From the IMG/VR virus record IMGVR_UViG_3300006737_000153, positions 1-27,178 of that record: DNA of 27,178 nt. The stretch is one strand, 5' to 3'. Shown here piece after piece: positions 1-27,178 of this stretch. The DNA comes from a virus. Positions within the stretch are counted from its first letter, which is position 1. Every line of letters begins with the position of its first letter. Made by a program: the position numbers and the translations under genes. Below the pieces are notes generated by a model. That model was not told the DNA's origin. It worked only from the letters and a program-made list of their open reading frames with translations, and did not search any database.

Positions 1-1
1 G

Positions 2-1147
2 GCCTACATGGACTACTCTTGGTATGGTGCTGGTAAGATCCGCTTTGGATTTAAAGATCAGCATGGACATGTTAAGTACTTCCACGAGTTCAAGCACAAC
101 AACTTACTTACTGAATCTTACTTCCGTTCAGGTAACCTACCTGCTCGTTACGAGATTGAGAATGGTGATGCTCCTAACTACGTTGGAACTCTGTTCCACT
201 GGGGTACTTCAGTTATTATGGATGGAACATTCCAGAATGACGAAGCATACCTATTCACTGCGTCAGGTAACTCACTTAAGTTCACTAACAGTTCTGCTCA
301 GTCATCTACTTCAAACAATAATAGTACTCTTACTAGTGATAGATACAACTGGTGGAACAGATACTACTATGTTAGAATCCCATTTGCTAGTGGACAAGCA
401 GGTACTCTTACCATTAACCAGTACATCTATGAGGCTAGTGTTGCTAATGGATGGTTTGCACAAGGTAAGCAGATCAATAACAAGACATATACTTCTGGTT
501 CAACTCATTACGTATACATTCAGTATTCTGAAGGAACAACAACATTGTTCCCAAGGAACTACTCAAGTACAATCAACTCCAACCTAGGCAACCCTGCTGT
601 TCCTAACGGCACTGCCTTCTCAGTTGGTGCTCCTTCTGGTGGAGAGAACTTGATTCCAACTGATATCCCTCTTGTATCAATCCGACTAGCACCTTCTGTA
701 GACTCGTCTATTACTGGTGGTTTAGGAGAAAGAGAAATTATCAACCGAATGCAACTTGCACTTGACTCTGTTGGTATCCTAACGACTCACGAAACTGAGA
801 TCAACTTGATACTTAACCCGAACTTAAGTGTAGATACATTCCAGAATGTAGACGAACCATCTCTATGTCAGTTGGTTCGACACGAACAGGATGATACCAT
901 CTCTGGTGGTTCAGTCATCCTATCATTCAGAGCATCTGGTTCTGGTGCTGGTGGAACGAACTCTACCAACTTCGACCTTTCGAGGATCAGTTCACTTGGT
1001 AACTCAATATTAGGTGGAGACGGTATCTATCCAAATGGACCCGACCTTCTAACTGTTGTTGCTAACGTAGTTGACTCTACATCAGTTGACTTAAACAACC
1101 CTTATCAGATATCTGCTAGAATTACATGGCAGGAATCACAAGCCTAA
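2..1147 (+). CDS. Virion structural protein, 3' portion (5' end outside window)
   Basis: The reading frame is open from the first complete codon of the window, before the first visible ATG at 8, so this is the C-terminal 382 residues of a longer protein. The visible part is rich in Ser, Thr, Asn, Gly and Tyr and has the low-charge, beta-rich look of tail-fibre or baseplate-associated phage proteins. The last 160 residues hold a more ordered segment (around DIPLVSIRLAPSVDSSITGG and REIINRMQLALDSVG) that ends in a beta-strand, ISARITWQ. It lies upstream of the neck genes, where cyanomyoviruses usually carry large virion proteins. I do not recognise a specific T4 counterpart; fibre, whisker or baseplate-wedge component are all possible. 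No transmembrane segment or enzyme motif is visible. Confidence 0.7.
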   Translation, partial: AYMDYSWYGAGKIRFGFKDQHGHVKYFHEFKHNNLLTESYFRSGNLPARYEIENGDAPNYVGTLFHWGTSVIMDGTFQNDEAYLFTASGNSLKFTNSSAQSSTSNNNSTLTSDRYNWWNRYYYVRIPFASGQAGTLTINQYIYEASVANGWFAQGKQINNKTYTSGSTHYVYIQYSEGTTTLFPRNYSSTINSNLGNPAVPNGTAFSVGAPSGGENLIPTDIPLVSIRLAPSVDSSITGGLGEREIINRMQLALDSVGILTTHETEINLILNPNLSVDTFQNVDEPSLCQLVRHEQDDTISGGSVILSFRASGSGAGGTNSTNFDLSRISSLGNSILGGDGIYPNGPDLLTVVANVVDSTSVDLNNPYQISARITWQESQA

Positions 1148-1173
1148 TATTTACCTAACGGAGGAACAAACAA

Positions 1174-1494
1174 ATGGCAAGTTATGACGGTAATTTTACC
1201 TTAGATCCATCAATCATCAACACTAAAGAAGAACTCGAAGACCGCCTCAAGGCGGTCATCTGGGACTGGCAGATTGATGGTGATGAAGTACAATCAAAAG
1301 CAAATCTCGACTTACTGAGATCTGCTGAAGTATGTTATCAAGCACTACGTGTGCAATATTGTGGAATAGGACAAAGTACTCCTACTGCACCTAATTACGA
1401 TAAAAATAGATTAGAAGAAATTCTAGTGTTATGGAATAAGTATGCACCTAAGAAATATCAGGAGACTTTAAATTTACCTAGAGTCTCTAGTTAA
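1174..1494 (+). CDS. Hypothetical protein, 106 aa
   Basis: A clear Shine-Dalgarno (GGAGG at 1160-1164) lies 9 bases before the ATG, which supports this start. The product is soluble and mixed alpha/beta, with no membrane segment and no motif I recognise. A possible helix spans about residues 17-58 (EELEDRLKAVIWDW onward, then LLRSAEVCYQALRVQY). It follows the preceding virion gene by 26 bases and so probably shares its late transcript. Its last 21 bases overlap the end of the convergent gene on the other strand (1474-2016). Function unknown. Confidence 0.75.
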   Translation: MASYDGNFTLDPSIINTKEELEDRLKAVIWDWQIDGDEVQSKANLDLLRSAEVCYQALRVQYCGIGQSTPTAPNYDKNRLEEILVLWNKYAPKKYQETLNLPRVSS

Positions 1495-2016
1495 TTTCCA
1501 TGCTACAGATATTCTCATACCTTGAAAATGTCTTGTAGTTGACTCAGCATAGTGAAACATCTTTGCTGGAAAATAGGAAACTGTATTTGGGCGTGGTAGC
1601 ACATAGTGCAAATCATCTCTATTCATATAGAAGACGGTCTTACCACCCCAAGAAGGATTCCACTTTTTAATATCTCTTCCAATTAGGTTTGAATATAATA
1701 ACAACGTAAAGTCCTCATCGAGATCACTATCTTGGTGAGGACTTCCTTGTGTCCCGAAGATGTGCCCATTAGCATATACATCATTCAGGATAAATTTTTG
1801 TTTTAGTTTTTCTTGTATTATGTTAAGACAGTACTCAGTAAAGAACTTCTCATCCTTTAAAGGCATTGTAAAAAATGGAGCACATGGTTCACCAGGATTT
1901 GATATATTACCATATCCCCATTGAGGTCTCCTACAAAAATTGTTTATCTTTATAAAGTCTTCGCCAGAAAAAAATTCTTCAAATGTTAGTACGTCATCTC
2001 GTGACCATGTTTTCAT
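1474..2016 (-). CDS. 2-oxoglutarate/Fe(II)-dependent oxygenase (prolyl-hydroxylase-like)
   Basis: The 180-aa product carries the jelly-roll dioxygenase signature: an HxD pair in SPHQDSD (His94, Asp96), a WGGKTVFY strand at 123-130, a distal histidine in FHYAE (His155) and the 2OG-binding arginine in MRISVAWK (Arg168). Order and spacing fit small prolyl-4-hydroxylase-like enzymes common in cyanomyoviruses. Such enzymes hydroxylate a protein side chain or small molecule using O2 and 2-oxoglutarate, releasing succinate and CO2; the substrate here is unknown. It is the last gene of a four-gene leftward cassette, and its start overlaps the stop of the preceding gene by 4 bases (ATGA). All four ligands being intact suggests an active enzyme. 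Confidence 0.8.
   Translation of the reverse strand: MKTWSRDDVLTFEEFFSGEDFIKINNFCRRPQWGYGNISNPGEPCAPFFTMPLKDEKFFTEYCLNIIQEKLKQKFILNDVYANGHIFGTQGSPHQDSDLDEDFTLLLYSNLIGRDIKKWNPSWGGKTVFYMNRDDLHYVLPRPNTVSYFPAKMFHYAESTTRHFQGMRISVAWKLTRDSR
1478..1490. repeat. 13-bp perfect palindrome in a convergent gene overlap
   Basis: CTAGAGTCTCTAG is palindromic around a central T. It sits inside the 21-bp overlap of the two convergent genes. A second pairing, GAGACT (1462-1467) with AGTCTC (1482-1487), is an alternative fold. Either could act as a weak bidirectional terminator, but no T-tract follows on either strand, so the role is only a guess. Confidence 0.3.
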
Positions 2017-2924
2017 TCTATTACAGCAACTAGTGAGTATCTTGCGTCTTGTTCATCCTGAGCAGCATAACTTGCAGTGTGCCATCTATTGCCTCTGTAG
2101 AAAGACAAAGTATTAAATGATGATGGTAGGTGTAGATATCCTTCATAATAATCATCACCCTTAAATAGTGGCCAAGGTTCTTTTCCTACTGTACAGTGAG
2201 ATAACTTTCCAATAGCATTAGAGTCCGTGAATGTAGTTGATTCTTCATTGTAACCATACCTTTCTACAAGGTTATCCATATACCTTCTTGCTACACCATT
2301 CTTTTTAGATGTAGGGGATGTTATCTCGCTCATATTATAATAATATTTGTCTGTTTCTGTGTCCTTAACTCTAAAGAATGTTGTACCTGCATTTGGATGA
2401 TCAGTTAAAAAGAAATTAGCAGCATATGAAAATGGATCCATATGTGGTAGGTAGTTTCTATTCCACGAAACCATTCCTGGATAAAAACAATTAGTAAAGT
2501 ATTTCCAGTTTATAGATCTGTAATTATACTTGATGAAGTTTAATTGATTAGCAACCAAGTTAAACAATTGATTACCTAGTGCTGGCATCAGTTGTCTTTC
2601 TATTGGTTGCTGTAAACCTGGTGCTCTACTATTACTAAACGATGCCCCACCATTGTTTATGAGTGCTTGCATTGCACTCATATTTCTATCCTCTGCAGGG
2701 AAGTGCATTAAAAACTCTCTAAGTTCAAGAGGACGTTTTAGAACATTCTCCACATAACAGTATCTCGTACCATACTCATCACCTAGATGAACATCCATCT
2801 CATCTATGTGATTGAACTCACACATATCAACCAACTTATTAAAAGAGTAAGTTGGTAACTCACTCTTTTGAATTCGTGGTACTTTATATTTGTTCTCTGG
2901 TATATCAGGAGTAAACATCGTCAT
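2013..2924 (-). CDS. Probable 2OG/Fe(II) oxygenase-fold protein, ligands intact (DUF6445-like)
   Basis: This 303-aa protein has a candidate metal triad: HxD in YLPHMDPF (His161, Asp163), a distal His in GNRWHTASY (His282) and an Arg 13 residues later in DARYSLVAV (Arg295). The strand FFLTDHPNAGTTFFR (171-185) fits the jelly roll that follows HxD in this superfamily. It resembles proteins annotated as DUF6445 family; that name is from memory and not searched. It is a clear paralogue of the gene immediately upstream (2905-3801): the two share an N-terminal DN-like segment with PxEL, a PG.QPI-like segment, the FLxDHPN strand and a YSL strand near the C-terminus. Met3 is an alternative start. The first 20 bases overlap the upstream gene. 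Substrate unknown. Confidence 0.65.
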   Translation of the reverse strand: MTMFTPDIPENKYKVPRIQKSELPTYSFNKLVDMCEFNHIDEMDVHLGDEYGTRYCYVENVLKRPLELREFLMHFPAEDRNMSAMQALINNGGASFSNSRAPGLQQPIERQLMPALGNQLFNLVANQLNFIKYNYRSINWKYFTNCFYPGMVSWNRNYLPHMDPFSYAANFFLTDHPNAGTTFFRVKDTETDKYYYNMSEITSPTSKKNGVARRYMDNLVERYGYNEESTTFTDSNAIGKLSHCTVGKEPWPLFKGDDYYEGYLHLPSSFNTLSFYRGNRWHTASYAAQDEQDARYSLVAVIE

Positions 2925-3801
2925 TTTGGAACTCGTTGTTTTCCAACTCGTTACCTTGTTGTTTTTCAGATTTGGGTACTGGGTTCATACCAAGTATTAA
3001 AGAATACAGGTCGTCTCCTCCACCATAGTTTAAACATCTAAAGGTATGACCTTTAAATAAAATTAATCGATTCTTTTTAACTTCTACAGTTCTAGTTTTA
3101 ATGAAATGTTCACTCTCTTTGAATGCTTCATAAACTTTACTTTCTTCTTTAGCAGTTGCATTATCATTTAACCACTCGGCAATATCCTGTACTACTTGTG
3201 GATCCTCAGTCATTATATCTTCAGCATTGGAATAGTATTTTCCTTTCCACTCAAAATTATACAGATTGAATTCAGAATTAGGATGGTCTTCTAAGAATAA
3301 CATCCCACCATGTTCCCATTGAGTAAATGAAGGAATGTCTGAACCTACGTTACAGATAGTACCGTCAAACATTAAGTTTCCAACTGTAGAAGAGTATTCT
3401 GGTAGTTGGGAAATAAATTTTTTCATTTGCTCCCCTTCCATGTTAACCATAGAATCAGCAGGTACAAACTCTGTATCAACTAATGCCTTGTACATACCAA
3501 ACAGTAGTGGTGTGAGATATGGTTGTGGGATTAATTGATTTACACCTGGTTCCTTAAGTCCAAATGGAAATTTACCAACTTCTGAATGGGATGCTTCTGC
3601 AACTTTTTCTAGATAATCACCAGGCACACTAAGTAGTGCATCCAATAGTTCTTCTGGAAACTGCATGAAGTTATCAATTACAGCATAATCACCATAGTCA
3701 TCTATACCATCATCTACGTCATGATTAGGTGATGATACTTTTTCCCAGTTGACTTCATTAATCCTCTCTCTGAGAGAGGACTTCATTTCAAAATCACTCA
3801 T
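2905..3801 (-). CDS. Degenerate paralogue of the adjacent oxygenase-fold protein (probable pseudoenzyme)
   Basis: The product is 298 aa from the chosen start at 3801 (MSDFEMKS). A longer start at 3816 adds five residues but has no Shine-Dalgarno. It aligns over its length with the neighbouring 2013-2924 protein: FMQFPEELLDALL against VLKRPLELREFLM, LKEPGVNQLI against SRAPGLQQPI, and LFLEDHPN against FFLTDHPN. At the ligand positions it differs: the HxD pair becomes SFT (Ser158, Thr160), the distal His becomes Arg255 (KGHTFRCLNY) and the 2OG Arg becomes Leu265 (DDLYSLIL). The fold appears kept and the catalytic centre lost. It could be a regulatory or structural partner of its active neighbour. 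The acidic, Asn-rich C-terminal tail of about 25 residues is extra. It overlaps the upstream gene's stop by 8 bases. Confidence 0.65.
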   Translation of the reverse strand: MSDFEMKSSLRERINEVNWEKVSSPNHDVDDGIDDYGDYAVIDNFMQFPEELLDALLSVPGDYLEKVAEASHSEVGKFPFGLKEPGVNQLIPQPYLTPLLFGMYKALVDTEFVPADSMVNMEGEQMKKFISQLPEYSSTVGNLMFDGTICNVGSDIPSFTQWEHGGMLFLEDHPNSEFNLYNFEWKGKYYSNAEDIMTEDPQVVQDIAEWLNDNATAKEESKVYEAFKESEHFIKTRTVEVKKNRLILFKGHTFRCLNYGGGDDLYSLILGMNPVPKSEKQQGNELENNEFQNDDVYS

Positions 3802-4264
3802 CTTTAACACCACCATCTAGAGGGGTCTTAGTAACACTTTCAATATTCATCATGCTATCTTTTGCTTGTCCAGAGAAAGGACTATCACCCATAGATGTGG
3901 TTACATGAGTTCTTGCTGTGTCTACATCTACCTTATTCAAGTTGTATTCTTCCCAGTTAGCAATTGTATTAACGTATAATTCTTCTAATGATCCATGAAC
4001 TTTGTAGATAACTCTACAGAAATCACGTTCTACTTGGAACTCTCTTTCACTTGCTAATGGACACCAAGGTACGAAGTCAACTTTAGCATCGTTAGCTTCG
4101 CCACCTTCAACTTCAGTATCTGCTGGTTGACTATAGTCAAGGTTAAGTGTAAATGGATTAGTTAGTTTATATCCTAATGATTTGTTTTCTTGAGGATCTA
4201 TTACTTCCTGAACATCTGTTATTATAGTTTCTCCTGTTTCTAGGATCACTGCTTGAATACTCAT
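3794..4264 (-). CDS. Hypothetical protein with Sm-like beta-barrel pattern, 156 aa
   Basis: First gene of the leftward cassette, starting about 15 bases after the predicted start of a host-type promoter. The N-terminal half reads as short strands: QAVILETGETIITDVQEV, then YKLTNPFTLNLDY. This is the pattern 'hydrophobic-strand, [ST]GE, strand, then a -NP- or -DP- turn' seen in small phage proteins with a predicted LSm/Hfq-like fold. The same pattern occurs in the 24485-24904 protein (VKLISGEELLTKV, then IFHDPMLVEHV). The C-terminal half is acidic and probably disordered. An RNA-binding role would be a guess from fold alone. No enzyme motif or membrane segment is visible. Confidence 0.6.
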   Translation of the reverse strand: MSIQAVILETGETIITDVQEVIDPQENKSLGYKLTNPFTLNLDYSQPADTEVEGGEANDAKVDFVPWCPLASEREFQVERDFCRVIYKVHGSLEELYVNTIANWEEYNLNKVDVDTARTHVTTSMGDSPFSGQAKDSMMNIESVTKTPLDGGVKDE

Positions 4265-4285
4265 TGCTTTTTCACATATAGTATA

Positions 4286-4314
4286 ATTGTACAGTATAAA
4301 CCGAATCCTGTCAA
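4286..4314 (-). promoter_or_regulatory. Host sigma70-type promoter for the leftward cassette
   Basis: Read on the minus strand, a perfect -35 TTGACA (4314-4309) is followed after exactly 17 bp by TACAAT (4291-4286), five of six matches to the -10 consensus. Transcription would start near 4279, giving a leader of about 15 bases before the ATG at 4264. This suggests early transcription by unmodified host polymerase. Confidence 0.75.
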
Positions 4315-4317
4315 GTG

Positions 4318-4325
4318 GATAAATA
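4318..4325 (+). promoter_or_regulatory. T4-type late promoter box
   Basis: GATAAATA lies 33 bases upstream of the ATG at 4359 and matches the T4 late consensus TATAAATA at seven of eight positions. It would be read by polymerase carrying gp55. It sits immediately beside the minus-strand -35 box, so the two opposite promoters nearly abut. Confidence 0.55.
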
Positions 4326-4340
4326 ATGTTATACTAGAAA

Positions 4341-4348
4341 TATTTATT
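4341..4348 (-). promoter_or_regulatory. Candidate minus-strand late promoter box
   Basis: The minus strand reads AATAAATA here, one mismatch from the T4 late consensus, oriented toward the leftward cassette with a leader of roughly 65 bases. It would let the cassette be transcribed late as well as early. In AT-rich DNA a chance match is possible. Confidence 0.35.
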
Positions 4349-4358
4349 AACCTTTAAA

Positions 4359-4775
4359 ATGACTGATAATACGGAAATCCGATCAATGACTCCAGAGGAG
4401 AAATTCTTTGTGAGAGGAGGAGATAATGCTACTGTAGTACCTGTAAATAACCGTGAAGGTATGGGCAAAGCATTAGATGAGTTGCCTCTATTTGAGATCG
4501 TTCAAGAAGTTGAAGCAAAGTGGGATCCATTAAAATATCATATGGTTATTGATGCTTGTTTGATAGCAGATACAGAACAAGATGCGTATGAGTTGGGTCA
4601 GTTATCAGATAACCAGTTGCTACAAGATAGAATTCCTGAAGGACCAGGTGGTGGTATTGGATGGCGTTGTGAGTTTGGTGGTACAGAAGATGCACCAAAG
4701 AATATAAAGTTTTTTGATAACATTGCTGCAGCAAGACATTGGTTCCTTAATGAAGTAACAGAAGAAGATAGCTAA
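4359..4775 (+). CDS. Hypothetical protein, 138 aa
   Basis: An acidic soluble protein with no membrane segment. A central segment, WDPLKYHMVIDACLIADT, may be a strand-helix pair; GPGGGIGWRCEFGG (about residues 96-109) is a glycine-rich loop before a C-terminal helix. I recognise no family. A late box lies upstream (4318-4325), and its own stop codon is built into the late box that precedes gp13, so it is probably co-expressed with virion genes. It could be a minor virion or assembly protein, but nothing in the sequence shows this. Confidence 0.7.
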   Translation: MTDNTEIRSMTPEEKFFVRGGDNATVVPVNNREGMGKALDELPLFEIVQEVEAKWDPLKYHMVIDACLIADTEQDAYELGQLSDNQLLQDRIPEGPGGGIGWRCEFGGTEDAPKNIKFFDNIAAARHWFLNEVTEEDS

Positions 4776-4778
4776 ATA
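4772..4778 (+). promoter_or_regulatory. Late promoter box overlapping a stop codon, upstream of gp13
   Basis: CTAAATA contains the TAA stop (4773-4775) of the preceding gene and ends 25 bases before the gp13 ATG. It matches the CTAAATA form repeated at four other gene junctions in this window. Confidence 0.6.
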
Positions 4779-4803
4779 CCATTAGGAAACTATCGGTATA
4801 TGC

Positions 4804-5640
4804 ATGGCTGCTCCTAGCACGAAGGCTGAGTTTAAAGATTACTGTTTGAGACAGTTAGGTGCTCCAGTCTTAGAAATCAATGTAGATGATGATCAAATTG
4901 ATGATCGGATCGATGATGCTCTTCAGTATTTTCGTGAAAGACATTATGATGGATCCGAAAGGATGTATTTGAAACACCAGTTTACAGAAGATGATGTAAC
5001 TAGGTTTCAAACTCAAAACGAAGTACAATCAACCACTGCACCAGATGCAGCAGGTTGGGAGAATAGAAAGAACTTTTTAGAGATACCAGAACATGTCTTT
5101 GGTATCTCTAAAGTTTATGGTATCAGTTCAAGCTTTCTTCGTAACAGTTTGTTTGGAATGAGCAACCAGTATTATTTGATGGACTTGTTTTCCTATACAT
5201 CAGGAACAGGTCTTGCTTTTGGTGGTGTTGATATGGTCAACTACTTCATGGTTAAGCAGCACTTTGAAACGATTGATATGATTATCAATACAGGTGCTTT
5301 AGTTGAGTATAGATTTAACACCAGAGCAGATAGATTGTATATTGATATTGATGTAAATAGAATTGTTAAGGATCAATACATTCTTATAGACTGCCATAGG
5401 GCGTTAGATCCATCATCATACACACAAGTATGGGATGACTTTTTTCTTAAGAAATATGCTACTGCACTTATAAAAAGACAGTGGGGTCAAAATTTAATCA
5501 AGTTCCAAGGAGTACAACTTCCTGGTGGAGTAATGCTCAATGGTGAGAAGATGTACAGAGAAGGTCAGCAAGAGATAGATCAACTCATGTCTGATTCTAG
5601 TACCACATATGAGTTACCACCTATGGATATGATAGGATGA
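4804..5640 (+). CDS. 13: Neck protein gp13 (head completion)
   Basis: The 278-aa length (T4 gp13 is about 309) and the position directly before gp14 identify this neck protein. In T4, gp13 and gp14 form the collar or gateway joining the DNA-filled head to the finished tail. The N-terminus (FKDYCLRQLGAPVLEINVDD with DDRIDDALQYFRERHYDG) is the characteristic start of this family in cyanophages. The middle is rich in aromatic residues and beta strands. The C-terminus overlaps the gp14 start by 4 bases (ATGA), implying translational coupling and equimolar synthesis. A late box precedes it. No unusual feature. Confidence 0.9.
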   Translation: MAAPSTKAEFKDYCLRQLGAPVLEINVDDDQIDDRIDDALQYFRERHYDGSERMYLKHQFTEDDVTRFQTQNEVQSTTAPDAAGWENRKNFLEIPEHVFGISKVYGISSSFLRNSLFGMSNQYYLMDLFSYTSGTGLAFGGVDMVNYFMVKQHFETIDMIINTGALVEYRFNTRADRLYIDIDVNRIVKDQYILIDCHRALDPSSYTQVWDDFFLKKYATALIKRQWGQNLIKFQGVQLPGGVMLNGEKMYREGQQEIDQLMSDSSTTYELPPMDMIG

Positions 5641-7049
5641 AGAAGGTATATTTTCCCCAACACGGTGGTGCTCTCACCGAACAGAATCTTGTACAGGACT
5701 TGGTTGATGAACAAATCAAGTTGTATGGTACTGATGTGTATTACATTCCTAGGACAATGCTTAGGGATAAAACTCTTGGTGAGGTAATACATTCAGAGTA
5801 TAACCAAGCATACATGATTGAGATGTTATTCATCAATGTTGAGGGATTTGGATCACCTTCAGAATTTATCAGTCAGTTTGGTGTAAGGATCACTGATGAA
5901 ATTAAGTTTGTTCTTTCTAGAAGAAGATGGCAACAGTCATTGGTTCCATCACTAGGTCTTACTATAGAACAGAGACCCAATGAAGGAGACTTGATATATT
6001 ATCCTCTAACTGGTAACGCATATGAGATTAAGTTTGTAGAAAGAGAGTTACCTTTCTACCAGTTAGGAAGTCTATACTACTTTGAGATTACTGCTGAGAT
6101 CTACGAGCAGGGTTCTGATGAGTTTGATACTGGTATCAAAGAGATTGATGCTATCGAAGCACAGCAAACATTTGTTACATCTTTGGAGTTGTCTGCACCA
6201 AGAGTTACAGCAACTATGACTGGTTCTGTAGTTGGTGGTACTTTAGACAACATGGTTATCACTGCTGGTGGTAGTGGATATAAGACTGCACCTTTGATTA
6301 CAATATCAGATCCACCTGATGTTGCTGGAGGAGATATACCTGCTACTGCTACATGCACAGTACTAAATGGTGCTGTTAATGCTTTTACTATTACAACTTC
6401 TGGTAGTGGATATACAACACCACCTACAATAACAGTTGCACCACCTGAAGTATCTGTTGATTTCCAAGCAAGAGAATATATTGTTGGTGGTAATTTCCAA
6501 AATCAAGGTGGTGATAGAATTTGGGCAGCACAAGGAGATGGTAAAATATATGTTGAACATGCTGCTAGTTTCGATCCAATTTTTGCTACAACAACTCTAG
6601 TTAAATATTTCTTTTGGAACTTTGAAGATCTTAGATTAAAGTATCGTTACACATACACTGGTGAGACTCCAACTACAACTAAAGGTGAGTTTTATTATGA
6701 TGCTGCTAACAACAGGTATTGTATCAATGCTTATGAGGCAACAACGACTAGTGGTAATAGAGCACAATTATTTGATCTATCTACAAATGTGATAGGTGAG
6801 GTATCTGGTTGGAATGGTGGAACACTAACGTTAAATATGATGAATAAGACAGGTGACTTCTTGGATGGTGACCTGATTAGAGGGGTAGATTCTAATGCCC
6901 TATATACTTTAGGATCATTTACAACTCTAGATAATCCTAATTCTGACTACGACCAGAATAAAGCACTTGAGACAGGAGGGGATGAAATCCTTGACTGGGG
7001 TGAAGGAAATCCGTTTGGAGAATATGGTAATTTTACAGGTAGCTTCTAA
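5637..7049 (+). CDS. 14: Neck protein gp14 with inserted beta-repeat region
   Basis: The first 180 residues (MKKVYFPQHGGALTEQNLVQ, then a segment with RPNEGDLIYYPLTGNAYEI) are the gp14 neck core, and the C-terminus EGNPFGEYGNF matches the short conserved tail of the family. At 470 aa it is far longer than T4 gp14 (about 256). The excess lies between residues 190 and about 440, and includes two copies of a GGSGYxxxPxITI beta repeat (207-227 and 250-270) followed by a further beta-rich stretch. With gp13 it seals the head-tail junction. The insert would be an exposed decoration near the collar, perhaps related to whisker or host-surface contact; that is inference. The stop overlaps the gp15 start (TAATG). 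Confidence 0.88.
   Translation: MKKVYFPQHGGALTEQNLVQDLVDEQIKLYGTDVYYIPRTMLRDKTLGEVIHSEYNQAYMIEMLFINVEGFGSPSEFISQFGVRITDEIKFVLSRRRWQQSLVPSLGLTIEQRPNEGDLIYYPLTGNAYEIKFVERELPFYQLGSLYYFEITAEIYEQGSDEFDTGIKEIDAIEAQQTFVTSLELSAPRVTATMTGSVVGGTLDNMVITAGGSGYKTAPLITISDPPDVAGGDIPATATCTVLNGAVNAFTITTSGSGYTTPPTITVAPPEVSVDFQAREYIVGGNFQNQGGDRIWAAQGDGKIYVEHAASFDPIFATTTLVKYFFWNFEDLRLKYRYTYTGETPTTTKGEFYYDAANNRYCINAYEATTTSGNRAQLFDLSTNVIGEVSGWNGGTLTLNMMNKTGDFLDGDLIRGVDSNALYTLGSFTTLDNPNSDYDQNKALETGGDEILDWGEGNPFGEYGNFTGSF
6255..6446 (+). repeat. Two GSGYxxxPxITI beta repeats inside gp14
   Basis: Two units, ITAGGSGYKTAPLITI and ITTSGSGYTTPPTITV, lie 43 residues apart. Both pair a short strand, a G-S-G-Y turn and a proline-led strand. 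The same type of unit is inserted in gp18 (13767-14219). Confidence 0.75.
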
Positions 7050-7849
7050 TGTTAGGTACACATTTTTATAACGAAACAATCCGAAGAACGGTTATTGGTT
7101 TCGGAACTTTGTTTAACAACGTAGAGATAAAGAAAAAGAACGCTGTTAACAACGAGGTATTAGAATCAGAAAAAGTTGCTTTGGCGTATGGTCCCAAGCA
7201 AAAGTTTCTTTATCGTTTATTTGAAAACCCTTCTACTCAGAAGGTTGCTATTACCATGCCTCGAATGTATTTCGAGATGACTGGTATACAGTATGATCAA
7301 GCAAGAAAAACCAGTCCTATAAAAAAATATAAGACAGTTATACAAGGAGATGCTGATGAAGTTAGAGTTCAGTATGTACCTGTACCATATACTATTAATT
7401 TTGAACTAGGTATATTAGCAAAGGATCAAGATACAGGGTTGCAGATATTAGAACAGATATTACCATTCTTCCAACCAACATTTAATATAACACTCAACAT
7501 GATACCTGATATGAGTGAGAAGAGAGATGTTGCAATCACTCTTGATGGTATTAACATGGAGGATGATTGGGATGAAAGTTTCTTGGAACGTAGGTTAGTG
7601 GTATACACACTTAACTTCAGTGCTAAGTCTTACCTTTACGGTCCTTATAACAAATCTGATATCATTCGTAAGGCAACTGTATACGAAACTCTTGGTACTA
7701 AAGCAGTTGGTAGACGTACTGTGCAGATGGAATATACACCCAAAGCAAAGGTTGATAAAAATCAGGATGGACAAATTGATGCTAATGATGATATACTAAT
7801 AACACCTGATGATGATTTTGGATTCAATAGTGGGTTTACAATATTATGA
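7049..7849 (+). CDS. 15: Tail sheath stabilizer and completion protein gp15
   Basis: The 266-aa length matches T4 gp15 (about 272), and the gene lies between gp14 and gp16 as in T4. In T4 this protein forms the hexameric ring that caps the finished tail and docks it to the neck. Family-type features include the opening FYNETIRRTVIGFGTLFNNV, the central IPVPYTINFELG-like strand (VPVPYTINFELGILAKDQDT) and a C-terminal region of mixed charge with a DxDxD-like segment (KNQDGQIDANDD, about residues 237-248) that resembles a calcium-binding loop. Whether that loop binds metal is unknown. The stop overlaps the gp16 start by 4 bases (ATGA). Confidence 0.88.
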   Translation: MLGTHFYNETIRRTVIGFGTLFNNVEIKKKNAVNNEVLESEKVALAYGPKQKFLYRLFENPSTQKVAITMPRMYFEMTGIQYDQARKTSPIKKYKTVIQGDADEVRVQYVPVPYTINFELGILAKDQDTGLQILEQILPFFQPTFNITLNMIPDMSEKRDVAITLDGINMEDDWDESFLERRLVVYTLNFSAKSYLYGPYNKSDIIRKATVYETLGTKAVGRRTVQMEYTPKAKVDKNQDGQIDANDDILITPDDDFGFNSGFTIL

Positions 7850-8277
7850 GTGACGAAATATTTGAAAAAAACATGGAAGAAGTGTTCGACATTGAACCTG
7901 ATGAAGTATCCAATGTACCCGAAGGTGGTTGTGCTAAACGTAAGGATCAACTCTCAGATGTCTCAGAGGACAGGGAGAAGGACTATGTATATACTAGGGC
8001 AGAACTCTATAGACTCATAGATCAAGGTCAGGAGGCGGTTCAGGGGGCGTTAGAGGTCGCACAGGAGTCAGGGCATCCAAGAGCATTTGAAGTTGCTACA
8101 AACGCTATGAAGCAGGTAGCAGACATGACTGATAAACTTATGGATCTACAGAAGAAAGTTAAGGATCTAGATGAAGAGAAAAAAGGTCCGAGCAAGGTTA
8201 CTAACAATGCTATGTTTGTAGGTAGCACATCAGAACTACAAAAGATGCTTAAACAAATGAATGGGGGCAAACGGTAA
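7846..8277 (+). CDS. 16: Terminase small subunit gp16
   Basis: The 143-aa product (T4 gp16 about 164) is mostly helical and highly charged. It has a long central helix pair (LYRLIDQGQEAVQGALEVAQ, then ATNAMKQVADMTDKLMDLQ and a KKVKDLDEEKK coiled segment), which fits the oligomerising core of T4-type small terminases. Its role is to form a ring that recognises concatemeric DNA and stimulates the gp17 motor and nuclease. Unlike T4, where genes 16 and 17 overlap, gp17 here begins about 2.9 kb downstream, after a block of accessory genes. Confidence 0.85.
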   Translation: MSDEIFEKNMEEVFDIEPDEVSNVPEGGCAKRKDQLSDVSEDREKDYVYTRAELYRLIDQGQEAVQGALEVAQESGHPRAFEVATNAMKQVADMTDKLMDLQKKVKDLDEEKKGPSKVTNNAMFVGSTSELQKMLKQMNGGKR

Positions 8278-8279
8278 GT

Positions 8280-8861
8280 ATGGTTTCTATTAATACTATG
8301 TACTGTGAAAAAAGATTACCTGTTTTCACATCGAAATTACCAGACTACGAAAATTACAACAAACACATGCTTGATTTAATTAAGCAGTATAGAGAGAAAT
8401 TTCCAGAAAAAGAAACACATACAAATTTAAGAGCATGGAGAAGTCAGTATGATGCTCACATAAAAGAAGAGAGGTTTGAACATCTCATAGATAAGTGCTG
8501 TGATTTTGCAACCTTTGTTAGTAAACATATGTGGGATGCAGATTTAGTATATCTACCATCTGCAATGTGGGTGGGTCAATATGATAAAGGTGAGTATGCT
8601 AGAAAGCACCACCATGCACCAGCAGATTGGGCAGTTGTTTATTACATTGATGTCGATGAGAATTCATCTCCTATAGTATTTGAAGATGAACTAATAGTAA
8701 AACCAGAAAACGGAATGATTGTTATGTTTCCTGGTGATTTGAATCATAGGGTAGAACCAACTAATTCACCAAGAACAATTGCTGCTATGAACTTAGTAAA
8801 AAAACTAGATATAATAGAAATAGAATACACCCCAAATAAAGATGGCATATCAAAGGAATGA
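8280..8861 (+). CDS. 2OG/Fe(II) oxygenase-like protein
   Basis: The 193-aa protein has the C-terminal jelly-roll signature of the phage-type 2OG-Fe(II) oxygenase family that uses an HxH-like first motif: KHHHAPADWAVVYYIDV (His110 and His112), a VFED strand, MVMFPGDLNHRVEP-like strand with His156, and SPRTIAAMNL with Arg165. I read IVMFPGDLNHRVEP and a conserved NL end as typical. Substrate unknown; host or virion protein modification is possible. It begins 2 bases after gp16 stops and so opens the island separating the terminase genes. The last 20 bases overlap the next gene. Confidence 0.75.
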   Translation: MVSINTMYCEKRLPVFTSKLPDYENYNKHMLDLIKQYREKFPEKETHTNLRAWRSQYDAHIKEERFEHLIDKCCDFATFVSKHMWDADLVYLPSAMWVGQYDKGEYARKHHHAPADWAVVYYIDVDENSSPIVFEDELIVKPENGMIVMFPGDLNHRVEPTNSPRTIAAMNLVKKLDIIEIEYTPNKDGISKE

Positions 8862-9099
8862 TGTTGATTGCAATCCAGTAGGATCTCAACCATCAAGTGC
8901 TACTGTTAATCAGTTCTCAGGAAACGAAGGTTGGACTACAGTAACATACAAGAATTGGAACGCAGATTTTCAAGCAAGAAAGTCTGATAACTCTACAAGA
9001 ACACCAGGTACATTTCAAGCTAGAACTTCAGATAATAGCACACGTACACCTGCTGCATATCAAAGGCATGATTTAGACAACAACGCAGTGTCTGCTTAA
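8842..9099 (+). CDS. Small repeat protein, 85 aa
   Basis: The chain is a set of short repeats. Two 15-residue units, FQARKSDNSTRTPGT (43-57) and FQARTSDNSTRTPAA (58-72), differ at only four positions. Flanking them are two related YQRxDxDxN segments, one at the N-terminus (YQRNDVDCNPVG) and one at the C-terminus (YQRHDLDNNAVSA). It is polar, rich in Ser, Thr, Asn and Asp, and without a membrane segment. Such repeats could be a short adhesive or fibre-associated module, but I recognise no family. The start overlaps the preceding oxygenase gene by 20 bases. Confidence 0.65.
   Translation: MAYQRNDVDCNPVGSQPSSATVNQFSGNEGWTTVTYKNWNADFQARKSDNSTRTPGTFQARTSDNSTRTPAAYQRHDLDNNAVSA
8968..9057 (+). repeat. 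Tandem 45-bp coding repeat (2 copies)
   Basis: Two adjacent 45-bp units encode FQARxSDNSTRTPxx. Several third-codon positions differ while the amino acids are kept (for example AGT CTG-type versus AGA-type differences across the SDNSTRTP segment), which suggests an old duplication kept by protein-level selection. Confidence 0.65.
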
Positions 9100-9110
9100 C
9101 CTAACAATCA

Positions 9111-9138
9111 TTGACCTCTAAGAAGAAATACTTATAAT
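9111..9138 (+). promoter_or_regulatory. Host sigma70-type promoter for the small-gene island
   Basis: TTGACC (9111-9116) is separated by 16 bp from a perfect TATAAT (9133-9138), giving a predicted start near 9145 and a leader of about 18 bases before the ATG at 9163. This implies early expression of the tiny genes that follow. Confidence 0.7.
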
Positions 9139-9162
9139 TAGTATTAGCATACATTATGAGTT

Positions 9163-9318
9163 ATGAGACTTAACGAAAACGATGTGCAACGTATAATCAA
9201 AGCATGTAACCTCGCAAAGGAAGTATCCGAAAGCGATAATATGTGGGATGATTATGAACGCATTATTCACAAGTTAGAAACTCTATGTGAACAAGGGTAC
9301 TGTGCATTAAGCAAATGA
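9163..9318 (+). CDS. Small hypothetical protein, 51 aa
   Basis: MRLNENDVQR onward, ending CEQGYCALSK. It is predicted to be helical and charged, with two cysteines near the C-terminus. It is the first gene after the sigma70-type promoter at 9111-9138. An upstream ATG at 9155 closes after five codons in another frame. The stop overlaps the next start in ATGA, a coupling pattern that supports this being a real gene. No family recognised. Confidence 0.55.
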   Translation: MRLNENDVQRIIKACNLAKEVSESDNMWDDYERIIHKLETLCEQGYCALSK

Positions 9319-9491
9319 CTCACTACATAGTTGGTTATCACGAAGTTGATACCGAAAGACATCAAAAAGAAATATGCGAGATCGCTACTGACTCGTATGA
9401 AGCAATCAGAGACGCAATAGAGGATGTGCCTTACTTAAAGGAGCATCCTCATTTTGTTGATTACTGCCTCAAAACTGAGGAAGAAAAATGA
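9315..9491 (+). CDS. Small hypothetical protein, 58 aa
   Basis: MTHYIVGYHEVDTERHQKE onward, ending LKTEEEK. The short strand YIVGYHEV followed by a long helix (EICEIATDSYEAIRDAIEDV) gives a compact alpha/beta domain rich in His and acidic residues. It overlaps the upstream gene by 4 bases and the downstream gene by 4 bases (ATGA at both ends). Unknown function. Confidence 0.55.
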   Translation: MTHYIVGYHEVDTERHQKEICEIATDSYEAIRDAIEDVPYLKEHPHFVDYCLKTEEEK

Positions 9492-9601
9492 GTAGCATTA
9501 CAAAAAACAAGCACGAGATAATGTGGTGGATGAGCCGACTCACCATCATGGGTTGTGCTTTAGGAGCATCAGTCGTATTTGCATCAACAGCATACGCCTA
9601 A
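9488..9601 (+). CDS. Tiny single-span membrane peptide, 37 aa
   Basis: A polar N-terminus (MSSITKNKHE) is followed by a hydrophobic span (IMWWMSRLTIMGCALGASVV) and ends FASTAYA. The end resembles a signal-peptidase AxA site, so the peptide looks like a signal sequence without a passenger. It probably inserts in the inner or thylakoid membrane. The gene overlaps the preceding one (ATGA), and its stop codon adjoins a late promoter box. I recognise no named small photosynthesis or lysis protein. Confidence 0.5.
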   Translation: MSSITKNKHEIMWWMSRLTIMGCALGASVVFASTAYA

Positions 9602-9607
9602 TAAATA
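9600..9607 (+). promoter_or_regulatory. Late promoter box overlapping a stop codon
   Basis: AATAAATA shares bases with the TAA stop at 9599-9601 and lies 21 bases before the ATG at 9629. It is one mismatch from the T4 late consensus. Confidence 0.55.
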
Positions 9608-9628
9608 ATATTAACAACTGAATATCAT

Positions 9629-9928
9629 ATGTTATCAACACAATATCGTTTGAGGTTAGAAGCAATCTGCAAAGACATTGCTTCTGGAACGGAAGTTGGT
9701 TTAGAAGACATGATCTGGGCAAACAAACTAGCAAAAGCAAATACTGCTGCTAGAGGTATGCTCAATACTGCAAGAAGGATCAGTACAAATCCTGATGATT
9801 CTTTTCTGAATGAGTTGAATATTGGAGACCCCGATCCAACTCATCATCGTAGGGGTTTCGGTGATCCACAAGATGTGGTAGACTGGTTCCATCAAGAACG
9901 ATCTGATGATTGGAGGCAACGTGATTGA
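9629..9928 (+). CDS. Hypothetical protein, 99 aa
   Basis: The N-terminal 50 residues form a probable helical bundle (YRLRLEAICKDIASG, then DMIWANKLAKANTAARGMLNTA). The C-terminal half is Asp, Pro, His and Arg rich and probably extended (DPDPTHHRRGFGDPQDVVDWFHQER). It starts behind a late-type box, and the end overlaps the next gene by 23 bases. I recall similar small proteins near terminase genes of cyanomyoviruses but know no function. Confidence 0.65.
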   Translation: MLSTQYRLRLEAICKDIASGTEVGLEDMIWANKLAKANTAARGMLNTARRISTNPDDSFLNELNIGDPDPTHHRRGFGDPQDVVDWFHQERSDDWRQRD

Positions 9929-10199
9929 AGATGGTGATAAGATTGTAAGGATGGTACTGCTGAGTCCACACGAAGCAGACCACTTATATAAAAAAGAAGA
10001 CGGTACATTCTATTGGTGTCATCATCGAAAAGGTGGTGACACCTTTTCTGTGCCTGAGATACAGATGGAAATGTTCCCACCTCCACCACCTAAGAAGGTA
10101 GTGGTAGGAACAGATGCACCACATCATAATATACTAGAGAAATACTATGGTAAGGACTGGAAACCTACACCACAAGAAGGACTTGAGGATCATTACTAA
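9906..10199 (+). CDS. Hypothetical protein, 97 aa
   Basis: A small beta-rich N-terminal half (KIVRMVLLSPHEADHLYKK, then GTFYWCHHRKGGDTFSV) precedes a proline-rich linker (MFPPPPPKK, residues about 55-63) and a short polar tail. The CHH cluster could be part of a metal site, though only one Cys is present. The start overlaps the preceding gene by 23 bases; Met16 is an alternative. The stop overlaps the next start (TAATG). Function unknown. Confidence 0.6.
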   Translation: MIGGNVIEDGDKIVRMVLLSPHEADHLYKKEDGTFYWCHHRKGGDTFSVPEIQMEMFPPPPPKKVVVGTDAPHHNILEKYYGKDWKPTPQEGLEDHY

Positions 10200-10480
10200 T
10201 GAAAGGATATAGTAAGGAGGACATCAAGAAGTTACTAGGATCATCATGGCCACAAATGCCTGAAGGTTATGAGACTGGTAATCAGATGAGAAGAAGAAAG
10301 GGTAATGAGATGAGAGCAGGGTTGAGACCCTATCCCAAGTACCCATCAAAGGAGTCAAGGATAGCAGACACTTCAGGTATGTTTGATGATGAGGGACAAT
10401 ACATTTACCCACCTAACAGTGGGTTTAATTGGATGCAGAAAATAGATCCCAATTCTCCTTGGAAAGTTAAAGTTTCATAA
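10199..10480 (+). CDS. Hypothetical protein, 93 aa
   Basis: A basic, aromatic and proline-rich small protein: MKGYSKEDIKKLLGSSWPQ, then a basic stretch MRRRKGNEMRAGLRPYPKYP and a Trp/Pro-rich end (FNWMQKIDPNSPWKV). The basic middle could contact nucleic acid, but no fold is recognised. It is translationally coupled to the previous gene (TAATG) and followed after 16 bases by a membrane-protein gene. Confidence 0.6.
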   Translation: MKGYSKEDIKKLLGSSWPQMPEGYETGNQMRRRKGNEMRAGLRPYPKYPSKESRIADTSGMFDDEGQYIYPPNSGFNWMQKIDPNSPWKVKVS

Positions 10481-10496
10481 CTCGGTAATTACGACA

Positions 10497-10688
10497 ATGA
10501 GCGATATAGTATGGTCTATAAATATCATGGTAGGTGTCCTACTCGTTGCAGTGGGATATGTTATTTACTGGATCTTCAAGTATGATGAATGGTATCCTAA
10601 CGACATTGATAGTCATGTCTCCTCTCAACATGGGACAGATGATTCAGGAGATAAGGAGCTGGAAGTCAGAGCAGAACAGGAAACCTGA
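10497..10688 (+). CDS. Small single-span membrane protein, 63 aa
   Basis: The N-terminal half is one strongly hydrophobic span (IVWSINIMVGVLLVAVGYVI, then YWIFKY), followed by a hydrophilic acidic tail (residues 30-63) rich in Asp, Ser and Glu. The topology resembles small phage membrane anchors, but no spanin, holin or photosystem subunit signature is visible. An overlapping ORF in another frame starting at 10534 is treated as a shadow because this frame alone has a plausible membrane-protein composition. Confidence 0.55.
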   Translation: MSDIVWSINIMVGVLLVAVGYVIYWIFKYDEWYPNDIDSHVSSQHGTDDSGDKELEVRAEQET

Positions 10689-10695
10689 AATCGAA

Positions 10696-10785
10696 ATGCT
10701 AAATAATGCAATAGATGATTTTTGGAAAGATGGGAAAGATGATACCACCAACTCGGAAGAGTTGTTACAACTTCAGAGTGATTAA
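10696..10785 (+). CDS. Possible 29-aa peptide ORF overlapping the nuclease start
   Basis: MLNNAIDDFWKDGKDD onward to LLQLQSD. The acidic helical peptide begins 8 bases after the previous stop, but its first codons overlap the late box at 10699-10705 and most of it overlaps the nuclease gene in another frame. It may be a real leader-like peptide expressed from the early transcript or a chance ORF. Confidence 0.25.
   Translation: MLNNAIDDFWKDGKDDTTNSEELLQLQSD
10699..10705 (+). promoter_or_regulatory. Late promoter box upstream of the nuclease and gp17
   Basis: CTAAATA, the same 7-mer seen before gp13, gp18, the gp67-like gene and gp3. Transcription would begin near 10712. That leaves almost no leader for an ATG at 10715 and favours a nuclease start at 10739. 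Confidence 0.5.
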
Positions 10786-11185
10786 GATAAACAAAGTTGT
10801 AGATGGAGATACGATAGACGTAACTATAGATCTTGGATTTGACCTACTAAAAAAAGAAAGGGTTCGCATAGCAGGTGTGGATACTCCTGAAAAACGTACC
10901 AGAAATTTAGAGGAAAAAGCACTTGGAATCGATGCAACCGAATGGCTTAAAACCAAACTCAACGACACTATTAAAGGTGATGACGAGTTACTTATTAGGA
11001 CTGAGCTTGTTGGTGGGGTCGGCAAGTATGGTAGGCTTTTGGGTTGGCTTTACATTGGGGAATCAAACGTCTCTCTCAACGAACAAATGATATCACAAGG
11101 TTATGCTTGGGAGTATGACGGTGGTACTAAGAATAAAGATTTTGAAGAACTAAGAGAGATTCGTAGAGAACATGGAACTTTATAA
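10739..11185 (+). CDS. Staphylococcal-nuclease-like (thermonuclease) enzyme
   Basis: The product, 148 aa from this start, has the full active-site set of the SNase family: VVDGDTIDV (the Asp of GDT binds Ca2+), VRIAGVDTPE (Arg, Asp, Thr and Glu corresponding to SNase R35, D40, T41 and E43) and KYGRLLGWLY (Arg corresponding to R87), followed by NEQMISQGYAW, which matches the conserved C-terminal helix. It should cut DNA or RNA non-specifically with Ca2+, perhaps host DNA. Upstream ATGs at 10715 and 10730 are in frame. I chose 10739 because a GGAAAG sits 9 bases before it and the late transcript would start too close to 10715. The stop overlaps the gp17 start (TAATG). Confidence 0.85.
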   Translation: MIPPTRKSCYNFRVIKINKVVDGDTIDVTIDLGFDLLKKERVRIAGVDTPEKRTRNLEEKALGIDATEWLKTKLNDTIKGDDELLIRTELVGGVGKYGRLLGWLYIGESNVSLNEQMISQGYAWEYDGGTKNKDFEELREIRREHGTL

Positions 11186-12837
11186 TGGCTGCACAAACTG
11201 AAGTATATCTTGGTAACCCCAACCTGAAGAAGGCAGGTACTGAGATACAATTTACAAAGAAGCAAGTACAGGAGTGGATCAAGTGTAAAGATGATCCACT
11301 TTACTTTGCGTGTAAATACATGCAGATCATCAACCTTGATGAAGGTCTAGTTCCTTTTGAGATGTATGATTTTCAAAAGAAAATCCTAATGGACTTTCAT
11401 GAAAACAGATTCAACATTGCAAAACTCCCTAGGCAGACAGGTAAGAGTACGACTGTTGTGGCTTACCTTTTACACTACGCTATTTTCAATGATAGTGTTA
11501 ATATCGGTATCCTCGCTAACAAAGCAAGTACTGCTAGGGAACTCCTCGGAAGACTCCAACTAGCATATGAAAATTTACCCAAGTGGATACAACATGGAAT
11601 ACTCGTATGGAACAAAGGTAATGTTGAACTTGAAAATGGATCAAAGATCCTTGCTGCTTCTACGTCTGCTAGTGCTGTTCGTGGTATGTCATTTAACATA
11701 CTATTCCTTGATGAGTTTGCATTCGTTCCAAATCACGTAGCAGAACAGTTCTTTGCATCTGTTTATCCTACTATTACTTCTGGTAAGTCAACAAAAGTCA
11801 TAATCATATCTACACCTAATGGTATGAACCACTTCTATAAGACGTGGGAGGATGCTAGGAGAGGTAAGAATGGATATGTTACCAATGAAGTACATTGGTC
11901 TCAAGTACCAGGCAGAGATGCTAAATGGAAAGAAGAGACATTACGAAACACATCTAAGAGACAATTTGCACAGGAGTTTGAATGTGACTTCTTAGGATCT
12001 GCTGATACATTAATATCACCATCTAAACTACAATCAATACCGTTCACTGACCCACTTATAAGCAATGCAGGACTTGATATACACGAGAGAGTACAAGAAG
12101 ATCACGAATATGTTATTACTGTGGATGTTGCCAGAGGAATCGGTGGCGATTATTCGGCTTTCATCGTATATGATATCACCACTATGCCGTATCAAATTGT
12201 TGCCAAGTACCGTAATAACGAGATTAAACCTGTACTGTTTCCCTCTGTCATCTTCCAAGTAGCAAAACAATACAACTATCCATACATCTTAGTAGAGGTA
12301 AATGATATTGGTGATAGCATAGCAGCAACATTAAACTATGATCTTGAGTATCCTAACGTACTCATGTGTGCTATGAGAGGTAGAGCTGGTCAGATAGTAG
12401 GTCAAGGGTTCTCAGGAACTAAGACTCAACTAGGAGTCAAGATGAGCATCACTGTGAAGAAACAAGGGTGTGCTAATCTTAAGGCAATTATAGAAGATGA
12501 TAAACTCACGTTCAAGGACTTTGAGATATTCCAAGAGTTAACTACGTTTGTACAAAAGAAACAAGCATGGGAAGCAGATGAAGGGTATCATGATGACCTA
12601 GTAATGTGTATGGTTATATTTGCTTGGTTGTGTATGCAAGACTTCTTTAAGGAACTTACTGACCATGATGTAAGAAGAAGAATATACGAAGAACAGAGAA
12701 ACCAAATAGAACAGGACATGGCTCCATTTGGATTTGTAGATGATGGATTAGGTGATGATACCTTTGTTGATGCTGAAGGTAACTTCTGGTATGGAGATAC
12801 ACAAGACTCTGTTACATACATGATGCCCGACTTATGA
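11185..12837 (+). CDS. 17: Terminase large subunit gp17 (packaging ATPase and nuclease)
   Basis: The 550-aa protein (T4 about 610) has a two-domain packaging motor. In the ATPase domain, Walker A is LPRQTGKST (81-89), Walker B with the catalytic Glu is NILFLDE (171-177), and the coupling motif is ISTPNG (208-213). In the RNase H-like nuclease domain the acidic residues are in ITVDVARG (Asp314), ILVEVND (Glu371) and EGYHDDLV (Asp470 or Asp471), matching T4 D401, E458 and D542. It translocates DNA through the gp20 portal and cuts concatemers at headful. It is coupled to the nuclease gene upstream and overlaps the zinc-finger gene downstream by 4 bases. No missing key residue. Confidence 0.97.
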   Translation: MAAQTEVYLGNPNLKKAGTEIQFTKKQVQEWIKCKDDPLYFACKYMQIINLDEGLVPFEMYDFQKKILMDFHENRFNIAKLPRQTGKSTTVVAYLLHYAIFNDSVNIGILANKASTARELLGRLQLAYENLPKWIQHGILVWNKGNVELENGSKILAASTSASAVRGMSFNILFLDEFAFVPNHVAEQFFASVYPTITSGKSTKVIIISTPNGMNHFYKTWEDARRGKNGYVTNEVHWSQVPGRDAKWKEETLRNTSKRQFAQEFECDFLGSADTLISPSKLQSIPFTDPLISNAGLDIHERVQEDHEYVITVDVARGIGGDYSAFIVYDITTMPYQIVAKYRNNEIKPVLFPSVIFQVAKQYNYPYILVEVNDIGDSIAATLNYDLEYPNVLMCAMRGRAGQIVGQGFSGTKTQLGVKMSITVKKQGCANLKAIIEDDKLTFKDFEIFQELTTFVQKKQAWEADEGYHDDLVMCMVIFAWLCMQDFFKELTDHDVRRRIYEEQRNQIEQDMAPFGFVDDGLGDDTFVDAEGNFWYGDTQDSVTYMMPDL

Positions 12838-13067
12838 TGGATCTCGAACAGCAGTTTGACCTAGAACACTTGCTGTTCAAACAAAGAACATGTAGATGTT
12901 GTGGAAGAACTAAAGACTTACTTAATGATTACTACTTAATTCGTAAGAATAGAAGCAGACTTGCCTCATCATATTCGTATGAATGTAAACTGTGTACGAT
13001 AGAAAGGGTTGTAAAGACTAGAAAAAATAAGAGATCTAATAAAGAATGGATGTATCCAGACTGGTAG
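12834..13067 (+). CDS. Small zinc-ribbon-like protein, 77 aa
   Basis: Two cysteine pairs, CRCCG (about residues 20-24) and CKLC (about 51-54), are separated by about 27 residues with aromatic and basic content (LLNDYYLIRKNRSR). This is the layout of a four-Cys zinc finger. Similar segments occur at the N-terminus of phage HNH/endonuclease VII-type proteins, but no HNH histidine is visible, so a nuclease is unlikely. The C-terminus is strongly basic (KTRKNKRSNKEW), consistent with nucleic-acid binding. It overlaps gp17 by 4 bases (ATGATG) and is followed by the gp18 promoter region. Function unknown. Confidence 0.7.
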   Translation: MMDLEQQFDLEHLLFKQRTCRCCGRTKDLLNDYYLIRKNRSRLASSYSYECKLCTIERVVKTRKNKRSNKEWMYPDW

Positions 13068-13104
13068 TTCATGCATTGTTTCCCCATTCAAGAGTTGCTA
13101 TTTT

Positions 13105-13111
13105 CTAAATA
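13105..13111 (+). promoter_or_regulatory. Late promoter box upstream of gp18
   Basis: CTAAATA followed by ACTATAGAC, in the 87-bp gap before gp18, with its start 44 bases before the ATG at 13155. The downstream TATAG echo recurs after the boxes at 16233 and 22015. A GGGAG Shine-Dalgarno lies at 13140-13144. Confidence 0.65.
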
Positions 13112-13154
13112 ACTATAGACAATTTTAGCGATCATTTATCGGGAGTAAAGCATA

Positions 13155-15593
13155 ATGGCAAGTCAAATCTCGCCTGGTGTTATCGTCAAGGAAAGAGACC
13201 TGACAACTGGAACAGTTGTAAACTCAGCAGCAACTACTGCTTCTGTAGTTTCTACATTTCAGAAAGGTCCAGTTGGCGAAATCACCACGATCTCTTCACA
13301 AAGAGAATTAGTAGATACATTTGGTAGTCCAGGAGACTCAAACGCAGACGACTTTTTTGTCGCATCTGAGTTTCTAAACTATGGTGGTCGTCTTGGTGTT
13401 GTTCGTGCAGACACAGGAGCAGTTAATGCTGGTGCTGCAGCGATCATCAGAAATAAGACAGACTACGAATCAAGAATTGAGCAAACCACACCTGCATGGA
13501 AGTGGGCTGCTAGAACACCAGGTATCTGGGGTAATGACTTTGACGTTGTTATCGCTGACCGAGGTGCTGACCAATATGTTATATTCGGTTCTGCACCAGC
13601 TAACGTTGTTGCTGGAACAGATCTAACCTTCTCTTCTGGTGCTAAAGCAGAAGTTCTTTCTTATGATGCTGCAACACTTACTGCAGCTGTTATCTTAGAT
13701 ACACCTACATCTCGTCTGACTGCTACTGATACCCTTGATACTCCCGATGAGGGTCAAATAACTGGTACTGCCGTTGCTAACGCTGGTTCTGGATATACAT
13801 CAGGAACAGGACTTGCAGTTACAGGTGGTACAGGAACTGGTGCTACTGTAGATATTACAGTTGCAGTTGGTGTACCTGCTACAGTTACTATCACATCTGG
13901 TGGTTCAACATACGGTGCTACTGGTACTAATGTCGCTACTACAGGTGGTACTGGTACTGGATTAACTGTTGACTTTACTTCTACAGGTGGTGTTGTTGAC
14001 GGTGTAGTAATCAATACTGCTGGTACTGGTTATACAGTTGGTAACACAATCACCATTACAGGTGGTGGTAACAACGCAACTTTCTCAATCGCTTCTGTTA
14101 ACGGTGTAATCACTGCGGTTTCTATAGCATCTGCAGGTACTGGTTACAGCACTTCTGATACAGTTGGTATTGTACAGTCTGGTGGATCAGGTGGTACATT
14201 CACAGTTAACACTGTTGCAGACTCAACAATCTCATTAACAGTTGCAGACTGGTGGACAAACACAAACACAGACGGTACTAAGACAGCGACTGACGATGGT
14301 AAGATTACACTATCTGCTATTGGTCCTCGTCCTGGTACTTCACAATTTGCTGCTAACCTAGGATTAGGTTATGACGAAGTTCACGTTGGTGTTATTGAAA
14401 GATCAACAAAGACTGTGGTAGAAAGAATACAGTATCTTTCTAAGTTTACTGATGGTGTATCTGCTGAAGGTGCTTCTGCTTACTATCCAACGATTGTAAA
14501 AGAAGCTTCAAACTTTGTTTACTTTGGTTCACACATCGCTAGTGGATCTACTCACTATCCTACAACTGCTGGTGCTGGACTTGGTATCGGTACTGCTGCT
14601 ACTGCTGGTACATCTGGACAGAAGATGGCGGTTATCGGTGTTTACCAAGTTTCATTGACTGGTGGTACAGATGACTATGCATATACAGTTGCTGAGTTTT
14701 CTGAAGGTCTAGAACTATTCAACGATAAAGAAACTGTTGATGTAGACTACATCCTTATGGGTGGTTCAATGTCTACTGAGTCAGATACTAAGTTAAAGGC
14801 TGCTGCATGTATTACTACTGCTAACCTCAGAAAAGATGCTGTTGCATTCGTTTCTGCACACAAGGGTAACCAAGTGTCTGGTACAGTAGCACTTACAAGA
14901 GCTGCACAAAAAGATAACACAATCAACTTCTTTAGTTCATTGAGTTCTTCTTCATACGCAGTCTTTGATAGTGGTTATAAGTACTTCTATGATCGCTTTA
15001 ACGATTCATATCGTTACGTTCCTTGCAACGGAGACATCGCTGGTCTATGTGTAGCAACATCTACTACACTTGACGACTGGTTCTCACCTGCTGGACTATC
15101 ACGTGGTGGAGTTCGTAACGCTATTAAGTTAGCATACAACCCAACTCAATCAGATAGAGACGAACTATATCAGAACAGAATCAACCCAGTTGTTTCCTTC
15201 CCTGGTCAAGGTATCACACTATTTGGTGATAAGACTGCATTATCCTCACCTTCTGCATTTGATAGAATCAATGTTAGAAGACTCTTCATCAATATTGAAG
15301 ACAGAGCAGAGGCACTTGCTAAGGCAGTTATCTTTGAGCAAAACGATGATACCACAAGACTTGGGTTTAGTAATGCTCTATCTTCTTACCTCGCAGAGGT
15401 ACAGTCAAGAAGGGGTATCACTGACTTCCAAGTTGTATGTGATACAACAAACAACACACCTAGTGTTATTGATCGTAATGAATTTGTTGCTGAAGTTTAT
15501 GTTAAACCAACACGTTCTATTAACTACATTACATTATCATTCGTTGCTACAAGAACTGGAGTTTCCTTCAGTGAAGTTGTAGGACGCTCGTAA
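13155..15593 (+). CDS. 18: Tail sheath protein gp18 with inserted beta-repeat domain
   Basis: The N-terminus SQISPGVIVKERDLTTGT and the C-terminal domain (residues about 630-812, with RAEALAKAVIFEQNDDTTR and LSFVATRTGVSFSEV) are typical of T4-type contractile sheath proteins; the C-terminal strands interlock subunits in the sheath. At 812 aa it exceeds T4 gp18 (about 659). The extra length falls in residues about 205-355, a set of four Gly/Thr-rich beta repeats with TGY or SGY turns. In T4 this part of the chain corresponds to the outward-facing protease-resistant domains, so the insert should decorate the tail surface. A late box and strong Shine-Dalgarno precede it, as expected for an abundant protein. 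Confidence 0.95.
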   Translation: MASQISPGVIVKERDLTTGTVVNSAATTASVVSTFQKGPVGEITTISSQRELVDTFGSPGDSNADDFFVASEFLNYGGRLGVVRADTGAVNAGAAAIIRNKTDYESRIEQTTPAWKWAARTPGIWGNDFDVVIADRGADQYVIFGSAPANVVAGTDLTFSSGAKAEVLSYDAATLTAAVILDTPTSRLTATDTLDTPDEGQITGTAVANAGSGYTSGTGLAVTGGTGTGATVDITVAVGVPATVTITSGGSTYGATGTNVATTGGTGTGLTVDFTSTGGVVDGVVINTAGTGYTVGNTITITGGGNNATFSIASVNGVITAVSIASAGTGYSTSDTVGIVQSGGSGGTFTVNTVADSTISLTVADWWTNTNTDGTKTATDDGKITLSAIGPRPGTSQFAANLGLGYDEVHVGVIERSTKTVVERIQYLSKFTDGVSAEGASAYYPTIVKEASNFVYFGSHIASGSTHYPTTAGAGLGIGTAATAGTSGQKMAVIGVYQVSLTGGTDDYAYTVAEFSEGLELFNDKETVDVDYILMGGSMSTESDTKLKAAACITTANLRKDAVAFVSAHKGNQVSGTVALTRAAQKDNTINFFSSLSSSSYAVFDSGYKYFYDRFNDSYRYVPCNGDIAGLCVATSTTLDDWFSPAGLSRGGVRNAIKLAYNPTQSDRDELYQNRINPVVSFPGQGITLFGDKTALSSPSAFDRINVRRLFINIEDRAEALAKAVIFEQNDDTTRLGFSNALSSYLAEVQSRRGITDFQVVCDTTNNTPSVIDRNEFVAEVYVKPTRSINYITLSFVATRTGVSFSEVVGRS
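13767..14219 (+). repeat. Four Gly/Thr-rich beta repeats inside gp18
   Basis: Units centred on NAGSGYTSG, TSGGSTYGAT, NTAGTGYTVG and ASAGTGYSTS recur every 36-40 residues, each followed by a GGTGTGATVD-like or GGGNNATFSI-like strand. The DNA is built from GGTACTGG/ACAGGTGG-type words, which also creates a long false ORF on the other strand. Confidence 0.8.
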
Positions 15594-15625
15594 ATTAACC
15601 ACAAACCGTAGGAAGGTAAAAGAAA

Positions 15626-16237
15626 ATGGCTATTAACTCAAACGTATCTGAGTTTCTGCAGAAGATCAAACAGGGTGTTAAACCCAATATGTTCTTGGTC
15701 AACATCGCTTTCCCTGGCACTCTTGCTAAGGGAAACAGCGATACAGACCTTACAAATATACTTTGTAAATCTGCAGCACTCCCTGCATCTAACTTAGGTG
15801 TAATAGAAGTCCCATTCAGAGGACGCTCAGTAAAGATCTCAGGTGATCGCACCTTTGATACATGGACTGCAACTTTTGTTAACGATGAAGACATGAGAAT
15901 TCGTGCATTCTTCGAGCAATGGTCTGCATACATCAATTCACATGATGGTAACACATCTACTCTGTTCAAACCAGAAACATCTGGTTCTGGATACATGGCT
16001 ACTTTAGAAGTAAACCAGTTAGAGAAAGATGCAACCACACAAGGTAATGTAATTAGAAAGTACAAACTCTTCCACGCATTCCCAAGTTCAATCTCTCAAA
16101 TCGATCTTGCTTATGATAGTAACGATCAGGTTTCTGAGTTCACAGTTGAATTCCAACTATCTTATTGGACTGCAGAATCTGGAGCAGCAGCTGGATCAAA
16201 TCCACCTGACACAACACCAGTTCTTGCCACTGTATAA
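15626..16237 (+). CDS. 19: Tail tube protein gp19
   Basis: The 203-aa product (T4 gp19 about 163) follows gp18, as in T4. It shows the tube fold: an N-terminal region (VKPNMFLVNIAFPGTL), then LCKSAALPASNLGVIEVPFRG followed by RTFDTWTATFVNDEDMRIR, the pattern 'CxSA.lP...vG.i.vpf.G' and 'DL/W.v.F..DE/ed' shared by tail tube proteins. It stacks as hexameric rings to make the inner DNA conduit inside the gp18 sheath. A strong AGGAAGG Shine-Dalgarno precedes the ATG. Its TAA stop is part of a perfect late promoter box for gp20. It is distantly similar in pattern to the gp3 protein at 22044-22565. Confidence 0.92.
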   Translation: MAINSNVSEFLQKIKQGVKPNMFLVNIAFPGTLAKGNSDTDLTNILCKSAALPASNLGVIEVPFRGRSVKISGDRTFDTWTATFVNDEDMRIRAFFEQWSAYINSHDGNTSTLFKPETSGSGYMATLEVNQLEKDATTQGNVIRKYKLFHAFPSSISQIDLAYDSNDQVSEFTVEFQLSYWTAESGAAAGSNPPDTTPVLATV

Positions 16238-16240
16238 ATA
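16233..16240 (+). promoter_or_regulatory. Perfect T4 late promoter (TATAAATA) overlapping the gp19 stop
   Basis: TATAAATA is an exact match to the T4 late consensus. The gp19 stop TAA (16235-16237) is embedded in it, and it lies 27 bases before the gp20 ATG at 16268. It is followed by GATATAG. Confidence 0.8.
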
Positions 16241-16267
16241 GATATAGATCTAGCGTAAGAATTTATT

Positions 16268-17950
16268 ATGAGTCAGTTATTTGGCTTTCAAATAAACAGA
16301 AAGGAGGAACGTAGAGGTCAATCTCCAGTTCCTCCAAATGCTGATGACGGCACAGCCGTAGCAGCAGGTGGTTATTTTGGCACGTATGTCGAAACTGATG
16401 CACAAGCGAGAAATGAATATGATCTCATCAAAAGGTATAGGGACATGTCTCTACACCCAGAGTGTGACGCTGCTGTTGATGATATTATTAACGAGTTCGT
16501 GGTTAATGACTCGAATGATAGTTGTGTAGATATCAATCTGGATAACCTAGAAGTAGGTGCTTCAGTAAAGAAAAGAATTCGGGAGGAGTTTGGTTATATC
16601 AAACGTCTCCTGAATTTTGATGTTAAGGCACATGAGTTAATTCGTAATTGGTATATTGATGGTAGGATGTATTACCACAAGGTAATCGACTTAGCAGAAC
16701 CGAAGAAAGGTATAACAGAACTTCGGTACATCGACCCTATGAAGATTCGTAAGGTCAGACAAAAGATTAAAAACCCTAATGAAGATCCAACAACAGTCAG
16801 AGGAACTGCATTGGAACATGAGTGGGGTAACTACATTGACTACTATGTTTTCAATCCAAAAGGTTTTGGTAGACAGTCTTCATTAACTGGACCTGGTGAC
16901 TTCACTGGTAACCAAGGTATCAGGATGGCTTTCGACTCAATAACATATGCTCATTCAGGTCTTATGGACATGAACAAGCGTATGACTTTGAGTTTCCTTC
17001 ATAAAGGAATTAAAGGTCTTAATCAATTAAGAATGATTGAAGATGCATTGGTCATCTATAGATTATCAAGAGCACCAGAACGTAGAATATTTTACATTGA
17101 TGTAGGTAACCTTCCAAAGGTTAAAGCAGAGCAATACCTACGTGATGTAATGTCTCGTTATAGAAACAAGCTTGTCTATGACTCACAAACAGGTGAGATT
17201 AGAGACGACAAAAAGCACATGAGTATGCTTGAGGATTTTTGGTTACCTCGTAGAGAGGGTGGTCGTGGAACTGAGATCACCACCTTACCTGGTGGACAGA
17301 ACCTAGGGGAACTCAAGGATGTTGAGTATTTTAAAAAGAAACTTTATAATTCTCTCAACCTTCCTCCTTCCCGTCTCACAGACGATAACAAAGGATTCAA
17401 CCTTGGTAAAACCACTGAAGTCCTTAGAGACGAACTCAAGTTTGCGAAGTTCATCGGAAGGTTACGTAAGAGATTTAGTTATCTTTTCCAAGACATTCTT
17501 AAGACTCAACTGATTCTTAAAGGAGTTATTGCTCCTGAAGATTGGGAGGAGATGAAAGAGCATATCCAGTATGACTACATCCACGACAATCATTTCAATG
17601 AGTTAAAAGAACTAGAGATGGAAACATCTAGAGTTGCACTACTAACTCAGATGGATCCTTTTGTAGGTAAGTATTATTCTGTTGACTACGTTCGTAGACA
17701 CATTCTTAATCACACTGATACTGAGATTAAGGAACAGGATAAGTTAATGAAGAAGGAGATTAACTCAGGTCTCGTCATGGATCCGATTGATGTTAACTCA
17801 TTCGATGTGATGGATCGTCAGAACGATGCCTTTGCACCAGAAATCGATGCACAAAACGCCGAGGATGATGCAGAAAGGGAGATGGAGAAAGCGAAGCAAC
17901 AAGCTAAATTGAAACCTGCTCCTACCAAAACACCTAGTAATACTAAATAG
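16268..17950 (+). CDS. 20: Portal vertex protein gp20
   Basis: The 560-aa protein (T4 about 524) has recognisable portal segments: RNEYDLIKRYRDMSLHPECD and AVDDIINEFVV (the conserved N-terminal helices), RYIDPMKIRKVR, GLNQLRMIEDALVIYRLSRA (stem and crown helices), and LPPSRLTDDNKGFNLGKTTE near the tunnel loop. It forms the dodecameric ring at one capsid vertex that nucleates prohead assembly and serves as the DNA channel for gp17. A perfect late promoter precedes it. The Gln/Lys/Pro-rich C-terminus (about 520-560) looks disordered. The gene is widely used as a cyanomyovirus marker, which supports the assignment. Confidence 0.96.
   Translation: MSQLFGFQINRKEERRGQSPVPPNADDGTAVAAGGYFGTYVETDAQARNEYDLIKRYRDMSLHPECDAAVDDIINEFVVNDSNDSCVDINLDNLEVGASVKKRIREEFGYIKRLLNFDVKAHELIRNWYIDGRMYYHKVIDLAEPKKGITELRYIDPMKIRKVRQKIKNPNEDPTTVRGTALEHEWGNYIDYYVFNPKGFGRQSSLTGPGDFTGNQGIRMAFDSITYAHSGLMDMNKRMTLSFLHKGIKGLNQLRMIEDALVIYRLSRAPERRIFYIDVGNLPKVKAEQYLRDVMSRYRNKLVYDSQTGEIRDDKKHMSMLEDFWLPRREGGRGTEITTLPGGQNLGELKDVEYFKKKLYNSLNLPPSRLTDDNKGFNLGKTTEVLRDELKFAKFIGRLRKRFSYLFQDILKTQLILKGVIAPEDWEEMKEHIQYDYIHDNHFNELKELEMETSRVALLTQMDPFVGKYYSVDYVRRHILNHTDTEIKEQDKLMKKEINSGLVMDPIDVNSFDVMDRQNDAFAPEIDAQNAEDDAEREMEKAKQQAKLKPAPTKTPSNTK
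17943..17949 (+). promoter_or_regulatory. Late promoter box overlapping the gp20 stop
   Basis: CTAAATA runs into the TAG stop of gp20 (17948-17950), only 6 bases before the next ATG at 17956. So short a distance would leave the 70-aa gene almost leaderless; the box may mainly serve gp21. Confidence 0.4.
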
Positions 17951-17955
17951 ATATT

Positions 17956-18168
17956 ATGGAAGAAACGAATCCACAAGCAGAAGTGCTTAACGTAGTTGAT
18001 TTTATTAAAGACGGCAAAAGAGCAGACGCTATTGATGCTGTTAATGATATATTATTCGCACGTGCTGCTGATGCAATGGGCAGTTATAAACAAACTGTTG
18101 CTAATACATATTTCGATGAACCTGTAGGAGAGGAACAACCCAATGAAACTGATAACGGAACAGATTGA
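17956..18168 (+). CDS. 67: Prohead core protein, gp67-like candidate
   Basis: A 70-aa protein between gp20 and gp21, the place and size of T4 gene 67 (about 80 aa), an internal prohead core component cleaved during maturation. It has a central amphipathic helix (VVDFIKDGKRADAIDAVNDI, then LFARAADAMGSY) flanked by acidic ends, which fits the acidic, helical composition of gp67. Sequence identity to T4 cannot be judged by eye, so the call rests on synteny, size and composition. Its last 26 bases overlap the gp21 start. Confidence 0.6.
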   Translation: MEETNPQAEVLNVVDFIKDGKRADAIDAVNDILFARAADAMGSYKQTVANTYFDEPVGEEQPNETDNGTD

Positions 18169-18787
18169 AAATGTAAAGGTTATCACTGAAGGTAAAGGTG
18201 ATGATAAAAAACTCTACATTGAAGGAGTCTTTCTACAAGCAGAATTAAAGAACAGAAATGGTCGAGTCTATCCATTTAAAGTTCTTGAAAATGAAGTAGG
18301 TAGATACAATGAAGAATACGTTAAAACAAAACGTGCTCTTGGTGAGTTGGGTCATCCTGACGGTCCTACTGTTAACCTTGACCGTGTTTCACACAGAATT
18401 ACATCGCTTAGAGCTGAAGATAATAACTTCATCGGAAAAGCACAGATCTTAGACACTCCTATGGGTAAGATCGCTAAGTCTCTTCTTGGAGAGGGTGTAC
18501 AACTAGGTGTATCATCTAGGGGTATGGGTTCAATCGAGCAACGTGAGTCAACTAACTATGTTATGGATGACTTCATGCTTGCAACTGCTGCTGATATCGT
18601 AGCAGATCCTTCAGCACCAGATGCATTTGTTAATGGTATTATGGAAGGAAAAGAATGGGTTTGGAACAACGGAATCCTAAAGGAAACTAAAGTAGCTAAA
18701 TACCAGAGATATATGAGCGAGGCAACTCGTCAAAACATGGAAGAGAAAACACTAAAAGTCTTTGGTGATTTCCTTTCAGGATTGTAA
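18143..18787 (+). CDS. 21: Prohead core maturation protease gp21
   Basis: The 214-aa length is almost that of T4 gp21 (212). Hallmarks are the catalytic histidine in ELGHPDGPTVNLDRVSH (His71) and the serine in QLGVSSRGMGS (Ser124 or Ser125), as in the herpesvirus-like S80 prohead protease family. It resides in the prohead core, cleaves itself, the gp22 scaffold and the gp23 N-terminus after [L/I]-x-E sites, and clears the interior for DNA. The neighbouring gp22 contains matching sites. The start has a GGAGAGG Shine-Dalgarno and overlaps the previous gene. Well supported by synteny and motif. Confidence 0.93.
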   Translation: MKLITEQIENVKVITEGKGDDKKLYIEGVFLQAELKNRNGRVYPFKVLENEVGRYNEEYVKTKRALGELGHPDGPTVNLDRVSHRITSLRAEDNNFIGKAQILDTPMGKIAKSLLGEGVQLGVSSRGMGSIEQRESTNYVMDDFMLATAADIVADPSAPDAFVNGIMEGKEWVWNNGILKETKVAKYQRYMSEATRQNMEEKTLKVFGDFLSGL

Positions 18788-18790
18788 TTT

Positions 18791-18798
18791 AATAAATA
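18791..18798 (+). promoter_or_regulatory. Late promoter box upstream of gp22
   Basis: AATAAATA lies 4 bases after the gp21 stop and 38 bases before the gp22 ATG at 18837. It is one mismatch from the T4 late consensus and is followed by AACTTAGAC, similar to the sequence after the gp18 box. Confidence 0.6.
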
Positions 18799-18836
18799 AA
18801 CTTAGACTTAATCAGCTAATTATCGGGGAAACTCAA

Positions 18837-20009
18837 ATGTCAGATATGTTAAACGAAAAGTTTGCGGAATTCGTTAGTGAAGAATCTACGAAGAAAATAC
18901 TTTCTGAGTATCAAGATCCTATGCCTAAAGTAAACGCAACTGTTCTACCATCTAACCCACCTGCACCTGGTGCAGTAAGTGGTGAACCTAAGAGGGATTC
19001 ACATCAGGATCCTCAACCTAGTGTTGGAACAGATGCTGCTACAGCAGGTCAATCCATAACCGACAACGGTGGTCCAGTACCTACTGGCAACGATGAAGGT
19101 GAAGATAATCCAGGTGCAAAGGCTGCTGCCCCCGTTGGAGCCTCTGCTGCTAAGTCTGATGGAACCGCACAAACCGCTAACATAAATGACGCTGGTGATC
19201 AAGGAACAACACCTACTGTAGGTGCTAATGTTGCTTATGGTACTTCTACTGGCCCCGATGTTAAGTACCCTATAAGTCCTTCTTACGAAGAAGTTGATAT
19301 GTCTAACGATGTTAAGGCACTTCTCGAAGGCACAGAACTCTCTGAAGAGTTTGCTGAAAAAGCAAAAACTATCTTTGAGTCTGCGGTTAAGTCAAAGCTC
19401 AAAGAAGAGCATACAAAGATTGTAGAGCATTTCGCTAAGGAATCTGCTGAGAAACTTGAGTCTGCTAAGGCAGAACTTGCAGAGGAAGTTAACGGAACTG
19501 TAAACTACGCCATTGGTCAGTGGGTTGAAGACAACCAAGTCGCTGTTGACCGTGGAATAAGAAATGAGATTACAGAAGACTTCATAGCAGGTCTGAAGAA
19601 TCTCTTTGAAGAGCACTACATTTCTATCCCCGATGATAAAGTCGATGCGGTAGAAAGTATGGCTAACTCAGTTCGTGAAATGGAAGAAAGACTAGACGAA
19701 CAGGTCAAGTCTAACGTGAAACTTCAAAAACGTCTCGATGAAAATACACAAAAAGTAGTTCTGAATACTATTTCAGAAGGATTGGTGGATACTCAGAAAG
19801 ACAAACTCGCTGCACTTGCAGAGGGAATTGAGTTTACTAATGAGGAAGAATATTCCAAAAAGATTAGTACACTTAAGGAGAGTTATTTCTCCAACGCTCC
19901 TAAAGTAGCGAGCACAGAGGAAGAAGCACCAGTTGAGTCTGAAGCAATTGCACCAGCAATGGGAGCATATGTAGACGCACTCAGCAGATGGTCTGAATCA
20001 TCACAATAA
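18837..20009 (+). CDS. 22: Prohead core scaffold protein gp22
   Basis: I start the 390-aa protein at 18837 (MSDMLNEKFAEF), which has a GGGGAA Shine-Dalgarno and follows the late box; an in-frame ATG at 18762 lies inside gp21 and is unlikely. Residues about 35-150 are Pro/Gly/Ala/Thr-rich and disordered. The rest is acidic and helical with coiled-coil stretches (residues about 166-216 and 266-310), as expected for the major T4 core scaffold. It is longer than T4 gp22 (about 269), mainly because of the disordered part. Three gp21-type cleavage sites are visible: LLE|G (164), ISE|G (314) and LAE|G (329). It shapes the prohead and is degraded before packaging. Confidence 0.9.
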   Translation: MSDMLNEKFAEFVSEESTKKILSEYQDPMPKVNATVLPSNPPAPGAVSGEPKRDSHQDPQPSVGTDAATAGQSITDNGGPVPTGNDEGEDNPGAKAAAPVGASAAKSDGTAQTANINDAGDQGTTPTVGANVAYGTSTGPDVKYPISPSYEEVDMSNDVKALLEGTELSEEFAEKAKTIFESAVKSKLKEEHTKIVEHFAKESAEKLESAKAELAEEVNGTVNYAIGQWVEDNQVAVDRGIRNEITEDFIAGLKNLFEEHYISIPDDKVDAVESMANSVREMEERLDEQVKSNVKLQKRLDENTQKVVLNTISEGLVDTQKDKLAALAEGIEFTNEEEYSKKISTLKESYFSNAPKVASTEEEAPVESEAIAPAMGAYVDALSRWSESSQ

Positions 20010-20032
20010 AGTAAATTAATTTTCTATTAGAA

Positions 20033-21451
20033 ATGTTTAATGCTAAACAACTAACTGAGAAGTGGGCTCCTGTTCTTAGTCACGAATCCTCACCAGGAAT
20101 CAAAGACAATTATAAGAAGGCAGTTACCGCCGTTCTGTTAGAAAACCAAGAACGCTTCCTACGTGAAGAACGTGGAATGCTAAACGAAGTCGCCGTGAAC
20201 GCTCTCGGTGCAAGTACTGTATCACCTGCTAACAGTGCATTAGGTAACGCCAATACAGCTGGACTTGCTGGTTTCGACCCAGTATTGATCAGTCTAATTA
20301 GACGTTCAATGCCTAACCTAGTTGCTTATGATATCTGTGGTGTCCAGCCTATGTCTGGTCCTACTGGATTGATCTTTGCAATGAGATCTCGTTACGAGAA
20401 TCAAGCTGGAGAGGAAGCACTATTCAACGAAGCAGACACAGGCTTCTCTACTGGAGGAGACTCCACTAAGGGAGACTATGCTGTTCGTGCTGGTGATGGA
20501 ACATCTGCTGGTGGTGGATCTACTTCAGATGGTAACAACCCATCACTTCTCAACGATGCTTCTGCTGGAACCTACGAGGTTGCTTCAGGAATGAGCAGAG
20601 AATCACTCGAAACAATGGGTGAGTCTGGAAATCTGTTCCGTGAGATGTCATTCAGCATTGAGAAGACTTCTGTGACTGCTAAGTCCAGAGCCCTCAAGGC
20701 AGAGTACACCTTAGAACTAGCACAAGACCTCAAGGCGATTCATGGATTGGATGCAGAGCAAGAACTTGCTAACATCCTATCTTCTGAAGTTCTCGCTGAG
20801 ATCAACAGAGAAGTTGTTCGTAGAGTCTATACAGTTGCTAAGAAAGGTGCTCAGAATAACGTAGCTAACGCTGGTATATTCGACCTAGACGTTGACTCCA
20901 ATGGTAGATGGTCAGTTGAGAAATTCAAAGGACTTCTATTCCAAGTTGAGAGAGATGCTAACGCAATCGCTCAAGAGACTCGTAGAGGAAAGGGTAACTT
21001 CTTAATGTGTTCTGCTGACGTTGCTAGTGCTCTAGCAATGGCTGGTGTACTTGACTATAGTTCAGGTCTAACAGGTGCTGGTGGTCCTTCCATCGGTGAT
21101 GTTGATGATACTGGTAACTTACTAGTTGGTACAATCAACGGACGTATTAAGGTTTACGTTGACCCATATGCTGCTAATCTATCTGATAAGCACTACTATG
21201 TAATCGGTTATAAGGGTACTTCTCCTTATGATGCTGGATTATTCTACTGCCCATATGTACCTCTACAAATGGTTCGTAGTATTGACCCAGAGACATTCCA
21301 ACCTAAGATTGGATTCAAGACACGTTACGGTATGGTTTCTAACCCATTCGTTACTACTAACGGTGCATACAATGGTACACCAGATGGAGAGACTCTATCT
21401 GCTAACGCCAACATGTACTACAGACGTGTACAAGTTACTAACCTCATGTAA
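20033..21451 (+). CDS. 23: Major capsid protein gp23
   Basis: The 472-aa protein follows the scaffold gene. The N-terminus (MFNAKQLTEKWAPVLSHESS) is the scaffold-binding delta region removed by gp21; a candidate cleavage is after MLNE (Glu52). The remainder has the HK97-type capsid fold signatures of gp23: RRSMPNLVAYDICGVQPMSGPTGLIFAMRSRY, then AKSRALKAEYTLELAQDLKAIHGLDAEQEL and a C-terminal domain ending YYRRVQVTNLM. It forms the icosahedral shell. No perfect late box lies directly upstream; GTAAATTAA at 20011-20019 may be a variant. A strong terminator follows, matching the need to end a very abundant transcript. Confidence 0.97.
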   Translation: MFNAKQLTEKWAPVLSHESSPGIKDNYKKAVTAVLLENQERFLREERGMLNEVAVNALGASTVSPANSALGNANTAGLAGFDPVLISLIRRSMPNLVAYDICGVQPMSGPTGLIFAMRSRYENQAGEEALFNEADTGFSTGGDSTKGDYAVRAGDGTSAGGGSTSDGNNPSLLNDASAGTYEVASGMSRESLETMGESGNLFREMSFSIEKTSVTAKSRALKAEYTLELAQDLKAIHGLDAEQELANILSSEVLAEINREVVRRVYTVAKKGAQNNVANAGIFDLDVDSNGRWSVEKFKGLLFQVERDANAIAQETRRGKGNFLMCSADVASALAMAGVLDYSSGLTGAGGPSIGDVDDTGNLLVGTINGRIKVYVDPYAANLSDKHYYVIGYKGTSPYDAGLFYCPYVPLQMVRSIDPETFQPKIGFKTRYGMVSNPFVTTNGAYNGTPDGETLSANANMYYRRVQVTNLM

Positions 21452-21473
21452 ATCGAGGTTACGATACTCAAAC

Positions 21474-21498
21474 AAAGCATCCTTCGGGGTGCTTTTTT
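21474..21498 (+). terminator. Intrinsic terminator after gp23
   Basis: Seven to nine base pairs (AGCATCC with GGGTGCT, one G-T pair) close a TTCG tetraloop and run straight into six T residues. UUCG loops are unusually stable. It ends 47 bases after the gp23 stop. Confidence 0.9.
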
Positions 21499-21499
21499 A

Positions 21500-21529
21500 T
21501 TGCCTATATACATGAATACATGTTATAAT
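21500..21529 (+). promoter_or_regulatory. Extended -10 sigma70 promoter after the gp23 terminator
   Basis: A perfect TATAAT (21524-21529) is preceded by TG at the extended -10 position (21521-21522), with a weaker -35 TTGCCT (21500-21505) at 18 bp. The spacer holds an inverted repeat, ACATG-AATA-CATGT (21510-21523), that could bind a regulator. The start would fall near 21536, giving an almost leaderless first gene. Confidence 0.6.
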
Positions 21530-21535
21530 TATATT

Positions 21536-21673
21536 ATGCAGAAAAGTTTTATGCAATATCTCATTTGGTCGTCTATTGTCTACCAACTTGAGAAGGCTGG
21601 TGATACACATACACCATACTACAACAATGCATATGCAACTATGAAAGCACACGAACCAGCAGCTTCGACCTGA
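21536..21673 (+). CDS. Small hypothetical protein, 45 aa
   Basis: MQKSFMQYLIWSSIVYQLEK onward, ending EPAAST. The N-terminal part is an amphipathic helix with aromatic residues; the rest is polar with a YYNNAY segment. The ATG is 7 bases after a perfect -10 box, so either the message is leaderless or translation begins at Met6 (21551). The stop TGA overlaps the next ATG (TGATG). Not recognised. Confidence 0.45.
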   Translation: MQKSFMQYLIWSSIVYQLEKAGDTHTPYYNNAYATMKAHEPAAST

Positions 21674-21837
21674 TGAACGGCAGACTATCTAAAGTTGATA
21701 TGACAGCAAAACTGTTGAAACTTAAATCAGACATAGATACTTCAATGTATCAACCTGAATGGTCATCTAAAGAAAGATGGTCTGCACAGCAAGCACTGAA
21801 TAGTGCTTTGGATTTACTTGACGAATATCACTACTAA
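21673..21837 (+). CDS. Small hypothetical protein, 54 aa
   Basis: MNGRLSKVDMTAKLLKLKSD onward, ending LLDEYHY. A helical small protein with two predicted helices (VDMTAKLLKLKSDID and ERWSAQQALNSALDLLDEY) around a Trp-Ser-Ser turn. It overlaps both neighbours by one base (TGATG upstream, TAATG downstream), which supports a translated three-gene string. No family recognised. Confidence 0.5.
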   Translation: MNGRLSKVDMTAKLLKLKSDIDTSMYQPEWSSKERWSAQQALNSALDLLDEYHY

Positions 21838-22022
21838 TGTTAGAGAAGATAATACTCTTCGCTTCACCTATATTATCTGCTGCTACCATTGCCTCAGTTA
21901 TTGCGGTTAAGAGTTGGAAGAAAAAGAAAGCACCAAAAATAAACATCACATGGGATGATGATGACGATGATGATTATGGAGGAGGTCCAGGCGAAGGACC
22001 ATATTGGTGGTATACTAAATAA
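21837..22022 (+). CDS. Small membrane protein with poly-Asp tail, 61 aa
   Basis: An N-terminal transmembrane span (IILFASPILSAATIASVIAV) is followed by a basic stop-transfer segment (KSWKKKKAPK), then seven consecutive aspartates after ITW, a GGGPGEGP stretch and the aromatic end YWWYTK. The abrupt charge switch suggests one cytoplasmic tail that could bind cations or a basic partner. Its stop overlaps the late box for gp3. No family recognised. Confidence 0.55.
   Translation: MLEKIILFASPILSAATIASVIAVKSWKKKKAPKINITWDDDDDDDYGGGPGEGPYWWYTK
22015..22021 (+). promoter_or_regulatory. Late promoter box overlapping a stop codon, upstream of gp3
   Basis: CTAAATA shares the TAA stop (22020-22022) of the poly-Asp gene and lies 22 bases before the gp3 start, followed by AAGTATAGC. 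Confidence 0.65.
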
Positions 22023-22043
22023 AGTATAGCTTGGGAAGTTGTC

Positions 22044-22565
22044 GTGGCCTCTGAATGGTATAACGAGCAGTTATCAAATAGAAATTATCTTTCACCTCTT
22101 GGTTTTCAATTAGAACTTGAAAACTTTAAAGGGGTGGATTTCTTTTGTCAGTCTGCAAATATACCAGACATGGCGATGCCTGTAACTGAAGTCCCATCTA
22201 GATTTCGTAATGTGCCCATAGTACCTGGCGGTGGAGTTACCTTTGGTGATTTCCAAGTATCCTTTATTGTTGATGAAGGACTTACTAACCTCCTTTCGGT
22301 GCAGAAATGGATTCGAGCAAATGGTAATGATGGTTCTAAACCAGAAAATGTACCAGCAGAACCACAGTACAGCAGAGGGCAACTGATAGTTACCACATCA
22401 AACTTTGCTACAAACTTCGTTGTTAATTTTACAGGACTATTTCCTATCAGTGTAACTGGTCTTAACTTCGATGCTACATTAAGTGATCAACAATACTTAA
22501 CTGCTACTGCAGTCTTTAAGTATCATTCCTATAGTATAACTGACTCATCATTAAATGAACTTTGA
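22044..22565 (+). CDS. 3: Tail completion and sheath stabilizer gp3 (tube-fold protein)
   Basis: At 173 aa this matches T4 gp3 (176), and in cyanomyoviruses gp3 lies after gp23. The sequence NYLSPLGFQLELENFKGVDF, then FFCQSANIPDM, VPIVPGGGVTFGDFQVSFIVDE and LLSVQKWIRANG, follows the tail-tube fold shared by gp19-like proteins, consistent with a ring capping the tube end. The start is GTG, with a weak GGGAAG Shine-Dalgarno; no ATG fits better. A late box precedes it. It overlaps uvsY by 11 bases, so a late virion gene is linked to recombination genes. A tube initiator (gp54-like) is the alternative call. Confidence 0.78.
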   Translation: MASEWYNEQLSNRNYLSPLGFQLELENFKGVDFFCQSANIPDMAMPVTEVPSRFRNVPIVPGGGVTFGDFQVSFIVDEGLTNLLSVQKWIRANGNDGSKPENVPAEPQYSRGQLIVTTSNFATNFVVNFTGLFPISVTGLNFDATLSDQQYLTATAVFKYHSYSITDSSLNEL

Positions 22566-23031
22566 AACTCTTCGTAATAGATTTGATACAATTAGAACTG
22601 ACTGGGCAGTAGATAGTGAAGTAGACTTCCAGTTTAGAGATAAGGCATACAGCACTGACTTAGGTAAGTTAGCGTTAGAGATTCCTTTCCAACACAATAA
22701 ATACTTAAACCATTACATTGACTTACAACAGATCAAAACATCTTTAGAATTTGAGGTTCGTAAATTAGTCAAAGAGAAAAAAGAATACTACGGTGGGGAA
22801 GCAGATGCTAAAACATATGCCGAGAAACCTTTTGGTACTCATATAAAAACTCAAGATAAAATGAAAACTTATCTTGAGGCAGACAATGATATTATCAATG
22901 TAGAAGCGAAAGTAAAGTACATTGATCAGATGTTATATTTTCTTGACTCAGTGATGAAACAAGTATCTAACAGAGGTTTCCAGATCAAGTCAGCAATTGA
23001 ATGGGAAAAATTTATCAATGGTACTGACTGA
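22555..23031 (+). CDS. uvsY: Recombination mediator UvsY
   Basis: The 158-aa protein (T4 UvsY 137) lies immediately before UvsW and is helical and highly charged throughout, with KKEYYGGEADAKTYAEKPFG and a C-terminal helix (IDQMLYFLDSVMKQVSNRGF) that could form the hexamer interface. UvsY loads UvsX recombinase on gp32-coated single-stranded DNA. The identification rests mainly on synteny, size and composition, and the FGTHIKTQDKMKTYLEAD segment seems typical of cyanophage UvsY. The start is within the gp3 3' end and the stop overlaps the uvsW start (TGATG). Confidence 0.82.
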   Translation: MNFETLRNRFDTIRTDWAVDSEVDFQFRDKAYSTDLGKLALEIPFQHNKYLNHYIDLQQIKTSLEFEVRKLVKEKKEYYGGEADAKTYAEKPFGTHIKTQDKMKTYLEADNDIINVEAKVKYIDQMLYFLDSVMKQVSNRGFQIKSAIEWEKFINGTD

Positions 23032-24488
23032 TGACAGATATAGTTGTTAAGAAAAAAAATGAAGTGTACATGAAGGTTCAAGGAGAACCACATGTGCATC
23101 ACGAATTATCAGATTACTTCTCATTTGAAGTACCAGACGCAAAGTTTATAAAAAGAAAAAATCCCAAACTCAAGTACTGGGATGGGATGATAAGATTATA
23201 TTCTCCAGCAACAGGAGAGTTATACTGTGGGTTGTTAGATCATCTAGATGAATGGGCACACGAGCACAACTATAATCTAACACAAGAAATTAATGATAGG
23301 TATGGATCTGTAAAAGACATCAATGGGTTTGTATCACCTGCTGGTGTTAAAGTATTCATGGACAAGATATCCATGATCAAACCTAGACCATACCAATACA
23401 AGGCAGTATACGATGCATTAAAATGTAATAGGAAACTTTTTCTTTCTCCAACTGGATCTGGAAAGTCTCTTATGATCTACGCCCTCGTCAGATACTATGC
23501 TGCTACCAGCAAGAAAACGTTGATCATTGTCCCTACTACCAGTCTTGTTGAACAGATGGTCAACGACTTTGTTGAGTACGGTTGGGATGCTGAAGAACAT
23601 ATTCATAAAATTTATAGTGGGAAAGATAAAAATACTAATAAAAACATCATCATATCTACATGGCAGTCAATCTATAAGTTTCCTAAGAGGTACTTTGATG
23701 ACTTTGATTGTGTGATAGGTGATGAAGCACACTTGTTTAAAAGTAAATCCCTTACAGGGATCATGACCAAGTTACACAACGCTAAGTATAGATTTGGGTT
23801 TACTGGTACTTTAAACGGCACACAGACCCATAAGTGGGTCTTAGAAGGTCTCTTTGGTTCATGTGAGCAGGTGACTAAGACAGATGAACTGATTAAGTCA
23901 GGTTACTTATCCAATTTTAGGATAAAAGTACTGCTTTGTAAACACGACCCTGTGTATTTTGATACGTACCAAGAAGAAATAGATTACTTGGTCAGTCATA
24001 AGGTGCGAAACAATCTCATCAAGAATTTAGTCAAAGACATAGAGGGAAATACCCTAGTCCTCTTTAATTATATCGAAAAACATGGCGAACCGTTGTACGA
24101 ATTAATAAATAATTCTATAGATTCTGAACGTAAGGTATTCTTCGTTCACGGTGGTACTGATGTTCAGGATAGAGAGGAGGTTAGACAACTGACGGAGGGA
24201 GAAGACAATGCGGTTATCATTGCGTCATATGGTACTTTCAGTACTGGGATTAATATTAAGCGGCTTCATAATATCATCTTCGCTTCTCCCAGTAAGTCAC
24301 GTATTAGAAATCTACAATCCATTGGTAGAGTACTTAGGAAAGGAGAAGGTAAAACAATAGCAACACTGTATGATATTGGTGATGATATTAATGGAAAGAA
24401 CTATACCCTCAAACATCTAAACGAAAGAGTAAACATATATCAAGAAGAAAACTTTAAACATGAAACAATAAAAGTAAACCTACGATGA
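23031..24488 (+). CDS. uvsW: RNA-DNA/DNA helicase UvsW
   Basis: The 485-aa protein (T4 UvsW about 502) is a superfamily 2 helicase: Q-like motif IKPRPYQYKAVYDAL, Walker A SPTGSGKSL (139-147), DEAH box IGDEAHLF (231-234), motif III FTGTLNG and motif VI QSIGRVLRKGEG. The N-terminal domain (residues 1-100, with FKxxN-like KRKNPKLKYWDGMIRLY) matches the DNA-binding domain of UvsW. It unwinds R-loops and branched DNA, and promotes the switch from origin- to recombination-dependent replication. It is coupled to uvsY (TGATG) and to the downstream Sm-like gene (ATGA). Confidence 0.95.
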   Translation: MTDIVVKKKNEVYMKVQGEPHVHHELSDYFSFEVPDAKFIKRKNPKLKYWDGMIRLYSPATGELYCGLLDHLDEWAHEHNYNLTQEINDRYGSVKDINGFVSPAGVKVFMDKISMIKPRPYQYKAVYDALKCNRKLFLSPTGSGKSLMIYALVRYYAATSKKTLIIVPTTSLVEQMVNDFVEYGWDAEEHIHKIYSGKDKNTNKNIIISTWQSIYKFPKRYFDDFDCVIGDEAHLFKSKSLTGIMTKLHNAKYRFGFTGTLNGTQTHKWVLEGLFGSCEQVTKTDELIKSGYLSNFRIKVLLCKHDPVYFDTYQEEIDYLVSHKVRNNLIKNLVKDIEGNTLVLFNYIEKHGEPLYELINNSIDSERKVFFVHGGTDVQDREEVRQLTEGEDNAVIIASYGTFSTGINIKRLHNIIFASPSKSRIRNLQSIGRVLRKGEGKTIATLYDIGDDINGKNYTLKHLNERVNIYQEENFKHETIKVNLR

Positions 24489-24904
24489 TGGAAGAAGAAT
24501 TCTTTGCTACAGTTAAATTAATATCTGGAGAAGAACTATTAACTAAGGTATGTTATGTACCTGATGATGATATAGTTATCTTCCATGATCCTATGTTAGT
24601 TGAACATGTAAAAGCAAGTAAACAAAAAAGAAAAGTAGAAGGGTTCCATCTTACTGAATGGATCCATTCTACTTTTGATGATGTATTTTTTATTCCTAAA
24701 TCAAATATTGTAACTATGAGTGAGTGTGAAGAGAAGATAAAACAATTTTATTTAAAGTGTGTGTCAGCAAGTAAGAAAGCAGAACAACTAGCTAAGTTCC
24801 AAAATAAAAATAAAGAAGGTAATCCAGAAAAATTAATACCTGGATATCTAGGTTCAGTGAAACAAACTAGAGAGTCTCTAGAAAAGATATTTAAAATAAG
24901 CTAG
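24485..24904 (+). CDS. Hypothetical protein with Sm-like beta-barrel pattern, 139 aa
   Basis: The first 75 residues read as beta strands in the order ATVKLISGEELLTKVCYV, DIVIFHDPMLVEHV and a third, VFFIPKSNIVTMSE, the layout of small phage LSm/Hfq-like proteins (strand, SGEEL, strand, DP turn, strand). A helical C-terminus (ECEEKIKQFYLKCVSASKKA) follows. It resembles in pattern the 3794-4264 protein, which also has [ST]GE and an NP turn. An RNA-binding role is possible from the fold only. It is translationally coupled to uvsW. Two adjacent ATGs occur at the start. Confidence 0.6.
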   Translation: MMEEEFFATVKLISGEELLTKVCYVPDDDIVIFHDPMLVEHVKASKQKRKVEGFHLTEWIHSTFDDVFFIPKSNIVTMSECEEKIKQFYLKCVSASKKAEQLAKFQNKNKEGNPEKLIPGYLGSVKQTRESLEKIFKIS

Positions 24905-24922
24905 AAGATTGTTTTCAACCGC

Positions 24923-24938
24923 TACACTGTTAAGTGTA
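24923..24938. repeat. Perfect 6-bp hairpin, TACACT-GTTA-AGTGTA
   Basis: Arms 24923-24928 and 24933-24938 with a 4-base loop, in the gap after the Sm-like gene. No T-tract follows, so it is a poor intrinsic terminator. The right arm read on the minus strand (TACACT) doubles as a candidate -10 box. Confidence 0.5.
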
Positions 24939-24962
24939 CAGGTGTAGGTGGGGTCACGTCAA
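24933..24962 (-). promoter_or_regulatory. Candidate divergent sigma70 promoter antisense to uvsW
   Basis: On the minus strand, TTGACG (24962-24957) precedes TACACT (24938-24933) at 18 bp. The -35 is formed by the left arm of the 24950-25008 inverted repeat. It would fire antisense into the 24485-24904 gene and uvsW. Confidence 0.35.
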
Positions 24963-25008
24963 GTCCTTTGATCATTTTGTTACGAAACTTAAACATTGAC
25001 GTAACCCC
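24950..25008. repeat. Imperfect 13-bp inverted repeat around the gp55 promoter
   Basis: Arms GGGGTCACGTCAA (24950-24962) and TTGACGTAACCCC (24996-25008) match at 12 of 13 positions across a 33-base loop. Each inner end supplies a TTGACG -35 box, one facing each way. It may be an operator or a divergent promoter core. Confidence 0.65.
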
Positions 25009-25024
25009 CTCTTTGTGATATACT
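24996..25024 (+). promoter_or_regulatory. Host sigma70-type promoter for gp55
   Basis: TTGACG (24996-25001), exactly 17 bp, TATACT (25019-25024): five of six matches at both boxes. The start would be near 25031, with a good AAAGGA Shine-Dalgarno before the ATG at 25046. Early expression of the late sigma factor fits this. Confidence 0.75.
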
Positions 25025-25045
25025 TCTTATAGGCAAAGGAATAAT

Positions 25046-25534
25046 ATGGCCAAAAGAGCAAAGACCGAGTACTATGTAAATAACAAAGAACTCCTAGAAG
25101 CAATGACTGTCTATCGTGAGAGAGTCATCTATTCACGTGAGCATGATAAGGACAAACCACGAGTACCTAACTACGTAGGTGAATGCTTCCTTAAGATTGC
25201 TACCCATCTCTCATACAAACCAAACTTCGTGAACTACCCATTCAGGGAAGACATGATATGTGATGGTATAGAGAACTGTCTACAGTACATAGATAACTTT
25301 GATCCAGAAAAGTCTTCTAATCCATTTGCCTACTTTACTCAGATCATATACTATGCATTCTTGAGACGTATACAAAAGGAAAAGAAACAACTAGAGATCA
25401 AGCAAAAGATCCTAGACCATTCTGACTCTGCTACAGTAATGCATGTAGATGATACTGGTACACTTGGTTTAAACAAATCTAAGTCAGACATGAATAGCAT
25501 TAAAGAAAACATAGAAATTAAGATGAACCGCTAA
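25046..25534 (+). CDS. 55: Late-transcription sigma factor gp55
   Basis: The 162-aa product (T4 gp55 185) contains a sigma region 2 core: FREDMICDGIENCLQYIDNF, then DPEKSSNPFAYFTQIIYYAF and LRRIQKEKK. Region 2 binds the host core polymerase beta-prime coiled coil and reads the TATAAATA late box; the family lacks region 4, and none is seen here. It should turn on the late promoters marked throughout this window, with the sliding clamp as co-activator. It has its own host-type promoter, and the stop overlaps the next gene (TAATG). Well supported by motif and synteny. Confidence 0.93.
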   Translation: MAKRAKTEYYVNNKELLEAMTVYRERVIYSREHDKDKPRVPNYVGECFLKIATHLSYKPNFVNYPFREDMICDGIENCLQYIDNFDPEKSSNPFAYFTQIIYYAFLRRIQKEKKQLEIKQKILDHSDSATVMHVDDTGTLGLNKSKSDMNSIKENIEIKMNR

Positions 25535-25797
25535 TGCCTGTATACAGAGACTATGAGATTCGTATTAATCTCAACGAACTAATAGAGAAGCGTGTACCAT
25601 GCTGTGATCTTCTACACCCTGATCACTGCTTTACAGAGTCACAGATCACACAGATAGCACACGACATTAATATGGACTTGGATCTCCATCCAATCTACCA
25701 TCAGATTGATGAGCATATCATGAGGTATGTAAAGGCAGCAGGTATAGACAACTCAGAACACTGGGTTGAAAAGAAACTACCTGACCTTAATGACTGA
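25534..25797 (+). CDS. Hypothetical protein, paralogue of the next gene, 87 aa
   Basis: It opens with YEIRINLNELIEKR, then a helical segment SQITQIAHDINMDLDLHPIY and IDEHIMRYV. The same order recurs in the following gene (VQITIDLNELVWAR, NQAEFLAETLRRTL, YGMIDQVILEF), so the two are tandem paralogues. It has extra cysteines and histidines (CCDLLHPDHC, about 23-32), a cluster of potential metal ligands that its neighbour lacks. Coupled by TAATG and TGATGG overlaps to its neighbours in the gp55 operon. Function unknown. Confidence 0.7.
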   Translation: MPVYRDYEIRINLNELIEKRVPCCDLLHPDHCFTESQITQIAHDINMDLDLHPIYHQIDEHIMRYVKAAGIDNSEHWVEKKLPDLND

Positions 25798-26180
25798 TGG
25801 AACCTTACGATACTAACACAGGTGTACACAATCGTGTGCAGATCACAATTGACCTCAACGAATTGGTATGGGCAAGAGGAGAGCATCTCAAGCAAGAGAT
25901 GTCTGTTAACCAAGCAGAGTTCTTAGCAGAGACTTTGAGAAGGACATTGACGTGGGACACAATGTATGGTATGATCGATCAAGTCATACTAGAATTCTTT
26001 GAGAATCACGAGCACCCTGAGATATGGGATCCTCATTATGGGGCAACTGCAGGTGATGAACCTGCTGCTACCTATGAGAAGGAAGCAAAGAAACGTGAGA
26101 AAGCAAAGAAAGAATTTGAGATGGTCGATCTAGCATCATCAGCATGGACAATACAAGTACCTCGTAGAATAAAGAAATGA
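25797..26180 (+). CDS. Hypothetical protein, paralogue of the previous gene, 127 aa
   Basis: Residues 13-70 repeat the fold of the preceding 87-aa gene (strand IDLNEL, helix AEFLAETLRRTL, helix MIDQVILEFFENHEHPEIW). The remainder adds an Ala/Glu/Lys-rich helical arm (EKEAKKREKAKKEFEM, about 96-111) and a short strand (AWTIQVPRRIKK). The basic end could bind nucleic acid, but no motif is recognised. It overlaps the next small gene by 4 bases (ATGA). Probably transcribed with gp55 from the early promoter. Confidence 0.7.
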   Translation: MEPYDTNTGVHNRVQITIDLNELVWARGEHLKQEMSVNQAEFLAETLRRTLTWDTMYGMIDQVILEFFENHEHPEIWDPHYGATAGDEPAATYEKEAKKREKAKKEFEMVDLASSAWTIQVPRRIKK

Positions 26181-26353
26181 ATCCTGATGATAATCCCTTT
26201 TGGGGAGAACCTACTCCTACAGATCTGTGGGATGATATGGATAAACTCAACCAACTCTATGAAGAACTTGAGTGGGATCATACTGATTATCTAGAGTTTA
26301 AAATTGAAGGAAGACATATAACAATCAGAAACAAATCACGAGAGGGCAGATGA
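26177..26353 (+). CDS. Small hypothetical protein, 58 aa
   Basis: MNPDDNPFWGEPTPTDLWDD onward. The N-terminal third is acidic with Trp and Pro, followed by a helix (MDKLNQLYEELEWD) and a strand pair (YLEFKIEGRHITIRNKS) that suggests a small beta hairpin. The ATGA overlaps at both ends mark a translated gene. No family recognised. Confidence 0.55.
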   Translation: MNPDDNPFWGEPTPTDLWDDMDKLNQLYEELEWDHTDYLEFKIEGRHITIRNKSREGR

Positions 26354-26451
26354 TACTAGAAATACAACTAGCAGTGGTAAGAAAAATACAGGAGTTATAT
26401 CCTGATGCCCATACAGCAGTCTTTCGTATTAATACAAAACGTTATAGATAA
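26350..26451 (+). CDS. Tiny hypothetical protein, 33 aa
   Basis: [20 protein letters not shown], then [13 protein letters not shown]. It has a short helix and strand with a basic end. It overlaps the previous gene (ATGA) and is followed after 8 bases by psaJ. Given its length it could be a chance ORF; the overlap pattern argues mildly for expression. Confidence 0.4.
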
Positions 26452-26459
26452 GATCCAAA

Positions 26460-26603
26460 ATGAAATCACTATTTAAAATTTTTAGTACAAAGTGGTTTAG
26501 ATCTGCACCAGTTGTAGCAACTATATGGTTGACTGTTACGGCAGTTATTCTTATTATGTTTAACTACTTCTTCCCTGATCTTTTATTCCATCCTATGTCA
26601 TGA
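26460..26603 (+). CDS. psaJ: Photosystem I reaction centre subunit IX (PsaJ), phage-encoded
   Basis: The 47-aa product carries the PsaJ pattern: a basic N-terminal end ([12 protein letters not shown]), one transmembrane helix ([17 protein letters not shown]) and the lumenal end [11 protein letters not shown]. Cyanobacterial PsaJ reads xAPVxxxIWxTxTAGIxIEFNRFxPDLLFHP. PsaJ lies beside PsaF at the edge of photosystem I, near the electron-donor side, and holds chlorophyll through Glu28 and His39 (Thermosynechococcus numbering). Here the His equivalent is kept (His44), but the Glu position is Met33 (IMFNY instead of IEFNR). It stands alone, with no psaF fusion or other photosystem gene in the window, and overlaps gp47 by 4 bases (ATGA). 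No strong Shine-Dalgarno. Probably expressed early from the gp55 transcript. Confidence 0.85.
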
Positions 26604-27178
26604 AACTTGCTATCATTACAGATCAACATCTAGATGGTCGTAAAGGTTCTGCTGCATTCTGGGCATTCTTTAAGAAATTTTATGATGAAATCTTTTTCCC
26701 TACTCTTGAAAGAGAGGGTATCACTACCGTTTTTGATCTTGGCGACACATTTGATAATCGAAAGTCTCTGGATTATAATACTCTTGCAAGGATTAAGACA
26801 GACTATTTCGACAGACTTAGAAAGTATGATGTACACATGATTCTAGGGAATCATACGACATACTATAAGAATAGTAGTCATATCAATTCCCCTGAGTTGT
26901 TGTTGGAACAGTACGAGAATATTAAAGTGTACTCTGATCCACACGAGTGTTCGTTTGGTGGTAAGAACTTTTTACTATTACCTTGGATCAATGGTGCTAA
27001 CCAAGAGAACTCTGAGTGGTTCATAAACAATAGCAATGCTGATATATGTTGTGGTCATTTAGAGGTGGATGGATTTGAAGTAACACCTGGTATGAAGTTC
27101 CAAGGTGGACGTGCTATCAAAGACTTTCATAGATTTGATCGTGTATGGTCAGGACACTTTCATCATAGGTCTAAGAAA
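26600..27178 (+). CDS. 47: Recombination nuclease subunit gp47 (SbcD/Mre11-like), 5' part
   Basis: The first 193 residues are visible; the gene runs off the window (T4 gp47 about 339 aa). Calcineurin-type metallophosphoesterase motifs appear in order: ITDQHLDG (Asp8, His10), [23 protein letters not shown] (Asn and His as metal ligands; the usual Asp after GNH is Thr), CGHLEVDG and SGHFHHRS. With gp46, an SMC-like ATPase, it resects DNA ends for recombination-dependent replication and degrades host DNA. The start overlaps the psaJ stop (ATGA), coupling the two. The T for D change is outside the strictly conserved metal ligands and is probably tolerated. Confidence 0.93.

Follow-up and report, generated by a model that had tools for sequence, protein, structure and literature searches.

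A candidate enzyme-pseudoenzyme pair of DUF6445 oxygenase-like proteins in an antisense cassette of marine T4-like phages

Why would a virus keep, side by side, an oxygenase-like gene with a complete set of catalytic ligands and a homolog of that gene in which all of those ligands have been replaced? The question is raised by IMGVR_UViG_3300006737_000153, an IMG/VR virus record of 27,178 nt that was analyzed here from position 1 to 27,178 (the window). The window carries T4-like head and tail genes (terminase, tail sheath, tail tube, portal, head protease and major head protein), and its portal and neck protein have their nearest named relatives in cyanophages, at 75% and 65% identity, respectively. 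A search for psbA, as a basis for assigning a cyanobacterial host, found none in 14 records, most of them fragments.

Results

Gene layout of the cassette

Four overlapping genes, here called D, C, B and A, lie on the minus strand of the window behind a sigma70-type promoter:

4286..4314, minus strand: sigma70-type promoter ahead of D, TTGACA-17-TACAAT, 11/12 matches, 21 nt before the D start codon
3794..4264, minus strand: D, small protein of 156 aa, first gene of the cassette (phrog_431, E 1e-23; weak match to DUF6561)
2905..3816, minus strand: C, 303 aa as called, pseudo-oxygenase paralog homologous to B
2013..2924, minus strand: B, 303 aa, DUF6445 oxygenase-like with a complete HxD...H...R
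1474..2016, minus strand: A, intact 2OG-Fe(II) oxygenase-like cassette accessory (PF13640, E 8e-4, below cutoff; phrog_274, E 7e-29)

The first-pass annotation of this DNA placed the start of C at 3801, which is probably right since the ortholog in a relative (L002) begins at MSDFE. Gene A, present in only part of the clades, reads as HxD...H...R and its PF13640 match is weak; the PHROG 274 label "DNA endonuclease V" looks wrong for such a 2OG-Fe(II) oxygenase-like protein.

Several other genes of the window deserve mention. A further 2OG-Fe(II) oxygenase (PF13759) is encoded at 8280-8861 (plus strand), downstream of the neck and sheath-stabilizer genes, and the first 9 kb hold four oxygenase-type genes in all. 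The 812-aa tail sheath protein (13155-15593, plus strand) has an internal stretch, at about residues 200-346, that resembles other virion structural proteins. Two genes, at 15626-16237 and 22044-22565 (both plus strand), match the phrog_45 tail tube family, the second apparently being a tail tube paralog that follows the major head gene.

B and C are homologous members of an oxygenase-like family

The first-pass annotation described B and C as tandem paralogs that align along their length, and their homology was confirmed by blastp without composition correction (23% identity over 233 columns, E = 4e-6), by shuffling (best local score of 89 against a shuffled mean of 35, s.d. 5.4, z = 9.8) and by profile-profile comparison (probability 98.6%, E = 6e-16, 206 columns). 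The profile search that it had proposed places B in Pfam DUF6445 (PF20043) with 29.2 bits, above the curated cutoff of 24, and the window C under that cutoff with 19.6 bits; the C protein of one relative (L110) scores 24.6. A sequence search of the PDB gave nothing useful, and no mention of DUF6445 was found in the literature searched. B also matches phrog_1644, a family labeled "minor coat protein". This label is doubtful for DUF6445 proteins, and to read B or C by it alone may mislead; B carries oxygenase ligands and its operon runs antisense to the virion genes from a host-type promoter.

Structure prediction, likewise proposed at the outset, found both proteins to resemble 2OG-oxygenase folds, C more clearly than B. 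Foldseek searches of the PDB were run with AlphaFold single-chain models (pLDDT 80 for C and 70, a low confidence, for B). Most structures returned for C are 2OG oxygenases (E from 1e-4, probability 1.00, TM at most ~0.5), while B matches 2OG oxygenases weakly, owing to the poor quality of its model. With TM-scores this low, B is assigned to the fold chiefly by its conserved motif and its family. The matches include proteins of the OGFOD1/Tpa1/Ofd1 type at a sequence identity of ~10%. The core strands of the B and C models correspond in order, and the HxD triplet of B and the SFT triplet of C each begin six residues before a strand, at 167 and 169, respectively. The distal ligand position falls within strand 281-285 of B and 258-263 of C, while the Arg of B and the Leu of C each begin a strand (295-302 and 270-277).

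The metal site is complete in B and lost in C

The ligand positions of the window proteins are as follows, those of C being alignment columns:

2436..2444, minus strand: B His161-x-Asp163, metal motif, invariant in 35 B proteins and in the cellular DUF6445 proteins and phage homologs examined
2079..2081, minus strand: B His282, distal His, invariant in 35 B proteins
2040..2042, minus strand: B Arg295, expected 2OG carboxylate ligand, invariant in 35 B proteins
3322..3330, minus strand: C Ser163-Phe-Thr165 in place of HxD, lying before the matching strand in the model
3037..3039, minus strand: C Arg260 in place of the distal metal His
3007..3009, minus strand: C Leu270 in place of the 2OG-binding Arg

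The alignment thus gives H, D, H and R for B against S, T, R and L for C, exactly as the first-pass annotation had read them. All four ligands are kept in 35/35 distinct B-type proteins, in two cellular DUF6445 proteins and in 4/5 other phage homologs, the exception being ACG-2014d gp199, whose Arg is missing in the alignment used. The claim that C has lost all four holds for the window and for some other clades, but elsewhere one ligand, and in a single case two, survives: the 31 distinct C-type proteins retain none (14 proteins), one (16) or two (1). Which ligand remains differs, with the Asp found in L010/L011, the distal His in L014/L015, the Arg in L016, L018-L023, L105 and L113, and the first His in L105, L106, L110, L118 and L121; ligand equivalence in the distant C proteins was taken from sequence alignment. 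None of the 31 has the HxD motif, and a complete HxD/E...H plus Arg set occurs in no C. The FLxDHPN string, put forward earlier as a fold motif of the pair, proved to be a feature of the window's clade; DHPN is absent from B and C outside it and was rejected as a family motif.

The four old ligand columns, invariant in B, lie between the 70th and 99th percentile of variability in C, and this variability is what a loss of catalysis with later independent drift at the former metal site should leave behind. C could instead be an enzyme whose active site has been rebuilt for another reaction, given its strong overall conservation and its conserved Asp48, Asp67, Asp205, Asn249, Arg250 and Tyr264. 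However, no His or Cys is found among the C columns conserved at 90% or more, and variability at the former metal columns is comparatively high, so that we regard a rebuilt enzyme as very improbable.

C is ancient and under purifying selection

A tree computed without the ligand columns groups the C proteins in a single clade (SH-aLRT 99) whose inner branching largely mirrors that of B, as judged by a quick tree method with an uncertain root and several long branches. A check for purifying selection on the degenerate copy, suggested by the first-pass annotation, found C to be constrained about as strongly as B. Nei-Gojobori dN/dS values for close pairs range from 0.13 to 0.71 for C and from 0.10 to 0.51 for B, and the two are alike within each pair. 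Between the window and L002, for instance, dN/dS is 0.19 for C and 0.24 for B, the changes in C amounting to 40 at 691 nonsynonymous sites and 47 at 185 synonymous sites. As the values for C are well under 1 and similar to those of B, C is not decaying. The window C, lacking all four ligands, might have been taken for a decaying duplicate or pseudogene, but with a reading frame intact in every full-length relative and a single ancient origin this idea is scarcely credible, and we reject it on grounds of selection and age.

C and B are neighbors at a constant site

Relatives were found by scanning viral contigs with the gp13 neck gene as an anchor together with B and C profiles, which yielded 30 loci with non-identical C-B pairs on contigs that are mostly fragments. 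When B and C were compared directly with 50,697 phage records by tblastn, nothing was returned at E 1e-3; at E up to 10, B alone reached cyanophage DUF6445. A genome scan with the B profile recovered no cellular relative, and the cellular DUF6445 proteins were found via a plasmid collection.

The order D-C-B, antisense, is seen in every C-containing contig long enough to cover it, with D preceding C in every relative that covers that position and with the three genes overlapping or nearly abutting. The site is also constant, between a virion structural gene and gp13-gp14-gp15, upstream of gp13, and is kept even in viruses whose gp13 is only ~50% identical to that of the window. The first-pass annotation had asked whether relatives always carry both copies adjacent. 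C and B are indeed adjacent and in the same order in all C-containing relatives, and C without B was not seen among the loci found except at contig ends.

The converse, B without C, is confined to two other lineages (L122-L125 and L126-L128), at other sites beside replication genes, these neighbors being identified by reading translations. The fold therefore does not in general need a partner. In the second of these lineages, B-type genes without C lie between regA and an Hsp20 gene (L126, 409-2250; L128, 4085-4975), and a D-like gene immediately precedes DNA polymerase. S-SSM7_030, Syn9 gp213 and an Asticcacaulis DUF6445 protein resemble B in family and in keeping HxD...H...R, but they are single copies, with no C-type paralog in the neighborhoods examined. 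The third gene next to S-SSM7_030, examined as a possible counterpart of C, is unrelated.

D, C and B diverge together and apparently move as a block

Over 24 loci, pairwise distances correlate at 0.91 for B and C, 0.87 for B and D, and 0.92 for C and D. After removal of gp13/gp14 divergence the values for all three pairs fall within 0.88-0.92, while the correlation of B or C with gp14, given gp13, is ~0. Identities in the flanks and in the cassette disagree. The window and L018 share 84-86% identity in gp13-15, against 35% in B and 24% in C, and the window and L029 share 74-77% against 46% and 38%. L099 and L110 are 85-92% identical in gp13-15, yet only 27% in C, 38% in B and 37% in D. Because of this disagreement, exchange of D-C-B as a block by recombination in the conserved flanks is the simplest reading, and the alleles of D, C and B apparently swap between phages as a matched block. 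Linkage alone could yield part of the co-divergence, with adjacent genes recombining together. Of the three proteins, C has usually diverged furthest.

A plus-strand gene at 4359-4775, divergent from D and without a PHROG match, is 29-31% identical between loci whose gp13 is 86% identical; it thus differs to the same degree as the cassette does and may be part of the block that is exchanged.

These comparisons bear on whether C acts with B at all. C might be a binding protein that stands on its own, with 2OG, a substrate, a host protein or D as its ligand, and works beside B with no complex between them; it has invariant residues of its own that are absent from B (for example, Asp48, Pro119 and Arg250), and it co-diverges with D as closely as with B (0.918 and 0.905). 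Yet C is never found without B and is exchanged together with it as a block, and the short overlaps and gaps between the genes suggest matched production, so we consider a free-standing role fairly unlikely.

A host-type promoter precedes the cassette

Among relatives whose D start is correctly placed, nearly all have a promoter match of 9-12/12 at a distance of 18-25 nt from the D start codon, with a spacing of 17 nt. Some clades have TTGCGA or weaker -10 boxes; their promoters do not score significantly as single sequences, and the support there comes from the constant position. Being host-type and directed antisense to the late genes, the promoter suggests early expression of D-C-B.

A shared operon would also suit a C that inhibits B or regulates its dosage, for example by tying up B or its substrate, as a decoy, for as long as the enzyme is not required, since dead paralogs can regulate their living sisters. 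The data fit inhibition as well as they fit activation, but activation is better documented for 2OG oxygenases (PMC12141560), and an inhibitory C seems distinctly unlikely.

Discussion

The first-pass annotation proposed that C retains a non-catalytic function, perhaps as a substrate receptor or as the partner of B in a heterodimer, and the fold matches, the fixed C-B adjacency and the purifying selection support it. The reading that we favor, with moderate confidence, is an antisense operon of early type, made up of D-C-B and in some clades also of A, that encodes a heteromeric 2OG/Fe(II) oxygenase in which B would be catalytic and C an obligate non-catalytic partner. B, with its complete HxD...H...R site, would be the active subunit. 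C would descend from one ancient duplication of a DUF6445 oxygenase, would have lost the metal site and would have been kept as a partner of B, most likely shaping or supplying the substrate-binding surface of B or activating it. A role of C as the recognition subunit, conferring specificity, would fit the apparent swapping of D, C and B alleles as a matched block and the fact that C is usually the most diverged. More tentatively still, marine T4-like phages might express D-C-B early, as a heteromeric 2OG oxygenase whose specificity subunit is a dead, fast-diverging paralog and whose matched alleles are swapped en bloc. If D-C-B is read correctly, it would be, to our knowledge, the first enzyme-pseudoenzyme oxygenase of this kind from any virus.

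Precedents for a dead paralog that aids a 2OG oxygenase have been described (PMC12141560, PMC11880133, PMC4396695). The fungal Fe(II)/2OG pairs TlxI-TlxJ and TlxC-TlxA resemble C-B in that homologous catalytic and incompetent subunits are encoded in one cluster (PMC12141560, PMC11880133). The incompetent TlxI contributes to substrate binding, the TlxI-TlxJ heterodimer is ~80 times more efficient than TlxJ alone, and TlxI-J was described as the first heterodimer of its enzyme type (PMC12141560); C would stand to B as TlxI does to TlxJ. However, the Tlx pairs are fungal, belong to another 2OG family and act on small molecules, and TlxI lacks the 2OG-binding Arg; their dimer and activity have been demonstrated, whereas those of the phage pair are putative. 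The uS12 prolyl hydroxylases OGFOD1/Tpa1/Ofd1 likewise combine an active DSBH with a DSBH that has no metal site, an arrangement thought to stem from duplication, with a proposed role in recognition (PMC4396695). Unlike B and C, which are two phage genes, these eukaryotic proteins are single fused chains. The trypanosome prozyme and dead deoxyhypusine synthase paralog (PMC5201418, PMC3663545) are catalytically dead paralogs too and activate their living sisters, as is proposed for C, but their folds and organisms are unrelated to C-B and the analogy is one of principle only. If our interpretation holds, the phage pair would work like TlxI-J and OGFOD1/Tpa1, as an analog and not as a demonstrated member.

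Numerous 2OG oxygenases of unknown function are found in marine T4-like phages and, according to one proposal, serve to modulate 2OG levels while infection proceeds (PMC3037559). If real, a conserved enzyme-pseudoenzyme pair would instead point to a specific macromolecular or metabolite substrate with a dedicated recognition subunit. It would provide a bacteriophage counterpart to TlxI-J, and its ~30 diverged matched pairs would form a natural series on the loss of catalysis with partner function kept.
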